Assembly: GCA_000720535.1 (NCBI GenBank)
Contig: JOAZ01000018.1
Location: 62,001-126,000 of the forward strand
Source of the DNA: Streptomyces halstedii
Lineage (GTDB): Bacteria > Actinomycetota > Actinomycetes > Streptomycetales > Streptomycetaceae
DNA: 64,000 nt
Reading direction: 5' to 3'
Shown: one piece after another, positions 1 to 64,000 of the stretch
How the letters are laid out: each line of letters starts with the position of its first letter
Numbering within the stretch: position 1 is the first letter of the stretch
The notes under the pieces: generated by a model
Seen by the model: only the letters and a program-made list of their open reading frames with translations
Told to the model about the DNA's origin: nothing
The model's database searches: none
Program-made: the position numbers and the translations under genes

Positions 1-206
1 TTGACCTGCACATTTTTGACGAGCCGTCGGGCGCCGCGGGTGGTGCGCGGAGTGGCACCGGCCGGGGCCTCCAACAAAGTGATGACCCGGGCGGCGGGGT
101 CCCTCCGTTCCGTGGTGGACCCGCACGGGAGTCCCCCGCCGGGGCGGGTGGCCGTCCGGGGGCCTCCGCGGCCTGACGCACCGCCCGCGTGGGCGTGGGC
201 GGGGCG

Positions 207-706
207 TCAGGCGGCGGCCGGTCTGTCCAAGGAGTGGACGGTGACCGGGCCGCCGAAGAGGGTGCCCTCGCGCAGGGGGGTGAAGCCGAGCCGTTCCGCC
301 ACCCGGACCGAGGCGGTGTTCCCGGGGCGGATCATGGAGGTGAGGCGGTCCGTGTCCAGGGTCGCGAATCCCCAGTCCAGACAGGCGCGGGCCGCCTCGG
401 TCGCGTAACCGTGGCCCCACGCCCCGGGCTCAGCGTCCAGCCGAGTTCCACCTCGTCGAAGTCCGCCCAGTGGTTCGGCCCGGTCAGTCCGATGAACTCT
501 CCACTGGACCTCAGCTCCACGGCGCACAGCCCGTGGCCCCGCTGCGCCCACTGCCGCTACACGGCGGCCAGCCGCTCCAGCGCCCGTTCGCGCGAGTAGG
601 CACCGACGAACCGGTTCACTCGCTCATCGGCGTGAAGCGCGACGAACGCGTCGACGTCGTCGGTCCGGAGGGGCCGCAGTGAGAGCCGTTCGGTCTCGAT
701 CGCCCC
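207..706 (-). pseudogene. Decayed GNAT N-acetyltransferase
   Basis: The three pieces read in order on the minus strand match a RimJ/RimL-type GNAT acetyltransferase. The N-terminal part (TERLSLRPLRTDD-VDAF) lies at about 700-560, the middle part (GEFIGLTGPNHWADFDEVEL) at about 520-425, and the C-terminal acetyl-CoA site and tail (GYATEAARACLDWGF...NTASVRVAERLGF) at about 420-210. A TAG stop interrupts the frame at about 558, in the sequence read as LERLAAV-stop-RQWAQ. A frameshift near 420 separates the middle and C-terminal parts. No start codon exists before the N-terminal residues, because the frame meets a TAG five codons upstream. At least three lesions therefore make a product very unlikely. 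The family assignment rests on motif recognition only. Confidence 0.75.
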
Positions 707-1050
707 GCCAGCCTATCCGCGGGGGGCCTCCGGCCGGAGGGCGTACGGGGACGGCCGGGGTGCCGCGCGGTTCGCCGGCGGGCGGTGCCGGGCGCGGGAG
801 CGGGGCCCGCCGCGAGCAGGGTGCCGTCCCGCCGGGAGAGGGGGCGCGCCGCCGGACACGGAGCCGACCGCGCACGAGTAGCGCGGTCCCCGCTCGCGCG
901 ACCCGCACGAGGCGGAGGAAGGACCCGTCCAAAGAGGGGAGCCCCGGGGCCGCCCGTGCACGGGTACGGACCGAGGACGCGGGCTGCCCGTGCACCGGCG
1001 CGGACCGAGGACGGCGGCCGGTGCCGCGTTCCCGCCCCGGCAGGCCCCCC

Positions 1051-1099
1051 TCCGGGCGGCCCTTCCCGCCCGGGTCCTGGGCGGGAAGGGCCGCCCGGA
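1051..1099. repeat. 21-bp perfect inverted repeat, 7-nt loop
   Basis: Bases 1051-1071 are exactly complementary to 1079-1099, with loop GGGTCCT. The stem is almost all G/C and would be very stable as RNA or as a DNA cruciform. No T tract follows on either strand, so it is not a classical intrinsic terminator, although Streptomyces terminators often lack one. It lies about 200 bp before the operon start and could insulate the operon from upstream transcription. Confidence 0.65.
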
Positions 1100-1212
1100 G
1101 GGCCGGGCCCGTGCCGTCGGCCGTGCCGTCCGGTGGACGGGGTCCCGGGACGCCCCTGTCCGCCAGTCCCGGCGTGCCGCGCCCGGGCGCGCGGCAGGGG
1201 CCGGAACGAGTT

Positions 1213-1245
1213 GCGACGTTTGTCGAATGACTGCCCGTACGTCGC
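1213..1245. promoter_or_regulatory. Possible operator/promoter of the catabolic operon
   Basis: GCGACGT at 1213-1219 is repeated in inverted orientation as ACGTCGC at 1239-1245, 50 bp before the first operon start codon. The interval drops in GC relative to its surroundings. The PucR-type protein encoded at the operon end could bind here, but no known PucR box is recognisable. This is inference from position and symmetry. Confidence 0.3.
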
Positions 1246-1294
1246 TCAATAGCATGACGACTCCCCATCAACGAGGAATACGAGGGACGTTCCC

Positions 1295-2479
1295 ATGGCA
1301 GCACATTCGTCACAGGAGACGCGCGCTCTGGCCATGGGAGTCCTGGCCGAGGATCTGCAGTGCTCGGTGACCGTGGCGTGCCGTCTGCGGCAGCGGGGGC
1401 TTGAGCCGGTGATCGTCCGCGATCCCTCGACGGCGGTGGACGGTGCCGACGCCGTCGTCGTCGACCTCGACCTCCACCACGCGGGCCACGCGGCCATGGC
1501 GCTGATCGAGGAGTGGACGAACTGGCTGGATTCGCGGGGGTGTTCGCGGCTGGAGGTCAAGCTCAACGCGGAACTGCGCGGCTCCCCCGACGCCCTGGTC
1601 GCCGGGATCGAGGGGTGTCACGGCGGGAACGGCATCCTGCTGGTGGTCCCCGCCTATCCGACGGCCGGCCGGGTGTGTGTGGACGGGCGGCTGCTGGCCC
1701 CGATGCCGGCGGGCAACGGTCTCGACGTCGATGTGCGCACCGCGGTGCGGATCGAGGACGCCGAAGTCGTGGGCCTGTCGGTGCTGAACCGAGGCGCGGA
1801 GGCGGTCACCGACCACGTCCGCGCGGCCCTGGCGCGCGGTACGCGCCGGTTCGTGCTGGACGGCACGGTCGAGACGCATCTCGGGGCCGCGGCGCAGGTC
1901 GCCTCGCGGCTGCACGAGGAGGGGCACCGGGTGGCCACGGCCAGTACCGGCGGGTGGCTGCGGTTCTATCCCGACCTCGGCCGGGACGGGTTCGTCGTGG
2001 TCGTCACCCCGGCCAACCACGAGACCGACCGGGCCCAGTTGCGGCGGCTCGCCGCCGCCTACGGGACCCGGGCGCTGATGACCACCGCGGCGGAGGCTCT
2101 GCGGTGGGGGCCGGTCGCGGCGCGGCAGGTCCTCGCCTCGCACCGGGTCCTCGCCCTGCACGAGACGGACCGGGACGATCCCGACCGCTGGGTCGTCGCC
2201 GAGCAGCTCGCGCGGGCGGTGCGGGGGCTGCTGGACGTCGCCTCCCAGGGGGACAACCGGTGCCTGGGGGCCGTCGTCAGCGGTGGCCTGACCACGACGG
2301 CGCTCGTGCGGGAGCTGGGGGGCACGAGTCTGAGCGCCGGGCTGGAGCTGGAACCGCTCTGCCCGACGGCCCGTGTCGCCGGGGGCGCGTTCGACGGGCT
2401 GCGCCTGCTGAGCAAGGCCAGCGGCACGGGCTCGGAGGAGACCCTCCTGCGCATGACCCGCCAGATCCTCGGCACCTGA
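1295..2479 (+). CDS. Four-carbon acid sugar kinase family protein (divergent)
   Basis: The 394-aa protein has the layout of DUF1537/four-carbon acid sugar kinases, which phosphorylate threonate, erythronate or related tetronates in the cytoplasm. Family-like landmarks are VLAEDL near residue 16, KLNAELRG near 89, PAYPTAGR near 119, VVSGGLTTT near 326 and a C-terminal KASGTGSEE. Several landmarks depart from the better-known members: the DDLTGA, KxDSTLRG and GGDT motifs are changed here to EDLQCS, KLNAELRG and GGLT. The substrate may therefore differ, or kinase activity may be weakened. ATG at 1295 follows GAGGAATACGAGGGACG. It is the first gene of an operon encoding hydrolases, an allantoicase-like protein and an ABC importer, so it probably acts on a product of that pathway. 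Confidence 0.7.
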   Translation: MAAHSSQETRALAMGVLAEDLQCSVTVACRLRQRGLEPVIVRDPSTAVDGADAVVVDLDLHHAGHAAMALIEEWTNWLDSRGCSRLEVKLNAELRGSPDALVAGIEGCHGGNGILLVVPAYPTAGRVCVDGRLLAPMPAGNGLDVDVRTAVRIEDAEVVGLSVLNRGAEAVTDHVRAALARGTRRFVLDGTVETHLGAAAQVASRLHEEGHRVATASTGGWLRFYPDLGRDGFVVVVTPANHETDRAQLRRLAAAYGTRALMTTAAEALRWGPVAARQVLASHRVLALHETDRDDPDRWVVAEQLARAVRGLLDVASQGDNRCLGAVVSGGLTTTALVRELGGTSLSAGLELEPLCPTARVAGGAFDGLRLLSKASGTGSEETLLRMTRQILGT

Positions 2480-2585
2480 CGCACCCGCCCTTCCCTGCTC
2501 CCATATTTCCGTTCCCCGTTCCCCCGTTCTCTGTTCCCGATTCCTGCTTTCCGTTTTCCGCTCTCCCGTGAAAGGACGTCATCCC

Positions 2586-3185
2586 ATGACCGTCGCGGAA
2601 GCCGGGCGCACCGCGCTCGTCCTCATCGACCTGCAGGGCTCCAACGCCGACCATTCGGTGCATCCGCACACCACGGACACCGTCCTGGAGCGCTGCGTCC
2701 GCCTGATCGAGGCGGCGCGGCGGGCCGGGAGCACCGTCGTGCACGTGCGGACGAGTTTCCTGCCCGACGAGTCCGACTCCCTCGGCGGGCGGCTGCTCAC
2801 CGACATCGAGCGCCCCGCGCGCCCGGTGCGGCGGCCCGGGTGGGACCACTTCCTGCCCGGCATCGAGCCGCTGCCGACGGAGCCGGTGATCATCAAGCGG
2901 AGCTGGAACGCCTTCCACGGCTCCGACCTCGACCTGCAGTTGCGCCGCCGCGGGACCGACACCGTGGTGATGGCGGGCATCTCCACCGGCTTCGGGGTCG
3001 AGGGCACCGCCCGCGCGGCGTTCGACCACGCCTACAACGTGGTCTTCGTGCCGGAGGCGATGTCGGCCTACACCGCCGAGCAGCACGAGCACGCGGTGCG
3101 GGTCATCTTCCCGCAGCTCGGCCGGGTCCGTTCGCTGGACGAGGTCGTGGAAGGCCTCGTCCCCGCCGCCACCGCCGCGTCCTGA
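2586..3185 (+). CDS. Isochorismatase-family hydrolase, nucleophile Cys absent
   Basis: This 199-aa cytoplasmic protein belongs to the isochorismatase/cysteine hydrolase superfamily, which includes ureidoacrylate, N-carbamoyl and oxamate amidohydrolases and true isochorismatases. Asp15 (VLIDLQ) and Lys104 (IIKRSWNAF) of the usual triad are present. The nucleophile position in AGISTGFGVEGTAR is Gly137 instead of Cys, as in isochorismatases that cleave vinyl ethers, so amidase chemistry by the thiol route is not expected. The start was taken at 2586 because AAAGGA lies just upstream; a longer frame from 2568 would bury that site. The gene follows the kinase by about 100 bp and precedes the deacetylase-fold genes. 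Confidence 0.8.
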   Translation: MTVAEAGRTALVLIDLQGSNADHSVHPHTTDTVLERCVRLIEAARRAGSTVVHVRTSFLPDESDSLGGRLLTDIERPARPVRRPGWDHFLPGIEPLPTEPVIIKRSWNAFHGSDLDLQLRRRGTDTVVMAGISTGFGVEGTARAAFDHAYNVVFVPEAMSAYTAEQHEHAVRVIFPQLGRVRSLDEVVEGLVPAATAAS

Positions 3186-3207
3186 GAACCGTGCGAAAGG
3201 ATCAGCG

Positions 3208-4098
3208 ATGGACGAGTTCCTGAGTTACCGGGCCCTGGACCAAAGGGAGCGGCTGCGGCTGCCCGGCGGCAAGCGGGTGGCGGTGAACGTGGTGATGAAC
3301 ATCGAGCACTACGAGTACCTGCCGCCGGAGAACCCGCACCGCGACTACTTCTACCGGGTGCCCGCGAAGCCGGACAATGTCGGCTACTCCTTCCGGGACT
3401 TCGGCAACCGCGCCGGTTTCCGGCGCATGCTCCCGGTCCTGGACGACTCCCCCGTACAGGTCACCTGCTCGCTCAACTGCGAGGTGCTGCGCCTGTATCC
3501 GGAGATCTGCGACGCGATGACCGAGCGTGGCTGGAGCTTCATGAGCCACGGCACCTACAACAGCCGGCTCCTGTTCGGCGAGTCGGAGAGCGCGGAGCGG
3601 GAGTTCTACGACTACACGGTCTCCACCGTGCGGGAGCTCACCGGGTACCGCATGCGCGGCATGCTGGGCCCGTCGTTCAGCGCCACCCCCGCCACCTACC
3701 GCCTGATGGCGGAGGCCGGAATGACCTACACGACCGACTGGTTCGTCGACGACCAGCCGTTCCGGCTGGACGGCCCGCTCGGCGGCGGCCTGGTCGGAGT
3801 GCCCTACTCCCGTGAGGTCAACGACGCCCTGCTGTTCCCGGGCTCGCCGATGTACGGCCTGGACAGCGACTACTTCGCGGCGATCGTGCGGTCGCAGTAC
3901 GAGGTGCTGTCCGAGGAGGCGCAGCGGCACGACACCGCGTATGTGATGACCGTCGCGCTGCACCCCCTCTACATGGGCATCCCGCACCGGATCGGCCACC
4001 TGGCGCAGATGTTCGGTCACCTGGCCGAGCAGGACGACATCTGGTGGACCACGCCGGAGCGGATCGCCGCCCACGTCGATGAGATCGGATGGTGTTGA
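3208..4098 (+). CDS. Polysaccharide deacetylase-fold hydrolase, PuuE type (first)
   Basis: This 296-aa protein looks like the PuuE/allantoinase branch of polysaccharide deacetylases (NodB-like barrel), which open cyclic amides such as allantoin instead of deacetylating chitin. The classical TFDDG motif is missing, as expected for that branch. Visible features are FRDFGNRAGFRRM near residue 69, the metal-site-like SHGTYNSR near 112, the long conserved segment GPSFSATPATYRLMAEAG and a C-terminal TVALHPLYMG. There is no signal peptide, so it acts in the cytoplasm. ATG at 3208 follows GAAAGGATC. Its end overlaps a second, diverged member of the same family, which suggests two related ring-opening or deamidating steps, or a heteromeric enzyme. 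Confidence 0.75.
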   Translation: MDEFLSYRALDQRERLRLPGGKRVAVNVVMNIEHYEYLPPENPHRDYFYRVPAKPDNVGYSFRDFGNRAGFRRMLPVLDDSPVQVTCSLNCEVLRLYPEICDAMTERGWSFMSHGTYNSRLLFGESESAEREFYDYTVSTVRELTGYRMRGMLGPSFSATPATYRLMAEAGMTYTTDWFVDDQPFRLDGPLGGGLVGVPYSREVNDALLFPGSPMYGLDSDYFAAIVRSQYEVLSEEAQRHDTAYVMTVALHPLYMGIPHRIGHLAQMFGHLAEQDDIWWTTPERIAAHVDEIGWC

Positions 4099-5006
4099 CC
4101 ATGCAGCTTGTCAGGCCGCTGCACGAGACCGACGGCGGGCCCCGGCCCGCCGCCAACCGGGGCTGGCCCGGCGGCGCGAAGCTGGGCGTGGTGGTGCTGA
4201 TGCACCTCGACCACGTGCCCGCCCTTCCCGGCCCGGACGCCGGCATCCCGCCGTCGAGCGTGGCGCTGCGGGGCCCGTACCCGCGGATCATGGACGTGCA
4301 CACCACGTCGCAGCACGAGTACGGGCTGCGGGTGGGGGCCTTCCGGATCCTCGACCTGCTGGACGAGTTGCGGATACCGGTGAGCGTGGCGGTCGACGCC
4401 CACAGCGCCCGGCACCGCCCGCGGCTGATGGAGCGGATCGGTGAGTCGGCTGCGGAGTTCGTCGCCCACGGGGTCGACGGGATCAGCATCCTGCACGACG
4501 GGATGGACCGCGAGGAGCAGCGTGCCCATCTCGCCGAGTCGGTCGGCGCGGTGAAGGAGTTCTGCGGGGTCCGCCCGACGGGCTGGAGCGGGCTGGACTA
4601 CGCGCAGTCGACGACGGCCCTGGAGGACCTGGCGGCGCTGGGGATCCGGTGGACGGCGGACTGGCCCAACGACGAGGTGCCCAATGTCCTGGCCACCGCG
4701 CGGGGGGACGTGCTGAACATCCCGGTGTCGATCCACCTCGACGACGTCTTCTCCCATCTCAAGCGCGGCATCCCGATCGAGAAGTGGGCCGACAACATCG
4801 TGTCGTCGGCGCGGGTGCTGCTGGCGGAGGACGCCCTGCGGAACCGGACGCTGGTGCTGGGGCTCCATCCGTGGCTGATCGCCCAGCCGTTCCGATTCGC
4901 ACATCTGCGCGAGGTGCTGCGGACGCTGCGCGGGCTGGACGGGCTGTGGTGGGCGCGCGGCGCGGACGTGGCCGCGCACCTGGACGGGGAGAGGGAGGAG
5001 CGATGA
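4089..5006 (+). CDS. Polysaccharide deacetylase-fold hydrolase, PuuE type (second)
   Basis: This 305-aa paralogue of the preceding gene starts at ATG 4089, inside the end of that gene; ATG 4101 is an alternative. It keeps QHEYGLRVGAFRILDLL near residue 77, the PuuE signature region around the barrel metal site, then VAHGVDGIS near 142 and GWSGLDYAQS near 178. It ends with LHPWLIAQPFR. The two proteins are diverged enough that they probably handle different substrates or form distinct subunits. The stop overlaps the next start (ATGA), indicating translational coupling to the allantoicase-like gene. No secretion signal is visible. Confidence 0.75.
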   Translation: MVLTMQLVRPLHETDGGPRPAANRGWPGGAKLGVVVLMHLDHVPALPGPDAGIPPSSVALRGPYPRIMDVHTTSQHEYGLRVGAFRILDLLDELRIPVSVAVDAHSARHRPRLMERIGESAAEFVAHGVDGISILHDGMDREEQRAHLAESVGAVKEFCGVRPTGWSGLDYAQSTTALEDLAALGIRWTADWPNDEVPNVLATARGDVLNIPVSIHLDDVFSHLKRGIPIEKWADNIVSSARVLLAEDALRNRTLVLGLHPWLIAQPFRFAHLREVLRTLRGLDGLWWARGADVAAHLDGEREER

Positions 5007-5929
5007 ATCTGAACCTGCTCGCGCGGGAGCTGGGCGCCTCGGTGGTGGACTGCTCGGACGAGTTCTTCGGGGCCGCCGACGCGCTGCTGCTGGCCGCCGA
5101 TCCGCAGCGGCCGGGCACCTACGGGCTGCGCGGCGCGGACGTCGACGGCTGGGAGAGCCGCCGGCACAATCCGGCGGACCACGACTGGGTGGTCGTGCGG
5201 GCCGCGCACCCGGGCCGGGTGGACGAGATCGTGCTGGAGACCACAGGGTTCCGTTTCAACGCGCCGCAGCACATCGGCGTCGACGTCGCCGACGCTCCGG
5301 ACGGGCCCTGGCGGGAGATCCTGTCCGGGGCCGTGGTCGAGCCGAACTGCGTGAACACCTATCCGGTGGCCGATCCCGGGGGCTCGGCCGCGTTCGTGCG
5401 GCTGCGCATGTATCCCGACGGCGGGGTGGCGCGGCTGCGCGCGCACGGGGTCGTCGATGTGGAGCGCAGTGTCCCGCCGGCGGGCATCCGCCTGTCGGAC
5501 GTGCGGCTGGGGTGCCGGGTGCGGGCCTCGGAGGGCTCTTTCGGCAGCCCCTGGGCGGTGATCTCGCACGCGGTGCCCACGAGCACCCACGACGGGTGGG
5601 AGACCCCCCGGCGCTCCCGTGCCGACCGGCACTTCGTGGAGCTGTCGTGGCCCGACGCGGTGCGGCTGCACGCGCTCGAGGTGGTCGCCTCGCCGTTTCG
5701 GGGCAACTGCGCGGCCCAAATCGCCGTCGAGGCGCCCGACGGGCCGGCCTGGCGGGAGGCGGGGGTCTTCGACATCACCCCGGGGGCGACCTCGCCGGTC
5801 CGGTTCGCCTCCCCCCTCACCGGCCGGCGCGTGCGGGTGCGCGCGCTGCCGGACGGCGGATTCTCCCGGCTCTGGTTCTACGGTGACCGGCTTTCCCTCG
5901 CACAGACCCACGTTCAGGAGGAACAATGA
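5003..5929 (+). CDS. Allantoicase-like protein
   Basis: The 308-aa product has the two-repeat jelly-roll layout of allantoicase, which hydrolyses allantoate to ureidoglycolate and urea. Each half carries a related segment: VDGWESRRHNPADHDWVVV near residue 48 and HDGWETPRRSRADRHFVEL near 199. Each is followed by a galactose-binding-like beta region ending in VRLRMYPDGG or VRVRALPDGG. Length is slightly below typical bacterial allantoicases (about 330). It starts at 5003 in an ATGA overlap with the deacetylase-fold gene and ends in an ATGA overlap with the binding protein. Together with the PuuE-like genes it gives the operon an allantoin-pathway character, but no urease, uricase or ureidoglycolate lyase gene is nearby. 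Confidence 0.8.
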   Translation: MNLNLLARELGASVVDCSDEFFGAADALLLAADPQRPGTYGLRGADVDGWESRRHNPADHDWVVVRAAHPGRVDEIVLETTGFRFNAPQHIGVDVADAPDGPWREILSGAVVEPNCVNTYPVADPGGSAAFVRLRMYPDGGVARLRAHGVVDVERSVPPAGIRLSDVRLGCRVRASEGSFGSPWAVISHAVPTSTHDGWETPRRSRADRHFVELSWPDAVRLHALEVVASPFRGNCAAQIAVEAPDGPAWREAGVFDITPGATSPVRFASPLTGRRVRVRALPDGGFSRLWFYGDRLSLAQTHVQEEQ

Positions 5930-7599
5930 GGTTCAGACAGACCGGGGTCGCCGCTCTGGCCGGCATGATGCTGCTCGCGTCGTGCTCATGGGGCTCGGGC
6001 GGGGCCAAGGACGACGGGGCGGGCACGGGCGGCGCGAAGGGATCGAAGACCCTCGTCTTCGGTGCCGCGGGCGCTCCCTCCCTCTTCGACCCGTTCTACA
6101 CCTCGGACGGCGAGACCGCCCGGGTGAACAACCAGATGTACGAGGGCCTGCTGAGCCTGGTGCCCGGCACGGCGGACCCGGGTCCGGGCCTGGCCGTCAA
6201 GTGGGAGCAGAGCAAGGACGGCAAACGCTGGACGTTCACGCTGCGCGAGGGCGTCTCCTTCCACGACGGCACGAAGTTCGACGCCGCGGCGGTCTGCGCG
6301 AACTTCGAGCGCTGGTACCGCCAGCCCGAGGTCGCGCGCACCTCGGCGGTCAGCCACACCTGGGTCAACGACTTCGGCGGCTTCGAGGGCGACACCACGC
6401 CGTCGCTGTACTCCGGGTGCGAGACCGGGGGCGACCTGACGGTGGTCCTGCGCCTGAACGCGCCCAGCTCGAAATTCCCGATGATCCTGGCGCACGGCAC
6501 CTACGCGCTGTCCAGCCCGGCGGCGATGGAGAAGTACGACGCCAACGACGTCAAGGCCAGCGGCGAGGGCTTCACCTTCCCCGCGTACGGGCGGCTGCAC
6601 CCGACGGGGACCGGGCCGTTCAAGTTCGTCTCCTACGACGACTCGACGGGCACCGTCAAGCTCGCCCGCAACGACGGCTACTGGGGGGACAAGCCGAAGA
6701 TCGGCGGGATCGAGTTCCGCACCATCCCCGACGAGACCGCGCGCCGCCAGGAGCTGGAGGCCGGGGCGATCCACGCCTACGACCTGCCCGCCCCCCGCGA
6801 CTGGAAGAGCCTGCGGGACAACGGCTTCCAGGTGATCGCCCGGCCGCCGTTCAACGTGATGTACCTCGGGCTGAACGCCAAGACCGTGCCCGCGCTGAAG
6901 GACCTGCGGGTCCGCCAGGCGATCGCCTGGGCGGTCAACAAGAAGCAGATCGTCGAGACGCTGCTGCCCGAGGGCTCGGAGACGGTCTCGCAGTTCGTCC
7001 CGCGCTCCGTCGAGGGCTACAACAAGGACGTCGAGGGGTATCCGTACAATCCCGGCAAGGCCCGCGAACTGCTCGCCGAGGCCGGCCATCCCAAGCTGAA
7101 GATCCAGCTCTGGTACCCCACCGAGGTGACCCGGCCGTACATGCCGGAGCCGAAACGTTTCTTCGATCTGATCAAGGCCGACCTGGAAGCCGTCGGGATC
7201 CAGGTGGAGCCGGTCGCCAAACCCTGGGCGGGCGGCTACCTCAGCGGCCGCGAGGCCGGCGAGGCGCCCGTCTACCTGCTCGGCACCACCGGCCACTACA
7301 ACAGCGCGCAGAACTTCCTGGGGATCCTGTTCGGGGCGGTGGACAACGCCTTCGCCACCGGACTGCTCGGCTTCGGACAGCAGCTCGTCGACGACCTCGA
7401 CGCCGCGGACCGCGAGGCCGACCCCAAGAAGCGGACCTCGAAGTACCTGGAACTCAACCGCAGGATGTCCGAGGACTGGCTGCCGTCGATCCCGATCGCC
7501 AGCAGTCCCTCGGCCCTAGTTCTCAGCAGCCGAGTGCACGGTGTCGTCGCCAGCCCGGTTGGCGGCGAGCCGCTGGCCACCGCCACCTTCGGCGAGTAG
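5926..7599 (+). CDS. ABC transporter substrate-binding lipoprotein (SBP_bac_5)
   Basis: This 557-aa extracytoplasmic solute-binding lipoprotein is of the OppA/DppA type. The N-terminus has a short basic region, a hydrophobic stretch and a lipobox LASC with the lipidated Cys at residue 20. The mature part has the family features: DPFYTSDGETARVNNQMYEGL, KWEQSKDGKRWTFTLREGV, FHDGTKFDAAAV, GTGPFKFVSYD and LRVRQAIAWAVNK. Proteins of this cluster bind peptides, opines, nickel or small amides; here the neighbours suggest a ureido or hydantoin compound. AGGAGG precedes ATG 5926, which overlaps the previous stop. A strong hairpin follows the stop and may keep this mRNA segment more abundant than the permease part. 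Confidence 0.92.
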   Translation: MRFRQTGVAALAGMMLLASCSWGSGGAKDDGAGTGGAKGSKTLVFGAAGAPSLFDPFYTSDGETARVNNQMYEGLLSLVPGTADPGPGLAVKWEQSKDGKRWTFTLREGVSFHDGTKFDAAAVCANFERWYRQPEVARTSAVSHTWVNDFGGFEGDTTPSLYSGCETGGDLTVVLRLNAPSSKFPMILAHGTYALSSPAAMEKYDANDVKASGEGFTFPAYGRLHPTGTGPFKFVSYDDSTGTVKLARNDGYWGDKPKIGGIEFRTIPDETARRQELEAGAIHAYDLPAPRDWKSLRDNGFQVIARPPFNVMYLGLNAKTVPALKDLRVRQAIAWAVNKKQIVETLLPEGSETVSQFVPRSVEGYNKDVEGYPYNPGKARELLAEAGHPKLKIQLWYPTEVTRPYMPEPKRFFDLIKADLEAVGIQVEPVAKPWAGGYLSGREAGEAPVYLLGTTGHYNSAQNFLGILFGAVDNAFATGLLGFGQQLVDDLDAADREADPKKRTSKYLELNRRMSEDWLPSIPIASSPSALVLSSRVHGVVASPVGGEPLATATFGE

Positions 7600-7610
7600 C
7601 CCCACTCCGA

Positions 7611-7642
7611 TGTGGGGCGTACGCCCCGGCGTACGCCCCACA
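7611..7642. promoter_or_regulatory. Intercistronic hairpin between binding protein and permease
   Basis: TGTGGGGCGTACGCC at 7611-7625 is perfectly complementary to 7628-7642, leaving a 2-nt gap that would open to a small loop. It sits 11 bp after the binding-protein stop and 14 bp before the permease start. Such hairpins commonly stabilise the upstream mRNA or reduce read-through, giving excess binding protein over membrane components. This is the only large gap in an otherwise overlapped set of transporter genes. Confidence 0.6.
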
Positions 7643-7656
7643 CCGATTGGACAGAC

Positions 7657-8664
7657 ATGTACAGATTCATCCTTCGAAGGACGGTCCAGGCGGGCGCGAC
7701 GTTCCTGGCGCTGACGGCGATCCTCTTCGTCTGGCTTCGGAGCCTTCCCGGCGGGCCGCTGGACGCGCTGCTCGGTGAGAACGCCAGTCCGCAGGACCGT
7801 GCGAAGCTCGTCGAGTCCCTCGGCCTGGACGAACCGATCTGGACGCAGTACGTCCGCTACCTCGGGCGGTTCTGGAACGGCGACCTCGGGGTGTCGACCG
7901 GCGTGTGGCGAGGTGCGCCGGTGACCGAGGTGCTCCTCACCCGGGCCCCGGCCACGGTCGAACTCGCCCTGTGCGCCCTGGTCATCGGCACGGTCCTCGG
8001 TGTCTCGGTGGGCTACTGGGCCGCGACGCGGCGCGGTGTGTTCGACTTCGCCTTCCTCAGCCTCTCCGTGCTGGGGCTGGCCGTGCCGGTGTTCTTCACC
8101 GCGTTCGTCCTCAAGTACGTCTTCGCGGTCCGGGCCGGCTGGCTGCCCCCGTCGGGCAGGGCCGACCTCCAGGGGGTGATCCCCACACCGACCGGGCTGA
8201 CGCTGTTCGACTCGCTGCTCGCCGGGGACGGGGCCGCCCTGCTGGAGAGCGTGCGGTACCTGACGCTGCCCACGGTCGCGCTGTCGATCATCCCGTTCGC
8301 CGTGATCTTCCGCCTGACCCGGGCCTCCGTCGCCGAGACGCTCCAGCAGGACTTCGTGCGCACCGCGACGGCCAAGGGCCTGCGGAACCGGACGATCGCC
8401 GGGCGCCACGTGCTGCGCAACTCCCTGCTCCCGGTGATCACCGTGATCGGCCTGCAGGCCGGCGGGCTGTTCGCCGGGGCGGTCCTCACCGAGACCGTCT
8501 TCAACTACCGGGGGCTCGGGCAGTCGATGGCACTGGCCTTCACCACCCGCGACTACGCCGTGCTCCAGGCGCTGATCATGGCCGTCGCGGTGCTCTACCT
8601 GTTCGTGAACATCGTCGTCGACATCACCAACGCGCTGTGCGACCCGAGAGTGAGGATGCAATGA
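7657..8664 (+). CDS. ABC transporter permease, DppB type
   Basis: The 335-aa integral membrane subunit of the Opp/Dpp importer has about six predicted membrane helices. It opens with the family start RFILRRTVQAGATFLALTAI, followed by PGGP and the SLGLDEPIWTQYVRYLGR segment. The EAA loop that contacts the ATPases is visible near residues 235-255 (QQDFVRTATAKGLRNRTI). It ends with [16 protein letters not shown], typical of DppB. ATG 7657 was chosen because it matches the family N-terminus; a GTG at 7612 would add 15 residues through the hairpin. The stop overlaps the next start (ATGA). Confidence 0.93.
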   Translation: MYRFILRRTVQAGATFLALTAILFVWLRSLPGGPLDALLGENASPQDRAKLVESLGLDEPIWTQYVRYLGRFWNGDLGVSTGVWRGAPVTEVLLTRAPATVELALCALVIGTVLGVSVGYWAATRRGVFDFAFLSLSVLGLAVPVFFTAFVLKYVFAVRAGWLPPSGRADLQGVIPTPTGLTLFDSLLAGDGAALLESVRYLTLPTVALSIIPFAVIFRLTRASVAETLQQDFVRTATAKGLRNRTIAGRHVLRNSLLPVITVIGLQAGGLFAGAVLTETVFNYRGLGQSMALAFTTRDYAVLQALIMAVAVLYLFVNIVVDITNALCDPRVRMQ

Positions 8665-9584
8665 CGTCGGCCCGAGGAGGGGACGCGCCGGCCGCCGGGG
8701 CGCGGGCGGTGCCGGCCGGGCGCTCGTCCACGCGGACCCTGCAGCGGCTGCTGCGCCAGCCGGCCTTCGTGGTCGGGGCGGTGATCACCTGCGTCTTCGT
8801 CGTCCTGGCGGTGGCCGCCCCGCTGCTGGCACCGCACGACCCGGGCGCGCCGCTGCTGCTGGACCAGGTGCGGGCGCAGGCCAACCCGGTGCCCGGCCCG
8901 CAGGACGGCTTCCCGCTGGGCGCCGACCCCGCCGGGCGGGACCTTCTGTCCCGGCTGCTGGTGGGGGCCCGCCAGACACTGATTGTGGGGGTCCTGGCGA
9001 CCCTGGGCGGGCTGCTGGGCGGGGCCGCCCTCGGCCTCCTGGCCGGGGTGTTCGCCGGGAAGACCGACACCCTGGTGATGCGGGTGGTCGACGTGATGCT
9101 CGCGATCCCCTCGCTGCTGATGGCCTTCTCCATCGCGGCGCTGTTCGCGCGGCCCAACGAGTGGACGCTCATCGTCGCCATCGCCATCGTGCAGATACCC
9201 GTCTTCGCCCGCCTCATGCGCGGCTCGATGCTGGTGCAGCGCGGCACCGACCACGTGCTCGCCGCCCGCGCCCTGGGGGTGCGGCCCTCAGCGGTCGTCT
9301 TCCGCCACATGGTGCCCAACGCCATGGGCCCGGTGATCGTCCAGGGAACGCTGAGCCTGGCCGTGTCCATCCTGGACGCCGCGGCCCTGTCGTTCCTGGG
9401 GCTGGGCAACCCCGACGACGCCAGCCCGGAGTGGGGCCAGATGCTCGGCGGCGCGCAGCAGTACTTCAACTCCTATCCCCATCTCGCGATCTACCCCGCG
9501 CTGTGCATCATCGTCGTGGCCCTCGGCTTCACGCTCGCCGGCGAGTCGCTCCGCGAGACCCTCGACCCGCGGACGCGGAGGTAG
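8661..9584 (+). CDS. ABC transporter permease, DppC type
   Basis: This 307-aa second membrane subunit of the importer has a cytoplasmic N-terminal extension of about 35 residues and then membrane helices starting at [26 protein letters not shown]. The DppC signature [14 protein letters not shown] is present near residue 94. The EAA-loop region [24 protein letters not shown] lies near 197. The C-terminus ETLDPRTRR is typical. It pairs with the DppB-type subunit to form the channel. It starts in an ATGA overlap and is followed by the first ATPase gene after two bases. Confidence 0.93.
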
Positions 9585-9586
9585 CG

Positions 9587-10636
9587 GTGACGAACCCAGG
9601 CACACACACGGCCCCTTCCCCGGGCGGGGGCAAGCTCCTGTCGGTGGAGGACCTCTCCGTCACCTTCACCCGGCCCGGGGCCGAGCCGTTCACCGCGGTC
9701 GACAGGGTGAGCTTCGACGTGGCGCCCGGCGAGGTCGTCGGCCTGGTCGGCGAGTCCGGCTGCGGCAAGTCGGTCACCTCGCTGGCCGTCATGGGACTGC
9801 TGCCCCGGCGCGGGACACAGGTGCGGGGACGGGCCGTGTTCGACGGCACCGACCTGCTCACGCTGTCGGACGGGGCGCTGCGCGACCGGCGCGGCGCCGA
9901 CCTCGCGATGATCTTCCAGGACCCGCTGTCCTCCCTCAACCCGGTGGTGCCGCTGGGCACCCAGGTCGCGGAGGTGATCCGGCGCCACCGGCGCACCGGC
10001 CGGGCGCAGGCGCTGCGCCGCGCGCAGGAGATGCTCGAACGGGTCGGCATCCCCGACCCGGGCCGCCGCATGCGCGAGTACCCGCACCAGGTGTCCGGCG
10101 GCATGCGCCAGCGGGTGCTGATCGCGACGGCCCTGGCCTGCGAGCCGCGGCTGCTGATCGCCGACGAGCCGACCACGGCCCTGGACGTGACCATCCAGGC
10201 GCAGATCCTCGCCCTGCTGAAGGAACTGGTCGTCGGCTCGGGCACCTCACTGATCATGATCACGCACGATCTGGGCGTGGTCGCGGGCCTGTGCGACTCG
10301 GTCAACGTGCTCTACGGCGGGCGGATCGTCGAACGGGCCGACCGCTACGACCTGTTCGACGGGCCCCGCCACCCCTACACCGGGGGCCTGCTGGCGTCCG
10401 TGCCGAGGCTGGACGGCGGGCAGCGGCGCCTGCACTCGATCCCCGGCTCCGTCGCGGACAACATCCCCTGGTCGCAGGGGTGCGCCTTCGCGCCGCGCTG
10501 CGCCGCCGCCACCGGGCTGTGCCGACGGGAGAGCCCGGTGTGGTCGGGGGAGGCCGGGCACCGGCTGCGCTGCCACCACCCCCTCCCGGCGGCGACGGCC
10601 GCACCGACGACCGGACCGAAGGAGCAGGCCCCATGA
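9587..10636 (+). CDS. ABC transporter ATP-binding protein, DppD type
   Basis: This 349-aa nucleotide-binding subunit has Walker A GESGCGKS near residue 58, a Q-loop in [12 protein letters not shown], the ABC signature VSGGMRQRV, Walker [13 protein letters not shown] and switch His in [11 protein letters not shown]. The C-terminal oligopeptide-transporter extension with a Cys-containing segment ([14 protein letters not shown]) is present and in characterised family members binds an iron-sulfur cluster. GTG 9587 starts two bases after the permease stop. The end overlaps the partner ATPase gene in an ATGA arrangement, consistent with a heterodimeric ATPase pair. Confidence 0.93.
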
Positions 10637-11724
10637 CGGCACAGACCCCCCGAGCCCACCCGGACCCGTCCGGGGAACCGCTCCTGGAGGTGCGCGGGCT
10701 GAAGGTCCACTTCCCGATCCGCCGCGGTGTCCTGTTCAGCCGCGCGGTCGGGCACGTGCACGCGGTGGACGGCGTCGATCTGCGAATCCGCCGGGGCGAG
10801 ACCTACGGACTGGTCGGGGAGTCCGGCTGCGGCAAGTCCACCTTCGGCAGGGCCGTGCTCCAGCTCACCCCCGTAACCGCCGGGGCGATCTTCTTCGGCG
10901 GGACGGACCTGCGCACCCTGCGCGGCGAAGCGCTCCGGCGGCAGCGGCGGCACCTGCAGATGGTGTTCCAGGACCCGCTGGGGAGCCTGGACCCGCGCCA
11001 GAGCGTGGAGCAGATGTTCCGCGAGGGCATGCGGGCCCACCGGCTGGCCGGGGAGGGCACCCCGGCACGGCTGCACGAACTGCTGGATTCGGTGGGCCTG
11101 CCGCGGACCGCGCTGGGCAAGTACCCGCACGAGTTCTCCGGGGGCCAGCGCCAGCGGATCGGCATCGCGCGGGCCCTGTCCGTCGAACCGCAGCTGATCG
11201 TCGCCGACGAACCGGTCAGCGCGCTGGACGTGTCCGTGCAGGCCCAGGTGATCAACCTGCTGGAGGACGTCCAGGAGCGGTTCGGGCTGACCTATCTGAT
11301 CATCGCTCACGACCTCGCCGTGATCCGGCACGTCAGCGACCGGATCGGGGTGATGTACCTGGGCGGGCTCGTCGAGGAGGCCCCGTCCCTGGAGCTGTTC
11401 GACGGACCGCTGCACCCCTACACCCGCGCGCTGCTGTCCGCGGTGCCGCACCCCGACCCGCGCCAGGAGGACGGCCGGGAGCAGATCCTGCTGCACGGCG
11501 ACCTCCCCAGCCCGGAGAACCCGCCGCCGGGCTGCCGCTTCAGCACCCGCTGCCCGTGGAAGCAGCCCTCGCGCTGCGACAGCGAGCGGCCCGCGCTGCG
11601 GACGGTCGAGGTGCCCGGGGCGGGCCCGGGGCACCGGGTGGCCTGCCACTGGGCCGAGCAGATCCACGCGGGCGGGATACGGCCCGCCGCCCCGTCCGCG
11701 GGGGCCGCGGGGAACGGGGGCTGA
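10633..11724 (+). CDS. ABC transporter ATP-binding protein, DppF type
   Basis: This 363-aa partner ATPase carries Walker [10 protein letters not shown] near residue 60, [15 protein letters not shown], the signature [15 protein letters not shown], Walker [13 protein letters not shown] and switch His [11 protein letters not shown]. The [13 protein letters not shown] segment and the Cys-rich tail ([16 protein letters not shown]) are typical of the Opp/Dpp F subunit. It starts at ATG 10633 overlapping the DppD-type stop. It is the last transporter gene; the regulator begins about 50 bp downstream with its own ribosome binding site (GGGAGGAG), so co-transcription is likely. Confidence 0.93.
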
Positions 11725-11773
11725 GGATGGCGTCAGCGGTGCGGGGCTCTCCCCGCGGACGGGAGGAGCCACG

Positions 11774-13018
11774 GTGAACGGACTCCTGGCCCAGCACCTC
11801 CAGGAACTGGTGCAGTCGCTGGCCGCGTCGCTGGACGTCCCGGTGGAGCTGACCGACCTCCATCTGCACCGCGTCGCCCGGTCCGTCCCGAACGCCTCCC
11901 CGGACGACGTCCACGCCGAGCCGGTCTCACCGCGCCATCTCGGGCTGAGCACCCGCGCGGTGACCCGGATCTCCGTGCCGGTGTACATCGGCGGCAGTGT
12001 GGAGCTGGGAATACCGTCGACGCTCGTGCTCCCGGTCAGCTCGCCGGGGTCGGCGCCGTCGCTGCTGCTCTGGATCACCTGTGCGCGGGGGCCGCTGTCC
12101 TCCGAGCGGGTGGAGAGCGTGAGCCGGATCGCCGAGGCGAGCGTGCACGCGCTGGAGGGTGCCGGGCTGCTCGTCCCGCCGGAGTGGGCCGACGACCACG
12201 TCGGGCGGGCCTTCGCGACGGGGGACCTGGAGACGCTGGACGTGCTGCTGGGCCGGGCGATCCGCGAGGGCCGGCTCCAGCACGACGACTCCTTCGTCTG
12301 CCTCGCCCTGTCCATGCCCGCCGCGATCGACGCCCGGTCGGCCGCCCCCGCGACGCGGGGGCGCCTGGCGGCGCTGACCAACCGGTTCGCCGAGGCCCAT
12401 CCGCGCAAGCGGTGCCTGATCGCGTTCAGCGGGTCGGTCAGTTTCGCGCTCCTCGCGCCGTATCCGCGCGACGTGCACGACGCGCTGCCCGAACTCCTGG
12501 CGACGAAGGCCGCGGACCTCGTCTTCCGGTCACGGCCCCAGGGGGTGGACGTGCCGTGGCTGGTCGCGGCCAGCACCGTGGTCTCGGGCCGGGCCAGCGC
12601 GGCCGTGTGGCAGGCGCGGCAGAGCCTGGACCTGGGCGACAGCCTGGGCTGGAAGCACCAGGTGATCCGCTGGGACAGCACCGGGCACATGTCGGGGCTC
12701 GCGGCGGTCCCCACCAACATCCTGGCGCACCACTTCGTCAGCCCGCCGCTGAGGTGGCTGCTGGAGGACGAGTCGGCCGCCGCGCTCGTCGAGACGCTCC
12801 GGGCGTACCTGACGACGGCGGGCAACGTGAAGCAGGTCGCGGCCGACCTGTATCTGCACCGGGCGACGGTATACCACCGGATCAGGAAGGTCGAGGAGCG
12901 CCTGGGCATCGACCTGTTCAGCGGCGGCGGGCGGCTGGAGGCGCACGCGGGGCTGCTCGCGGCGGACATCGTGGCGAGCCGGCTGGCCGTCGGGGACCGC
13001 GGCGGCACCCGCCGATGA
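11774..13018 (+). CDS. PucR-family transcriptional regulator
   Basis: This 414-aa DNA-binding regulator has the C-terminal helix-turn-helix of PucR/CdaR proteins: ETLRAYLTTAGNVKQVAADL then HRATVYHRIRKVEERLGIDL near residues 345-378. The central part resembles the GGDEF-like region of this family. Bacillus PucR controls purine and allantoin catabolism, so its placement directly behind an allantoicase-containing operon supports a local role. GTG 11774 follows GGGAGGAGCC. The operator is not known; a symmetric element upstream of the operon at 1213-1245 is one possibility. Confidence 0.85.
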   Translation: MNGLLAQHLQELVQSLAASLDVPVELTDLHLHRVARSVPNASPDDVHAEPVSPRHLGLSTRAVTRISVPVYIGGSVELGIPSTLVLPVSSPGSAPSLLLWITCARGPLSSERVESVSRIAEASVHALEGAGLLVPPEWADDHVGRAFATGDLETLDVLLGRAIREGRLQHDDSFVCLALSMPAAIDARSAAPATRGRLAALTNRFAEAHPRKRCLIAFSGSVSFALLAPYPRDVHDALPELLATKAADLVFRSRPQGVDVPWLVAASTVVSGRASAAVWQARQSLDLGDSLGWKHQVIRWDSTGHMSGLAAVPTNILAHHFVSPPLRWLLEDESAAALVETLRAYLTTAGNVKQVAADLYLHRATVYHRIRKVEERLGIDLFSGGGRLEAHAGLLAADIVASRLAVGDRGGTRR

Positions 13019-13339
13019 GGCGGTGGCGGGCAGCATGGCAGCCGCGGCCAGGACGAGCAGCGCGGTGTAGGCCCGGGCGTGGGCGCGGTCGGTGATCCGC
13101 ACAGGGCGGCGGCGCAGGACGGCGATCACCGGCAGACCGCCGAGGAGCAGCGCGGTGGCGGCGCGGAGGTCGACGAGGCCCACCAGGTGGGGGTGCGCGG
13201 CGGCGGTGGGGGCGGCCGCGAGCAGAAGGAGCAGGGGGGTGGCGCCGCGGAGCGCGAGGAGGGTCCGCCGTGGTGTGACGGCTGTCGCGAAGCCCGCGTT
13301 GACCACCATGACCAGGGCGTTCAAGGCCTTCGACATCAC
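13015..13339 (-). pseudogene. Small membrane protein, 3' end lost
   Basis: From ATG 13339 (or 13336) the minus strand encodes about 108 residues with strong G/C third-position bias and three hydrophobic stretches (LNALVMVVNAGFATAV, TPLLLLLAAAPTAAA, AYTALLVLAAAAMLPA). This is typical of a genuine small membrane protein. Beyond 13015 the open frame continues only antisense to the PucR gene and loses that character, reading until 12530. The sensible interpretation is a gene whose 3' end was removed where it meets the PucR gene. I do not recognise the family, and expression is uncertain. Confidence 0.45.
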
Positions 13340-13402
13340 CTTCGACGGCCGACTCTCCGCAGCCCGACAGTAACCCTCAACAACCCGGGATACACCGCTC
13401 GT

Positions 13403-14497
13403 TTGGCTCTGTCACGTAATCGGTGGCAGCGCTGTGTGGTGATCAGTGGAGCAGAATTCGCTGGCGGAGCAGGGGGAACCCGGCTCGGCCGTGCATCTGC
13501 CTCGTGATCTTCTTGGTTCGCGTGTTGACGCCCTCGGTGCGGCCGTTGTGGTAGGGGGTGGTGAGTCCGGCGTCGACGGCGGCATGGTCGAGCTCAAGAC
13601 CGTTCGTGAAGGAGTGCGGATGGGGCAGGTCGGCGGCGCGAACTCCCTCGATCCAGTCGGTGAGCTTTGAGTCGTTGCCCTCGGCCGGGGTCAGCAGCTG
13701 CGTGAACTCGCCCGTCAGGCACGCGAGTTCGGCGGTCCGGGGGGGGGACAAGCCTTTGTGAGCTCCCGCAGTAGTGCGGCGTCCTTGTCACGCAGGTTCT
13801 CGGGGCGGGTGAAGAGGAGGCGGGCGAAGCGCTGCCGGGTGGTGACGGGCCGGTCGCCCTCGGCACGGCCCTGGGTGATGTAGCGGACCAGGAGGTTCGC
13901 GTTCCCGGTGTAACCCAGCTCCTTTGTCTCCCGCAGGAGGTGAGTGATGGGCGCAGCGGGATCTTCGCTTCGACATCGGCGCAGGTAGTCGCGGCAGGGG
14001 TCGACGAGCGTGGGCCGGTACCGAGGCGCGCGGCGCTCGGTGGTGGGCTCCTTCTTGCGGGCGTGCCGCTTGACGGTGTTCAGTGCTACGTCGAGGCGGC
14101 GGGAGCATTCGAGCAGGCCGACGCCCTTGTCGAGCAGGTTGTGGACCTGCTGCCAGCGCTCGCGGGGCGTCTGCTCACGTACGCCGCCGTGTCGGGCGGG
14201 GGTTCACGGCGGTGACCCAGCAGGCGGCGTGGGAGCGGACTTCGGCCAGGGCCTTGCCGCACAGGTTGGACCAGAGGTGCCACCTGCCGCTGACCCACAC
14301 CGCTTCGGGCAGGGCCTGGCGGATCGCCTCGCCGTAGGAGACGGAGCCGTCGCGGCAGACGTATACGGCCCCTGGGTGCTCGCGCAGCCATGCGGTCAGG
14401 GTCTGAGTGGTGCGGTCGGGCAGGACATCGATCCGCTCACCGGTCCCGGCATCGATGATCACGGCGGCGTAGCGGTGCCGGCGCTTGAGGCATTCGG
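13403..14497 (-). pseudogene. ISL3-family transposase remnant
   Basis: Pieces in several frames on the minus strand match an ISL3 transposase. One is RYAAVIIDAGTGERIDVLPD...LREHPGAVYVCRDGSVSYGEAIRQALP...RWHLWSNL (14490-14240), and another is the C-terminal part ending YHNGRTEGVNTRTKKITRQMHGRAGFPLLRQRILL (13751-13443). The HGR-EG-N-KIK-type ending is characteristic of the family. The frame changes at about 14215, 13850 and 13740, and the N-terminal zinc-finger part is missing beyond 14497. The left end near 13403 (GGCTCTGTCACG) may be an IS terminus. The element cannot be autonomous. Confidence 0.75.
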
Positions 14498-14523
14498 CCC
14501 TCCAACAGGTCTACGAGAGATGC

Positions 14524-14551
14524 AAGGCCCGGACCAGGTGGTCCGGGCCTT
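14524..14551. terminator. Hairpin, 12-bp stem
   Basis: AAGGCCCGGACC (14524-14535) pairs perfectly with 14540-14551 around the loop AGGT. It follows the broken end of the transposase remnant and probably terminates transcription from a gene that has since been lost. Confidence 0.6.
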
Positions 14552-14713
14552 CGCCATGCCACCGGGAAATCCCCTCCCGGCCACTGCTGTCCACGGGCTC
14601 CCCGACGGCCCCAGGGGGTGAAGAAGCCGCTCGCGAACCAGGCCGAGACGTAAGCACCCGCGACCTGTCACGGTCCCGCCCGAATCAACGAACTCCCGTT
14701 GGAGGACATTCCC

Positions 14714-15181
14714 ATGAGCACCCACCAGGCACCCGGGGCAGTGAACGAGCCGACCGGGCCTACGCTGGTAGGAACACCACCCTGGGCCCGGGTCGAGACC
14801 CCACAGGGACGCGCTCACGCAGAGAGCCGCAGCAGGACCGCCGACCGCGCGGCGCACACCCCCGCGGACGACACCACGCAGGTGTCCGCTGTCCTCGATC
14901 CCTCTGCTCAAAGGAGCAGCATCATGACCCGGGACAACGTTCCCAACGGCACTCAGCCGCCCCTTGACGAAGCTCCCGAGCGTTCTGACCCAGTCAGGCG
15001 GGTCGGCGAGGAACTCTTCCGTCAGACGGGCCAGAGCCGTCCGCGCAGTGCCCGGGGCCGCACCCTGGGCAACACCTCGGACTATCGCGGCGGGTACACC
15101 GGCGCCGATGGCCGCTGCCGAACGGGGGGCGTCGGGTCCGCCGGCTGGACCGGTACGGCACCGGACGGCGGCTGGGCGTGA
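14714..15181 (+). CDS. Orphan protein with Gly/Tyr-rich C-terminal tail
   Basis: This 155-aa frame starts at ATG 14714 behind a good site (GGAGGACATTCCC). A second, equally good start lies inside it: AAAGGAGCAGCATC precedes ATG 14924 and would give an 85-aa product. The sequence is hydrophilic and shows no domain I recognise. The last 40 residues are rich in Gly, Thr and Tyr (NTSDYRGGYTGADGRCRTGG) with one Cys. A strong terminator follows 27 bp after the stop, which supports a real transcription unit. Its neighbours are insertion sequence remnants, so it may be a stranded piece of a larger locus. A modified peptide precursor is conceivable but nothing nearby would modify it. Confidence 0.5.
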   Translation: MSTHQAPGAVNEPTGPTLVGTPPWARVETPQGRAHAESRSRTADRAAHTPADDTTQVSAVLDPSAQRSSIMTRDNVPNGTQPPLDEAPERSDPVRRVGEELFRQTGQSRPRSARGRTLGNTSDYRGGYTGADGRCRTGGVGSAGWTGTAPDGGWA

Positions 15182-15207
15182 GCCGGGCTCTGTGGGATTG
15201 ATAGCCG

Positions 15208-15238
15208 GAGGCCGGGCAGGGGTGTCCTGCCCGGCCTC
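15208..15238. terminator. Terminator hairpin, 13-bp stem
   Basis: GAGGCCGGGCAGG (15208-15220) pairs perfectly with 15226-15238 around GGTGT. It lies just after the orphan gene ending at 15181 and is oriented to stop its transcription. Confidence 0.7.
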
Positions 15239-15307
15239 TCCATCGGTCCGACCCCGATGCGGGGTGAATGGCGGAGGCGGTGCGTTTCTCCTTGACCTGA
15301 GCTGAGG

Positions 15308-16099
15308 TCAAGGGGTGGCAGCCTCGGGGATCGTCCCGTCGCTGTCGTCCACTCCACTCGGTGGGCTCCACCGCACCGGGTGCGCGCCATCGGGTCCACT
15401 CAGTGGCCGGCCTCTCGGCCGCGGTGCGGTCCAGGTTGTTGTGGGCGGTGCGCCTGCCGGTCGTCCGGGCGCACCGGGTGCGGCGTCGCGGTGCCCGGCG
15501 TCGAGGAACCGGCCGATCATGCGGGCGGCCAGTTCCGGCTTGGTGGCGAAGACGGTATCCTCGCCCAGGCCTGCGGCCCGGCAGCGGTCCGGGCCGCACG
15601 TCCAGGAGCGCGGGATGTACAGCTCACGGCCCACCGCGGCGTATCCCCGCTCGCCCGCGTAGACGAGGTAGACCGCGACCTGGGAGTTCTCGATCCTGCC
15701 CGCGGTGCCGGTGTACTGGCGTTGGACGGCGACGGTGTGGGTGCCTTTCTTCAGGTCCCCGGTCTCGTCGACGACCAGCACCGCGGCCTCGTCGTGGAGG
15801 TGCTCGACGACGTATGCGCGCACGTCGTCGCGGACGGCATCGGCATCCCAGGAAGCCCGGCCGAGTAGATGCTGCATGCCGTCCGGACTCGCCTCCCCGG
15901 CCCACTCGGCAATGCTCCAGCAGTTCTTGCGCGGCAGGTCCGACAGCAGCCCCAGCACCAAGTCCCGCACCCGGCGCCGGGGTTCAACCCGCGCGAACCG
16001 GCCCGCTATCCGGGCCATCAGGCCCTCGAATGCCTCCTGCCAGCGGGCAGGGTCTACGCTGTGGCCCGCGGCCACCGCCTGATCTTCGTTTGTCGACAC
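15308..16099 (-). pseudogene. IS701-family transposase, C-terminal half missing
   Basis: From GTG 16099 about 205 residues match the N-terminal half of Streptomyces IS701-type transposases. These include RRRVRDLVLGLLSDLPRKN, SIAEWAGEASPDGMQHLL, the catalytic Asp region VLVVDETGDLKKGTHTVAV, the QYTGTAGRIENSQVAVYL segment and RELYIPRSWT. After MIGRFLDAGHRD the frame becomes low-complexity Pro/Gly/Arg, and the usual total of about 400 residues is not reached. The second half, including the remaining catalytic acids, is gone. A small inverted repeat (15291-15298 with 15305-15312) lies at the broken side. The remnant is inactive. Confidence 0.8.
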
Positions 16100-16133
16100 A
16101 ACTAACGATGATCAACGGTGGCCGTCTCCGTCT

Positions 16134-16478
16134 CTACGCCATCCAGCAGTACAGGCGGTGGTCCCGCCCGCCGATGCCGCGAGCCAACCGGGCCAGATCA
16201 CTCAGAATCTTGGTCGCGATCTCCTGGTCAAGCGCCTCACCATCCGCCGCCCGCTCCTGAACCCACAGCCGACTGACGTTGACAAGCCGGGACTGGTTGG
16301 CAGCGGCAAGAGCGTCCTGAAGGACTTGGGAAACGGCGAAGACCACGGGGCCCTCCCAGCCGTCGGAGCCAGCGACGGCTTCGGGCTCATCAGCGGTAAC
16401 CAGTTCGTCAAAGCTCCGACCAGTGAAGATGCCCTCCCACTCGATCAGCGCCTCTTCAGCATCGAAGTTGCCGTACAC
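16134..16478 (-). pseudogene. Hypothetical protein, probably 5'-truncated
   Basis: GTG 16478 opens a 114-aa frame with good codon bias and no recognisable domain (DAEEALIEWEGIFTGRSFDE near residue 6, RLYCWMA at the end). It begins abruptly, without a ribosome binding site, exactly where a fragment of an ABC permease gene read on the same strand ends. It therefore looks like the 3' part of a gene joined to foreign sequence by a deletion. The function is unknown. Confidence 0.45.
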
Positions 16479-16745
16479 CAGGGAACGCGATCACCAGCGG
16501 CAACAGCGCGAGCAGCGAACCGAGCACCGTCAGGGAGTAGTGGTCGGGGTTGATGGGGGCGGCCGCGTACCAGCTGTGCAGGCCGAGGCTGAGCGGACAC
16601 AGCGACTTGTCGGACAGCATCACCAGAGCAGGAAGAAGTTGTTCCAGATCGCCGCGAGCTGGAACAGGAGGATCGTCACATACCCGGAGGCGATCATCCT
16701 GAGCCCGACCGAGAGGAAGCTCCGCAGTTCGTTCGGTCGACTCAG
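16478..16745 (-). pseudogene. Carbohydrate ABC transporter permease fragment
   Basis: Two frames joined at about 16638 on the minus strand reproduce the C-terminal third of a MalG-type sugar permease. The upstream frame gives the EAA-loop end and helix GLRMIASGYVTILLFQLAAIWNNFF. The downstream frame gives ALVMLSDKSLCPLSLGLHSWYAAAPINPDHYSLTVLGSLLALLPLVIAF. The frameshift falls at TTCTTCCTGCTCTGGTGA. Both ends are cut: the left side joins the hypothetical gene at about 16478 and the right side fades before 16750. It is a non-functional relic of a sugar uptake operon. Confidence 0.75.
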
Positions 16746-16805
16746 CCCACGAGCGCCCTGGAGAGGGGTTCCCGGCCGGCCCGACTCGCCTCTCAACAAG
16801 CGGCC

Positions 16806-17660
16806 TCACTGGGCGCGGCAGGTCCTCAGGTAGCTGAGGAACGATATTTGCAGCCCGGTCACGTGCGTTTCGTGCATGAGCGCACTGGTGACGGAGCCGC
16901 CCCGTGAGGTGAGGCGGTGGAGGAATGTGGCCACGTTCTTGGAGAGATTCTGGTAGACGGCCAGGTCTCCGAGGATCTCTCGGTCGTTGAAGGTCACGTG
17001 GAGCTTGGTGGCGGGCTGGGTGTCACCCATGGCTTCAAGGAGGGCGAAGACCTGGCTGTCGGAGTTGAGGACGCCGGGGCTGCCCGCGCCGATGCTCTCG
17101 AAGAAGGTGCTTTTGGTGAGCCAGGCGTAGAGGCTGAAGAGTCCGCCGTAGGAGTAGCCGAAGAGGCCGTGACCGCTTGGAGCGGTGCTGTAGTCGCGTT
17201 CGATCCTCGGGTGCAGGTCGTCGGTGATGAAGTCCAGGAACATGTCGGCGCGGCTGTCGCCCAGTTCGGCGAGGTAGGCGTCGGCTTGCCCGCGAGTCAT
17301 CACACCTGATTCCACCCCCGTCTCCACCGCGTCGATGTACTCCTTCGCGATGGGTTCGCCGGGGGGCACGAGGTCGCGGTTGCGCAGTTCTTCCCAGCGC
17401 TCCGCTTCCTTCCCCGCGTATCCGACGCTGACTTGGACGTAGGGCTGAATCGGCTGCAGCGGGTCCAGCTGCGTGACGATGAGTGGGGCGGTCATCCCCA
17501 CGGTCCAGTTGCCGTCGAGGACGTACACGACAGGTGCTTGCGCCGCGGCAGGATCGTAGTTCGGTGGCGTGGTGACCCAAATGCCGTAGTCGTGCCCACC
17601 GCTGGAGCGCATCACGAAGTAGTCAGTGTGGGCCAGACAGCCCTGCCACATAGTGCTCAT
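16806..17660 (-). CDS. Putative esterase (alpha/beta hydrolase, esterase D/IroE-like)
   Basis: The 284-aa protein has the putative-esterase layout: HDYGIWVTTPPNYD near residue 20, YVLDGNWTVG near 43, the nucleophile elbow GYSYGGLFSLYA near 175 and a late His in HETHVTGLQISFLSYL. It has no signal peptide, so it is presumably cytoplasmic. ATG 17660 was chosen because GAAGGACTTCAG precedes it and the family N-terminus fits; the frame is open much further upstream but with poor composition. It is transcribed divergently from a TetR-type regulator about 290 bp away, which likely controls it. The substrate is unknown; this family includes siderophore esterases. Confidence 0.8.
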   Translation of the reverse strand: MSTMWQGCLAHTDYFVMRSSGGHDYGIWVTTPPNYDPAAAQAPVVYVLDGNWTVGMTAPLIVTQLDPLQPIQPYVQVSVGYAGKEAERWEELRNRDLVPPGEPIAKEYIDAVETGVESGVMTRGQADAYLAELGDSRADMFLDFITDDLHPRIERDYSTAPSGHGLFGYSYGGLFSLYAWLTKSTFFESIGAGSPGVLNSDSQVFALLEAMGDTQPATKLHVTFNDREILGDLAVYQNLSKNVATFLHRLTSRGGSVTSALMHETHVTGLQISFLSYLRTCRAQ

Positions 17661-17925
17661 CTGAAGTCCTTCACGATCTGGCCGACCTGGTCGACGAGGA
17701 CGGCGTTGGTGAGGCCGGGGCGCGGTTCCCGGCCTTCGAGGGTTGCGATTCCACAGAATGAGGACTGACTTCACGCCCGTGCCGGAAGCATCGGGCCGCG
17801 TGATGCCGTTGTCGGCGGTGACATCGACGCCGCACGGCTGCTGCCCGAGCAGACCCCAAGGCCGCTCCTCCGCACCGCAAGCTGACCGCGACCATGTGCG
17901 AAACAGCGCCAGGCCGCCTATCATT

Positions 17926-17942
17926 TTTATCCAATGGATAAA
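17926..17942. promoter_or_regulatory. Palindromic operator of the TetR/esterase pair
   Basis: TTTATCCAATGGATAAA is a 7-3-7 perfect palindrome lying 8 bp before the GTG start of the TetR-family gene, in the intergenic region shared with the esterase gene. The AT-rich sequence stands out from its surroundings. This position fits autoregulation by the TetR protein. Confidence 0.6.
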
Positions 17943-17950
17943 CTGTAGGA

Positions 17951-18514
17951 GTGATCCTGTCAACTTCAGAACCCAAGGGCGGCGCGCGCGAGCGGCTCCT
18001 GACGCGACTCCTCGACGCCTTCGGCGAAGCCCCTCCCCCGCCGGAGATGTCGCTCCGGGAGATCGCCGCCCGGGCCGAGACCACCCACGCCCTGCTGCGT
18101 TACCACTTCGGGTCCCTCCCCGGCGTCCTGGCAGCAATGCTCAAGGCGCAGCGAACCCGGGACAACGAGGCGCTTCTGCAAGCCGCGGAGCAGGGCGCCT
18201 TCGACGACTTCGTCGCGGCGATCTGGCGCACCTACAGCCGGCCGGAACATCTGTCGCGCGCCCGCGCCTTCTTCTACGTCGCGGGACTGGCCGCATACAG
18301 CCCAGAGGACTTCCATGAGTTCGTGGAGTCACTGGGCGACCTTGCCCTGACGCTGTCCTCACTCGCGGAACGCGAAGGGCTCAGTACGCAGGAAGCGCGG
18401 GATGTGGCCACGGTCACCATCGCCGCGCTCCGCGGCCTCCTCCTGCAGGAGATTTTGACTCCCGGAACCCCGCCGGAGGACGCGATCGCCTTGATCCTCC
18501 GCGTCAGGCGGTGA
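17951..18514 (+). CDS. TetR-family regulator
   Basis: This 187-aa protein has an N-terminal TetR helix-turn-helix (RERLLTRLLDAFGEAP, MSLREIAARAETTHALLRYHFGS, residues about 11-60) and an all-helical ligand domain. It starts at GTG 17951 after GTAGGA. It is divergent to the esterase gene with a 17-bp palindrome between them, so the likely job is repression of the esterase and of itself until a ligand binds. It is intact and uninterrupted. Confidence 0.85.
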   Translation: MILSTSEPKGGARERLLTRLLDAFGEAPPPPEMSLREIAARAETTHALLRYHFGSLPGVLAAMLKAQRTRDNEALLQAAEQGAFDDFVAAIWRTYSRPEHLSRARAFFYVAGLAAYSPEDFHEFVESLGDLALTLSSLAEREGLSTQEARDVATVTIAALRGLLLQEILTPGTPPEDAIALILRVRR

Positions 18515-18763
18515 GGACACTCGGCCTTCAGCGAGTCAGGACGCCCGCAATGTCCTGACGCGCCGGACGTCAAGCGGTCTCATCAACGCCTGAACACCGA
18601 CTACCCCGCAGTTCAGGCCGACGATCAACCCGAACACCGTCGGGGGCACTGCGGCCTTTGCCGACCAGGTGCGCCATAACCGAGCTTCGACACAACTCAA
18701 CCGTGCCCCGGCCTGCGCGCTCCAACGCCAACGAGACGACGATCCGCCCAACAGGATGGACTG

Positions 18764-18784
18764 ATATATCGAAGCGCGATATAT
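18764..18784. promoter_or_regulatory. PadR operator
   Basis: ATATATCG (18764-18771) and CGATATAT (18777-18784) form a perfect inverted repeat around AAGCG, ending 9 bp before the PadR start codon. AT-rich inverted repeats of this kind are typical PadR binding sites, with short arms read by a dimeric winged helix. It probably overlaps the promoter and mediates autoregulation of the PadR-membrane protein operon. Confidence 0.65.
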
Positions 18785-18793
18785 GCTTGATGT

Positions 18794-19135
18794 ATGACAC
18801 GGCAGAATGCGCCCCTGACGGAACCGCAATACTTCATCCTTGCTGCGCTCATGGACGGACCGTTGCACGGCTACGGCATCATCAAGGCTGCCGAGCGGGC
18901 CACCGACAGGCGGCTCCGGATCCCCGTCGGCACCCTCTACGGCGCGTTGGAGCGGATGGAGCGGGCCGGGCTGGTGGCCACCGACCATGAGGAGATCGTG
19001 GACGGGCGGGCCCGACGCCACTACCGGCTCACCGAGGACGGCGCCGCGACGCTCAGCCGGGAGGCGCTGCGAATGCAGCAAGCGGCGGCCGTCGTCATCG
19101 GACACTCGCGGGATGTCGGAGTGGCGCCGGCATGA
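18794..19135 (+). CDS. PadR-family transcriptional regulator
   Basis: This 113-aa protein consists of a PadR winged helix: EPQYFILAALMDGPLHGYGI, GTLYGALERMERAGLVATDHE and RRHYRLTEDGAATL. The short C-terminal helix is for dimerisation. ATG 18794 follows the inverted repeat operator closely. The stop overlaps the start of a membrane protein gene (ATGA), the usual arrangement in which PadR controls a transporter or membrane partner. Confidence 0.88.
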   Translation: MTRQNAPLTEPQYFILAALMDGPLHGYGIIKAAERATDRRLRIPVGTLYGALERMERAGLVATDHEEIVDGRARRHYRLTEDGAATLSREALRMQQAAAVVIGHSRDVGVAPA

Positions 19136-20091
19136 ACCGACTGCTGCTGGCGGCCTATCCCAAGACCTACCGTTCCCGGAGAGGAGAGGAGTTGCTGGCC
19201 TGCCTGGCCGAGGCGTATCCCGGCCGCTCCTGGCCCCCGCCGCGGGAGGTCGTCGCTTTGGCGCGTGCCGGGGTGCAGACCCGCGCCCGTGCCGTCGTCG
19301 AGGACACGACCCGGCCGTGGTGGTTGGACGGGTTTCATCTGACCGCTCTTGTCCTTGCCGCGCTGGCGCTGGTGCCGTACCTGCAAGATGTGTGGCACTG
19401 GGCACTGCACATCGATCCCGGCCGGCACGCCATCGCGTTCGACTTCTCCGGCTGGTACCCGTGGGCGCAAGGGCCCGAAACGCGGACACGGCTTTTGCCC
19501 TACGGGCTGCTTCCGCTGATCTGCCTGATCGCCCTGCTACGCGGAAGGCCGTGGATCGCGCTGCCGGCCGCGGCAGCGATGATCTACGCCGGTGCCACGT
19601 TCAACAGCAGTACGCTCTTCGGCGGCGAGGGCAAGGCAGGTCTCGGCTACTACGGACTGGGCACCCCGATAACCGCCCATGACCTGGTGCTGTCGGGGAT
19701 GCTGTGCATCGTGTGCGCCGCACTGGCGGCCTGCCGTCCCGGCCGGCTGCGGTGCCGCTCCTACTGCTGGCTGGTGCCCGTCGTGCTTGCCATGTTCGTA
19801 GCCGGCAGCCTGCACGTCATCTCCGTCAGTCCGACCTTCCAACGCGGACTTTTCGCCCTGGAACTCACCGCGCTGATCGCGGCGTGGGTGGCGACGACCG
19901 CCACCGGGGACTACCGGTGGCTGATCCCTGTCGCGGCGTTCACGTTCGTCCGCACGCAGGCGATCGTCGCCGAGCCGAACGGGTTCATGCGGTCTCTGCC
20001 GGACATGGTCGTCCTCCTCCTCCTGGTCGCGCCCCTCCCGATTCTGGCGATCACCGCCCAGCGTCAGCGGAGCCAAGCCCTCTTCGAATAG
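19132..20091 (+). CDS. Membrane protein coupled to PadR
   Basis: This 319-aa protein begins with a conserved cytoplasmic N-terminus (LLAAYPKTYRSRRGEELLACL) that is common in PadR-linked actinobacterial membrane proteins. About eight hydrophobic segments follow from residue 62 onward. No catalytic motif is evident. It is translated in an ATGA overlap with PadR, so its level should follow the same signal. It may be a sensor or resistance protein; no specific function can be given. Confidence 0.7.
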   Translation: MNRLLLAAYPKTYRSRRGEELLACLAEAYPGRSWPPPREVVALARAGVQTRARAVVEDTTRPWWLDGFHLTALVLAALALVPYLQDVWHWALHIDPGRHAIAFDFSGWYPWAQGPETRTRLLPYGLLPLICLIALLRGRPWIALPAAAAMIYAGATFNSSTLFGGEGKAGLGYYGLGTPITAHDLVLSGMLCIVCAALAACRPGRLRCRSYCWLVPVVLAMFVAGSLHVISVSPTFQRGLFALELTALIAAWVATTATGDYRWLIPVAAFTFVRTQAIVAEPNGFMRSLPDMVVLLLLVAPLPILAITAQRQRSQALFE

Positions 20092-20197
20092 GAACAGAAC
20101 CCCTGACGGCTCGACGGAGCCCGCCCGCCCACCACAAGCCGAAGGACCTTCGGGGCCGAACCGCCGCCGACAAGCACGGACCGACAAAGAGAGAACC

Positions 20198-21130
20198 ATG
20201 ACACAGCAAGACCGCTCGCCCCTGTCCACGCAACCGGACACTTCTGGCCCGATACCAGGAGCCACACCCGAACCAGGGTCTGAGCGGACGACACGGCCAT
20301 GGATCTCAGCTTTGCTGTGCCTCGTCGGAGTATTGGCGGTCTACTTGATCGCGGTCTGCAACCCGTTCGGACAACGGGCGGAGAATGCCCTCTTCACCGA
20401 GGGCGTCGGAGCCGGCCCGGCATGGATCTATGACTGGTCCGGGCAGGCTTACGGTTCGCTGGCTCTGCCCCCGCTGAACCAGAGCGCCACGCCGACCTTG
20501 ATCGTGGGCGTGGCAGCCGTCGCGGCCATCACTCTGATCCGAAGGAACTGGTGGCAAGGGTGCGCGGCGGCCGGAGTCGTCACGGTCACACTCGCGGCCA
20601 CACAGGCCGGCAAGATGTTCCTTCCCCGCCCCGACCTGATCGGCGCGCATGTCAGCCTCGTCGATCCGAGCTTCCCCAGCGGGCATGTGGGCATCGCCGC
20701 CGCGCTCTCCCTCGCTTTCGCCCTCATCGCTTCTCCGCGCGTTCGCCCCTACGTGCTGGCGACCGGCACACTGTGGGTCGCCGTCACCGGTGGCGCCGTC
20801 CTGGCCACGTACCATCACCGACCCAGCGATGTACTGGGGAGCACTCTGCTGGCCTGTGCCTGTTACAGACTCGCGACTCGGTTGCTGCCACCTGTGGTCG
20901 GCGCACCCGACGTCATACGGTCCCCTCGTGCACTGCCTGCCACCGCACTGGCACTGGCAGCGGCAGGCGCGCTCGTCGCCGGCGCGCGCGACGACTCCGG
21001 CACACAATCACTGATCTTCGCGGTAACGGCCTTCCTGTGCGCGGCCCTGCTCTGGCTCACCGCGGCGGACGGCTGCTCGTCGGCGCGTACGAGACACGCC
21101 TGCCCGGCCCATAGGCGCCGTGAAGGGTGA
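20198..21130 (+). CDS. PAP2-family phosphatase
   Basis: This 310-aa integral membrane protein carries the three phosphatidic acid phosphatase type 2 motifs: KMFLPRP near residue 146, PSGH near 164 and YHHRPSDVLGS near 205. It has about six membrane helices and a final pair near the C-terminus. Such enzymes remove phosphate from lipid phosphates such as undecaprenyl pyrophosphate or phosphatidic acid at the outer membrane face. ATG 20198 follows AAAGAGAG. It lies about 100 bp after the PadR-linked gene and could share its transcript. Confidence 0.88.
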   Translation: MTQQDRSPLSTQPDTSGPIPGATPEPGSERTTRPWISALLCLVGVLAVYLIAVCNPFGQRAENALFTEGVGAGPAWIYDWSGQAYGSLALPPLNQSATPTLIVGVAAVAAITLIRRNWWQGCAAAGVVTVTLAATQAGKMFLPRPDLIGAHVSLVDPSFPSGHVGIAAALSLAFALIASPRVRPYVLATGTLWVAVTGGAVLATYHHRPSDVLGSTLLACACYRLATRLLPPVVGAPDVIRSPRALPATALALAAAGALVAGARDDSGTQSLIFAVTAFLCAALLWLTAADGCSSARTRHACPAHRRREG

Positions 21131-21165
21131 TCAGGCGGACGCCGTGGCGCTCCGCTCACCCTTCA
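21121..21165. terminator. Long-loop hairpin after the PAP2 gene
   Basis: TGAAGGGTGA (21121-21130, including the PAP2 stop codon) is complementary to 21156-21165, with a 25-nt loop. It probably acts as terminator for the PAP2 transcript. Confidence 0.5.
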
Positions 21166-21405
21166 GCCGGTGATGCCGATGAGCGCTTGCCTGGCGCGGT
21201 GGCACGGCCCTGGTTTGCCGCTGGGTCGCGGGAAGGACCGATCGCGCTGCCGCACTGGCTCCTCCGCCTGCGTATCCGTTGGGAGATCCGCAACGATATT
21301 CACCACGCGTTCGCCACTCTCGGCTGTGCCGTCATCCGTTGGCGACGCCATCTTCGACGGACACACCCGAGGTATGCGTCAAACCGCACGGTTTGAGTGT
21401 CGCTC

Positions 21406-21621
21406 TCAGTCCGGGCGAGGGAACATGCGCTCGACGGCTGCCACCAGTGCGGCGCGGCGGGCGGCGATGGAGGGGCTACGGCCTGGTCTGCGGCAGCGGC
21501 GGCGATTTCGGGCTGACCTGCCCAGGTCATGGCGATCTGGTTGATCAGGGCGAGGACGTCGACCGGTTCCCAGGCCGGGTCGAGAAACCCGGTGCGCTGA
21601 GCGTCGCGGAGTTGGTCGAGC

Positions 21622-21644
<23 letters not shown>
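21406..21644 (-). pseudogene. TetR-family regulator, C-terminal remnant with frameshift
   Basis: The minus strand reads IAGKLDQLRDAQRTGFLDPAWEPVDVLALINQIAMTWAGQPEIAAAAAD in one frame. It continues in another as SIAARRAALVAAVERMFPRPD-stop, which is the familiar C-terminal end of a TetR ligand domain. A one-base shift near 21475 separates them, and the DNA-binding domain is absent. It abuts the truncated aldo/keto reductase gene at about 21625. A deletion may have fused an originally divergent regulator/reductase pair. Confidence 0.65.
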
Positions 21645-22563
<919 letters not shown>

Positions 22564-22649
22564 CAGCCCGTCCACCAAGTTCGGCGGTCCCGGGCAAGCG
22601 GCGGCGAGCAACTGCGGCATGCCCTCCCAGGCGGACTGGAGCAGTACTG

Positions 22650-22678
22650 GCCCGCCGGGCAGGTCCAGCCCGGCGGGC
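22650..22678. terminator. Terminator hairpin after the reductase
   Basis: GCCCGCCGGGC (22650-22660) pairs perfectly with 22668-22678 around AGGTCCA. It lies 87 bp after the reductase stop and also faces the end of the broken nuclease gene on the other strand, so it may work for both. Confidence 0.6.
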
Positions 22679-22765
22679 GGCGCTGCCCGGCCCGCGCGGC
22701 AGGAAAGGGAAAGGCGGAGGGGAATCGGGGGCCCGGGGCACAGCTCCGAGCCCCCGATTCTCGAT

Positions 22766-22984
22766 GCTGCGACGGTGCTCGCGCACAGCGTGCGCATCGT
22801 GGCGAGTGAAGTCGCCGGCGACACAGATCAGGCGGGGGCGCTCCACAGGACCTGGGCTGCGGTCGGCACTCCGAGCCTGTCGCGGACCAGGCTGTCGAAG
22901 GCGCTCCGGTGCCGGGTGAGCCACGACAGGTAGCAGAGGCCCTGGTTGATCACGCCGACATCCGTGCCGCGCTTGTACTCGACA
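22766..22984 (-). pseudogene. PD-(D/E)XK-like nuclease, C-terminal part of a split gene
   Basis: The minus strand reads VEYKRGTDVGVINQGLCYLSWLTRHRSAF...TAAQVLWSAP. After a one-base deletion in a C run near 22836 it continues LICVAGDFTRHDAHAVREHRRSIE. The EYK is the second half of a nuclease ExK motif whose first half lies at 28991-29201, on the far side of a 6-kb transposon. Beyond about 22766 the protein-like sequence stops (NRGLGAVP...), so the 3' end was lost separately. The function of the intact family is presumed DNA cleavage or DNA-end processing. Confidence 0.75.
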
Positions 22985-22998
22985 TTACCGACTGCAGG
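22985..22998. repeat. Terminal inverted repeat, left end of the transposon
   Basis: TTACCGACTGCAGG marks the left boundary. To its left the nuclease gene resumes after the core bases CTCGACA. It matches the right-end repeat in 13 of 14 positions when reverse complemented. Confidence 0.85.
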
Positions 22999-23141
22999 AG
23001 CTCGGATACCGGCTCTGAACTGCGACGATTCATCGCCGAGAGTGCTAGGCGTGCATGCCGAGGTATGCCTATCCGTGGCAGACACGGCCGGAGGATCATC
23101 CTGCGTGTTTGCCGCTGAATCGGGTCGTCTGTGGCGCTTAT

Positions 23142-23765
23142 TCATAGCTGCGGCTCCGGGGGCGAGTTGGGCCGTAGGAAGCGTTGGAGAATCAGGCGCA
23201 GGGTAGGGAGCTGGTCGGCCGGGCTGAAGGATGGGTCGGTGGCGGCGCTGGTGTAGAGAGCGGCGATAAGAGCCATGACCCATGCTGCGGTGTCGTCCGG
23301 GTCCAGGGCGGGGTCGATCTGGCCTGCTGCGGCTGCGTTCCGCAACAGCGTGGTGACGGTGGACCGCTCCTCGTCGTTGTCACGACTCAGCAGCACTTCG
23401 AGATCGGGGTCGCGGTATGCCTGGATCATCGCCTCCATGACAAGGGCGGGGACCAGCGGCTCTATGGCAGGGACGGTGAGAAGGTCCACGGTGTCGAGAA
23501 GGGCGGCCCACGGGTCGTCGGCGGCGCGGGCGGCGGAGAGACGCTCCGCCTTGGTGGCGTTGTCGTCCTCGTCCTCGAAAACGGCGTGGAAGATCGCGCG
23601 CTTGTTGGGGAAGTAGTGGAACAGGTTGCCCGCGCTCATGCCGGCGGCCTTGCAGATCTCTGCCGTGGTGGTGCGCTCGAATCCTCTGGCGGCGAAGAGC
23701 TCGGCTGCCGTGTTGACGATGTGCTGACGCCGTGCCCGGTGTCTGGCCGGATCGACTGTCCTCAT
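23142..23765 (-). CDS. TetR-family regulator (transposon cargo)
   Basis: This 207-aa regulator has a classic TetR DNA-binding domain: RRQHIVNTAAELFAARGFERTTTAEICKAAGMSAGNLFHYFPNKRAIF, residues about 12-60. A ligand domain follows, with the C-terminal IAALYTSAATDPSF region. ATG 23765 follows AGAAGGGGACC. It is transcribed away from the YqeB-like gene, and a 30-bp perfect palindrome lies between them. It is intact, unlike the transposition genes, which suggests the cargo is under selection or is a more recent acquisition. Confidence 0.88.
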   Translation of the reverse strand: MRTVDPARHRARRQHIVNTAAELFAARGFERTTTAEICKAAGMSAGNLFHYFPNKRAIFHAVFEDEDDNATKAERLSAARAADDPWAALLDTVDLLTVPAIEPLVPALVMEAMIQAYRDPDLEVLLSRDNDEERSTVTTLLRNAAAAGQIDPALDPDDTAAWVMALIAALYTSAATDPSFSPADQLPTLRLILQRFLRPNSPPEPQL

Positions 23766-23812
23766 CGTGGTCCCCTTCTGGTCGGTTCTCGGCTCCTCCG
23801 ACCCTTCAGGCT

Positions 23813-23842
23813 AATAATAGACCGAGTACTCGGTCTATTATT
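23813..23842. promoter_or_regulatory. 30-bp perfect palindromic operator
   Basis: The half site AATAATAGACCGAGT (23813-23827) is followed immediately by its exact reverse complement (23828-23842). It lies in the 105-bp gap between the divergent TetR and YqeB-like genes, covering the expected promoters. Its ACCGAGTACTCGGT centre resembles many TetR operators. It is strongly AT-rich at the edges against a GC-rich background. Confidence 0.85.
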
Positions 23843-23870
23843 TACGGAGACAGCAGGAGCAAGGGGGAAC

Positions 23871-24596
23871 ATGAGCATGCGCAAGAGACTTGAGCGAAGC
23901 CCGCGAGGTGACCGGCTCACCGTGCTCGGCCAGTCGGCGTGGGGCGCCGTGTGCGTCTATTTCGTTTTCGTGTTGGCAGGGGCGGGTCTCGGGTGGCTGG
24001 TCGGCCTCCTGGCCGACTGGCTTGTGACGCTTCCCCGTGTACCGCTGCAGGGACCGGCCGAGCTCGTTGCGTCAGTCCCCGTTCCGTGGCTGCCCGCCGC
24101 GGGTTCGGTGGCAGGGCTGACCCTCGGACTTGTTGCCCAGCACGAGCAGTTGGTGATTCGCCTGTCGGATGAGCGCGCTGTGCTCACGAGCAAGGGGCGT
24201 GCGCAGGAGTTCTCGCGCGACGCCGTCGCCGCGGTGTTCCGGGACGGCAAGCAACTCGTCCTGCTCGGCCACGACAGTGGCGAGCTCACTCGGCAAGAGT
24301 GCGACCTGGACGTCGGCCGCGTTGCCGACGCCTTCACCGAGCACGGCTACGTGTGGGCGGACGCCGATCCGTACAAGGACAAGTTCCGCCGCTGGGTCCC
24401 TGATACTCCGGGTCTCCCGGAGGGTGCGAACGCCCTCCTCAAGGCCCGCCAGGAGTCGTTGGAAAGTAAGAGTCCCTCCGACGACGACGTTCGGGAGCTC
24501 CGTGAGGAACTGGCCCGTCTCGGCGTCGTCGTGAGGAACGAGAAGCGACGTCAGTACTGGAGGACGTTCCGGAACGCAGGTCCGGCCGTGCAATGA
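23871..24596 (+). CDS. YqeB-like membrane protein (transposon cargo)
   Basis: This 241-aa protein has two membrane segments near the N-terminus (AVCVYFVFVLAGAGLGWLVG and a second around residues 60-82 containing WLPAAGSVAGLTLGLV). A cytoplasmic part follows, containing KGRAQEFSRDAVAAVFRDGKQLVLLG and a helical C-terminus. The layout matches actinobacterial YqeB-family proteins of unknown function. ATG 23871 follows CAAGGGGGAAC. It is controlled most likely by the divergent TetR through the palindrome at 23813-23842. It sits inside the transposon as probable cargo; a role in stress or drug response would be a guess. Confidence 0.65.
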   Translation: MSMRKRLERSPRGDRLTVLGQSAWGAVCVYFVFVLAGAGLGWLVGLLADWLVTLPRVPLQGPAELVASVPVPWLPAAGSVAGLTLGLVAQHEQLVIRLSDERAVLTSKGRAQEFSRDAVAAVFRDGKQLVLLGHDSGELTRQECDLDVGRVADAFTEHGYVWADADPYKDKFRRWVPDTPGLPEGANALLKARQESLESKSPSDDDVRELREELARLGVVVRNEKRRQYWRTFRNAGPAVQ

Positions 24597-24690
24597 ATGG
24601 CAGTGAGGCTGGCTGGACTGTGTCCTCCGGGGAAGCCGAAGCTGGTGTCACGGCGTGCGTGCGTCATCGGATTCCGGAAGTCTGCCAGAG

Positions 24691-25266
24691 TCAACCGAGC
24701 GGGTCGGCGAGTCGGGCTTCGAGGTCGGTGATGCGCCGGTCCTGGAAGCGGAGGTTGGAGCGGGCCGCCTGGAGGCGCTCATCGAGGGTGCGGTTGTCGG
24801 TCGTCAGCCGGCGGACCCGCTGTTTGAGGGTGGTGTTCCCCGTGGTAATCCGCTGGATGGTTTCTTCGGTCCGCTCGGCCTCCAAGTCGCGGATCTGACC
24901 GGAGAGTTCACCGATACGGGTGCGCTGGTTGAGGATTTCCGCGTGGGCGGCCTTGAGGGCGTCCTCTGCGTTCAGTGTGCGTTCGCGACAGGTCGCCTCG
25001 TGCTCGTCGTCCTGCTCGGCGTGCATCCGGACGCGGCGTTCACCGACCTTGGCCATCGCCGAGGCGATGACGGCTCGGGCCTCGGGGTTGTCGTAGAGGA
25101 AGGTGCGTGAGACGTCCGCGCGGCGGGCGACGGCGGCGACGCTGACCTGCACCTTCTCACGCCGCAATCGAGCGACGGCGTCGTGAACGCGCCGAAGGGC
25201 GGCACCGGTCTTCTGGCGACGGGCCGCCAGGGCCGCGGCCGTGCGCGGTGCGGGGGCGGTGGTCAT
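24691..25266 (-). CDS. Transposition protein TnpC-like (DUF6262)
   Basis: This 191-aa protein has an N-terminal basic region and a small helix-turn-helix (VQVSVAAVARRADVSRTFLYDNPEAR, about residues 39-64). A long coiled coil to the end follows (TLNAEDALKAAHAEILNQRTRIGELS... and later heptads). This is the TnpC component of Tn554-type elements, which helps orient or regulate the two recombinases. ATG 25266 overlaps the TnpB stop (ATGA). It is the only one of the three transposition genes without frameshifts. Confidence 0.8.
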   Translation of the reverse strand: MTTAPAPRTAAALAARRQKTGAALRRVHDAVARLRREKVQVSVAAVARRADVSRTFLYDNPEARAVIASAMAKVGERRVRMHAEQDDEHEATCRERTLNAEDALKAAHAEILNQRTRIGELSGQIRDLEAERTEETIQRITTGNTTLKQRVRRLTTDNRTLDERLQAARSNLRFQDRRITDLEARLADPLG

Positions 25267-27811
25267 GCGACGTCCTGTCCGGGGTCGGTGCCCTCGGCTG
25301 AGCACGTATCGCTGTACTCGCTCTTCTCCTCGACGCCGGCGAGGTCGGCGGCCCGGAAGGTGGTGGACCACACGCGGTGGAAGTAGTCCTGGGGTTTACC
25401 CAGGTCCAGGGCGAGGGCGTCGTCGAGGAGGCCGAGGCCGGCCAGGGCTTTCTCCAGGCCGTCGATGGCGCGGGCAGTGGGCTCGAAGTAACGGTGGAGG
25501 TAGTCGGCGGTTGTGTCGTCGGGGGCGCGCTCGGCCAGCAGTCGCCACTGCTCGCGCTTGCGCCGCCAGTAGAGGAGGTCGGCGCCCGAGAGGACGAACT
25601 TGTCGCAGTTGTGACAGTCGAGGTTGAAGGGGCAGGCGCCGCCGTTGACGACGGGCTGGAAGGTGCAGAATCCACCCTCGGCGGGGGTGCTGCGGCGAGA
25701 GAGGTCGATGGCCAGGGCCTGGGCCTGCTCGTGGGTGAGCGGGGTGGTGTCGCTGGTGAGGAGTTCGCCGGGACGCATGGTGCCGGGGCCGGCGACCCAT
25801 ACGTGCTGGAGGACGTTGTCCAGGTCCGACTGGGTCAGGTGGACGTAGTGCTCGGCCATGCGGTCGGAGATGTGGCCGAGGTAGCGGCGGATGTGGGTCA
25901 GGGTCGCGCCGCAGCAGCCGGGTGGCCAGCGTGTGCCGGGCCTCGGTGGGCGACGTGGTGCCCACCGAGGTCGAGGTCGGTGAGCCAGCTACGGAAGCCG
26001 GTGTGGAACCAAGTGTAGGACAGCGCGCGGCGGCCGTCGGGGTTGAGGATGTCGGTGGGGAACAGCGCCAGGTGGGCGCGCTCGGCAGCGGTGGGCGGGC
26101 AGCCGGCGTGCCGGTCGGCGAAGTGGGCCAGGGTCTTGCGGCGGCGTTCTTCGAGTCGGTCCAGGAGATGGTCGGGGATACGGCCAACGCAGTCCAGCCG
26201 GAGCTGGATGACCTCGCTGGCGCGCCGGCCGGTGACGATGATGGTCTCCCACATGTCCCGCAGGCCCCGGTCGTGCGGGTCGTAGCCGACGGCAAGCTGC
26301 CGCAGGTTGGCCTCGTCCGCAAGCACCCGCGACTTCGTCGGGGAAGGGGTTACGGCTACGGGGCGTGCCCGGGCCTCCGACCGGCATCGCGGCGATGAAG
26401 GCGCGGTCCAGGCCGATTCTCTCGGCGCTGCCGCTGTCCAGCGCGCTGCGTAGAAGAGACCCGCCATAGTTGAACACCATCCGGCGCGAGTTCTCGGTGA
26501 CCTTCGCCCTTTTGCCGTCCAGGCGTGCCTGTCCGCGGAAGGCCAGGCCGAGGCGTTCGCGGTTGCGCAGGTCCGCGACGAAGCGGCGAATGCGCTCGCC
26601 GCGCAGCATGGTGGGGTCGTGGCCGCCGCCGGGCGCCTCGGCCTCCAAGAACGCGGACGGTTCGGCGCCGGCGCGGCGCACGAAGTCCACCGGCTGGGCG
26701 CGGCGCGGGCAGGTGGGCGAGCGCAGCACGTCGGCGATGTGATCCCACAGGAGGTCGCGCAGCCATCACAGGGTGATGCAGGTGAGGTCGACGTAGCTGG
26801 AGCGGTGGGGGAAGCGCACCCCGAAGTGCTCGGTCTCGATGTAGCCGGCGTCCCGGGTGTCGGAGGGGGTGAAATAGATCTTCCGCAGGGCCTGTTGTAT
26901 CTCCTGGACCATGCGCTGGTGGTAGGCGCGGCGGAAGACGGACGCATCTAGGCCGGCCAAAGACGCCACGTCGCGGCGCTGGCACTCGTCCGCGAGCGAC
27001 TGCACCCACGTCAGATGCCACACGGCGACGGGCTGCAGGCCGTGGACATACATGCCCCACTGCAACTCGGCCCGCAGCAGGGGCCGCAGCCCGCGCAGGT
27101 TGACCGTTCCGGTGCGGTGGACCGGCAGTTGTGCGCGGCACCAGGCGCGGAAGGCAACCTGGTCCTCGCAGGTCACCGGGACAGGGCGATCACGGCGCTC
27201 GTAGGTGGCGAAGAAGTTCTTCGGCGTCTTCGCCCCGCCCGGGCGCCCGGCCCGGATGTAGCCGCGCTCGTGCGCGCCGCACAACCCCAGCGGCGAGGCT
27301 GCCAGCTCGTCGCACACGTCCGCGCGGCACTCACCGTAGCCCGGCAGCCGACGGCTGGTCGGTCAGCCATCGCTCGAACTCCGCCTCGCCCCCGCCGGGG
27401 TGCCGCTTCAGGTGGCCAAGCCACCGGTTGCGGAAGCACAACACCAACTGCAGGCTGAACGCCGGCCGCTGCGGGCAGATCCGGCACATCATCGCCTCCG
27501 GCATCTCCGTGGCCGGCAGCGGCTCCGCCGCCCGCAGAAACTGAGCCCGGCTCATCCCGCGCGCCTCCGCCTCCTGCCACCGCTCGGCGTGAACCGAGCA
27601 CATCGCGTAGCGCCGCCAGCGGGGCCGCGCAGTCGACGACCGTGCAGCTCCACGGATAGACCGGGTGCGTCGGCGGGATCTTCAGCACCCCGCCGCGCAG
27701 CACCGGGTCGAACTCGGGCCCGTTGATCAGCGTGGTGAGCACCTCCAGCCGGCTCGTCCCGTGCGGGCATCCTGCTGCGGCAGCAGCGACGGCGCCGTCA
27801 CTTCGTCTCAC
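25263..27811 (-). pseudogene. TnpB-like tyrosine recombinase, multiply frameshifted
   Basis: Joined across frames the reading gives a protein of about 850 aa characteristic of Tn554-type TnpB. The parts are LEVLTTLINGPEFDPVLRGGVLKIPP (27760-27680), MCSVHAERWQEAEARGMSRAQFL (27603 on), CDELAASPLGLCGAHERGY (27315 on) and RDLLWDHIADVLRSP...RRFVADLRNRERL (26760 on). The catalytic region has RRASEVIQLRLD (Arg), EARHTLATRLL (His/Arg) and YLGHISDRMAEHYVHLT (Tyr near 25840). A Cys-rich segment CPFNLDCHNCDKF follows. At least five frame changes are needed (about 27770, 27605, 27330, 26765, 26380 and 25935), so it is inactive. Confidence 0.75.
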
Positions 27812-28866
27812 CCCAGACCGTGCGCAGAGCGGCATGGAAGACCGGGTCGTGGACATCGACGTGGCCGTAGACCTCATCCACCATCGCCGCCGACGTCCAG
27901 CCGCCGGCGTCCCGGGCGATGAGCAGGTTGCCGTCGGCGGCGTCGAAACCGCGGACGTGAACGAGTGCCGGAAGGCATGGGGGCTTCACCAGCCCGAGCC
28001 TGGCGCGCCTCCCGGCCTGGCCGAGCATCCGCCGGGCCCCGACCGGCGCCCACGGTTGTCCGGTAGCGGCGCCGTGCAGCTGCACCAGGAGCATGCCGTG
28101 CCCGGCGCCGCGCGGGTGCTCGGTGGTGACGTACTCGAAGTAGGTGTGCACCATCGCCGGACTGACCCGCTTGATCAGCCCGCCTGTAACGATGCCGTGC
28201 TCGACCCGCCAAGGGCGCTTGCTCTTGGCCTCAGCCCGGTTCGGATTACCGGGCCGGTGGCAGACGTGCAGGTGAGGGGCCCGGCACTCGCCGCAGGCCG
28301 CGTTCTCCCGCAGATGCAGGTCGACCAGATGCAGCCCGCACAGCTCACCGATCCTCAAGCCCCCTTCGGTGCCAGCGGGTTGGTGGGCAGCGACGACTAC
28401 ACATGCCCGAGGAACGAACGGCGCCGGTCCACCCGCGACGGCAGCCGCGACTTGTCGAGCTTCTTGCCGAGTTCGCCGTTGATGCCGAGGGAGGACTGGT
28501 GCAGGTAGAAGCCCTTCAGGCAAGCCGCCGCGGTCGACAGCGCGGACCGGCCGTATGGGCGCTTCCCGACCCGCCACGGCTCGCCGAGCGGCATGCGGAC
28601 CTCGACGCCGACTATACCCATGTACCTTTCCAGATCCCGCAGTTGGACTGCGGCGAAGGCCAGGCACTCGCGCTCCAGCCACCACAAGTGGTCCACCAGC
28701 AGATACGCGTACGTCCTCTGCGTTCCCGAACCTCATGAAGACGCAGGAACCGGTCCGCCTCCGCATAGACCGTCCCCTCGGGCCACACGATCGTCCACGA
28801 CCGCCGCCCGTCCTTCCGCTCGATCTGCTGGACCCTCAAGTCCCCGACCACCACGTGTCGTGCCAC
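27798..28866 (-). pseudogene. TnpA-like tyrosine recombinase, frameshifted
   Basis: GTG 28866 follows GGAGGACAA and begins ARHVVVGDLRVQQIERKDGRR. Reading continues after a frame change near 28735 as DHLWWLERECLAFAAVQLRDLERYMGIVGVEVRMP...KGFYLHQSSLGINGE, and after another near 28395 as GLRIGELCGLHLVDLHL. It ends with the C-terminal catalytic part DAADGNLLIARDAGGWTSAAMVDEVYGHVDVHDP. Around 27960-28000 two compensating indels scramble the expected HAFRHSFTSA active-site segment. The total span equals about 356 codons, as for TnpA of Tn554. The stop region overlaps the TnpB start. Confidence 0.75.
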
Positions 28867-28976
28867 TTGTCCTCCGTACCGACTCCAGAACATGACAGAC
28901 GTCCCGGACACGGTCGGTAAACAAGCCAGGGACGTGCTGGTCACAGTCCCAGACGGACATCACGGGCAGGACTACC

Positions 28977-28990
28977 TGCGGTCGGTAACT
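28977..28990. repeat. Terminal inverted repeat, right end of the transposon
   Basis: CCTGCGGTCGGTAA is the mate of the left-end repeat, with one mismatch. The core CTCAAC at 28991-28996 follows, and then the nuclease gene resumes. Confidence 0.85.
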
Positions 28991-29201
28991 CAACGATGAC
29001 CGGCGCACCGTTCTCGTCAATCCCGAGCGAGTCGATCCGCCCGCCGTCAACGCAGTCGATCACATACTCGCTCACCAGGAACCGCACCCCCAGCATCGTC
29101 TCCTTGTGCGCCTCGATAAGGCTCTGCACATCCGCCTCGACGTCAGCAAGACGCGACGTGACCTCAGCCACTCCGCCTTTCGTCGTGTGGAACAGCTTCA
29201 C
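28991..29201 (-). pseudogene. PD-(D/E)XK-like nuclease, N-terminal part of a split gene
   Basis: GTG 29201 is preceded by GAGGAGGGGAGG and encodes 70 residues: KLFHTTKGGVAEVTSRLADV, IEAHKETMLGVRFLVSEYVI, and GGRIDSLGIDENGAPVIVE. The D-x(n)-E pattern in RIDSLGIDENGAPVIVE is the first half of a PD-(D/E)XK active site; the following YK lies at 22984 on the other side of the transposon. Past the junction the frame enters the element and reads LPTAGSPARD before a stop. Start and ribosome binding site are intact, so a short truncated peptide may still be made. Confidence 0.78.
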
Positions 29202-29584
29202 CCGACACCTCCCCTCCTCGGTTCGGAGATCATCAACGCCGAGCCGGTGTCCGTTGTCCCTCATTGCTGCATGGGGGCGGCGAATCTACGTGGGCAGTGA
29301 AGGAAGGAGGTGATCGGGCTGGGTCCGGTCTGTGCAACTTGACTTTGCACTGCCCGTCCGCGGCTGCGGGGATCGCGTCTTCCGAGCGCCACGGGCGGTT
29401 GGGGGCGCTGAAGACTACCCCCGCCATGTGTCATGGGGCAGTTGTCTGCCGTCAACAACGTTCGTGATCAATACACCTAGGCGTCCAGGTCCGCATCTGC
29501 GGCCGGGGTCGTGTCGTATGACGCAGGCACCGGCCCTGACAGGCTCGGCGCTTCGCCCCGCCCCCGGAGGCGGGGGGGGAGCGT
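29202..29584. other. Gap between nuclease start and LysR end
   Basis: About 380 bases hold the promoter side of the split nuclease gene and the terminator of the LysR gene. I see no credible gene; the overlapping frames are low in coding character. Confidence 0.5.
29556..29575. terminator. Short GC hairpin at the LysR end
   Basis: CCCCGCC (29556-29562) pairs with GGCGGGG (29569-29575) around a 6-nt loop, 10 bp past the LysR stop on its strand. Confidence 0.4.
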
Positions 29585-30442
29585 TCAGGTCCGCCCTGCC
29601 GCTTGGGCGGCGGCGACGACGAAGGAGGCGACCAGGCGACGGCGGTCGTCCTGTGCCCACGCGAGCACGAGTTCGTTGTTGGGCGCGTCGGTGACGGGCC
29701 GGTACACGAGGTCGGGGTGCAGGGGCTGCGCGAGCGAGCGGGGCAGTATCGCGATGGTGCGCCCCAGTTTGATCATCTGTAGGGCTTCGGCCAGATCCGT
29801 GACCTCGGGGCCCGGTTCGGTTTCGGGTGCTCCGGTCCAGCGCACGCCCTTCCAGCGGGGCAGTGTTTCCCGGGCGAGGTCGGCCATCGTGACCTGCGCC
29901 CGTGAGGCGAGGCGGTGGGGCGGCGGCAGGATCGCCACCCGCCCCTCGATCTTCAGGGTCTCGTGGTCCAGGCCGGTCATGTCGTCGAACGGCACGTACA
30001 GCAGCGCCAGGTCGGCGCGGCCGTCGCGGACGTAATCGGCCCGGTCGGTGGCGCCGCCGAAGACGATGTCCACCTGGCGGGCGTCGGGCTGGCCGGCGTA
30101 GGCGGCCAGGATGGCGGACAGCAGGTTCGCGTCGCCGCCGGGCTTGATCACCAGGCGCAGCTGGCTCTGCTGGTCGCCGGCCCGGCGGGCCTTCTCGGCG
30201 GCTGCGTCGACCGCGTTGAGCGCGTGCCGGCCGTGGTGCAGGAGGGCTTCACCGGCGGGGGTGAGACGAACGCTTCGGCTGGATCGCTCCAGCAGTTTCA
30301 CTCCGAGGCGGGCCTCCAGGCGCCGCACCGATTTGGACAGGGCCGGCTGCGCGATGGCCAGGCGGGCGGCCGCGTGGCCGAAGTGCAGTTCCTCGGCGAC
30401 GGCGACGAAGTACTCCAGCTCGCGCGTTTCCAGATCGGGCAT
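29585..30442 (-). CDS. LysR-family transcriptional regulator
   Basis: This 285-aa regulator has a typical N-terminal winged helix: LETRELEYFVAVAEELHFGHAAARLAIAQPALSKSVRRLEARLGVKLLER. An alpha/beta effector domain with DLALLYVPFDD and IAILPRSLAQPL follows. ATG 30442 was chosen from the family N-terminus; the frame is open for 13 more codons upstream. It is divergent from a two-gene unit (a Dabb-like small protein and an SDR), which it very likely controls in response to a metabolite of the SDR reaction. Confidence 0.88.
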   Translation of the reverse strand: MPDLETRELEYFVAVAEELHFGHAAARLAIAQPALSKSVRRLEARLGVKLLERSSRSVRLTPAGEALLHHGRHALNAVDAAAEKARRAGDQQSQLRLVIKPGGDANLLSAILAAYAGQPDARQVDIVFGGATDRADYVRDGRADLALLYVPFDDMTGLDHETLKIEGRVAILPPPHRLASRAQVTMADLARETLPRWKGVRWTGAPETEPGPEVTDLAEALQMIKLGRTIAILPRSLAQPLHPDLVYRPVTDAPNNELVLAWAQDDRRRLVASFVVAAAQAAGRT

Positions 30443-30537
30443 ACCCGCAAGCCTACTCCTCAACCTATTCCTCCATGGCATCGATCGAAAACGTATAGCT
30501 CTTGGACGTGCCCGGAAAGTGCCTGTTCACTGCAGTC

Positions 30538-30855
30538 ATGATTCACCACACGATGATCGTTTCGTTCGACAATCCGATTCCCGCTAGTGAGCTGGACCAG
30601 TATCTGAAGGAGTTCGAGGAGCTCATGATGGGCTCCGGTCTGGTCGAGTCGGTCGCGGCCCGGCACCACATTCGCGTCCCGGGTGACGACCATGCTCCGG
30701 TGGCGGTGGCCTCCGCGATCGTGCAGCTGCGCCTGGCCGACCTCGACGCCCTGAACGCCACGTTCAAGATGCCCGGGGCACTCGACCTCATCAAGCGCTG
30801 GCAGGCCCGTCACCCGTACAAGGCGATCTGGGTCAACCACGAGCCGCTGGCATGA
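30538..30855 (+). CDS. Small Dabb-like protein
   Basis: This 105-aa protein has the alternating strand/helix pattern of dimeric alpha-beta barrel (Dabb/stress-responsive) proteins: HHTMIVSFDNPIPASELDQYLKEFEELM and FKMPGALDLIKRWQARHPY. ATG 30538 is the best start by similarity to such proteins. It overlaps the SDR start (ATGA) and is divergent to LysR, so it is probably expressed with the SDR. Members of this fold act as small cyclases, decarboxylases or monooxygenases in some polyketide pathways, but nothing here fixes the role. Confidence 0.55.
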   Translation: MIHHTMIVSFDNPIPASELDQYLKEFEELMMGSGLVESVAARHHIRVPGDDHAPVAVASAIVQLRLADLDALNATFKMPGALDLIKRWQARHPYKAIWVNHEPLA

Positions 30856-31614
30856 GCAGCTACTCGGGCACAGCCGGTCTGGTGATCGGCGCCGGCAGCG
30901 GAATCGGGCGCACTGCCGCGCTCGATTTCGCCCGGCGTGGCGCCGCGGTCGCCGTCCTGGACCTGGACCGTGCCCGCGAGACCGTGAAGCTGATGGCCGG
31001 GGAGGGCGGTCGGGCCGAGGCCGTCGCCGTCGACATCGGCGACGAGGCGTCCGTCCGGCAGGCGGTGGCCCGGGTCATGGACGCGTTCGGCGGGCTCGAC
31101 TTCGCGGTCGACAACGCCGGAATCCCCTCACACAACCGGGTCCTCACCGACATGACGCTCCAGGAGTGGGAGCACGTGCTGCGGGTCAACGTGATCGGCA
31201 CCTGGCTGTGCATGAAGTATGAACTGCCCGCCTTGCAGCGGCGGGGCGGCGGGGCGGCGGGGCGGCGGGGCGATCGTCAACGTCGCCTCCAACGGCGGCC
31301 TGTACGCCATTCCCGCAGCGCCGGCGTACGTGGCCAGCAAGCACGGTGTTGTCGGTCTGTCCAAGGTGGCCGTCGGCTACGGCCCGGACAACATCCGGGT
31401 CAGCGCACTGTGCCCCGCGCTGACGAAGACAGCCATGTTCGACGGCGTAGTCGCACGGGCCGGCACGCAGATGGTCGCCCAGCAGCAGATGGTCGCCCAG
31501 CAGGAGGCCGTCACCCCGCCGCGCAGGCTGGCGGAGTCCGAAGAGGTCGCCGCCGCCGCGGTGTGGCTGTGCTCGCCGGAGGCCACCTACGTCACCACGA
31601 ACTGGGCCACCTGA
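30852..31614 (+). pseudogene. Short-chain dehydrogenase, out of frame through a tandem repeat
   Basis: The gene encodes an NAD(P)-dependent SDR with GAGSGIGRTAA near residue 13, DNAGIPS near 91, the catalytic Tyr/Lys in YVASKHG and a normal C-terminus (EVAAAAVWLCSPEATYVTTNWAT). Between 31238 and 31269 four perfect copies of GCGGCGGG shift the frame. With two copies the reading QRRGGGAIVNVASN would be continuous and give a normal 248-aa enzyme. A second, in-frame duplication (CAGATGGTCGCCCAGCAG twice, 31468-31503) adds six residues (QMVAQQ). As written the product is truncated or garbled after about residue 130, but repeat loss or gain could restore it. Confidence 0.75.
31238..31269. repeat. 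Four perfect copies of GCGGCGGG inside the SDR gene
   Basis: An 8-bp unit is repeated four times without mismatch, followed by a partial fifth copy (GCG). Since 8 is not a multiple of 3, each unit gained or lost changes the reading frame. Two or five copies restore the SDR frame; three or four do not. Confidence 0.9.
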
Positions 31615-32198
31615 TCTTGCACGGCGACACCAATCCGGGGGACATTACTCAACGCGCGCAGTCATCGCAAAGACGTCGGCTTCCGACGGCAGATTCGAAC
31701 TTGAGCCTGCTCAAGCAGAGTCAGACTCGCGCCTTGCGCTCATCCGCTCGGCGCCAGGCTTCTGCTCTGCTCGCGCAAGGCACTCACTCAACCTGCCCTT
31801 TGGCAGCGCCTCCTGCGGCATGACGTCCCGTGCCGCCAGGCCGTAGCAGCGTCACTTCCTGGGGAGAATCTGGGGAGTATCGACGGTCCTGGGAAGCGCC
31901 TGGGGAGAATCGACCGCGTAACGCAGCACGATCGCGAAAGACGCTGAAAGACTTATCCGCGCAGGTCAGGGGCGGGTACAGCCGCATCGATGCAGATCAG
32001 CGCCACCAGGTAGACGACTTCATGACATACGTGCCCAGGTCGTCGGCCTCGACGATCCCGGGAAGTGACCCGCCCTCCCGCAGGGGTGTGACATAGCGGG
32101 TCGCTACGACTTCTTCCAACACTTTCCCAGGCCACCTATCTCTTCAGCCTTACAATCCACGGACGACCTCTCCGGGGCGTAGAGGCAAAAATCACCGG
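31615..32198. other. Gap downstream of the integrase with integrase-tail remnant
   Basis: About 580 bases lie between the SDR end and the integrase end. CTGGGGAGAATCTGGGGAGT occurs at 31859-31878 and again at 32208-32227. The second copy encodes the last residues of the integrase (NSPDSPQ), so the first is probably a leftover end of a related integrase. A palindrome CTTGAGCCTGCTCAAG lies at 31700-31715. GCCTTGCGC near 31733 and GCGCAAGGC near 31775 form an inverted pair, as might be found at recombinase arm sites. No intact tRNA or clear attachment site was found. Confidence 0.45.
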
Positions 32199-33467
32199 TC
32201 AACGGCGCTGGGGAGAATCTGGGGAGTTTCGGCTGGCGAGCCGGTCTCCCCGCTCCCCAAGCAGACCGTCGATGGTGCCGCGCCCCTTGCTACCAGCTTC
32301 CGGCATGAAGTGAGCATAGTAACCGAGGGTGATCGCCGGCGAGGAGTGTCCGAGCCACCGAGCCAGGGTCACGACGGACTCTCCGGCTTCCAACATGATC
32401 GAGGCGTAGGTGTGCCGAAGCACGTGGAAACCGTCCTTCGGGGCCGCCGCCCACTGCCAGGCTTTCGCCCCCTCGGCACGTGGCGGGATGACTCCCGCCT
32501 TGGCCAAGGCGGGCTTCCAGGTATAGGTGTTCCATGTGTTCACCGCCACGGCGTTGCCGAAGCGCGTGGTGAGCAGCAGGGAGAACTTCTCCCCCTCCCC
32601 CTCCGGCTTCCCCCACGGCAGCTCTACCTCTACCGGCGGGAACGCTTCGATGTGACGCTTGAGTTCCTCGGCTACCGAGGGGGGCAGATCCACCGTGCGG
32701 ATCTTCTTCCCCTTCGGCAGGGCGAAGTAGAGCCTTCCGTGAATCGCCTGCACTTGGCGCCGAACGTGAAGCATGCCGCGTACATAGTCGACGTCCTCAG
32801 GACTCAGCCCGAACACCTCGCCCTGGCGGAGCCCGCACCCCAGGCCGACCACGACAGCGATCCTGTTCCGCTCGTTGATGGCATCGCGGACCCGCAGTGC
32901 CGTAGCCATCGACCACGCGTCGCGCCGCTCCCGCGGCGACTTGGGCCACCGCACAGATTTCGCGTGCATAGGGTTGCGCACGAGGCGCTTGTCGTCGACG
33001 GCCGCTTCCAGAATGGAGGAAAGCTCGGACAGGATGCCGCGCTGGTAGTCAACCGACAAGACTGTCGACTCCAGCTTGGTTATGAACGCCCGCAGATCCG
33101 TTGCGGCGATACTCCTGAGCGGAAGCTGACCCAGGTACGGGACGATATGGAGACGCGTTCTACGCTCCTGACCGTCCTTGGTTTTCGGAGCACCGCCTCG
33201 CCCCGGTGCCCAGTGCGTCGCGATGTAGTCGGCCAGCGTGATGGACCCGTCACGCGGGTCTACGAACTCACCTCGCTCCTCGTCCGTAGCGGCGCGGCGA
33301 AGCCACGCCTTGGCGTCCTCCAGCACGTCAAAGGATCGGTCTCGCACCCCAGGCACGCCGGCGACCTTGTACCGCTTGCCCTTACCGTAGCGAGCGGTCT
33401 TCTCCCTTCTCCCGGTGACCGGATCCTTCTTCTTTTTGAGCCAACGATCCTCGATATAGCCGGCCAA
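32199..33467 (-). CDS. Tyrosine integrase, pSAM2-like
   Basis: The 422-aa site-specific recombinase has an N-terminal arm-binding part (GYIEDRWLKKKKDPVTG), a core-binding domain (TLADYIATHWAPGRGGAP) and a complete catalytic domain. The catalytic residues are Arg in GLGCGLRQGEVFGL, the HVLRHTYAS box and Tyr in HSSPAITLGYYAHF. The start is a TTG at 33467 preceded by GAAAGGAAACAAAG. Unlike the other mobility genes in the window, it has no lesion and could be active. It lies downstream of its excisionase gene on the same strand, the normal order in actinomycete integrative elements. Confidence 0.9.
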   Translation of the reverse strand: MAGYIEDRWLKKKKDPVTGRREKTARYGKGKRYKVAGVPGVRDRSFDVLEDAKAWLRRAATDEERGEFVDPRDGSITLADYIATHWAPGRGGAPKTKDGQERRTRLHIVPYLGQLPLRSIAATDLRAFITKLESTVLSVDYQRGILSELSSILEAAVDDKRLVRNPMHAKSVRWPKSPRERRDAWSMATALRVRDAINERNRIAVVVGLGCGLRQGEVFGLSPEDVDYVRGMLHVRRQVQAIHGRLYFALPKGKKIRTVDLPPSVAEELKRHIEAFPPVEVELPWGKPEGEGEKFSLLLTTRFGNAVAVNTWNTYTWKPALAKAGVIPPRAEGAKAWQWAAAPKDGFHVLRHTYASIMLEAGESVVTLARWLGHSSPAITLGYYAHFMPEAGSKGRGTIDGLLGERGDRLASRNSPDSPQRR

Positions 33468-33519
33468 CTTTGTTTCCTTTCAGGAGGGAGCGAAACGGCT
33501 CGCGACAACCTTCGAGGCA

Positions 33520-33822
33520 TCAAGCACCGGGGTTACGTCGCAGCGGAGGTGTACTCAGCGGACTCAGAGCAGGGTTGGAGCGGGAGTCTGCGCTTTCCTG
33601 CTCATCGACCCAGGCGTCGAGAGCTGTCCGCCGATACATGACCCGGCCACGGGGGCCCAAGCGGAAGCTCGGCGGCCCTTGCCGTCGGTGCCGCCAGACA
33701 TAAAGCGTGTGCGGTGAAATGCCGAGGTACGCGGCAGCGTCCTTGACGCTGAGGAAGCAGGTCCGTACAGCGCTCGTGGGTTCGGGCACGGCCGGGGGGT
33801 CGAGCAATGGTCGTGTAGGCAT
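33520..33822 (-). CDS. Excisionase-type helix-turn-helix protein (Xis)
   Basis: This 100-aa protein has a MerR-like excisionase domain: FLSVKDAAAYLGISPHTLYVWRHRRQGPPSFRLGPRGRVMYRRTALDAWVDEQE, residues about 29-82. ATG 33822 follows CACAGGAAGTG. It lies immediately upstream of the integrase gene and would direct excision. It is intact. Confidence 0.88.
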   Translation of the reverse strand: MPTRPLLDPPAVPEPTSAVRTCFLSVKDAAAYLGISPHTLYVWRHRRQGPPSFRLGPRGRVMYRRTALDAWVDEQESADSRSNPALSPLSTPPLRRNPGA

Positions 33823-34682
33823 GGAGCACTTCCTGTGAGGGACGAAGCAAAGCGGGCCCCGGAGGCCCATGTCCGCTACGACTCCACCGCCAAGCACAGT
33901 CGGAGGCGAACACCTGAATAGTCCTGACCATCGCCGGTTTGGCTAACCGGTGATCGTCGGCTATGTTGCGCGCGCTGTGTCGGTTGAGATCGGCAGGAGC
34001 TCGGGGCAGCCTCGGTCATGAATCCATCCGGTACGAGCGCAGAGCCAGGGCCACGCCGTCCGCGACGAGCACCAGCAGACCGCCATCTACGAGGCGGTCA
34101 GATTTCGCGCCGCGAGGCGCTGAGAAATACCCGTTGCCCGGCCACATCCCTATTCGCGACCCCAGAGTGCGTCGCAATATGGGCGAGAATTGCGACGTCG
34201 TGGCATTAGCTTCGCTACAGCAGGTCCTCACCGAATAGGCCAGCCGAACAGACGCACACACAGAGTCCGGTAGAGTCCGCTTATCGGATAGCATAATCAG
34301 GCAGACAGACCCCCTAAGCAGCGCCAGAACGAGAGTCTCGCATGGTTGGAATTTCGGTCTTTCCGAGCCTTACTCGTCGAGCACCCCTCCTCTGACCTGG
34401 TATTTTCCGAGACGTTGTACGTTGACATGAATCCGCCCGAGGTTCCAGTCTTTTGCAATTGAATGTCGTCTGCCGTGAGCGAATGCCCGCAGCGGGGAGC
34501 CGCCCGCTTTGGGCACGATAAGAGATTTCCCGCAAACGGGCACCGGAGGGGTCATGGCCTGTATTCTCCGGTCGCTGTCCCCAAGTGCTGTGGTGTGGGA
34601 ACCGGAAGGGTTGGTCCAGGGCGGGCCGGAAAGAGGCGCTGGGGCCTCGGGAAAATCCCGCGCCCGCGTCTGCGGGTGCTAC
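33823..34682. other. Gap upstream of xis and of the orphan 444-aa gene
   Basis: About 860 bases with lower GC than the neighbours hold no gene I can support. CCGGTT (33934-33939) and AACCGG (33945-33950) form a short inverted repeat close to the xis promoter. The several frames crossing the interval lack codon bias. An attachment site or promoter region for the divergent transcription units is expected here but cannot be pinpointed. Confidence 0.45.
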
Positions 34683-36017
34683 ATGATGACGGGCATGCAC
34701 CTTCGTGACGAAGAGATATGGCGGGCGATCGACCAGGGCCTCCGGCCGATCGACTGGGCGGCGTGGTTCGGTAGCCCGGAGGGCGCCGACTACCTCACGG
34801 CCGCCGGTCATGCCGTGACCGAACGCGCGGTGGCCGGCCTCACCGCCTTCTTCGACAGCCGCTGGCTGCCCAGGGCCGTGAGTCCTTCCTCTGCCTCGGG
34901 TCGGACCGGCGACGCTTTCGTGGGTCTGGGCAGGTCCTCCCCGGTGTTGCAGTTCACGAGCGGAGCCGCGCCAGGAGCATGGGTGGAGGCGGTGAGGTGG
35001 TGGGCCGCGTACGCCTACCTGGAGAAGGTCCGGGTACGCGGACTGGCCACGGTCAAGCGGGATGCCCGCCAGGACGTCACTCTGTCTCGTTTCTTGCACA
35101 CCCAAACGCAGGCCCGGCTCGCACTCATGGGAGCGGCCCGAGGGCTCCCTGTCGAGTTGGAGCCAGCGAAGGACAGCGGTGGCCCCGGTGACGTCCGCAT
35201 CGACCGCGTCTTCATCGAGGTCGTCACCTTCGCCGAGGACCAGAAGTTCAAGGACTACGAGCGCTTCCGGAACGACTGCCGGATGCACCTCTTCGCCCTC
35301 GACAGGGGGCGTGAGATCCACTGGGAAGGCAACTTCCCTGAACACCTCAACGGCGACGACTTCGAGAGCTGGAAGAGGCGGGCCGCGGAGGCCGCTCAGC
35401 GGTGTGCGGAATCAGGGGACTCGATCGACGTACTCAGCAACGCCGGAAGGCGGCTGACCGTCCACCCCGGCAAGGCGCCCCTGGGCACCATCCTGTCTGG
35501 GGACACCGTGGAGAGCGACCAGGGCAGGAGGCTCCTGGGCAAGGTGCGCGGCAAGTGCGTCAAGACGACGGGAGCGGGCACGGCGTGGATTTGGGTCGAG
35601 GACCACAGCGGCCTCTTCCACTTCCCGACGCCCTTCGCCGAGATGTCGCTCGCCGCCAAGACCGATGCGCTCGCAGACCTGCTGGGGCCTCTGCTGGCGG
35701 AGTACGTCCACGTCGCCGGGATCGTCGTCTCGAACGGCGCCCGGCGATGCTTCCCACTTCCGCCGAACGAGGATGCGCTTCGCCCCGCCGCGCAGGGCTT
35801 CCGCCGGGGCCTGCCTCTCGACCGGGTTCGCGAAACGATCGTGATCCCCAGGAGGATCCTTCTGCCTGAACAGACCGCCCTGATTGCCAGGATGTGCGAC
35901 GCCGAAGCTGATTCGCTCGACTGGGCTCTGGGGGAACTCGGTGTGCCTGGGGGCGTAGCGTCGCTGGTGGCCAGCTCTTCGACGCCGCGGCGAGTCTCCC
36001 CGCTGTGGACACCGTGA
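34683..36017 (+). CDS. Unrecognised protein, possible PD-(D/E)XK-like centre
   Basis: This 444-aa protein starts at ATG 34683 (34686 or 34695 are alternatives). No family is recognised with confidence. A central segment has the look of a restriction-endonuclease-like core: helix ARLALMGAARGLPVELEP, then GGPGDVRIDRVFIEVVTF near residue 175, followed by a helix with FKDYERFRNDCRMHLFAL. A C-terminal part (LADLLGPLLAEYVHVAGIVVSNG) resembles a second alpha/beta unit. It lies next to an intact integrase/excisionase pair, a common place for accessory or anti-phage cargo. No neighbouring methyltransferase, helicase or partner gene was seen. Nuclease function is a hypothesis only. Confidence 0.5.
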   Translation: MMTGMHLRDEEIWRAIDQGLRPIDWAAWFGSPEGADYLTAAGHAVTERAVAGLTAFFDSRWLPRAVSPSSASGRTGDAFVGLGRSSPVLQFTSGAAPGAWVEAVRWWAAYAYLEKVRVRGLATVKRDARQDVTLSRFLHTQTQARLALMGAARGLPVELEPAKDSGGPGDVRIDRVFIEVVTFAEDQKFKDYERFRNDCRMHLFALDRGREIHWEGNFPEHLNGDDFESWKRRAAEAAQRCAESGDSIDVLSNAGRRLTVHPGKAPLGTILSGDTVESDQGRRLLGKVRGKCVKTTGAGTAWIWVEDHSGLFHFPTPFAEMSLAAKTDALADLLGPLLAEYVHVAGIVVSNGARRCFPLPPNEDALRPAAQGFRRGLPLDRVRETIVIPRRILLPEQTALIARMCDAEADSLDWALGELGVPGGVASLVASSSTPRRVSPLWTP

Positions 36018-36147
36018 GCCGGCCGAGCTGGTAGGGCGGCGCGTAGTTCGGCCTCGGCAGCGATCCTCTACTCACGGTCACGACGCCGTCGCGGAAGGAA
36101 CTCATCCCAAGCCCCCTGGGGCGACCCGCGTCGGCGTCCCGCCCTCT

Positions 36148-36855
36148 CTAGGGAGTCTGGGCCTGGTCGATGAGGCGGAGGAGGCTGGCGGTGTGGGTGA
36201 GGTCCGGCAGTACGTGCTGTGCTCCTGCGTCGCGTAGTTGCTGGTCGGTGGTGGTACCTGAGGCGACCGCGACGACCCTGGCACCGCCTTCCAGGCCGGT
36301 GCGCACATCTTCCAGCGAGTCACCAACGATCACCGTGTTGTCGCGACTGAACCGGCCCCCATGCTTCGCGGCTGCTCGGTCTTGTGCGAAACGCACGAGA
36401 GCCGGACGGTGGGGGTCGTCGGACGCGTAGCCGCCGATGGTGGTGTCGACGTAGCCCACGAGGCCCAGCTCCGACAGCTTGGTCTCGGCGCTGCCCCGCA
36501 GATTGCCGGTGACGACGGTCGGGATCAGGTGCTCCGCTTGCTGGACCGCGGCGAGCGCGTCCACAGCTCCAGGCATGATGACACCCTCGGTGGCCAGCAG
36601 CTCCCGGTGGCCGGCGAGACGGTCGGGAAGCTCGGCAATGATGCTGGCCGCCAGCGTCTCCACGCTCTGCTCGGGAACACGGTTGACGCGCAGAAGTTCG
36701 CGGACGGCCAGGGGCATGGTGACCCCGGTACCACGGGCGGGCAGAGCTGTCGGAGGGCGGCCGACGACGCTGGTGAACGTCTCTTTGTAGACGCGCCGGT
36801 CGATGTCACCGGTGTAGACGAGGGTACGGTCAATATCCCAAAGGACCAGGATCAT
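36148..36855 (-). CDS. HAD-family phosphatase
   Basis: This 235-aa haloacid-dehalogenase-superfamily hydrolase has motif I LWDIDRTLVYTG (both Asp present, so a true phosphatase-type site), motif II in TVVTGNLRG, motif III Lys in the SAETKLSELGL region and motif IV VIVGDSLEDVRTG. It has an alpha-helical cap between residues 20 and 90, as in phosphoglycolate phosphatase-like members. The ATG at 36855 overlaps the stop of the upstream regulator gene (ATGA), so the two are co-translated. Confidence 0.85.
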   Translation of the reverse strand: MILVLWDIDRTLVYTGDIDRRVYKETFTSVVGRPPTALPARGTGVTMPLAVRELLRVNRVPEQSVETLAASIIAELPDRLAGHRELLATEGVIMPGAVDALAAVQQAEHLIPTVVTGNLRGSAETKLSELGLVGYVDTTIGGYASDDPHRPALVRFAQDRAAAKHGGRFSRDNTVIVGDSLEDVRTGLEGGARVVAVASGTTTDQQLRDAGAQHVLPDLTHTASLLRLIDQAQTP

Positions 36856-38354
36856 GCGGCGCGTTCTTCCATGATGGCCCGACCGCGGTCGACGAGTTCC
36901 AGGGCGGGTGCCGCCGAGGAGTAGCGGCGGGCTTCGGCGAGCATCGAGGCGAGATTGTCGTCCAGGCGCGCAGATCGGACGCCATCAACGAGAGTAAGGA
37001 CTTCGTGTCCGGTGGCAGATCCGGCGTCGACGTCGCCGGCGCGCATCTGGGCGGTGGCGGCGCGGGAGAGGAACTGCGCGCGTGTGCGGATCTCGTCCGG
37101 ACTGAAGGCATTGCGGGCGCCGGCAAACGCCTCGGCAGCCTGCTCGGGACAGCCGAGGTCAAGCAAGCAGCTGCCGGTCTGGCCCATGACCTCACCAGGG
37201 TTGATCCAGTACAGCCAGTGCGGGTCGTCCTCTCCGCGCCCGCGGGCGCACAGGACCTGTGCCTCTTCCAGCGCGATGTGGGCCAGGCGGTCTTCGCGCA
37301 GGCGCGCGTGCCCGCGGGCCTGGCGGGTGAGGAGCATGGCATGCAGGGCTGGAGCGTCCTGGTCTGCGATGACCTGGCGGGCGGTGCGCGCGGCGGTGAC
37401 CGCTTCACGGGGGTCGCCGGCGGAGTAGCCGTGGATAGCGAGGAAGGACAGAGCCCCGGCCCGTAGCCTGCTGTCGCCGCTGGCATGGGCAGCCCGCAGG
37501 GCGCCGAGGAGGAGGTTGTGGGCGACGGTGTGGGCGCCGCTGTCGAAGTGGTACCAGCCGGTCTGGATTGCAGTGTCCGCAGTCACCGATGCGAGGCGCC
37601 GACCCGTCGCCTCGTTGAAGTCACCTTCCTTCAGGAGCCGAAGGAGGACCTTGAGGTGCGCTGTAGCGGCTCGGGCCAGGTTGCCGCTGCCGTGGCTGGC
37701 GTCGGCCTGGCGCAGGGCGTCAGTGGTGGACTGCAGGCTGGTGAGGAGTTGGCCAGAGACGCTGATTCCGTTCCGGGCGGTGGCGGCGACGGCCTCAGGA
37801 GGGGCGATGGCTGCTTGCAAGATGTACTGCGTGAGACCGGCCCCGCCCAGGCCGGCGATCACGCTGCGACGGTTCAATCCGTTCATGGCTCCTCCGACGG
37901 CTGCTTCAAGTGACGTCACCATACGAGCCGCAGTCCACGGCAGAGCCGGGTCGATGGCCTCGACGAGTCGCTGTGAGTCGGCCTGTGCGAAGGGAACGAG
38001 GAGTAGCGGGCGCAGGTCAGAGGGAAGCCCCAGTCCGGTCAGGACATCGATGATCGTGTCCCGCCCGTTGACCTGTTTGAGGCCGCGCTCCAGGTCCGAG
38101 ATGAAGCCCTGGGTCAGTCCGGTCAGCTCCCGTACGGCCTTCTGCGAAAGCCCGGAACGGCGCCGGACCAGACCTAAGACCGCCCCGAAATCCCAGGCGG
38201 CAAGGGCCCGATGTACCTGCTCGTCGCGCCATGCCCGGTCCGGGATGGTCGGTGACGCATCGGCTCGGGCGCAGGTGGAGCAGCGCGTATCCGGGTTGTA
38301 CCGGCTGAGCGGCTGCCCGCACCGCCCGCACGCGCGCCCTGGTCTCCCCGACAT
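36852..38354 (-). CDS. Regulator with zinc ribbon, XRE helix-turn-helix and TPR-like domain
   Basis: This 500-aa protein starts at ATG 38354 with a zinc ribbon (Cys9, Cys12, Cys25, Cys28 in ACGRCGQ...TRCSTC). An XRE helix-turn-helix follows (LGLVRRRSGLSQKAVRELTGLTQGFISDLERGLKQV, residues about 57-92). A long helical repeat region after residue 150 resembles TPR sensor domains of Streptomyces regulators. It is followed in the same transcript by a HAD phosphatase. A 14-bp tandem/palindromic element 67 bp upstream of the start is the obvious operator candidate. Confidence 0.8.
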   Translation of the reverse strand: MSGRPGRACGRCGQPLSRYNPDTRCSTCARADASPTIPDRAWRDEQVHRALAAWDFGAVLGLVRRRSGLSQKAVRELTGLTQGFISDLERGLKQVNGRDTIIDVLTGLGLPSDLRPLLLVPFAQADSQRLVEAIDPALPWTAARMVTSLEAAVGGAMNGLNRRSVIAGLGGAGLTQYILQAAIAPPEAVAATARNGISVSGQLLTSLQSTTDALRQADASHGSGNLARAATAHLKVLLRLLKEGDFNEATGRRLASVTADTAIQTGWYHFDSGAHTVAHNLLLGALRAAHASGDSRLRAGALSFLAIHGYSAGDPREAVTAARTARQVIADQDAPALHAMLLTRQARGHARLREDRLAHIALEEAQVLCARGRGEDDPHWLYWINPGEVMGQTGSCLLDLGCPEQAAEAFAGARNAFSPDEIRTRAQFLSRAATAQMRAGDVDAGSATGHEVLTLVDGVRSARLDDNLASMLAEARRYSSAAPALELVDRGRAIMEERAA

Positions 38355-38420
38355 GTCCACCTCGGCTCTTCCTGTCACGATCCAGCTCGCCCCAGCCGTG
38401 ATACCAGGCTAGGTGGAGAT

Positions 38421-38452
38421 CGATATCGCTGCAGCGATATCGCTGCAGCGAT
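38421..38452. promoter_or_regulatory. Tandem palindromic operator candidate
   Basis: The unit GATATCGCTGCAGC occurs twice in direct succession (38422-38435 and 38436-38449), followed by GAT. Because GATATC and GCTGCAGC are each self-complementary, the array is also a set of overlapping palindromes, including a perfect 22-bp one at 38421-38442. It lies upstream of the zinc-ribbon XRE gene and fits a multi-dimer repressor site. Confidence 0.65.
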
Positions 38453-38615
38453 GCCCTCGAAGCCGACACGCATCCAGACTCGTGGCACTGCACCAGCCGT
38501 CAGCCGTCGAACTGCGCTGGTGACAGGCCGTTTTGATCTGCCGGTCCCGAGAGGAGATGCCCCGATGGGAACAGGATGTCTGGCTCCGCCCCCGTTGCGT
38601 GGCACCCGTCTTCGG

Positions 38616-39797
38616 CTATGCGGCGATCTCGACGCGGAGCTGCCTAAGGGCGTGGGTGGCGGCGTCATGGGTGTCGGGCAGCGCGCTGGCGGTGGTCCTC
38701 TGGACGCGCTGGAGCTGATGAGGAAGACGCTGGGCCTGAGCCTCGCGAACAGCCGAGGCCAGAAGCTGAGTAGCGCCGTGGCTGTCGCCGGCAAGGAGGC
38801 GGACGCGGCCAGTGGTGATGAGTTCGATGACACGCCACTGGGGTGCGACCGCGATGGTCGGGGCGGGCGGGGCGGACTCGGCATGCCGTATCGCGTCGCG
38901 AGTGCGGCCCGTGGAAACGAGGCCCCGAAGGCGGATCTCGTAGAGGGCGCTGGGATTGACGAGGCTGGTGTGCTGGACCCTGTCGAGGAGCTGGTGGGCC
39001 TCGCGGACGGTGTGGTCAAACAAGGCCGCGTTGCCGAGGGCGCCAGCGGCACGTGCCAGGAGCGGCAGCACCGCGGCTCGCTGCTCGGCGTCTGCAGCAG
39101 TGGCTGCCGCCTGGGTGAGCCGGTCGACAGCGGCACCGAGCAGGCCCGCCTTGCGCAGCTCGTTGCCGTGCATACGCAGGGCGGTGGTGGTCAGGGCCCG
39201 GTCGTCGAAGGCGCGGACGACATCCAGGCTCTTGGCGGTCCAGTGAGCGGCCGTGGCCAGCCGTTCCTCGGGCAGCACGTTACCCAGGGCCGTTCCGAGA
39301 CTCAGCCAGGCATCTGCGAGGAGTCGCAGGACATCGCGTTCGGTGCTTCCGCCCCGGGCGCGGGCTTCCAGCCGAGCGACGAGCGGCCACAGTTCGGCAA
39401 CGGCCTCGGCCGCATGCCCGCATTGGCGGGCGACCTCGGCGAGCCGCACGGTGGAAGCACCGAACTGGACCATGGCCCGGTGGTCGGTATCGGCAGGGTC
39501 GGTGACGCCCAAGACGTGCGCGGGCAGAGCGAGCCGCTCAGCGACGTGACGCAGGCTCCCGACATCATTCAGTTGCCGTTTACCCAGTTCAAGCGCGGAG
39601 ACGTACGTCTTGTCATAGCCCAGAAGGTCACCGGTCTGCAGCTGGCTGATGCCGTGGACGCGCCGGTAGTACTTCAAGATCGAAGCCAGATTGCGGGTGG
39701 CGAGGACGGCCTGGGCCTCCGGCGTTGCCCAGCGCCAGGAGACCAGCCTCGCCGACCGACGCATGGCCGACCCGGAAGCGGAGGTGGTGATGTCCAT
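38616..39797 (-). CDS. XRE-family regulator with TPR-like domain
   Basis: The 393-aa protein has a helix-turn-helix at residues about 37-80 (SILKYYRRVHGISQLQTGDLLGYDKTYVSALELGKRQLNDV). A helical repeat domain to the C-terminus follows, rich in Ala and Leu (RLAEVARQCGHAAEAVAELW, ALGNAALFDHTVREAHQLLDRV). Such proteins are abundant in Streptomyces and often adjoin conservons or peptide clusters. The gene lies six bases after the NUDIX gene, so the two form an operon. Confidence 0.8.
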   Translation of the reverse strand: MDITTSASGSAMRRSARLVSWRWATPEAQAVLATRNLASILKYYRRVHGISQLQTGDLLGYDKTYVSALELGKRQLNDVGSLRHVAERLALPAHVLGVTDPADTDHRAMVQFGASTVRLAEVARQCGHAAEAVAELWPLVARLEARARGGSTERDVLRLLADAWLSLGTALGNVLPEERLATAAHWTAKSLDVVRAFDDRALTTTALRMHGNELRKAGLLGAAVDRLTQAAATAADAEQRAAVLPLLARAAGALGNAALFDHTVREAHQLLDRVQHTSLVNPSALYEIRLRGLVSTGRTRDAIRHAESAPPAPTIAVAPQWRVIELITTGRVRLLAGDSHGATQLLASAVREAQAQRLPHQLQRVQRTTASALPDTHDAATHALRQLRVEIAA

Positions 39798-39803
39798 GGC
39801 GGT

Positions 39804-40277
39804 TTACCTTCCAGGGTGGGCGTACCAAGCTGCGACCGAGTGCTTGTAGCCCTCGGGCATGGTCAGGCCAGCAATCTCGTGCTGGTGGAACAGCCCGATC
39901 TCCTTGTGCTCGTGGCTCAGAACCGGCACATGGTCGGGGGTCAGGACCGTGCAGCCGTAGGTAACGATCAGGACCCGACGGCCGGGGATCGGCTCGTAGA
40001 TCCAGGTACCGCCGTCGAGCAGAGGGCCGGCCTTGACCGTCCAGCCGCTTTCCTCGAGCAACTCCCGTTCCAAAGTGGCGTTGAGGCTTTCGTCAGCCGG
40101 TGCCGATCCGTGGCCTTCAGGTCCGATCTCCAGTCGGCCTCCCGGCAGTTCCCACTCACCTCGCTCATTGCGCAGCAGGAGCACTCGCGCCTGGGAGTCG
40201 AGGGCAACGCCCTTGACGGATACCGGCCACAGCGACGGTTTGTACACGGGCTGTCCCTGAAATGTGAGGGCGGGCAT
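39804..40277 (-). CDS. NUDIX hydrolase
   Basis: This 157-aa protein has a NUDIX box at residues about 44-78: GGRLEIG and RELLEESGW with the catalytic Glu residues. An insertion of roughly ten residues (PEGHGSAPADES) lies inside the box relative to the consensus. ATG 40277 starts MPALTFQGQPVYKPSLWPVSVKG. Family members cleave nucleoside diphosphate derivatives, and the substrate here is unknown. It is transcribed together with the XRE gene and divergently from the dioxygenase gene. Confidence 0.85.
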   Translation of the reverse strand: MPALTFQGQPVYKPSLWPVSVKGVALDSQARVLLLRNERGEWELPGGRLEIGPEGHGSAPADESLNATLERELLEESGWTVKAGPLLDGGTWIYEPIPGRRVLIVTYGCTVLTPDHVPVLSHEHKEIGLFHQHEIAGLTMPEGYKHSVAAWYAHPGR

Positions 40278-40415
40278 GTCCCTCGGAACGTAGCACTCGC
40301 TCGCAGAGCGAAGCCCGGCTTGCCACCTTTGTCCGGATCGACAGTCTGTCGCTTTACGCCGACCGCCACTCGTCCGGAGGCTGGACGTCCAGCCCGATTT
40401 CAGAGGAGCACGTCG

Positions 40416-41249
40416 ATGACGCCCCCTTCGCTCACCCTGTTCGAGGCACACGCCGCGCCCCTCGCCACCGGTTTCGGCCAGATCACCACCGTGATGGAAC
40501 TCGTGCGAACGCGGGGTATCGCCACCGTCGAGGGCCTGGACACGCGGACGAAGGTCCTCTCGTTCGCCCGGCAGGTGATGACGCTGGTATCGCACCGCGA
40601 CAGCGACCCGGACGCGCTGACCACCATCCGCGACAGAGGCGCCTCCACTCAGCGGCCTGGGCTGGCGGGGCTGGGTACCGGGGAACTCCTCGCTCATACC
40701 GAACGCTCCAGCCTCCCCAGCCCGCCCCGTCTGATGCTGCTGGTCTGCCAGCAGCCCGCGGACTCCGGCGGAGACGTGCTCCTGACCGATGGTCGGGCCC
40801 TCCACACCTTCCTCCTCGAACGCGCACCTCAGGCCCTGGAGATGATGACGCTTCCCGGTACGGCCTTCTACGGCGACGGCGGCGGACACCCCTCCCAGAT
40901 CTTCACTCGCCACCGAGGCGAGCGGATCACCATCCGCCTACGCCAAGACGCCCTCGCCGCATTCAGCCCCCTTCTCCAGCCGCACCTGGCCCACCTGCGC
41001 ACCGCGATCGAGACCGTCCAGCAGCGCATCACCCTTAACGCCGGCCAGGGCTACATCATCGATAACAGCCGCTGGCTCCATGCCCGCACCGGCTTCCGCG
41101 GCGACCGTGTGTGCCTGCGCGCCCTGGGCAGCCCCAGGACTCCGATACCCCCCGGCTTCCCCGTCATGGACCCCAGGGCTGACGCCGTGCCGGATGGCCT
41201 ACCCGGGACCTTCCTCCCGTCGGCGCCCGTCGGCCGGACGCTGCTGTGA
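40416..41249 (+). CDS. TauD/TfdA-like Fe(II)/2-oxoglutarate dioxygenase
   Basis: This 277-aa enzyme resembles the TauD/clavaminate-synthase-like group. The iron ligands are probably His and Glu in LLAHTERSSL near residue 92 and the distal His in RWLHARTGFRGDR near 227, whose Arg would bind 2-oxoglutarate. ATG 40416 follows AGAGGAGCACGTCG. It is divergent from the NUDIX/XRE operon and isolated from the next gene by about 180 bp. It may hydroxylate an amino acid or peptide, but no substrate can be named. Confidence 0.75.
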   Translation: MTPPSLTLFEAHAAPLATGFGQITTVMELVRTRGIATVEGLDTRTKVLSFARQVMTLVSHRDSDPDALTTIRDRGASTQRPGLAGLGTGELLAHTERSSLPSPPRLMLLVCQQPADSGGDVLLTDGRALHTFLLERAPQALEMMTLPGTAFYGDGGGHPSQIFTRHRGERITIRLRQDALAAFSPLLQPHLAHLRTAIETVQQRITLNAGQGYIIDNSRWLHARTGFRGDRVCLRALGSPRTPIPPGFPVMDPRADAVPDGLPGTFLPSAPVGRTLL

Positions 41250-41427
41250 ACTCCTGCGTACAACACGACTTCGCCGCAGGCGCACTCCCCGACGGCCTTA
41301 CTCAGCCCAAATCCGCCCGGATGAGCGAGACGTGGCCTTCGGCCTCGCACTAGCCGGCCGAAAAACACCACCGCTCCCGGGTGGTGACGGAATTTAGCCG
41401 CCCTTGTCGGGCCAAGAGAGGGAGCTG
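41250..41427. terminator. Gap with small terminator hairpin
   Basis: CACCACC (41366-41372) pairs with GGTGGTG (41380-41386) around a 7-nt loop between the dioxygenase and the signalling block. Nothing else is visible in this 178-bp gap. Confidence 0.4.
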
Positions 41428-41988
41428 ATGAACGTGCAATCCCCCGACGCCGCTCGTCAGCGCCCGGAGAAAACCATTGAGGTTCCGGTTCACAGGTCCG
41501 CCAAGGCCACCCCCAACGCCCTTGTCGCGATCATGCCAATCCCACGTCACATGCGTGAGTTCGAGGTTGTAGCGGTGTACCCGGCTGAAGCGGCAGCGGT
41601 CACCCGGGGGCGCCACCAACTTCACCGCTTGATGGTTCATACGGGGCTGTCGGCCATCGCGGACGCGGTGATTCTGGGAGCCCATGAGCTGATGGCGAAT
41701 GCGGTTACCCACGGTTGCCGTGGCGAGGCCGCAAAGGCATTCACGGTGAAGGTGATCCACTCCGGCGGACGCATTCGGGTCGAAGTACAGGATCCCTCCA
41801 GCAGGCGCCCGTGCCAGCGCCCTCCGAGCGAGGAGCGTGAGGGCGGCCGGGGCCTCTTTCTCGTAGACGCGTTGGCGGCCAGCTGGGGAGTCGAGCGTGG
41901 CCCGGGCCAAGGAAAGACGGTCTGGATGGAGCTGGACGTCCCCACCACGGCGTGTGTCGTCCTGCCGGTTCCGCCGGGGGAGTCCTGA
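41428..41988 (+). CDS. RsbW-like ATP-binding protein (anti-sigma/HATPase type)
   Basis: This 186-aa single-domain HATPase_c protein has an N-box in LGAHELMANAVTHG near residue 93, a G1-like region IRVEVQDPSSRRP near 119, and G2 GGRGLFLVDALAASWGVE near 139. Streptomyces has many such proteins; they act as anti-sigma kinases or partners of PP2C phosphatases. GGAGCTG precedes ATG 41428. The stop overlaps the next start (TGATG), coupling it to the chimeric gene. Confidence 0.82.
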   Translation: MNVQSPDAARQRPEKTIEVPVHRSAKATPNALVAIMPIPRHMREFEVVAVYPAEAAAVTRGRHQLHRLMVHTGLSAIADAVILGAHELMANAVTHGCRGEAAKAFTVKVIHSGGRIRVEVQDPSSRRPCQRPPSEEREGGRGLFLVDALAASWGVERGPGQGKTVWMELDVPTTACVVLPVPPGES

Positions 41989-42893
41989 TGCTGGTCGCCA
42001 GTCGCACCATAGAGACGATGACACGGTTGGCGGGCTCGCTTCGCCAGTCCGTGGCGGACGACGAGGAGCGTCTGTTCGATGCCATCGACGCGGAGATGCT
42101 CCTGCGCCTGGTGAAGCCCTGGCTGCCTGCCGCCAAGAACCAGCTGGGCGCTGCGAGTTCTTCTTCGAACGAGGAGCGCTGGCGGAGCCTCATCGGCGCG
42201 GTGAAAGCCGGCGCCGAGGCCGACTACAGCGATGTGGCCGCGGTGGCGCGTGGTCTGCCGCGCGCCCTGATGGAGTCGTCCCGGTCGGGGCCGAATGTGC
42301 GGGAGATCGAGACGATCCACCACGAGGTCTGCACCGTGGGGTTCGACCCGGAGCGCAACACCTTCACCCAGTCCTACGGCTCGAAGGAACTGGACGCTGT
42401 CACGCTGCTGATCCCCCTGGTCGGCTTCCTTCCGCCCGACGACCCGCGCGTCATCGGCACCGTGGACGCGGTACGCCGGGAGCTGTCCACGTCGGACGGG
42501 CTCGTGCGCCGGTACCCGACGATCGGCAACCACGCCGGGGTGGACGGACTGAAGGGCGATGAGGGCACCTTCATCCTCTGCTCCTTCTGGCTCGTGGATG
42601 CCCTGGCCCTGACCGGCCGCCTGGATGAGGCCCGCGCCCTGTTCGAACGTCTCCTCGCGCTGCGCAACGACCTGGGACTCCTCGCCGAGGAGTACGACCC
42701 CGTCCAGCAGCGCCAGCTCGGGAACTTCCCGCAGGCGTTCAGCCACATGGGCCTGATCCAGAGCGCCCGGCTCCTTCATCAGCTGTCCACGCAGTCTTCC
42801 CCTCACGGAGGCGCGGTCGCGGTTCCGGCGCCCCGTTCCCTCTCACGCGGGCCGCGACAGACCTGCAAGGCCCTGACGTCGCAGCACGCCTAG
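41988..42893 (+). CDS. Chimeric protein: unknown N-part plus GH15 C-terminal half
   Basis: This 301-aa uninterrupted frame is a fusion. From about residue 108 to 270 it matches the C-terminal half of bacterial GH15 glucoamylase/trehalase-type enzymes: GFDPERNTFTQSYGSKELDA, LLIPLVGFLPPDDPRV, LKGDEGTFILCSFWLVDALA, LLAEEYDPVQQRQLGNFPQAFSH. The first 105 residues (MTRLAGSLRQSVADDEERLF, KPWLPAAKNQLG) are not from that family, and I do not recognise them. Full GH15 enzymes have about 600 residues, so half of the (alpha/alpha)6 barrel is absent and hydrolase activity is unlikely. It is translationally coupled to the ATP-binding gene. Confidence 0.7.
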   Translation: MLVASRTIETMTRLAGSLRQSVADDEERLFDAIDAEMLLRLVKPWLPAAKNQLGAASSSSNEERWRSLIGAVKAGAEADYSDVAAVARGLPRALMESSRSGPNVREIETIHHEVCTVGFDPERNTFTQSYGSKELDAVTLLIPLVGFLPPDDPRVIGTVDAVRRELSTSDGLVRRYPTIGNHAGVDGLKGDEGTFILCSFWLVDALALTGRLDEARALFERLLALRNDLGLLAEEYDPVQQRQLGNFPQAFSHMGLIQSARLLHQLSTQSSPHGGAVAVPAPRSLSRGPRQTCKALTSQHA

Positions 42894-42921
42894 CCGCCCT
42901 TCCCCACCGACGAGGATTCCC

Positions 42922-44442
42922 ATGTCTGACAGCGCGTTCCCGACACGGCCAGCCGCGACCGGCCACCGCCGACGGCGGTCGCCACGGACCGATGCCTTCA
43001 CGGTGCACTGCGTCCGTCGTGCCGTGGTGCTGCCCCTGCTGCTTCTTGCGGCGCTGCTGGGTGCCGCCTTCGCCGTCTGGTCGACGGCCGCGGTGGCTCT
43101 CGGCTGGCTCCTGGTCGGCCTGGCCTGCGGGCTGACCGGCGTCGCGCTGGTAGCGGCCCGTGGAGTACGAACGGCCGCTGGTGCTGTGCAGGCGGCCGTA
43201 GAGGAACGACGGGCTGCGGAGCTGACCGCGGTCGCAGTGGTTGCGGCGGCCGTCGAGAAGTCGGTGCAGTGGTCAGCAGACGAGCTGTGCCGAGGGGCAC
43301 GACCGCCGCTGCCGGACATGCCGACACCGCAGTCGGCCAGTCCGAACGCCGGGGTCGAAAAGGTGTTGAGTGCACTCCAGGTGCACGCTGTCGCCTCGCT
43401 GATACGCGTGCACGACGAGTCCCAGTCCATGGTGCTTCTCGAAGTGCTGCGCCGCCTGGCCATGCGGGAGCACGCCCTGGTCGGGAAGGCTCTGGAGGCA
43501 CTCAGTCAGCTGGAGATGCTGACCGACGACCCGGAGCTGCTGTCGAAGATCTTCGAGATCGATCACCTCGTGACGCGGATGCGGCGTCAGGTGGAGAGCA
43601 CAGCAGTGCTGGGCGGGCAGTCCCTGCGCAGCGTGCGTCGGCCGGTTCCCGTCACGACCACGCTGCGCGGTGCGATCTCCGAAGTGGTGCAGTACCCGCG
43701 CGTGGTGGTCGCGGCCGGTTCCGTGGGCGGTGAGCTGGGTCTTCCCGGACATGTGGGTCCGGACCTGACGCACCTGTTGGCCGAGTTGATCGAGAACGCC
43801 TGCGAGTGCTCCGATCCGGTGACGAAGGTGACTGTGCGGGCGCAGCGGGTGCCGAACGGGCTGGCGGTCGAGGTCGAGGACCGGGCCATCCCCATGCATC
43901 CTCAGACGCGCGCACAGATGAACCGTCTACTCAAGGCCCCCGACGAGGTCGACGTCAGCGGCCAGGTACGAGCCGGACAGCTCGGCTTGCTGGTCGCCGC
44001 GAAGATCGCCCAGTCGCATGGGCTGTCCGTTCTCCTGCAGGAGAACGCGACGGGAGGCACCACGGCCCTGGTCATCATTCCGGCACGGCTCCTCGTAGCG
44101 ATTCCCCCCGTCGGTGACGCGGGCGCTCGCCGCCGGGAGGCACGCCCCTCCACTCCACCGCCCCGGCAGGCTGCCGCACCGACGGCCGCCCCCTCGGCAG
44201 GCCAGGTCCAGCACCCAATCGCCGTGGGCGCGCCAGGAGCGGGAGAGGCAGGTCACTCTGCTCCCGCCCCCGGCCTTCCCCGGCGTACGCGGCAGGCCGG
44301 TGCGTTCCCTCCACCACGTGAGCGGGAGCAAGCCCCTGCGGCTGCGGCGACGCCAGGGCTCGCAGCCGCCTTCCGCACCGGCATCGAGGCTGGCGGGGCC
44401 GCCGGTTCTCCTCCCGCTTCGGCAGAGCACCCCAGGCCCTAA
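42922..44442 (+). CDS. Conservon sensor histidine kinase-like protein (CvnA type)
   Basis: This 506-aa membrane protein has two hydrophobic segments (residues about 34-55 and 58-80), a helical dimerisation region with LLEVLRRLAMREHALVGKALEALSQLE, and an HATPase domain. The HATPase has the N-box LLAELIENACECSD and GQLGLLVAAKIAQSHGL. The long C-terminal tail is Pro/Ala-rich. The His-phosphorylation motif is degenerate, as in other Cvn kinases. It heads the classic four-gene order kinase, roadblock, DUF742, GTPase, which form a membrane signalling complex in Streptomyces. ATG 42922 has no strong Shine-Dalgarno but follows GACGAGGATTCCC. Confidence 0.88.
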   Translation: MSDSAFPTRPAATGHRRRRSPRTDAFTVHCVRRAVVLPLLLLAALLGAAFAVWSTAAVALGWLLVGLACGLTGVALVAARGVRTAAGAVQAAVEERRAAELTAVAVVAAAVEKSVQWSADELCRGARPPLPDMPTPQSASPNAGVEKVLSALQVHAVASLIRVHDESQSMVLLEVLRRLAMREHALVGKALEALSQLEMLTDDPELLSKIFEIDHLVTRMRRQVESTAVLGGQSLRSVRRPVPVTTTLRGAISEVVQYPRVVVAAGSVGGELGLPGHVGPDLTHLLAELIENACECSDPVTKVTVRAQRVPNGLAVEVEDRAIPMHPQTRAQMNRLLKAPDEVDVSGQVRAGQLGLLVAAKIAQSHGLSVLLQENATGGTTALVIIPARLLVAIPPVGDAGARRREARPSTPPPRQAAAPTAAPSAGQVQHPIAVGAPGAGEAGHSAPAPGLPRRTRQAGAFPPPREREQAPAAAATPGLAAAFRTGIEAGGAAGSPPASAEHPRP

Positions 44443-44517
44443 CCGTCACCCGTTCCCTCCGCGTTCCCGGTGGCCCGGACATGTCCGCCGGCCCTTCCCT
44501 CTTCTGGAGCGATCCCC

Positions 44518-45033
44518 ATGAGCACCCACCCTGAGATGACCAACGTGACCGGCGTCGCGCCCACATCCGAGGCGACGCCGAGCCATCAGCGGGAGGACAT
44601 GGCCTGGCTGCTGAGGCAGTTCGCCGCCGACGTTCCGGGCGTCACGCACGCCGTCCTGCTGTCGCGGGACGGGCTGCGGCTGCTGGACAGCGAAGTCGAC
44701 AAGGACTGGGCGGACGAACTGTCGGCCGCGCTCAGCGGAGTGGCCTCCCTCGCGGCGAACATCACCGGCCCCAGCCACCAGAAGAGGCCGGCCCGGCAGG
44801 TCATCGTTGAGCGCGACGACTGCCTGTTCTTCGTCCAGAGCGCCGGGCGCAGCGTGGCCTTCGAAGGCCACCCCGGCAACGAACGCGGTGAAGTGGACAC
44901 CGTCCTCGCCGTCATCGCCACCACGGACGCTGGCGCCGGCGCCGTCGGGTTCGAGATGGGGCGCCTGGTGGCGAAGTTCGCCCGCTACATGCAGATCCCC
45001 GTCCGCGTCGGCACGAGTGATGAGGTCCGGTGA
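44518..45033 (+). CDS. Roadblock/LC7 domain protein (CvnB type)
   Basis: This 171-aa protein has a roadblock/LC7 domain covering residues about 25-140 (MAWLLRQFAADVPGVTHAVLLSRDGLRLLDSE, then LFFVQSAGRSVAFEGHPG). These proteins act as scaffold or GTPase-activating partners of the conservon GTPase. ATG 44518 follows TCTGGAGCGATCCCC. The stop overlaps the DUF742 gene. Confidence 0.9.
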   Translation: MSTHPEMTNVTGVAPTSEATPSHQREDMAWLLRQFAADVPGVTHAVLLSRDGLRLLDSEVDKDWADELSAALSGVASLAANITGPSHQKRPARQVIVERDDCLFFVQSAGRSVAFEGHPGNERGEVDTVLAVIATTDAGAGAVGFEMGRLVAKFARYMQIPVRVGTSDEVR

Positions 45034-45443
45034 GCGCTCGCGGCGATGCGGCCGAGGATTCGACGTTCGTGCGGACCTACACGCTGACGCGCGGTCGTAC
45101 CAGGCCGCGACACCAGCTGGGCCTGGACACCGTGCTGGACGCCGGGCACGGACGGCCCGGGCCGGGCCAGGCCGAGGAATGCGCAGAGATCCTCTCCCTG
45201 TGCCGGGAGCACCGGCGTTCGGTGACAGAGCTGGCGGGACGGCTCGGCCGCCCCGTCACCGCCGTCAAGATCCTCGTCTCGGACCTCCTGGACGCCGACG
45301 CCCTCGTCGTCCCCGTCACCGCCCCCTACGCCGCGTCCGGCACAGACGCGGATGCACGTCCCTCCACACAACTGCTGGCGGCCCTCTCTACGGCCCTGAA
45401 AAGGAAGTGGCCCGATGCCATCGCCTACCCCGAAGCCGGATGA
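45030..45443 (+). CDS. DUF742 protein (CvnC type)
   Basis: This 137-aa protein has the DUF742 pattern: FVRTYTLTRGRTRP near the N-terminus, then ILSLCREHRRSVTELAGRLGRPVTAVKILVSDLLDADAL, a winged-helix-like segment. It starts with GTG 45030 in an overlap with the roadblock gene and itself overlaps the GTPase gene by 29 bp. It is the third component of the conservon. Confidence 0.9.
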   Translation: MSARGDAAEDSTFVRTYTLTRGRTRPRHQLGLDTVLDAGHGRPGPGQAEECAEILSLCREHRRSVTELAGRLGRPVTAVKILVSDLLDADALVVPVTAPYAASGTDADARPSTQLLAALSTALKRKWPDAIAYPEAG

Positions 45444-46083
45444 CCCGGCCGTGGGCGTGCGGACTCCGTCGCACTCGCATGCCGGTGCACCGACCGTGCT
45501 GAAGATCGTCATCGCAGGGGGCTTCGGCGCGGGCAAGACCACCGCTGTGGGCGCGGTCAGCGAGATCACGCCGCTGAGCACGGAGGAATACCTGACCGAG
45601 GCGAGTGCGAACGTGGACAGCCTGGAGGGCGTCGAGGCCAAGCAGACCACCACGGTCGCCTTCGACTTCGGCCGCCTCAGCCTGCCCGACGCTCCGGTGC
45701 CTCTGGAGCTGTTCCTGTTCGGCACGCCTGGCCAGGACCGGTTCGTCGACCTCTGGTACGACCTCTCCCGCGGAGCCGTCGGCGCGGTTGTCCTGGTCGA
45801 CACCCGCCGCCTGGAAAGCAGCTTCACCCCCGTCAGCTTCTTCGAAGACATCGGCCTGCCCTTCGTCGTCGCCGTGAACCACTTCGACGGAGCCCACCGC
45901 TACCACCCCGAACAGGTCCGCGCCGCCCTCGAACTCCCCACCTCCGTACCGGTGGTCACCTGCGACGCCCGCAATCCGAGCCACATCGCCGGCGTCCTGC
46001 TGACCCTTGTCGGCCACGCGGTGAAGTACGCACCGGCAGGCCCCAATCACCTCACACCTACTACCACCCTCCAGGACGCCTGA
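45415..46083 (+). CDS. Conservon GTP-binding protein (CvnD type)
   Basis: This 222-aa small GTPase has a P-loop GGFGAGKTT at residues 35-43, switch region TTTVAFDFGRLSL, G3 FLFGTPGQDRF and an NHFDGA in place of the canonical NKxD, a known trait of this family. It acts as the switch of the conservon complex. ATG 45415 lies within the end of the DUF742 gene and the stop overlaps the GAF gene. Confidence 0.92.
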   Translation: MPSPTPKPDDPAVGVRTPSHSHAGAPTVLKIVIAGGFGAGKTTAVGAVSEITPLSTEEYLTEASANVDSLEGVEAKQTTTVAFDFGRLSLPDAPVPLELFLFGTPGQDRFVDLWYDLSRGAVGAVVLVDTRRLESSFTPVSFFEDIGLPFVVAVNHFDGAHRYHPEQVRAALELPTSVPVVTCDARNPSHIAGVLLTLVGHAVKYAPAGPNHLTPTTTLQDA

Positions 46084-46724
46084 TGTCATATCAGCCCAAC
46101 GACCCCCACCTCGTACCTCAGACCGCCCAGCCCTCGCTTTTCTTGCCGCAACGCGGCATGCGCAACGGCGCTCAAGGGCTGTCCATCCCGACCGGCGCCC
46201 CCGTCACCGGCCCGCAGCACCAGCAGACGAGCGAACTGGCGCAGCAGTACGAGCTGCTGGAGCGCCTGGGCGTGTCCACCGCTGCCAGCCAGGACTTCGA
46301 CGAGCTGGCCCGCGACATGGCCCAGCAGGCCGGGTTCCTGTACGGGTTCGTCAACCTGTTCCTGGAGGAGCAGACCTTCATCGGACTGCACCAGCCGCCC
46401 GCGGACAGCGGATACGTCATCGTCGGCCGCACCATGAGCCACGACCACGGCTGGTGCCCGGAGGTCGTGGCCCGCAAGAAGGCCCTCCCGCTGCACGACG
46501 TGCACGCCAGCCCGCGCTTCAGCGGCAACCACGTGGTCGACGCGGTCGGGATCCGCTCCTACTTCGGCGCCCCGCTCATCCACGACAGCGGCACCGTGCT
46601 GGGCACCGTCTGCGTCATCGACCCCGAAAGGCGGCCCCTGAGCGAAGCCCGACGGCTCAGAGACATCGTCATCAGCACCGGCGCCCAGGTGATGGACCAC
46701 ATCGCCCCCGCGCCCGTCCGCTAA
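46083..46724 (+). CDS. GAF-domain protein
   Basis: This 213-aa protein has a GAF domain at residues about 60-205 (DMAQQAGFLYGFVNLFLEEQTFIGLHQ, HGWCPEVVARKKALPLHDVHASPRFSGN, SYFGAPLIHDSGTVLGTVCVID). The IDP-type ending is typical of GAF domains fused to kinases, but here it stands alone. It is translated in overlap with the CvnD gene, so it is probably a small-molecule or redox sensor of the conservon. Confidence 0.85.
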   Translation: MSYQPNDPHLVPQTAQPSLFLPQRGMRNGAQGLSIPTGAPVTGPQHQQTSELAQQYELLERLGVSTAASQDFDELARDMAQQAGFLYGFVNLFLEEQTFIGLHQPPADSGYVIVGRTMSHDHGWCPEVVARKKALPLHDVHASPRFSGNHVVDAVGIRSYFGAPLIHDSGTVLGTVCVIDPERRPLSEARRLRDIVISTGAQVMDHIAPAPVR

Positions 46725-46811
46725 GGCCGCTCCACCGCCCCCACCCGGGAGCCGCTAGCGATCCCCGGCCGCTCCACCGCGCGAACTTCACCCAGGGACA
46801 GGGAGACGACC

Positions 46812-48062
46812 ATGCCCGCCACACCCACCACACCCCCGGCGCTGCGCCCCTATCTCACCGCCCGCCACGAACTGCTGTGGAACGAGGCGGACGCCTTCGC
46901 GGCCGAGCACATCGCGCCGCGCGCCGTACGGATGGAAGCCGCTCCGGGCAGGGTGGAGCGCAAGGTCGCCGATCTGATGGCAGCACGGGGCTGGTTCGCC
47001 GTCACCGTCCCGTCCGCCTTCGGCGGCCTGGGCGCCGGCCACGTGGCCAAGACGGTCCTGCTCCACCGCATCGGCTGCGTCTCGGCGGCTGCCGCGGCCA
47101 TCCTGCAGGCCACCCTGATCCCCGTCGGCGCCCTGTTGCACTTCGCCACCTATGAGCAGAAGAGCCGCTGGCTGCCGGGGGTGGCGGACGGTTCACTGCT
47201 CCTGTCGATCGCGGTGACCGAACCGACTGCCGGCGGGCACATCGGCGGCATCGAGACCACCGCCGAGCGCGCCGGTGATCACTGGGTGATCACCGGCAGC
47301 AAGGTACACATCGGCAACAGCCATCTCGCGGGCGCCCACCTCGTGCTCGCCCGGACCGCCGAGGCGGGCCTGCGTACTTCTCAGGCGTTGACCGCGTTCA
47401 TGGTCGAATCCGACCGCCATGGGCTCTCCGTCCCTGCCCACCGTCCCGGCCTCGGCCTGCACGGCTTCTCCGCCGGCCGCCTAGACCTCGATCACGTCCG
47501 CGTCCCCGTCGACAACGTGATCGGACAGATCGGCCAGGGGTTGAGCGTTGCCCAGAGCAGCAGCATTCTGTATGGGCGCCCCAACCTGGCCGCTGTCAGC
47601 CTGGGCATCCACGAGGCTGTCGCGGCCACCACGACTTCCTACCTCAAGGCCCGGCCCCGCTACCAGGGCTCCCTGTCTGATCTGTCGGTCCTGAGGGACC
47701 GCGTCGGCGACGTGGAGGCCCGCCTGCGCGCGGCACGCATTCTGGCCTACCAGTCCGTGCATCTCCTCGACCAGGGCCTGTCCTGTGATGCCGATCTGAT
47801 CAACGCAAAGTACCTGGGCCACCAGTGGGCCATGACGTCCGCCCAGGACGCCATGGAGCTGCACGGCGCCCACGCCCTCGACCGCGAGTACGTCCTCCAG
47901 CGCCTGTGGCGCGATATCCAGCACACCCACCCGCCGGCAGGAACGGGTGAAGTCCAGCGAATACGTCTGGCCGACGCCGCTTTCGACGAGGACGACATCC
48001 AGTGGTCCGAGCGCCTCGCGGCCGAGACCGCCTGGGCGCAGCCCGACCCCACCGCCGCATGA
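46812..48062 (+). CDS. Acyl-CoA dehydrogenase-family flavoprotein
   Basis: This 416-aa protein has the ACAD fold: an N-terminal helical domain, ITVTEP-like FAD loop SIAVTEPTAGGHIGGIETTAER near residue 133, HIGNSHLAGAHLVLAR and GFSAGRLDLDHVRVP. The C-terminal helical domain ends YVLQRLWRDIQHTH. The catalytic Glu position is not obvious. ATG 46812 follows AGGGAGACGACC. It stands alone between the conservon and small genes and could serve a biosynthetic or catabolic oxidation; the genes downstream give no pathway. Confidence 0.85.
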   Translation: MPATPTTPPALRPYLTARHELLWNEADAFAAEHIAPRAVRMEAAPGRVERKVADLMAARGWFAVTVPSAFGGLGAGHVAKTVLLHRIGCVSAAAAAILQATLIPVGALLHFATYEQKSRWLPGVADGSLLLSIAVTEPTAGGHIGGIETTAERAGDHWVITGSKVHIGNSHLAGAHLVLARTAEAGLRTSQALTAFMVESDRHGLSVPAHRPGLGLHGFSAGRLDLDHVRVPVDNVIGQIGQGLSVAQSSSILYGRPNLAAVSLGIHEAVAATTTSYLKARPRYQGSLSDLSVLRDRVGDVEARLRAARILAYQSVHLLDQGLSCDADLINAKYLGHQWAMTSAQDAMELHGAHALDREYVLQRLWRDIQHTHPPAGTGEVQRIRLADAAFDEDDIQWSERLAAETAWAQPDPTAA

Positions 48063-48190
48063 ACCCCCGTGCGCGGCACCCCGTGAATCCCGACCGCCGT
48101 GCACGGGCCCGTGCCGCCGGCCCCCGTCCCCCGCGGGGACCGGCGGGACCCAGTCCCCTGAACGCCTTTCCAGACGAGAAAGAGACACCC

Positions 48191-48811
48191 GTGACCGCGC
48201 CCACATCACTCCACCAGCGCACCCCTCGGTTATCAGCCGTGTACGAGATGCGGACTCTGTGCACGGACGCCGAGCGGGACGAGGCCGCGGCGCTCGTCCA
48301 GGACCGTCAGAGCTGGCTCACCATGCGCAGCCTGCCGGTGCCCGCCCGTGCCGATGTCCCAGCCCTGTTCCGCAAACCGCAGGCGAAGCCGGCCGGACTG
48401 TTCGAGGACGGTGTGCTGCTGGCCTGCATGATTCCGCAGCGAGCGCCTGACCTCGGATGGGGTTCGGGCCCGTGTCTCTTTCTGAGCTGCAGCCACACCC
48501 TGCCCGAGCGCTCCGACGACACCATTCTGCTGATCACCCTGTGGGCTTCCGACTTCGCCGCACGACTCGACCTGCCGCTCGTGCGCGCCGAGGCCCTGGC
48601 CCGCCAGCCCCTCGGCGTTGATCCGATCGCCCCCTTTCTTCTCCGACTCACCGACATGGGCTGGGACGTGCGCGGATCGGGCACGGGGCAGCACGAGGAG
48701 CGCGTCGCTCGCCTCGAACTCATCGCCGAGCGACGTTCTGGACTGAGTGCGCTCATATCCTGCCGGGTCCACGAACCGCAGTCTTCCGCAGACAGCCGGA
48801 ACGTCGCGTGA
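48191..48811 (+). CDS. GNAT-fold-like protein of unknown function
   Basis: This 206-aa protein shows a GNAT-like arrangement: YEMRTLCTDAERDEAAALVQDRQSWLTMR, then a beta stretch FEDGVLLACMIP, and later LRLTDMGWDVRGSGTG near the C-terminus. The acetyl-CoA Q/RxxGxG loop is not clear, so activity is uncertain. GTG 48191 follows GAGAAAGAGACACCC. It overlaps the next gene by an GTGA junction and is likely co-transcribed. Confidence 0.5.
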   Translation: MTAPTSLHQRTPRLSAVYEMRTLCTDAERDEAAALVQDRQSWLTMRSLPVPARADVPALFRKPQAKPAGLFEDGVLLACMIPQRAPDLGWGSGPCLFLSCSHTLPERSDDTILLITLWASDFAARLDLPLVRAEALARQPLGVDPIAPFLLRLTDMGWDVRGSGTGQHEERVARLELIAERRSGLSALISCRVHEPQSSADSRNVA

Positions 48812-49383
48812 CGGCCGCCGAACCTCTGCGGCCGGACCTCGCCCGCGAACTCATTGACCGAGCCACAAAGGCGGCAGCGCGCAGAGCCAAGCGCCTGCGC
48901 AACCAACTCGACGCCGTCCAACTCGGCCAAGACCGTCATGCCGACCACGCCGATACCAAGGTCCTGCGCCGCGTCCTGGCCGAACACGACTGGCCCGGCC
49001 ACCGCCTCGTCGGTACCGAAGCGGCACGCGCCGCCTGGAGCTTGGCTCTTCACGCCGACGACGACGCCGATCTTCAACGGGCGGCCACCACCCTGCTGGA
49101 GCGCGCAGTCCAGGACGGCGACGCGCGCGTCCAGCACTGGGCCCACCTTTACGACCGCACCCTGGTCAACAGCGGTCGCCCCCAGGAGTTCGGGACTCAA
49201 CAGGTTTTTGCACCGGCAGGTGTTGAGCTGTGCCCGGTGCGCGCGCCCGATTCCTTGGACCAGCGAAGGGCATCCATCGGGCTGTCACCGATCGCCACGG
49301 GCTTGGAGAAGGTGCGTCGTCGGTGCGCCCAGGATCATCCGGTCGACGACTCCTCGACCGTCGTGCTCGCGGCGATCGCATGA
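48808..49383 (+). CDS. DUF6624-like protein
   Basis: This 191-aa protein resembles the DUF6624 family by the pattern LRRVLAEHDWPGHRLVGTEAARAAWSLALHADDDADLQRAATTLLERAV, followed by YDRTLVNSGRPQEFGTQQVF and DQRRASIGLSPIATGLEKV. It starts with GTG 48808 overlapping the preceding gene. The function of the family is not known; it is common in actinobacteria and sometimes found near peptide natural-product clusters. Confidence 0.6.
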   Translation: MTAAEPLRPDLARELIDRATKAAARRAKRLRNQLDAVQLGQDRHADHADTKVLRRVLAEHDWPGHRLVGTEAARAAWSLALHADDDADLQRAATTLLERAVQDGDARVQHWAHLYDRTLVNSGRPQEFGTQQVFAPAGVELCPVRAPDSLDQRRASIGLSPIATGLEKVRRRCAQDHPVDDSSTVVLAAIA

Positions 49384-49457
49384 CCCAGCGAGCCCCGCCC
49401 ACTTCACCCATCCGCCGCACGCCCCGATCCCCCTCATACGAAAAGGACCGTTTCGTG

Positions 49458-49925
49458 ATGAAGCTCACCACCAGCGTCCTCGCTGCTGGCACCGCAGTCT
49501 CCTTGGCGACCATCGTGGTCGGAGCCGCCCGGCTCCGGCAGGACGCGAGGCACCAGGCCGAACGAAACGAGGCGCTCCTCGCGGGCAACCAGCTGGCGTG
49601 GCTGGCGCAGGTATCCACCAATCATGACCTCGCTGAGATCTGGAAGCCCGAGGACATGGAGACCGAGGAGTACATGCGGCTCATGTCGTCCAACCGGCTC
49701 CTCTGCATGCTCAGCCTGCGCGACCGCCTCGGCTTCGTCCCGAAGGGGCACCTGCCCTTCCACGCCGAGTGGATCATGAAAAGCGACGTCAGCCGCCGGT
49801 ACTGGAAGCACTTCGGTGACCTCCGCGCTCAAGAGGCCGAGGGCAACGAGCGGGCCGAGCACTTCACCCGGGTACTGAGCCACGCCGCCAAGAACACCCC
49901 CCTGGCGCAGCCCGCAGCGGTCTGA
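49458..49925 (+). CDS. DUF6082-like membrane-anchored protein
   Basis: This 155-aa protein has one N-terminal hydrophobic segment (LTTSVLAAGTAVSLATIVVGAARL) and a cytoplasmic helical domain: NQLAWLAQVSTNHDLAEIWKPEDM, LLCMLSLRDRLGFVPKG, VSRRYWKHFGDLR. The pattern matches Streptomyces DUF6082 proteins, whose role is unknown. Of the adjacent GTG 49455 and ATG 49458, the latter lies in good distance to AAAAGGA. It directly precedes the lanthipeptide precursor. Confidence 0.65.
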   Translation: MKLTTSVLAAGTAVSLATIVVGAARLRQDARHQAERNEALLAGNQLAWLAQVSTNHDLAEIWKPEDMETEEYMRLMSSNRLLCMLSLRDRLGFVPKGHLPFHAEWIMKSDVSRRYWKHFGDLRAQEAEGNERAEHFTRVLSHAAKNTPLAQPAAV

Positions 49926-50050
49926 CAGCACCGCATCCCGATCCCAGACCCCACGGACCAGGCAACTTCGCCAGCCTGCTCGTCCGGCACTAGACCCCGA
50001 GGCCCGACCGGGCCCCGGCATCCCGTACCACCCACTCCAAGGAGGCATGC

Positions 50051-50236
50051 ATGACCGCCATCCAGACCGAAAAGCCGACCGCCCCCGCCCCGGCGGACCT
50101 CGTGAAGACCGACGACGACCCGTTCGGGCTCGACATCACCTTCATCGAGGGCACGCCGGCGACCGAGACGGTCCTGATGTGCAGCACCGGCGACACCTGC
50201 GGCAGCTCCTGCCCCAGCGCCTGCACCACTTCGTAA
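50051..50236 (+). CDS. FxLD-type class I lanthipeptide precursor
   Basis: This 61-aa peptide has the conserved leader motif FGLD at residues 25-28. The core region, roughly from residue 35, has Cys44, Cys50, Cys54 and Cys58 among Ser/Thr residues (TETVLMCSTGDTCGSSCPSA then CTTS). The dehydratase and cyclase encoded next to it would dehydrate Ser/Thr and form up to four thioether rings. Asp48 (in STGDTC) is the only core aspartate and therefore the likely target of the PCMT-like methyltransferase, giving isoaspartate. AAGGAGGC precedes ATG 50051. The exact leader/core boundary is not visible, and no dedicated protease gene is near. Confidence 0.92.
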   Translation: MTAIQTEKPTAPAPADLVKTDDDPFGLDITFIEGTPATETVLMCSTGDTCGSSCPSACTTS

Positions 50237-50325
50237 GCCGGATCACCCCGGCAACGCGGTCCGGACGGGGGTTCTACCCGTCCGGCCCGCCCCGCCCGCC
50301 ACGCCAGAAGACGAGGAGAGCCCTG

Positions 50326-52365
50326 ATGACACGGCATCGGCCCAGACTGTACGAGGCCACGGGGCAGACCATGCTACGCGCCGCGGCCCACACCACCGAG
50401 CCCGCCATGCCGCCCTGGCCGACGGCCACGGCGCCCGCGACGGAGTGGCGCGCGTGGCTGAGCACGGTGTGGTCCGACGCCGACTTCCGCCGGACCGTGT
50501 CGCAGGCGAGCCCTCACCTCGCCGAGCAGGTACAGGCCATCATCGACGGCCGCACGCCGAAGGCGCGCCGGATGCGCCGCGCGGCACTGTCCACCGCCCG
50601 TTACGCGATCCGCTACGCACGCCGCTCCACCCCCTACGGCCTGTTCGCCGGCGTCGCCCCGCTCGCCTTCGACCAGACCACGTCCGTCCGCATCGGCGAC
50701 GAGCACCAGGCCGTGCCCCGACCCGAGCCAGCCGGGCTCGAGGAAGTCCTCAGCGCCCGGGAGAGCGACGCCGCGTGCATGGCCGACACCGAGCTCTGCG
50801 TCAACACCCTGATCTATCAGCGCGACCGGCACATCCATGTGCCCTCGGAGGGAGATGCGGAGTTCCGCCTCGCTCTGAGCCCCGCACTGCGTCTCATCCT
50901 CGACCTGGCCCGATCGCCCATCGGATACCGCCAGTTGTCCGACAAGCTGGCTGCGGAGTTCCCCGCTGCGAGCGACACCGCGCGTGACCGGCTGCTCGGT
51001 GAACTGCTGCGGGTGCGGCTGCTGCGCTCTTCGCTGCGCGCACCCGCCACCGTCGCCGACCCCACCGACGTCTTGCCGCCCGAGGCACGCGCTCAGGCAG
51101 CCGGCCTGCGGACGGCGTGCGACCTGCGGCTGGATGCCGACGTACATCTGCCCGAGCAGGTACGGATCGAAGCGGAGACCGCTGCGACCGTACTGGCCCG
51201 CCTGGTCACCCATCCGAACGGGACACCGGCCTGGCGCCGGTGGATCGAGCGGTTTACCGAGCGCTACGGCGAGAACACGGCGGTATCGGTGGACGTGGCC
51301 ACGGACCCTGACCGGGGCGTGGGCTTACCGGCAGGGTTCGTCAAGGCGAGCGAACCCCCTTGGCCGATGTCCCGGCGTGACCGCCTGCTGCTGGAGCTGG
51401 CCAGCATCGCTACCGCCGAAGGCAGCCGCACCGTCGCGGTGACCGGGGCGATGATCGAGGAACTGGAAGCAGCGGCCGACGACAAGCCTCACGGCCTGGC
51501 GCCCCACCTCGAACTGGCCGCGCAGGTCCACGCCGCCTCCGTCACGGCCCTGGACCGGGGCGACTTCAGGCTGCGTGTCCTGACCGTCTCTCGCTCGGCC
51601 GGATCGATGACCGGCCGGTTCTGGCATCTTTTCCCTGGCACCGAGGCGACGTACGCGAACCTGCCGACAGTAGATCCGCAGGCGGAACTCGTGCAGCTCT
51701 CGTTCCACGCCGGCCGGGTGCCGGCCGACCTGCTCACCCGCGCGCCGCAGGCCCTGCCCCGGGTCGTGAGCGTCGGCGAATTCCGCCGTCCCGCCCCGCA
51801 CGTCCTCTTCCCCCGCGACCTCTCGGTCACCGTCACCGACGGCCGCCCTCAACTGGTGGAGTCCGCGACGGGCAAGCCGCTGGAGCTGCTGGCCCCCACT
51901 GCCATCAATTTCCTGTGGCACAACTACACGCCGCCGATGGCCCGCTTCCTCGGTGAGATCAGCCGGGCGACCTCCCCGCAGGTGACCTGGTTCGACTGGG
52001 GAGCGGCCTGGGCCCTGCCCTTCACTCCCGCCCTCACCTACCGGCGCACCATCCTCACCGATGCCCGGTGGAAGATCAGCAGCCGTACGTTGCCCGCCCG
52101 CACCGCCCCGCTCCAGCAGTGGGCGGACCAACTCCATTCCTGGCGTAATCGGTTTCGGGTGCCGGAGCGGGTGCTGCTCACGGAGGACGATCAGCATCTG
52201 CCCCTCGACCTCACCCGCGCCCTCGACTTGGACCTCCTGCGCGCGCACCTGGACGCCAGTCCCTTCGGCATCGCCACCCTGCATGAGGCGCCCCCGCCGG
52301 ACGCGGACGGGTGGATCGGCGGCCGGGCCCACAGCATCGTCGTCCCCCTAGCCAGGCACTCATGA
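50326..52365 (+). CDS. Lantibiotic dehydratase, glutamylation domain only (split LanB)
   Basis: This 679-aa protein matches the N-terminal LanB (Lant_dehydr_N) domain, which activates Ser/Thr with glutamyl-tRNA. It shows AIRYARRSTPYGLFAGVAPL near residue 95, ALRLILDLARSPIGYRQLSDKLAAEFP near 190 and FPGTEATYANLPTVDPQ near 440. Later features are RRPAPHVLFPRDLSV near 488 and HLPLDLTRALDLDLL near the C-terminus. Full LanB proteins of about 1000 aa also contain the SpaB_C elimination domain, which here is absent and instead forms the N-terminus of the methyltransferase gene product. The start is ATG 50326 after CGAGGAGAGCCCTG; it overlaps the LanC gene at its end (ATGA). Confidence 0.9.
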   Translation: MTRHRPRLYEATGQTMLRAAAHTTEPAMPPWPTATAPATEWRAWLSTVWSDADFRRTVSQASPHLAEQVQAIIDGRTPKARRMRRAALSTARYAIRYARRSTPYGLFAGVAPLAFDQTTSVRIGDEHQAVPRPEPAGLEEVLSARESDAACMADTELCVNTLIYQRDRHIHVPSEGDAEFRLALSPALRLILDLARSPIGYRQLSDKLAAEFPAASDTARDRLLGELLRVRLLRSSLRAPATVADPTDVLPPEARAQAAGLRTACDLRLDADVHLPEQVRIEAETAATVLARLVTHPNGTPAWRRWIERFTERYGENTAVSVDVATDPDRGVGLPAGFVKASEPPWPMSRRDRLLLELASIATAEGSRTVAVTGAMIEELEAAADDKPHGLAPHLELAAQVHAASVTALDRGDFRLRVLTVSRSAGSMTGRFWHLFPGTEATYANLPTVDPQAELVQLSFHAGRVPADLLTRAPQALPRVVSVGEFRRPAPHVLFPRDLSVTVTDGRPQLVESATGKPLELLAPTAINFLWHNYTPPMARFLGEISRATSPQVTWFDWGAAWALPFTPALTYRRTILTDARWKISSRTLPARTAPLQQWADQLHSWRNRFRVPERVLLTEDDQHLPLDLTRALDLDLLRAHLDASPFGIATLHEAPPPDADGWIGGRAHSIVVPLARHS

Positions 52366-53432
52366 CCAGGACCACCGCGCCCCGTACGCAGGACCTGTCC
52401 GAGGGCGCCCTGGGGATGGCTCTGCTCGACATCGAGCGCCATGACACGTCCATCGCCCGCCGCCACCTCACCCAGGCCACCGCACGCGGGGTCAGCACCG
52501 GAAGTAACGCCAGCCTTTTCCACGGCGCCCCGGCATTGGAGTTCGTCCTGGCTCGCGCCAACGGGGCCGGCGACGATGTCCGCGCGGCCGTCGACCGCGT
52601 CGTGGATGCCCGGCTCGCCGCCGCCCGCCGCCGTCAGGCGGCCGGCGTGCTGCCCCACCTCGCCGAATGGGACCTCATCCGCGGCCTGACCGGACTTGCC
52701 GCCCTCCTGCTGTCCCGGAAACCGCCCGCTCCCCGGCTGCCCGATGTGCTCGCCTGCCTCGTCGCGCTCGCCGGCCCCGCCCGCAGTGACGGCCGGATGC
52801 TGCCCGGGTGGTGGTCGGCGGTGGGCCCGAACGGGAAGGAGATGGCCGGCGGGCACGGCAACAACGGCTTGGCCCACGGCGTCGCCGGGCCCCTGGCCGT
52901 GCTCTCCCTCGCCCTGCGTGCCGGCGTCAGCGTTCCCGGCCAAGATGAAGCCGTTGGCACGTTCGCAACGTGGCTCGACCGGCACGGCGTCCACTACTGG
53001 TCTACCGCAGCGCACCTGGACGCCAACGAGCCGGCCGCGCCGGAGCCGGCCCGCCAGTCCTGGTGCTATGGCCAGCCCGGCATCGCCCGCGCCCAGCAGC
53101 TCGCCGCGCTCGCCCTCGGCGACCCGGCCCGCCGCCGGGTGGCCGAGGACACCGTTGCGGCCATCCTGACCGACCCGCTGCGGCTCGCCCGCATCACCGA
53201 CTCCACGCTCTGCCACGGCTGGGCCGGCCTACTGACGCTCACCCGCGCGGTCGCCGCCGACAGTCCTTCGCCCGATCGCTTCGCCCCGATTATCCAGGAC
53301 CTGCACCGGCGGCTGACCGCCGACTGGGAGCACCTGCCCAAACCCGGCTTCATGGAAGGCCGCGCTGGAGCCCAACTCGCTCTGCATGCCACCGATACCA
53401 CCGGCTGGAGCCGCGCCCTCCTGCTCACCTGA
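52362..53432 (+). CDS. Lanthionine synthetase C-like cyclase
   Basis: This 356-aa LanC-family zinc enzyme has the conserved NGLAHGVAGPLAVLSL, SWCYGQPGIARA (Cys235) and CHGWAGLLTL (Cys284, His285), which supply the zinc ligands that activate substrate cysteines. An alpha,alpha-barrel pattern with GLTGLAALLLSR and RAGAQLALH is visible. It forms the thioether rings after dehydration. Its start overlaps the dehydratase gene, and the methyltransferase gene follows 37 bp later with AAGGAG. Confidence 0.92.
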   Translation: MTRTTAPRTQDLSEGALGMALLDIERHDTSIARRHLTQATARGVSTGSNASLFHGAPALEFVLARANGAGDDVRAAVDRVVDARLAAARRRQAAGVLPHLAEWDLIRGLTGLAALLLSRKPPAPRLPDVLACLVALAGPARSDGRMLPGWWSAVGPNGKEMAGGHGNNGLAHGVAGPLAVLSLALRAGVSVPGQDEAVGTFATWLDRHGVHYWSTAAHLDANEPAAPEPARQSWCYGQPGIARAQQLAALALGDPARRRVAEDTVAAILTDPLRLARITDSTLCHGWAGLLTLTRAVAADSPSPDRFAPIIQDLHRRLTADWEHLPKPGFMEGRAGAQLALHATDTTGWSRALLLT

Positions 53433-53469
53433 TTCCCAAACCTTCCACCTTGCAAGGAGTTTCCTACTT

Positions 53470-55515
53470 ATGACCTTCGACGATGAGAATCTGCCGATTC
53501 CCCCGGCCACATCCTGGTGGCACGCATCCGTGGCCTTCCCCGATCCACATGTGGACGCCGCTCGGGCCCTGGCGACCGCGCTGGCCAAGCACCGCTTTCA
53601 CTTCCTGCGCAAGGACGCCGGCGTGCGCCTGCGCACCGAACAACCCACCACCGGTCTGCTGGACAAGCTCGTCGCCGACCACGCGATCACCGGCTGGACC
53701 GGCGGGACGTACGAGCCGGAGACTCATGCCTTCGGCGGCCCCGAGGGTATGGCGGTTGCGCACGAGTTGTTCTGCGCCGACAGCCCGGCCGCGCTCGCCG
53801 AGACCGGTACTCCCGGCGCCCGCGAGCGCAGCGTGATGCTGCTGTCCGCCATGATCCGCGCGGCCGGGCTGGACCCGTTCGAAGCCGGAGATGTCTACGC
53901 CCAGTGGGCCGCCCTGCGACCCCCCGTCGCCCCGCCCCAGGGGCCTGCCCTGGAGAAGGCCGTCTGCGCTATGCGGCGGCTGATGAACGCGGACGCGGCT
54001 CTGCGCCCCGACGCGGAAGCGGGCTGGGCCGAGCGCGTCGCCGCGTTCGAGGACACCGGCCGTCACCTGCGCCGGCTCGCCGCCGACGGCCGACTGATAC
54101 GCGGAGTCCGGGGCGTCATCACCCATCACGCGATCTTCGCGTTCAACCGCGCGGGCGTACCTGCCGACGCGCAGGCCGCCACCGCGTGGCTCGGCCGTCA
54201 CGTCGCCTTCTCCACCGGAGAAGGAGCCGACGTGCCTACCCGCAGGTCCGTATCCGCGGACCTTAGCCTCCCTCGAATGGAGACCACCTTGACACCCGTA
54301 ACCGACCCCAGCCAGCTGCGCGAAGCCCTCGCTGCCAGGCTCGTCGACGGCGGCCACCTGCGCAGCAAGGCCGTCATCAACGCCTTCCGCACGACCGACC
54401 GGAACGCCTTCCTGCCCGGCGTCGATCTGGAGAGCGCGTACAAGGAGGACGCCGTCCCGATCAAGCACGACGAGCGCGGGGAGATGATCTCCTGCATCTC
54501 CGCGCCGTCCATCGTCGCCACCCAGCTCGAACAGCTCGGCGCCCAGCCCGGCCACAGGGTCCTGGAAGCCGGAGCCGCCACCGGCTACAACGCCGCGCTC
54601 CTCGGCAAGATCGTCTATCCCGGCGGGCAGGTGTGGACCCTCGACGTCGACCAGGACCTCGTCGCCGACGCGAGTAGGCACCTCGTCGAGGTAGGTGTCG
54701 ACAACGCCACCGCGGTGATGGCCGACGGGGCGGCCGGCCTGCCTGAGCACGCCCCCTACGACCGGATCATCTTCACTGTCGGCGCCGGCGACGTCCCCGT
54801 GAAGATCCTCGACCAGCTCGCCCCCGCCGGACGTCTCGTCCTGCCGATGCGCATCCGCGGCAGCATCTCCCGCTCCTTCGCCTTCGAACGCGACGGGGAG
54901 ACGTGGAAGACCGTCTCCTGCGAGATGGCCACCTTCATCCCTCTGCGCAAGGGCGTGTGCGACGACGTGTACACGCTGGTGCCGATGGACGGCGAGGGCA
55001 ACGTGCGCCTAGAGACGTTCAGCGAGCAGGACGTCGACCGCGACGCCCTGCGCACCGTCCTCGACGAGCAGCAGACCAAGATCTACACCGGGGTGAAGTT
55101 CCGCCAGGGCTCCGCTTGGGAGTGGCTGTACCTGTACCTGGCCTGTGTGCTGCCCAACGGCCTGTCCCGCCTGCCCGGCCAGCGCCCCGGGTTCACCCCA
55201 CACTTCGGGTGGGGCTCCATGGCCGCCCTCGACGGCGGATCGCTCGCGTACCTGACCATCCGGGAGGACGAGGACGAGAAGGGCCGCTACTGGGAGGTCG
55301 GCGTGATCGGCCACGGTGAGGCGGGTGCCGGCCTCGCCGAGCACGTCGTGGACGAGATCCGCGCCTGGGACGCGACAGGGGGCAACGACGCCCCCGCACC
55401 GGGCTTCCGGATGGCCACCGCCGACTCCCGCGACCTGCTGACGGCGGGCGACCCGCGCTTCGTCGTCGACAAGCCCTACAGCCGACTGGTCGTCGACTGG
55501 GCGCGCAAGGGCTGA
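53470..55515 (+). CDS. Lanthipeptide elimination domain fused to PCMT-like methyltransferase (FxLD system)
   Basis: This 681-aa protein has two parts. Residues about 10-230 match the SpaB_C elimination domain (SWWHASVAFPDPH, FLRKDAGVRLRTEQP, VITHHAIFAFNRAGVPADAQAATAWLGR), which removes glutamate to form dehydroamino acids. From about residue 280 a protein-L-isoaspartate methyltransferase-like domain follows. It shows NAFLPG, the SAM loop VLEAGAATGYNAALL near 364, LDVDQDLVADA and YDRIIFTVGAGDVP. In related FxLD systems this activity methylates an Asp to give isoaspartate through a succinimide. The remaining C-terminal 200 residues are specific to this family. Confidence 0.92.
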   Translation: MTFDDENLPIPPATSWWHASVAFPDPHVDAARALATALAKHRFHFLRKDAGVRLRTEQPTTGLLDKLVADHAITGWTGGTYEPETHAFGGPEGMAVAHELFCADSPAALAETGTPGARERSVMLLSAMIRAAGLDPFEAGDVYAQWAALRPPVAPPQGPALEKAVCAMRRLMNADAALRPDAEAGWAERVAAFEDTGRHLRRLAADGRLIRGVRGVITHHAIFAFNRAGVPADAQAATAWLGRHVAFSTGEGADVPTRRSVSADLSLPRMETTLTPVTDPSQLREALAARLVDGGHLRSKAVINAFRTTDRNAFLPGVDLESAYKEDAVPIKHDERGEMISCISAPSIVATQLEQLGAQPGHRVLEAGAATGYNAALLGKIVYPGGQVWTLDVDQDLVADASRHLVEVGVDNATAVMADGAAGLPEHAPYDRIIFTVGAGDVPVKILDQLAPAGRLVLPMRIRGSISRSFAFERDGETWKTVSCEMATFIPLRKGVCDDVYTLVPMDGEGNVRLETFSEQDVDRDALRTVLDEQQTKIYTGVKFRQGSAWEWLYLYLACVLPNGLSRLPGQRPGFTPHFGWGSMAALDGGSLAYLTIREDEDEKGRYWEVGVIGHGEAGAGLAEHVVDEIRAWDATGGNDAPAPGFRMATADSRDLLTAGDPRFVVDKPYSRLVVDWARKG

Positions 55516-55519
55516 GCCG

Positions 55520-56659
55520 ATGATCCCCGCGATAGCCAGCCGCATCCCTCTGGTCCTCCGGACCAAGGCGCCCGCGCTCCCCTTGGACGAGCGCATCAAC
55601 CACCTCGCCGGGCTGACCGTCGCACCCGCAGGTGCGAGCCACCACGACCTGGTGGCCCGCACCTGCGGGGTCCTCAACTACGCCGCGCTCATCATCTCCG
55701 ACGTCGGCCTGCCCGACCTGGCCACCGACCTGTGCTGGCGCCAGCACCAAATCTTCGCCGACGCCGGACGCCTCAACGGACGGATCGCGGTCATGTCGCT
55801 GATGCCACTCGTCAACCTCTCCCGGATGCGGATTCGCGCTGGTCAAGGGGAAGCCGCCTACGACCTACTGGTCGGTCTCAACCAGGCCGCGCGGCACCGG
55901 GAGAAGACCGAAGTCGACGGCCGCAGCGTCGACCTCTCGGCTCTGACCGACACGGACGAGGACCACCGCGCGGTGTGCCAGGAGCTGTACATCACCCTGC
56001 TCGTGGACGGCGCCCGCGCCCTCGCCCGCATCGGACGGTGGACCGAAGCCGCGGACGCCATGGCTCAGCACCGCGGCATCGGCAACCGGCTCCTCGACGG
56101 CCGCCAGATCAAGATCATGGCCTTGATGGAGCAGGGCCTGGACGAGCAGGCCCGCGCCCTGATCGACACCACCCAGCCCACCGAACCGTGGGAGGAAGCC
56201 GTCGCCCTCCTCCTGCACGCCCATTGTCAGCCCGCAGACGTCCCCGTGCCTGCACCCGACCTCGACCGCACCCTGGAAGAGGCCCTCCAACTCCTTGACC
56301 TCCCCGATCCGCCGACCGCCGCTTTCCAGACCCGGGTGGGCCTGTCAGCCCTGGAACTCGACCGCACCGGACGCCATACCGCACGCATCCTCGACTGCCT
56401 CGTCGGCGTCGCCCGACTCGACGCCTACGCCGCACGGGAAGCGCTGCACCACCCACTCGCCGCGTCCGCCCTGGACGACCGCGCGACAGACGAACTTCAC
56501 GCAGTGATCACCATGGCGGGACTGGAATCCGGAGTCCTCTCCGCCTGCCACCACGAGGCACTGACGAGCACGGTCCACTACGCCGAGACAGAGTTGGAGA
56601 ACCTGCTGCAGGCTGCACACGATGCCGGCGCCTGTGCAACACCGGAGTCCGCCCGATGA
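55520..56659 (+). CDS. Helical-repeat (TPR-like) protein of the lanthipeptide locus
   Basis: This 379-aa all-alpha protein has no helix-turn-helix, signal peptide or membrane segment visible. Helical segments such as LATDLCWRQHQIFADAGRL, VNLSRMRIRAGQGEAAYDLL, LYITLLVDGARALARIGRWTEAADAM and YAETELENLLQAAHDAG resemble TPR sensor domains of Streptomyces regulators without their DNA-binding part. ATG 55520 lies four bases after the methyltransferase stop, and the end overlaps the GntR-type gene. A role in regulation or as adaptor is a guess. Confidence 0.6.
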   Translation: MIPAIASRIPLVLRTKAPALPLDERINHLAGLTVAPAGASHHDLVARTCGVLNYAALIISDVGLPDLATDLCWRQHQIFADAGRLNGRIAVMSLMPLVNLSRMRIRAGQGEAAYDLLVGLNQAARHREKTEVDGRSVDLSALTDTDEDHRAVCQELYITLLVDGARALARIGRWTEAADAMAQHRGIGNRLLDGRQIKIMALMEQGLDEQARALIDTTQPTEPWEEAVALLLHAHCQPADVPVPAPDLDRTLEEALQLLDLPDPPTAAFQTRVGLSALELDRTGRHTARILDCLVGVARLDAYAAREALHHPLAASALDDRATDELHAVITMAGLESGVLSACHHEALTSTVHYAETELENLLQAAHDAGACATPESAR

Positions 56660-57780
56660 CAAAGAAGTCCACGCACCCCGTGGAGTTGGAGACCGTCCTC
56701 AGCCTTCTCCTCCGGAACCAGATCAGCACCGGTGACTGGCCCGCAGGCACCGCCCTGCCCCTGCGTCTCCTCGCAGAGCGCTACTCGACGGACAGGCGCA
56801 CCATGCGGCGGGTCCTTGACGCACTGGCCGCGGACAGCCTCGTCGAACGGAGCAGCCGCGGATGGCTGTCCATCGGCATGACGAAGGCGCTCTCCCCGCC
56901 GCCGTCGTCGGCGGACACATCACCCGCCAGACGCGCCGCGGCCGGCTCGCCCCTAGGTGTACCGGACAGCGTGGCAGCGAAGGCCCGGCGGATTGAGGGC
57001 ATTCTGCGCCGTCGCCTGGAGGCAGGGGAGTACCCCCCTGGTTCCCATTTCCCCAGACAGGCCGACCTCTGCGCCGAGTTCTCCACGTCACAGACACCGG
57101 TCTCCATGGCCGTGCGGGCCCTCGCCGAAAACGGCCTGCTGGTCATGGGAACCGGGGGGCGGCCAACGGCGGTCGTCACCCCGTTGCCCGGCACGCCGCA
57201 GGCGCCTTTGCCGCTCCTGACGGGCGGTGAGCAGGACGCCGCCCACCGGTTGCGCACGTATATACATCTGCACAAATGGCGGCGGGGGGACCTCTATCAA
57301 GCCAACTCGGTCGCGGGCTTGGTGCCCGGCATCCCGGTGTACATGGATCTGCGGAATGTCCTTGTGCATCTGCGGGAGGAGAACCTGGTCGAGTACCAGC
57401 CTCCGCTCGGATGGCGTCTCAACGTCGCGGGCACGGGGTGGGAACTCCCGGCCGGATGCCCTCTCTTCTTCTACATCGACCGCGAACTGCGAGACCGGTT
57501 CCGCGCAGGCCGTTACGTAGAGGGCACCCGCCTCTCCGTGCGGCACCTCGCCTACGGATTCAGCGCGCCGCAGAGCCAACTCCGCCGAATTCTGCGGACG
57601 CTGGTCAGCGACGGACTTCTGCAGGCCGTGGACGCCGGCCACGTCGCCACCGGCCGGACCGAACGCGAGCCACCCGCCCCACCGCCCCGCATCCACATCC
57701 CGGGGCCGCGACTGGCGCTGCCCAAGCCCTTCGAAAGCCGCGCGCAGCCTAGCGCCATGACGAGGACATCCCCGCAGTGA
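56656..57780 (+). CDS. Protein with four tandem GntR-type winged helices
   Basis: This 374-aa protein is built almost entirely of winged helices. Repeat 1 (residues about 8-72) has GDWPAGTALPLRLLAERYSTDRRTMRRVLDAL. Repeat 2 (103-170) has GEYPPGSHFPRQADLCAEFSTSQTPVSMAVRAL. Repeat 3 (189-256) is more diverged, with RRGDLYQANSVAGLVPGIP. Repeat 4 (268-328) has GTRLSVRHLAYGFSAPQSQLRRILRTL. There is no effector domain. It is probably the DNA-binding regulator of the peptide or of the following operon; the arrangement could bind a long multi-part operator. It starts in an ATGA overlap. Confidence 0.75.
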   Translation: MTKKSTHPVELETVLSLLLRNQISTGDWPAGTALPLRLLAERYSTDRRTMRRVLDALAADSLVERSSRGWLSIGMTKALSPPPSSADTSPARRAAAGSPLGVPDSVAAKARRIEGILRRRLEAGEYPPGSHFPRQADLCAEFSTSQTPVSMAVRALAENGLLVMGTGGRPTAVVTPLPGTPQAPLPLLTGGEQDAAHRLRTYIHLHKWRRGDLYQANSVAGLVPGIPVYMDLRNVLVHLREENLVEYQPPLGWRLNVAGTGWELPAGCPLFFYIDRELRDRFRAGRYVEGTRLSVRHLAYGFSAPQSQLRRILRTLVSDGLLQAVDAGHVATGRTEREPPAPPPRIHIPGPRLALPKPFESRAQPSAMTRTSPQ

Positions 57781-57850
57781 GGCGGGTCGACCCGGTCCAC
57801 CCATCCACCCCACAAGCGCAGTAATTAACCAGTGAGCGAGCGAGTATCCA

Positions 57851-58852
57851 ATGACCGTCACCGTGGACAAGTTGCCCCTGAGCCCGGTTCAGTTGAGGGC
57901 CATCACACTGCTGGCTGACGGCCTCGTGGACAAGGAGATAGCCGCCAACCTTCGGATGCCCCAGACCAAGCTGCGGCGGATCGTGCTGGAGGCCCGCAAC
58001 GCCGTAGGCGTGGGCACCAACAGGGCCTTGGTGCACAGACTCCTGCAGGTCGGGCTGATCTCGCCCAGTGGCGCCCAGCGCGTGGACCCGGACGTCCTGA
58101 CCCCGCTGCAGCGCAATGTGTGGCGGCTGCTTCCCATCGACGAGACGCAGTACTACCTGCCCGCCGTCATCGCCACCCGGCTCGGTCTGACCGCCGGGAC
58201 GATCAGACCGGTGCTGGCTGCCATCAAGCGGCTAGCTGGGGTTGAGCTGCCGGCCTGCGTACGCATTGGGTACGAACTGGGCATCCTCGCCGACGACGAC
58301 GAACTCGTCGTCCACCTGCCGATCACCCGCCGGAAACAGGTCCCGGTCCGTAGTACCTCGGCCCTCACGCCCCTCCCCGCTGCCACCCGCACACCACGAC
58401 CCGCCCTGTTCGATCTTCTCCCCCGCGAGCTGGCCACCCTCAGCCCGGACCACACCGCGGTCCCGCCGGAGGCGCGGGTCCTGACCCTGCGCCTGCACGA
58501 CGCCCGTGACCTCCTCGCCCGCATCGCCCCCACAGATGTAGGTCCCGCGATCATCGACCCGTACGCAAGGTGCGTCCGTCTCTTCCTCGCCCCCTCGACA
58601 GTCGGTGACGGCCGCCCGCAGTGCGGCAGCCTCGCCCGCCCCGACTACAAACCTCCACTGCCGCGGACCTCCGCCCCCTCCGGCGATACCGCCCACTGGC
58701 TACTCCCGCCCTACCTGGCGCCATGGGACTACCGCCTGCTCGCACCCGTGCTCGGCGACCTCAACACGTCACCAGCTCGACCCGCCTGCCCCGCCTCGGA
58801 GCGCGCACCAGGGCGGGGCAGGCCGTCGCCTCGCCTCAACGCCGTCGAGTGA
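57851..58852 (+). CDS. LuxR-type helix-turn-helix regulator
   Basis: This 333-aa protein has a LuxR-like HTH at the N-terminus (LSPVQLRAITLLADGLVDKEIAANLRMPQTKLRRIVLEARNAVGV, residues about 10-54). A second similar segment follows at about 82-131 (LTPLQRNVWRLLPIDETQYYLPAVIATRLGLTAGTIRPVLAAIK). The C-terminal half is Pro-rich and unassigned. It begins with ATG 57851 about 70 bp after the four-winged-helix gene. It could control the downstream operon, which starts 85 bp later. No receiver or ligand domain is seen. Confidence 0.65.
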   Translation: MTVTVDKLPLSPVQLRAITLLADGLVDKEIAANLRMPQTKLRRIVLEARNAVGVGTNRALVHRLLQVGLISPSGAQRVDPDVLTPLQRNVWRLLPIDETQYYLPAVIATRLGLTAGTIRPVLAAIKRLAGVELPACVRIGYELGILADDDELVVHLPITRRKQVPVRSTSALTPLPAATRTPRPALFDLLPRELATLSPDHTAVPPEARVLTLRLHDARDLLARIAPTDVGPAIIDPYARCVRLFLAPSTVGDGRPQCGSLARPDYKPPLPRTSAPSGDTAHWLLPPYLAPWDYRLLAPVLGDLNTSPARPACPASERAPGRGRPSPRLNAVE

Positions 58853-58937
58853 CCAGTGCGAAGGAGCCCACCTACCTGATCAAGCCCCCCTGATCCCTGC
58901 CATTCGCCACTCGCCACTCGCCACCCAGGAGGCAACC

Positions 58938-60122
58938 GTGCACGCCGAGGACACCAACACCCGGGCTTGGCAGATCTATGGCCAGCGCCAACTCGCCCGC
59001 GCCTACACTCCTCCCGTACCCGACCGGCTCAGCTGGACGTCCTGGGAAGGTATTGGACCGGGAGCCGAGGTCCTCGGTGACGTCACCGGCCGCCGTGTCC
59101 TGGACATCGGCTCCGGGGCTGGCCACCACGCCGTCCACCTCGCCCAGGCACACGGAGCGCGTGTCACTGGCATCGAGTTGTCCGCGACGCAGTACGAACG
59201 CGCCGTCGGCGCCCACGCGGGCGTGGACGGCGCAGAGTTCGTCCAAGCCGACGTGACCGAGTACCTGGCCAGAACCGAGCCGTTCGACGCCGCGTACGCG
59301 ATCGGAACCCTGGCCTTCATCGACCCACACCGCTCGCTGCCGGCACTGCGCGACGGCCTGCTTCCTGGCGCCCCACTGATCCTTTCGCTCCTGCACACCG
59401 ACCTGCACGGCTGCGGTCCGTCCACCGAGGTCGCGCCCCGCGACCAGGTGATCCTGCTGCGCGACGACCCGCCCCTGCCGACGCAAATGTGGGTCCTGGC
59501 ACCGCAACTGTGGGAGGACCTGCTCACCGAGTACGGCTTCCGCGTCGAGGCCATCGAACTGTTCCCGCACCACGACGAGAGCGCCTCGGTCATCCAGCAG
59601 CTCATCCGTGCCCGACGCCTTCCCGACCGGCCGGCGCGAGCCTCCAGCCGACCCCGCAGCACCCAAGCCCCGGCCGCCCACGCGGCAGTCGGCGTCGGAG
59701 CCATCCTGCTCAGCGAGCAGGGCATCCTGCTGGGCCGACACCACCGGGGCACCCTCGAACTGCCCGGCGGGAGCGTGGAGGCCCTTGGTGAATCCTTCGA
59801 GGACGCGGTCGTCCGAGAACTTGCCGAGGAAACCGGTCTGGTCGCTCGCACCGGCGACGTGGAACTGCTTGGCACGCTCGTCGATCAGGTCGAAGGCATC
59901 CTGCGGGTCACCGTCGGCGCGCTCGTCCACGCCTGGCAGGGGCAGCCGGTCACACAGCCGGACGAGAACGTCGGCGACTGGGCGTGGTATCCGCTCGAAC
60001 ACCTCCCCGACGGACTGTTCGTGTGCAGCGCCCAGATCCTCACGGCCTGGCGTCCCGACCTGCCCATCGACCATCCGCTGGCGCACTTCACCGCCTTCGC
60101 CCCTGCCAGTAGGCGCCGCTGA
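58938..60122 (+). CDS. SAM methyltransferase fused to NUDIX hydrolase
   Basis: This 394-aa fusion has a class I methyltransferase domain (residues about 1-220; SAM loop VLDIGSGAGHHAVHLA near 53 and TYAIGTLAF-like strand AAYAIGTLAFIDPH near 118). A NUDIX domain follows after a Pro/Ala linker (about 255-385; RELAEETGL box near 295 with one extra residue in the first spacer). The start is GTG 58938 after AGGAGGCAACC. The pairing is unusual: one half would methylate a small molecule and the other cleave a nucleotide-type pyrophosphate. It opens the second biosynthetic-looking operon. Confidence 0.8.
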   Translation: MHAEDTNTRAWQIYGQRQLARAYTPPVPDRLSWTSWEGIGPGAEVLGDVTGRRVLDIGSGAGHHAVHLAQAHGARVTGIELSATQYERAVGAHAGVDGAEFVQADVTEYLARTEPFDAAYAIGTLAFIDPHRSLPALRDGLLPGAPLILSLLHTDLHGCGPSTEVAPRDQVILLRDDPPLPTQMWVLAPQLWEDLLTEYGFRVEAIELFPHHDESASVIQQLIRARRLPDRPARASSRPRSTQAPAAHAAVGVGAILLSEQGILLGRHHRGTLELPGGSVEALGESFEDAVVRELAEETGLVARTGDVELLGTLVDQVEGILRVTVGALVHAWQGQPVTQPDENVGDWAWYPLEHLPDGLFVCSAQILTAWRPDLPIDHPLAHFTAFAPASRRR

Positions 60123-60217
60123 CACGACAGCCGCGCGCCCGGTGCCCTCCTGCGACACGACATCGGTGCCGCACCCCCGGTAGTCACACACCGCTCAACT
60201 TCAAGCTGGAGTTCTTC

Positions 60218-61336
60218 ATGCCGCATCTCTCCACGCGCCGGTCCATGCTCTCGGACGGCGCAGTCGGCGCCGCCCGACTGCGCGATCTGGAGCAAGCTGC
60301 CCTGCGCCACGGAGTCCCCGTCGAGGACGTGCTATTAATCGCCGTCAACCTGTACGGAATCACCTCCGACCACGACCGGCACCGGGCCCGGGTCAACCTC
60401 CGGCTCGTACGACGCCGCGACACTGCCTGGCAGATCATCGTCCCGCTGAACCAGCCGGCCAGCCCGTTCCGGCTCCGCGGCGACGAGCTGTCGCTGAACG
60501 GCTCGGTAGTCGCGCACGTCGAGCGCATCGACGCCGACGAGGCCGTCGGCGGGTACTTCCGCAACGACGGCCGGGCCGCGACCCTCAACCCCAACGCCCG
60601 AAGCCGGTGCGTCGGGTGCGGCTGGTGCCCGAACACCCTGGAAGCCGCCGCCGATCCGAGAATGCAGGAGGACCAGGGGCTCGATGACCTCCTACTGGCC
60701 CTTGGGGAGCAGCACCCACGTCGCAAACTGGCCGAGTTGGAAGAAGTCACCGTCTCCACCGGCTGCTTCGAGCGCGAGGGCGCCGCCGTCGCGCACCTGA
60801 CCGCCCTGCGCCCCGCCCTGGAGCGTGCCGGCGTCACGGCCCGGATCGGCTTCCTCACCTCCGTGCTGCGCAGCAACGAGGCGTTCGAGATCATCGCGTC
60901 GCAGGTGTCGCCGTTCGTGCTCCGGCTGACGGCTGAGCACTTCACCCGGCGCGAGGCCCTCATGAAGGCCACCAAGGCCGACCTGCAGCCGGAGCAGATG
61001 CCGGACCTGCTGGCACGGGCGCGTAAAGCGGGGCTGGACACCTCGTACACGTACATCGTCGGCCTCGACCCGATGGAAGACCTTACCCGCGGTGTGAGCG
61101 AGCTGGTCGACGAGGTCACCGCGTTCCCGAACATCCAGGTCTTCCAGGCACACAACCTGATCATGCAGGGGATGCGGACGCCAGGCGCGGAGAGCCTGGA
61201 GTACTACCTGCAGGCGCGCACGGCGATCGAGCGGGCCATGGCGCCGACCGGGCTGCGGCCGGTGGGCTGGGAGTGCTACCGGCCGCTGTGGTACTTCACC
61301 TACGCGGGAGAGGACCTCGTCGATGGGCTTCGCTGA
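60218..61336 (+). CDS. Radical-SAM-like protein with a CX2CX2C cluster
   Basis: The 372-aa protein contains RCVGCGWCPNT with Cys131, Cys134 and Cys137, followed by a TIM-barrel-like order of strands: VTVSTGCF near 182, IGFLTSVLR near 209, FVLRLTAEHF near 231 and TYIVGLDP near 280. This fits a radical SAM enzyme with an atypical CX2CX2C spacing instead of CX3CX2C. The first 120 residues form a separate, mostly beta domain. ATG 60218 has no strong Shine-Dalgarno. It overlaps the enolase-superfamily gene by 14 bp, so the two are translated together. Substrate and reaction are unknown. Confidence 0.65.
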   Translation: MPHLSTRRSMLSDGAVGAARLRDLEQAALRHGVPVEDVLLIAVNLYGITSDHDRHRARVNLRLVRRRDTAWQIIVPLNQPASPFRLRGDELSLNGSVVAHVERIDADEAVGGYFRNDGRAATLNPNARSRCVGCGWCPNTLEAAADPRMQEDQGLDDLLLALGEQHPRRKLAELEEVTVSTGCFEREGAAVAHLTALRPALERAGVTARIGFLTSVLRSNEAFEIIASQVSPFVLRLTAEHFTRREALMKATKADLQPEQMPDLLARARKAGLDTSYTYIVGLDPMEDLTRGVSELVDEVTAFPNIQVFQAHNLIMQGMRTPGAESLEYYLQARTAIERAMAPTGLRPVGWECYRPLWYFTYAGEDLVDGLR

Positions 61337-62372
61337 CCCGGTCATCGACCGGGTGAGAGTCGAGCGCCTCGACGAGAAGGTGGCGGGCCCGTGGGAGACC
61401 GGCGACAGCCAGTTCGCGGTGGCGGTCGAGTCCGGCGGGGTGGCCGGAGTGTTCGCTCCGGTCGACGAGTTGCCCGCCGCCTTGGTAGCCACCCGGCTCG
61501 GGCAGAGCGCTCTGCACCACCCGGTGGTAGACCACAACGGTCTGCTGCGCAAACTCCTGGGCGAACTCGGTCCGCACGCGGCGGGGCTCGGACGCTGGGC
61601 GGTCGGGGCGCTGGACTGCGCGGTATGGGACCTGCACGGGCACCTCGCCAGCCTCCCGGTCGCGGCCCTGCTCAGCGACCGTCCCGCAGGACAGGTGCCG
61701 GTCTACGCCTCCTGGCTCTCCCTGGACCTGACCGCGGCTTCGGCCGTCGAGTCGGTCAAGACCACCGCTGGCCAGGGGTTCGCCTTCACCAAATGGGCGC
61801 TGCGCGAGGCAGAAGCCGGCGAACTGGCACTGCTGGCCGAACGGGCTGCGCAGTGGGCGGGGCAGAGCGTGGCGGTCGACGCCCTGGGCACGTGGGGCTC
61901 CACCCGATCCAGGGAAGTTGCACGGCGGCTCACCCCGGAAGCCGTGCGCTGGGTGGAGGACCCACTCCCGCGGACCGATCTGGCCGCTTACACGCTTCTG
62001 CGCAGGCAAACGAAAGGTCTACCGGTCGCGATGGGCGAGCGGCTGTCCTGCCTGGAGGAGGCCGCAGTCCTGCTGAGGCGATGCCGTCCGGAGGCGTTCA
62101 CGTTCGACGCGGTGTGGTGCGGCGGCATCACCGAAGCGCGGGACTGGCTGGGTGTCGCTCACGATGCCGGGGTGCCCGTCCATCTGCACGGGCGGGCGTT
62201 CCTTCCCGCCGTGCACCTGGCCGCAGCCTTCCCTCACGCGGCGGGCGCGGTGGAGTACCAGGTGGTGTGGGAGCCACGCCGGCAGCGCACGCTGCGCGGC
62301 ACGCTCCGGCCGGAGGGCGGGTATGTGGCCCTACCCGACCGGCCCGGTCTCGGGATGGAGGTGCGCCGGTAA
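61323..62372 (+). CDS. Enolase-superfamily (mandelate racemase/muconate-lactonizing-like) enzyme
   Basis: This 349-aa protein has the enolase-superfamily plan: an N-terminal capping domain ending in GRWAVGALDCAVWDLHGHLAGLP-like sequence near residue 95, then a barrel with Lys in FTKWAL near 157. The three metal ligands are Asp in AVDALG near 185, Glu in RWVEDPLP near 215 and Glu in VAMGERLS near 238. VPVHLHGRAFLPAVHLA supplies a late His. These enzymes abstract a proton next to a carboxylate (epimerase, dehydratase or lactonase). It is co-translated with the radical-SAM-like gene, which suggests a modified amino acid or sugar acid as substrate. Confidence 0.8.
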   Translation: MGFADPVIDRVRVERLDEKVAGPWETGDSQFAVAVESGGVAGVFAPVDELPAALVATRLGQSALHHPVVDHNGLLRKLLGELGPHAAGLGRWAVGALDCAVWDLHGHLASLPVAALLSDRPAGQVPVYASWLSLDLTAASAVESVKTTAGQGFAFTKWALREAEAGELALLAERAAQWAGQSVAVDALGTWGSTRSREVARRLTPEAVRWVEDPLPRTDLAAYTLLRRQTKGLPVAMGERLSCLEEAAVLLRRCRPEAFTFDAVWCGGITEARDWLGVAHDAGVPVHLHGRAFLPAVHLAAAFPHAAGAVEYQVVWEPRRQRTLRGTLRPEGGYVALPDRPGLGMEVRR

Positions 62373-62821
62373 TGCCGAGGCACACAGGTGCGTTAATGGT
62401 CCGCGGACGACTGGAGCGGCGCGAAGGAACCGTCCTGCTCGTCGTGGACGAGCGGCTGAGCGGACACGACACTTTCCTGTCGACAACTCTTCGCCTCGAC
62501 CAGCCGGTGCGCCTGCCCGACCTCCCTGTCCGGATCCTTACATTCGACGACGTCACCGTCCTGGCACCCCTCGTCTCCGTCCTGCCCCAGTCGCAGGACG
62601 GCGAGGAGTGGGGCGGTACCTTGCTGATCCCGCACGGCACCCGCCCGCCAGCGATCCCCGACGACCTCGCCCAGGCCGCTGCCAAGGCCGGGGTCGACAC
62701 CAGCAGCTGGTCGCCGGCCGAAGCCCGCCACCTGCTGACCTTCCTTAGCGAAGCTGGTTCCGGGCCAGTGCGCACCGAGCGGATCGGCCTGATCATCGCG
62801 GCTCTGGCGGGTCTGTCGTGA
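62372..62821 (+). CDS. Unrecognised small protein of the second operon
   Basis: This 149-aa protein has no recognised family. The N-terminal half is predicted beta-rich (RGRLERREGTVLLVVDERLSG, RLPDLPVRILTFDDVTVLAP), and the C-terminal half is helical (IPDDLAQAAAKAGVDTSSWSPAEARHLLTFL). ATG 62372 overlaps the enolase-superfamily stop (TAATG), and its own stop overlaps the HAD gene (GTGA). Its tight coupling suggests a dedicated partner or accessory subunit. Confidence 0.6.
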   Translation: MPRHTGALMVRGRLERREGTVLLVVDERLSGHDTFLSTTLRLDQPVRLPDLPVRILTFDDVTVLAPLVSVLPQSQDGEEWGGTLLIPHGTRPPAIPDDLAQAAAKAGVDTSSWSPAEARHLLTFLSEAGSGPVRTERIGLIIAALAGLS

Positions 62822-63516
62822 ACGCAAGTGGGGTGCGGCTGGTGAGCCTCGATGTCGGATACACCCTGGGCGAGCCGTCAGGGACAACGCTGACGCAGCG
62901 CCTGGTGGAGCTGTCCCCGCTCCCGGCCCGTGAGGCGAAGCAGGTCGCCCAGCGGATCCTGCACGCCCTGGACCCGCGCCGTGATGCGGCGGGGCCGCAG
63001 ACGGTGTGCGCCGCTCTGGGTCTCGCGCCGTCTGCCTTCCCCCACGACCACCACCCGCCTCACTTCACTCTGTGGCCCGGCGCGGTGGTGGCGGTGGCAC
63101 GAATCGCCCGCATCGTGCCAGTGGTCACCCTGTCGAACGTGAGCCACTGGGACGAGCGGGAGACCGACGTCGCCGCCCTTCTCGCCCCCCACCTCCGGGC
63201 CCACCACCCCTCGTGGCAGCTCGGGTTCACCAAGCCCGACCCACGCGCTGTGCAGACTGTTGCCTCGCTGCACGACCGTGATCCCGCGGAGGTGCTGCAC
63301 GTAGGCGACAGCCTCGACTACGACGTGCGCGGCGCCCTCGCCGCCGGAGCCCAAGCTCTGTGGATCACCCCGCGCCCGCCGTCGGCCGAAGCCCTCCGGC
63401 TGCTGGCCGAGCACCCCGGGCGGGTCACGGTCGTGCCCGACCTCGCCCGCGCGGTCGGGCACATCGAGCAAACCGTCCTTCCGTCACCCCACACGATCAG
63501 GAGCACCACCCCGTGA
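62818..63516 (+). CDS. HAD-superfamily protein with altered motif I
   Basis: This 232-aa HAD-fold protein has motif I LVSLDVGYTLG near residue 12, motif II VVTLSNVSHW near 102, motif III Lys in LGFTKPDPR and motif IV VLHVGDSLDYDVRGA. The nucleophile Asp is present but the second Asp of DxD is Gly, so the general acid of phosphatases is missing. Dehalogenase-like or altered chemistry is possible. GTG 62818 and the GTGA junction at the end show translational coupling to both neighbours. Confidence 0.78.
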   Translation: MNASGVRLVSLDVGYTLGEPSGTTLTQRLVELSPLPAREAKQVAQRILHALDPRRDAAGPQTVCAALGLAPSAFPHDHHPPHFTLWPGAVVAVARIARIVPVVTLSNVSHWDERETDVAALLAPHLRAHHPSWQLGFTKPDPRAVQTVASLHDRDPAEVLHVGDSLDYDVRGALAAGAQALWITPRPPSAEALRLLAEHPGRVTVVPDLARAVGHIEQTVLPSPHTIRSTTP

Positions 63517-64000
63517 GCCAGTTCGACACCACCGCCCCGTTCTACGCCGCCTACCGGCCCGGCATCCCGAAGGATGCCGTCGAGCTGCTCGCGCGGCGGG
63601 TGGCCGGCAAGGGGCACCCGGTCCTGCTCGACCTCGGGTCCGGCACCGGACAGGTCCCCCTCGCCCTGGCCGGGACGGTGACAGAGATCGACGTCGTCGA
63701 GCAGGACGCCGGCATGCTCGCCGAGGCAGACAAGGCGCTCGCCGGGCTGCCGGTCACCGTCCGCCTGCACAACGCCTCGGCCGAGCAGTTCACCCCGCGC
63801 TCCTCCACCCGGGCCGATCTCGTCACGGTCTGCCGCGCGTTCCACTGGATGGACCAGGAGGTGGTGTTGTCGCGTCTGGAGGGCATGACCGCGCCGGACG
63901 CGACCGTCGCGGTCATGGGCGACGGCAGCCTGTGGACCGCACGCACCGAGTGGACCGACGCCCTGCGGGACCTGATCCAGGAGTACCTGGGCGAGAAGCG
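63513..64000 (+). CDS. Class I SAM-dependent methyltransferase (cut by window end)
   Basis: The frame opens with GTG 63513 overlapping the HAD stop and runs beyond the window. The first 162 residues show FYAAYRPGIPKDAVELLARR, the SAM loop VLLDLGSGTGQVPLALAG near 37, VEQDAGMLAEADKAL near 63 and TVCRAFHWMDQEVVL near 108. These are typical of methyltransferases acting on small molecules. It is the last visible gene of the second operon, which probably continues. Confidence 0.85.
   Translation, partial: MSQFDTTAPFYAAYRPGIPKDAVELLARRVAGKGHPVLLDLGSGTGQVPLALAGTVTEIDVVEQDAGMLAEADKALAGLPVTVRLHNASAEQFTPRSSTRADLVTVCRAFHWMDQEVVLSRLEGMTAPDATVAVMGDGSLWTARTEWTDALRDLIQEYLGEK

Follow-up and report, generated by a model that had tools for sequence, protein, structure and literature searches.

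In Streptomyces halstedii, a NucS-like nuclease gene is interrupted within its ExK motif by a mobile element. We interpret this element as a dead actinobacterial relative of Tn554, from a family that shares most of its machinery and in which the N-terminal region of the long recombinase TnpB (TnpB-N) would choose the target. We give this explanation as a whole a probability of about 0.68.

The insertion and its probable attachment site

Direct reading of the minus strand places the element at 22985-28988 (6004 bp) of the window, the 64,000-nucleotide stretch of S. halstedii DNA that was analysed. The target reads ...GTC ATC GTT GAG, then TTACCGACCGCAGG at the left end, and the element closes with CCTGCAGTCGGTAA T, then GTC GAG TAC AAG CGC. 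The first-pass annotation had set the limits at 22985-28990 (6006 bp). Its right edge stands, and its left edge lay 2 bp too far out, since the Glu codon occupies 28991-28989. Its other readings of the junctions were confirmed: the insertion separates the Glu codon of the nuclease motif from its Tyr-Lys codons, and the ends carry the 6-bp cores GTTGAG (left, 28989..28994, minus strand, target codons Val-Glu) and GTCGAG (right, 22978..22983, minus strand). The 14-bp inverted terminal repeats (left 28975..28988, right 22985..22998, both minus strand) have one mismatch and are like the ends in relatives; a 13/14 match was reached by none of 200,000 random position pairs within the window. TTACCGACCG occurs again 68 bp inward of the left end (28911..28920, minus strand) and is a candidate recombinase-binding repeat; its spacing is kept in 33 stretches, which come from a pattern scan that itself required such spacing.

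The 5' fragment of the nuclease (28989..29201, minus strand) has 71 codons, ends in ...ENGAPVIVE and matches NucS_C at E 0.005, below the curated cut-off. The 3' fragment (22756..22983, minus strand) is frameshifted and truncated. It leaves the frame after about 50 codons; 223 bp of it align at 95.5% identity with the right flank of the copy in genome G057, beyond which the match ends. The nuclease was presumably inactivated by the insertion. In intact homologues from relatives, the reading is continuous through the VE-YK site in 16 of the 19 loci examined; the other three gave no VE-YK motif match, and one of them, L050, is itself an interrupted copy.

Counting the window, insertions at this nuclease codon were found at 12 loci in 11 genomes (two of the loci, L074 and L075, are seen from the right side only), and the other copies have ends like those of the window copy. 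In one genome of Streptomyces acidiscabies, two paralogous nuclease genes are each interrupted by a 5433-bp copy, and the two copies are 100% identical. The upstream flanks showed no DNA similarity at E 1e-10 among the left-junction loci with enough sequence (nine of ten; the tenth, L056, has only 264 bp). The recurrent insertions and the homologues that read through the site support the earlier proposal that the motif could serve as a stable attachment site. At the level of sequence, they favour the view that this site is the DNA encoding the ExK motif of PDC-S18-type nucleases.

Genes of the element and their decay

The gene order is tnpA-tnpB-tnpC, as in intact relatives, in which tnpA (45-1301), tnpB (1298 to about 3922) and tnpC (from about 3919) are co-directional at the left end. 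Comparison with these relatives shows that the window's tnpA remnant (27798..28944, minus strand), which derives from a tyrosine recombinase of 418 aa, has a deletion of about 109 bp and small indels. The tnpB remnant (25263..27801, minus strand), from a long tyrosine recombinase of about 874 aa, has a deletion of about 66 bp and small indels. Four tested tnpA/tnpB open frames of the window gave no match to the Pfam integrase. The Phage_integrase match is present in the intact TnpA of L105 and L099 and in the intact TnpB of two relatives (residues 513-686 in L105). The tnpC gene is open (24691..25266, minus strand, start placed by eye at an ATG overlapping the tnpB stop) and matches DUF6262 (PF19776, E 7.8e-10), which makes its product a candidate counterpart of Tn554 TnpC. 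The cargo consists of a TetR-family regulator (23142..23765, minus strand; PF00440, E 5.3e-18) and a YqeB-like PH domain protein with a CysS_C domain (23871..24596, plus strand, start by eye; PF23494, E 1.3e-49, and PF23493, E 9.2e-21, scanned from 23862). Of the genes first annotated, tnpC, TetR and the YqeB-like gene are open and recognised by Pfam, and tnpA and tnpB are broken. Judged from its reading frames, the window copy is dead, because both recombinase genes carry a large deletion with small indels and the nuclease 3' half is damaged as well.

The cargo of intact members is variable and takes up about 1 kb or more; TetR/YqeB is one such cargo among many. The cargo ORF scan covered 18 other elements; four had no ORF under the filter, and the two longest were read in each remaining element. 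No part of the TetR/YqeB cargo was matched above 60 bits in 40 fetched loci when the whole element was the query. TetR/YqeB-like pairs occur elsewhere in Streptomyces (for example, in G253 and G294), and among the matches listed none adjoins a recombinase match.

Other targets of the family and the two cores

On the evidence of the junctions, the element family is not confined to the nuclease motif. Related elements interrupt a HAD-like DxD motif, the Walker B motif of TniB and ComM, ATP-grasp, AlkB and TniA-like transposases, with the target class mostly assigned by eye from the flanking peptide and ten flanks scanned against Pfam and NCBIfam. The class counts exclude L061, L066, L111, L118 and L164 (right end in G321), as well as several distant copies, among them L069, L072, L085, L086 and L092. 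In AlkB the break falls at profile positions 101|102, and the left half scores lower than the family cut-off. HBDH is split AE|FKE and the TniA-like genes A[VKHC]|WQ; L073 lies in an IS5-like transposase, and some further sites are near gene starts. The targets of the TniB class are different ATPases. Elements that target TniB were considered as a single lineage, and this was rejected, as they do not form one clade even in TnpB-N (AU test, p 0.0148).

The cores at the two junctions differ in some copies and are equal in others. In several cases where the protein can tell, the left core appears to be the target's own and the right core foreign. Native cores were read as VE in 10 and IE in 6 nuclease homologues (16 of 19), and as VD in 16 of 20 HAD homologues. 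TniA homologues gave AK three times, AV and AI twice each, and AH, AC, AG and TR once each (11 of 20), plus VV and VH in two more; all 15 HBDH homologues could be read, and none has IE. The left cores AV, AH, AK and AC of the TniA-like copies and AE of HBDH are within these native sets, and the right cores DR, SG, TG and IE are outside them. In AlkB and ComM the left core also agrees with what we take to be the native residues, and the right core is foreign to them. The TniA-like relative L102, with KV on the left and LR on the right, stands outside the native comparison. L055, in a 3-hydroxyacyl-CoA dehydrogenase-like gene, has a right end with a nuclease-like core. The two cores seem to record the origin of a copy. 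In the window, GTCGAG, native in 7 of 16 intact nuclease homologues, can be read as the footprint of the previous insertion site, following the rule described in parts of PMC10214605 and PMC12486829.

In the S. acidiscabies pair, the right cores are GTGGAA and GTCGAG, and neither equals the other copy's left core, GTGGAG. This pair is thus not readily fitted to a right core brought in from the donor, and no pair of donor and new copy that displays such a transfer was found.

TnpB-N follows the target class

We compared the proteins of 16 elements within and between target classes. Identity within and between classes was 0.769 and 0.545 for TnpB-N, 0.893 and 0.860 for TnpA, 0.890 and 0.848 for the TnpB C-terminus (TnpB-C), and 0.819 and 0.810 for TnpC. 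The class-dependent part of TnpB spans residues 1 to about 700, and TnpA, TnpC and the TnpB C-terminus differ little between classes. TnpA and TnpB-C also follow the target, weakly (shuffle p 0.0002, in shuffles that ignore kinship). Support is 100 for each of the groups NUC+HBDH, HAD and TNA in the tree of TnpB-N, and the target changes 4 times on this tree, 5 times on that of TnpA, 7 on TnpB-C and 9 on TnpC. In TnpB, the twelve Cys/His of three C..C..C-x2-H units are invariant in 15 of 15 proteins. Assignment of TnpB-N by fold did not succeed: the predicted structure of TnpB is poor (pLDDT 57, pTM 0.37), and the four PDB sequences matched in a profile search were all confined to the catalytic end (three Xer recombinases and, over the same stretch, one chain labelled RaiA).

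These data have to be weighed against an ordinary site-specific element, to which we allow a real but minority chance. Its TCGA-like core would be translated under high-GC codon usage as [VIL]-[DE], its long-lived sites would simply be those parts of dispensable genes that are conserved best, with the catalytic motif as a by-product, and TnpB-N would differ by lineage only. Of the 1631 TCGA[CG] sites counted in 184 long GC-rich reading frames, 1383 are in the frame NTC-GAS, so the constant junction frame needs no protein-level cause; codon usage suffices, and we dropped such a cause. The TniA-like, HBDH and IS5-like targets and the sites near gene starts, where no catalytic acid is hit, also fit this alternative. 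Most AU tests on TnpA, TnpB-C and TnpC keep the target groups: none was rejected on the TnpB-C tree; the TnpA tree, which already shows HAD and TNA groups, keeps NUC+HBDH (p 0.076) and rejects TniB (0.013); and the TnpC tree keeps NUC+HBDH (0.37) and TNA (0.063) and rejects HAD (0.024) and TniB (0.013) as single groups. The conflict between the trees is only partial. However, lineage alone does not easily account for TnpA, TnpB-C and TnpC being nearly equal within and between classes when TnpB-N is not. Nor does it easily account for L057 and L058, which TnpB-N places together (support 100) and TnpA places with the nuclease class (support 92) and the HAD class (83).

We therefore favour the reading in which TnpB residues 1 to about 700 set the target. 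Intact members would consist of TnpA (418 aa), TnpB (about 874 aa), a DUF6262-type TnpC and variable cargo. The element most likely circularises with a 6-bp core and most likely inserts beside a 6-bp target core, so that the left junction would keep the core native to the target and the right junction would bear the core brought from the donor. The common machinery would comprise TnpA, TnpC, the terminal repeats and the C-terminus of TnpB. Recognition of the target arms would fall to the first four fifths of TnpB, which hold the three C..C..C-x2-H units, a central helical part and the greater part of the catalytic domain, and different versions would send the element to different genes. A wider proposal, which we advance tentatively and at close to even odds, is that the family is naturally retargetable. 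An exchangeable TnpB region of about 700 residues, beginning with three zinc-finger-like units, would read coding DNA at a conserved, often active-site motif; a swap would lead to a new gene, with the left core belonging to the target and the right core giving the previous address.

No role had previously been assigned to the long extension that sets apart the actinobacterial recombinase of Tn554 type. Since natural elements combine shared machinery with differing TnpB-N and differing base-exact targets, target choice can be tested directly by domain swaps. Should the rules of targeting prove learnable, these recombinases would be attractive for programmable insertion.

The interrupted gene as a defence candidate

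An intact homologue of the nuclease, L034, is NucS_C-like (below the cut-off) with DUF5655 and matches the PADLOC profile PDC-S18 (455 bits, E 4e-137, profile positions 12-322 of 365). In L053, the interrupted paralogue matches the same profile with its right half (E 2e-77). PADLOC lists this NucS-like/DUF5655 family as a phage-defence candidate. These matches would suit an element selected for switching off a phage-defence nuclease, the insertion helping incoming mobile DNA. We consider this improbable: PDC-S18 has candidate status only, and among the other target fragments scanned PADLOC recognised neither the two from HAD targets nor those from ATP-grasp, the right half of AlkB and the left halves of two TniB targets. 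The right half of one TniB target and a TniA fragment matched only TnsC/TnsB, and weakly.

A contig misjoin that placed the element between two nuclease halves is very improbable even in a draft genome of 105 contigs, as the junctions are base-exact, lie deep within a 147-kb contig and recur in the same arrangement at 11 other loci. Among the matches listed for this genome, the element is found at its own place, together with one 30-bp match.

Relation to known elements

The Tn554-type identity proposed at first pass is supported by the gene order, the two tyrosine recombinases of intact relatives, the DUF6262 third gene, the 6-bp cores and the putative donor-core footprint. Tn554-related elements have been known in actinobacteria (Streptomyces, Rhodococcus and Mycobacterium) since 2012 (PMC3414803). 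As here, they pair a short tyrosine recombinase with one that is abnormally long and, in most cases, have a TnpC-like gene; the N-terminal extension of the long recombinase was described without a recognisable domain. The parts of that paper used here give no ends, cores or target genes; the present work resolves all three and connects the extension with target choice. Our literature search found no published account of the targets of this actinobacterial class.

According to the consulted part of PMC3788773, Tn554, Tn558 and Tn6188 have the same tnpABC order, 6-bp junction sequences and a strong preference for one highly conserved coding site. Their target is radC, which marks the Firmicute members and not the actinobacterial class, whereas here the target is a NucS-like/DUF5655 gene, hit at its ExK codons, in another host phylum and with remote protein similarity. 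The tnpABC element Tn552-II of S. aureus follows an 'att-brought-in' rule, by which the donor's left core passes to the right end of the new copy (PMC12486829, in part). The conserved residues around its target resemble our case, and its core rule and circular intermediate probably have counterparts here, but it has a 7-bp core, yolD-like and plasmid-borne related target genes, and resistance cargo. Strand-biased circularizing elements (SEs) and GInts share large and small tyrosine recombinases, a 6-bp footprint and few target sites (PMC10214605, in part). They differ in having four core genes, including Tfp/GinC, and SEs are gammaproteobacterial; the ORF layout of our intact relatives shows only tnpA, tnpB and the gene in the DUF6262 position before the cargo, and Tfp/GinC is not seen in that layout. 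Some plasmids of staphylococci and enterococci encode distant proteins that match TnpA (23% identity, E 1e-11).

Insertion point and target gene

On the minus strand of the window we read directly, in this order, GTCATCGTTGAG, TTACCGACCGCAGG, about 6 kb, CCTGCAGTCGGTAA, T and GTCGAGTACAAGCGC. The junction lies in the nuclease motif VE-YK, between the Glu codon and the Tyr codon, as the first-pass annotation had claimed; we take the Glu and Lys to be the catalytic residues of an ExK nuclease motif. The exact span of the element is 22985-28988 (6004 bp). Of the edges claimed earlier, the right one (22985) stands, and the left one had been placed 2 bp too far out. The proposed 14-bp inverted repeats with one mismatch were found, with 13 of 14 positions identical; none of 200,000 position pairs drawn at random from the window agreed this well. 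The left end (28911-28988) contains TTACCGACCG two times, 68 bp apart, and the second copy may be a second recombinase-binding site. A pattern with this spacing as part of the query matched 33 stretches in a genome collection. The observation as a whole is confirmed with small corrections.

The intact homologue of the window's nuclease, L034 (352 aa), has a DUF5655 match and a NucS C-terminal match below the cut-off. It also matches PADLOC PDC-S18, a phage-defence candidate family, with E 4e-137. A search of the accessible literature found no paper under the name PDC-S18, and no sequence relatives of L034 were found in the PDB up to E 1. Uninterrupted homologues are continuous across the proposed junction: 16 of the 19 nuclease loci besides the window's read through the site (VE in 10, IE in 6). 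The motif used did not match in L048, L050 and L052, and L050 is itself an interrupted copy.

Recurrence at the nuclease codon

Related elements were taken from 40 fetched loci, chosen among the stronger of the matches listed in 295 Streptomyces genomes, and from 33 loci of the pattern scan in a collection with one genome per species (84,980 species); the two sets overlap in part. The search for other insertions at the same codon found them with the same ends, in 12 loci of 11 genomes, window included. The left junction was seen in the window and in L053, L054, L056, L098, L114, L117, L121, L168 and L169, and the right junction only in L074 and L075. Over the 60 residues preceding the junction, nine of the ten left-junction loci are 0.43 to 0.92 identical to one another; the tenth, L098, has lost part of this stretch (identity about 0.2). 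The upstream flanks of the nine comparable left-junction loci (L056 has only 264 bp) showed no DNA similarity at E 1e-10. In one S. acidiscabies genome, two different paralogous nuclease genes each contain the element at VVVE/ (a slash marks the junction), and the two 5433-bp copies are identical. Of all the evidence, this pair argues most strongly for a real attachment site. The interpretation of a Tn554-type element with its attachment site in the nuclease motif is supported.

Other targets

Elements with the same ends were found in HAD-like genes at DVD/G or DID/G (seven loci: L062, L064, L065, L093, L101, L112, L119) and in TniB-like ATPases at [VI]D/ (L057, L058, L063, L104, L108, L110, L125, and L142 on the right side only). 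In ten loci (L067, L068, L076, L077, L100, L102, L113, L116, L120, L124) the interrupted gene encodes a transposase, TniA-like or another of the rve type, and the site is mostly A[VKHC]/WQ. By eye, four of these ten (L067, L068, L076, L113) are in reverse orientation at the same core, and orientation seems to be free at this site. One copy (L055) lies in a gene named by eye as 3-hydroxyacyl-CoA dehydrogenase-like. More distant relatives occupy ATP-grasp genes at WFLE/ or VFIE/ (L070, L071), AlkB at LIN/ (L084) and, by eye, ComM at LFLD/ (L087-L090). Six related elements (L078, L080, L081, L082, L083, L091) share one other site, GTGAGGGT[GC]ACGGAC/, apparently the beginning of a gene.

Family scans (Pfam, NCBIfam) covered ten flanks. 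Above the Pfam cut-off were TniB (L058, L108), Mg_chelatase/YifB (L090) and 2OG-FeII_Oxy_2 (right half of L084), and above the NCBIfam cut-off GRASP_SAV_5884 (L071). Matches to rve/IS481 (L116), HAD_SAK_2 (L064) and the AlkB left half were below the cut-off; AlkB is split at profile positions 101 / 102. An active-site motif as target is common, yet it is no rule, because several targets are other than catalytic acids and ends and targets were read in only part of the copies. The constant reading frame at the junction is due to codon usage: in 184 long GC-rich frames, 1383 of 1631 TCGA[CG] sites are in the junction's frame.

TnpB region and target choice

A paper of 2012 defined the actinobacterial Tn554-related class, and its accessible part describes a long extension of unknown role (PMC3414803). 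Among the matches listed (titles and abstract starts, with subscription journals thinly covered), no paper was about the target sites that this class uses. The added finding here is a set of base-exact targets linked to one region of TnpB. Relatives of TnpA and TnpB, the two tyrosine recombinases, occur in 202 and 87 of 72,556 plasmid records, respectively.

We compared identity in 40-column steps, using TnpB from 4 nuclease, 4 HAD, 5 TniB and 8 TniA copies and TnpA from 5, 7, 5 and 8. Between target classes, identity is 0.71-0.93 in TnpA and 0.88-0.98 in TnpB 724-843. It is 0.32-0.84 in TnpB 1-723, below 0.65 in 16 of 19 steps, and within classes these 19 steps give 0.68-0.94. At the very end of TnpB, variation is alike within and between classes. 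A further comparison covered the 16 elements that have all three proteins, leaving out the near-duplicate L077 and pooling the dehydrogenase copy with the nuclease class. Here, within/between identity was 0.769/0.545 for the N-terminal region (TnpB-N), 0.893/0.860 for TnpA, 0.890/0.848 for the C-terminal region (TnpB-C) and 0.819/0.810 for TnpC. The shuffle p, which ignores kinship, was 0.0002 for the first three and 0.088 for TnpC; the excess of TnpB-N over each of TnpA, TnpB-C and TnpC also gave 0.0002, kinship again ignored.

On trees, the least number of target changes was 4 for TnpB-N (20 rows), 5 for TnpA (20), 7 for TnpB-C (19) and 9 for TnpC (17), the minimum for five labels being 4. 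AU tests give a mixed picture across the proteins. For TnpC, a single group was rejected for HAD (p 0.024) and TniB (0.013), and not for nuclease plus dehydrogenase (0.37) or TniA (0.063). For TnpA, TniB was rejected (0.013), nuclease plus dehydrogenase was not (0.076), and HAD and TniA were each already grouped. For TnpB-C, the tests rejected no target group (0.445, 0.291, 0.098), HAD being grouped in that tree already. Even TnpB-N splits the TniB class (0.0148). TnpB-N starts with three C..C..C-x2-H units, their twelve residues being invariant in 15 of 15 sequences. The quality of a TnpB structure model was too poor to inform the question of target recognition. From the sequence comparisons we infer that TnpB-N recognises the target.

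Cores at the two ends

The accessible text of PMC10214605 and PMC12486829 describes, for Tn554-like and SE elements, that a new copy carries the donor's left core at its right end. The cores (6 bp flanking each end, written as the encoded residues) in the window's family agree with this rule where the protein is informative. TniA left cores AV (two copies), AH, AK and AC are all present among native cores, and right cores DR, SG and TG are absent from those of the readable homologues (11 of 20 loci, plus two read separately); the right ends of L116 and L124 were matched to left ends via genome and target. L102 (left KV, right LR) stands outside this comparison. In the dehydrogenase copy, left core AE is native in 7 of 15 homologues, and right core IE in 0 of 15. 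Nucleases do have IE as a native core, in 6 of 16 cases, as would be expected if this copy derived from a nuclease site. The AlkB copy (left IN, right SD) and the ComM copy L090 (left LD, right VE) fit the rule with presumed native residues. The S. acidiscabies pair is at odds with one copy seeding the other unchanged.

Decay and cargo of the window's copy

The window's copy is a dead, decayed member of a known element class. Among its annotated tnpA/tnpB/tnpC-like genes, tnpC stands (Pfam DUF6262, E 7.8e-10). The other two are broken: compared to intact relatives, tnpA has lost about 109 bp and tnpB about 66 bp, both have small indels, and none of four tnpA/tnpB open frames tested has a Pfam integrase match. 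Intact relatives have overlapping genes for TnpA (418 aa) and TnpB (about 874 aa), and Phage_integrase was found in two TnpA and two TnpB of these. The 3' half of the nuclease loses its frame after about 50 codons, and its match to the half in a relative (95.5% identical) covers no more than 223 bp. In the window's own genome, the matches listed in a search for other copies were the element itself and a single 30-bp hit.

The annotated TetR plus YqeB-like cargo is present between tnpC and the right end, both genes (TetR and YqeB-PH) having Pfam matches. It was found above 60 bits in 0 of 40 fetched loci; similar pairs occur elsewhere in Streptomyces, none adjoining an element among the matches listed. 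Of six cargo proteins scanned from other copies, five matched a family (nucleotidyltransferase, aldo/keto reductase, glyoxalase-like, APH-like phosphotransferase, IMP cyclohydrolase-like), and the sixth had no family match.

Other features of the window

Upstream of the nuclease, a stretch of about 30 bp (~29450-29482) has five further occurrences in the window's own genome, of which two lie some 75 bp from the start of a contig; the stretch is also present near contig starts in another genome, G018. It resembles the terminus of a repeated insertion sequence. By eye, a short-chain dehydrogenase at 30852-31823 and 31219-31614 is apparently split by a frameshift, with its parts in two frames.
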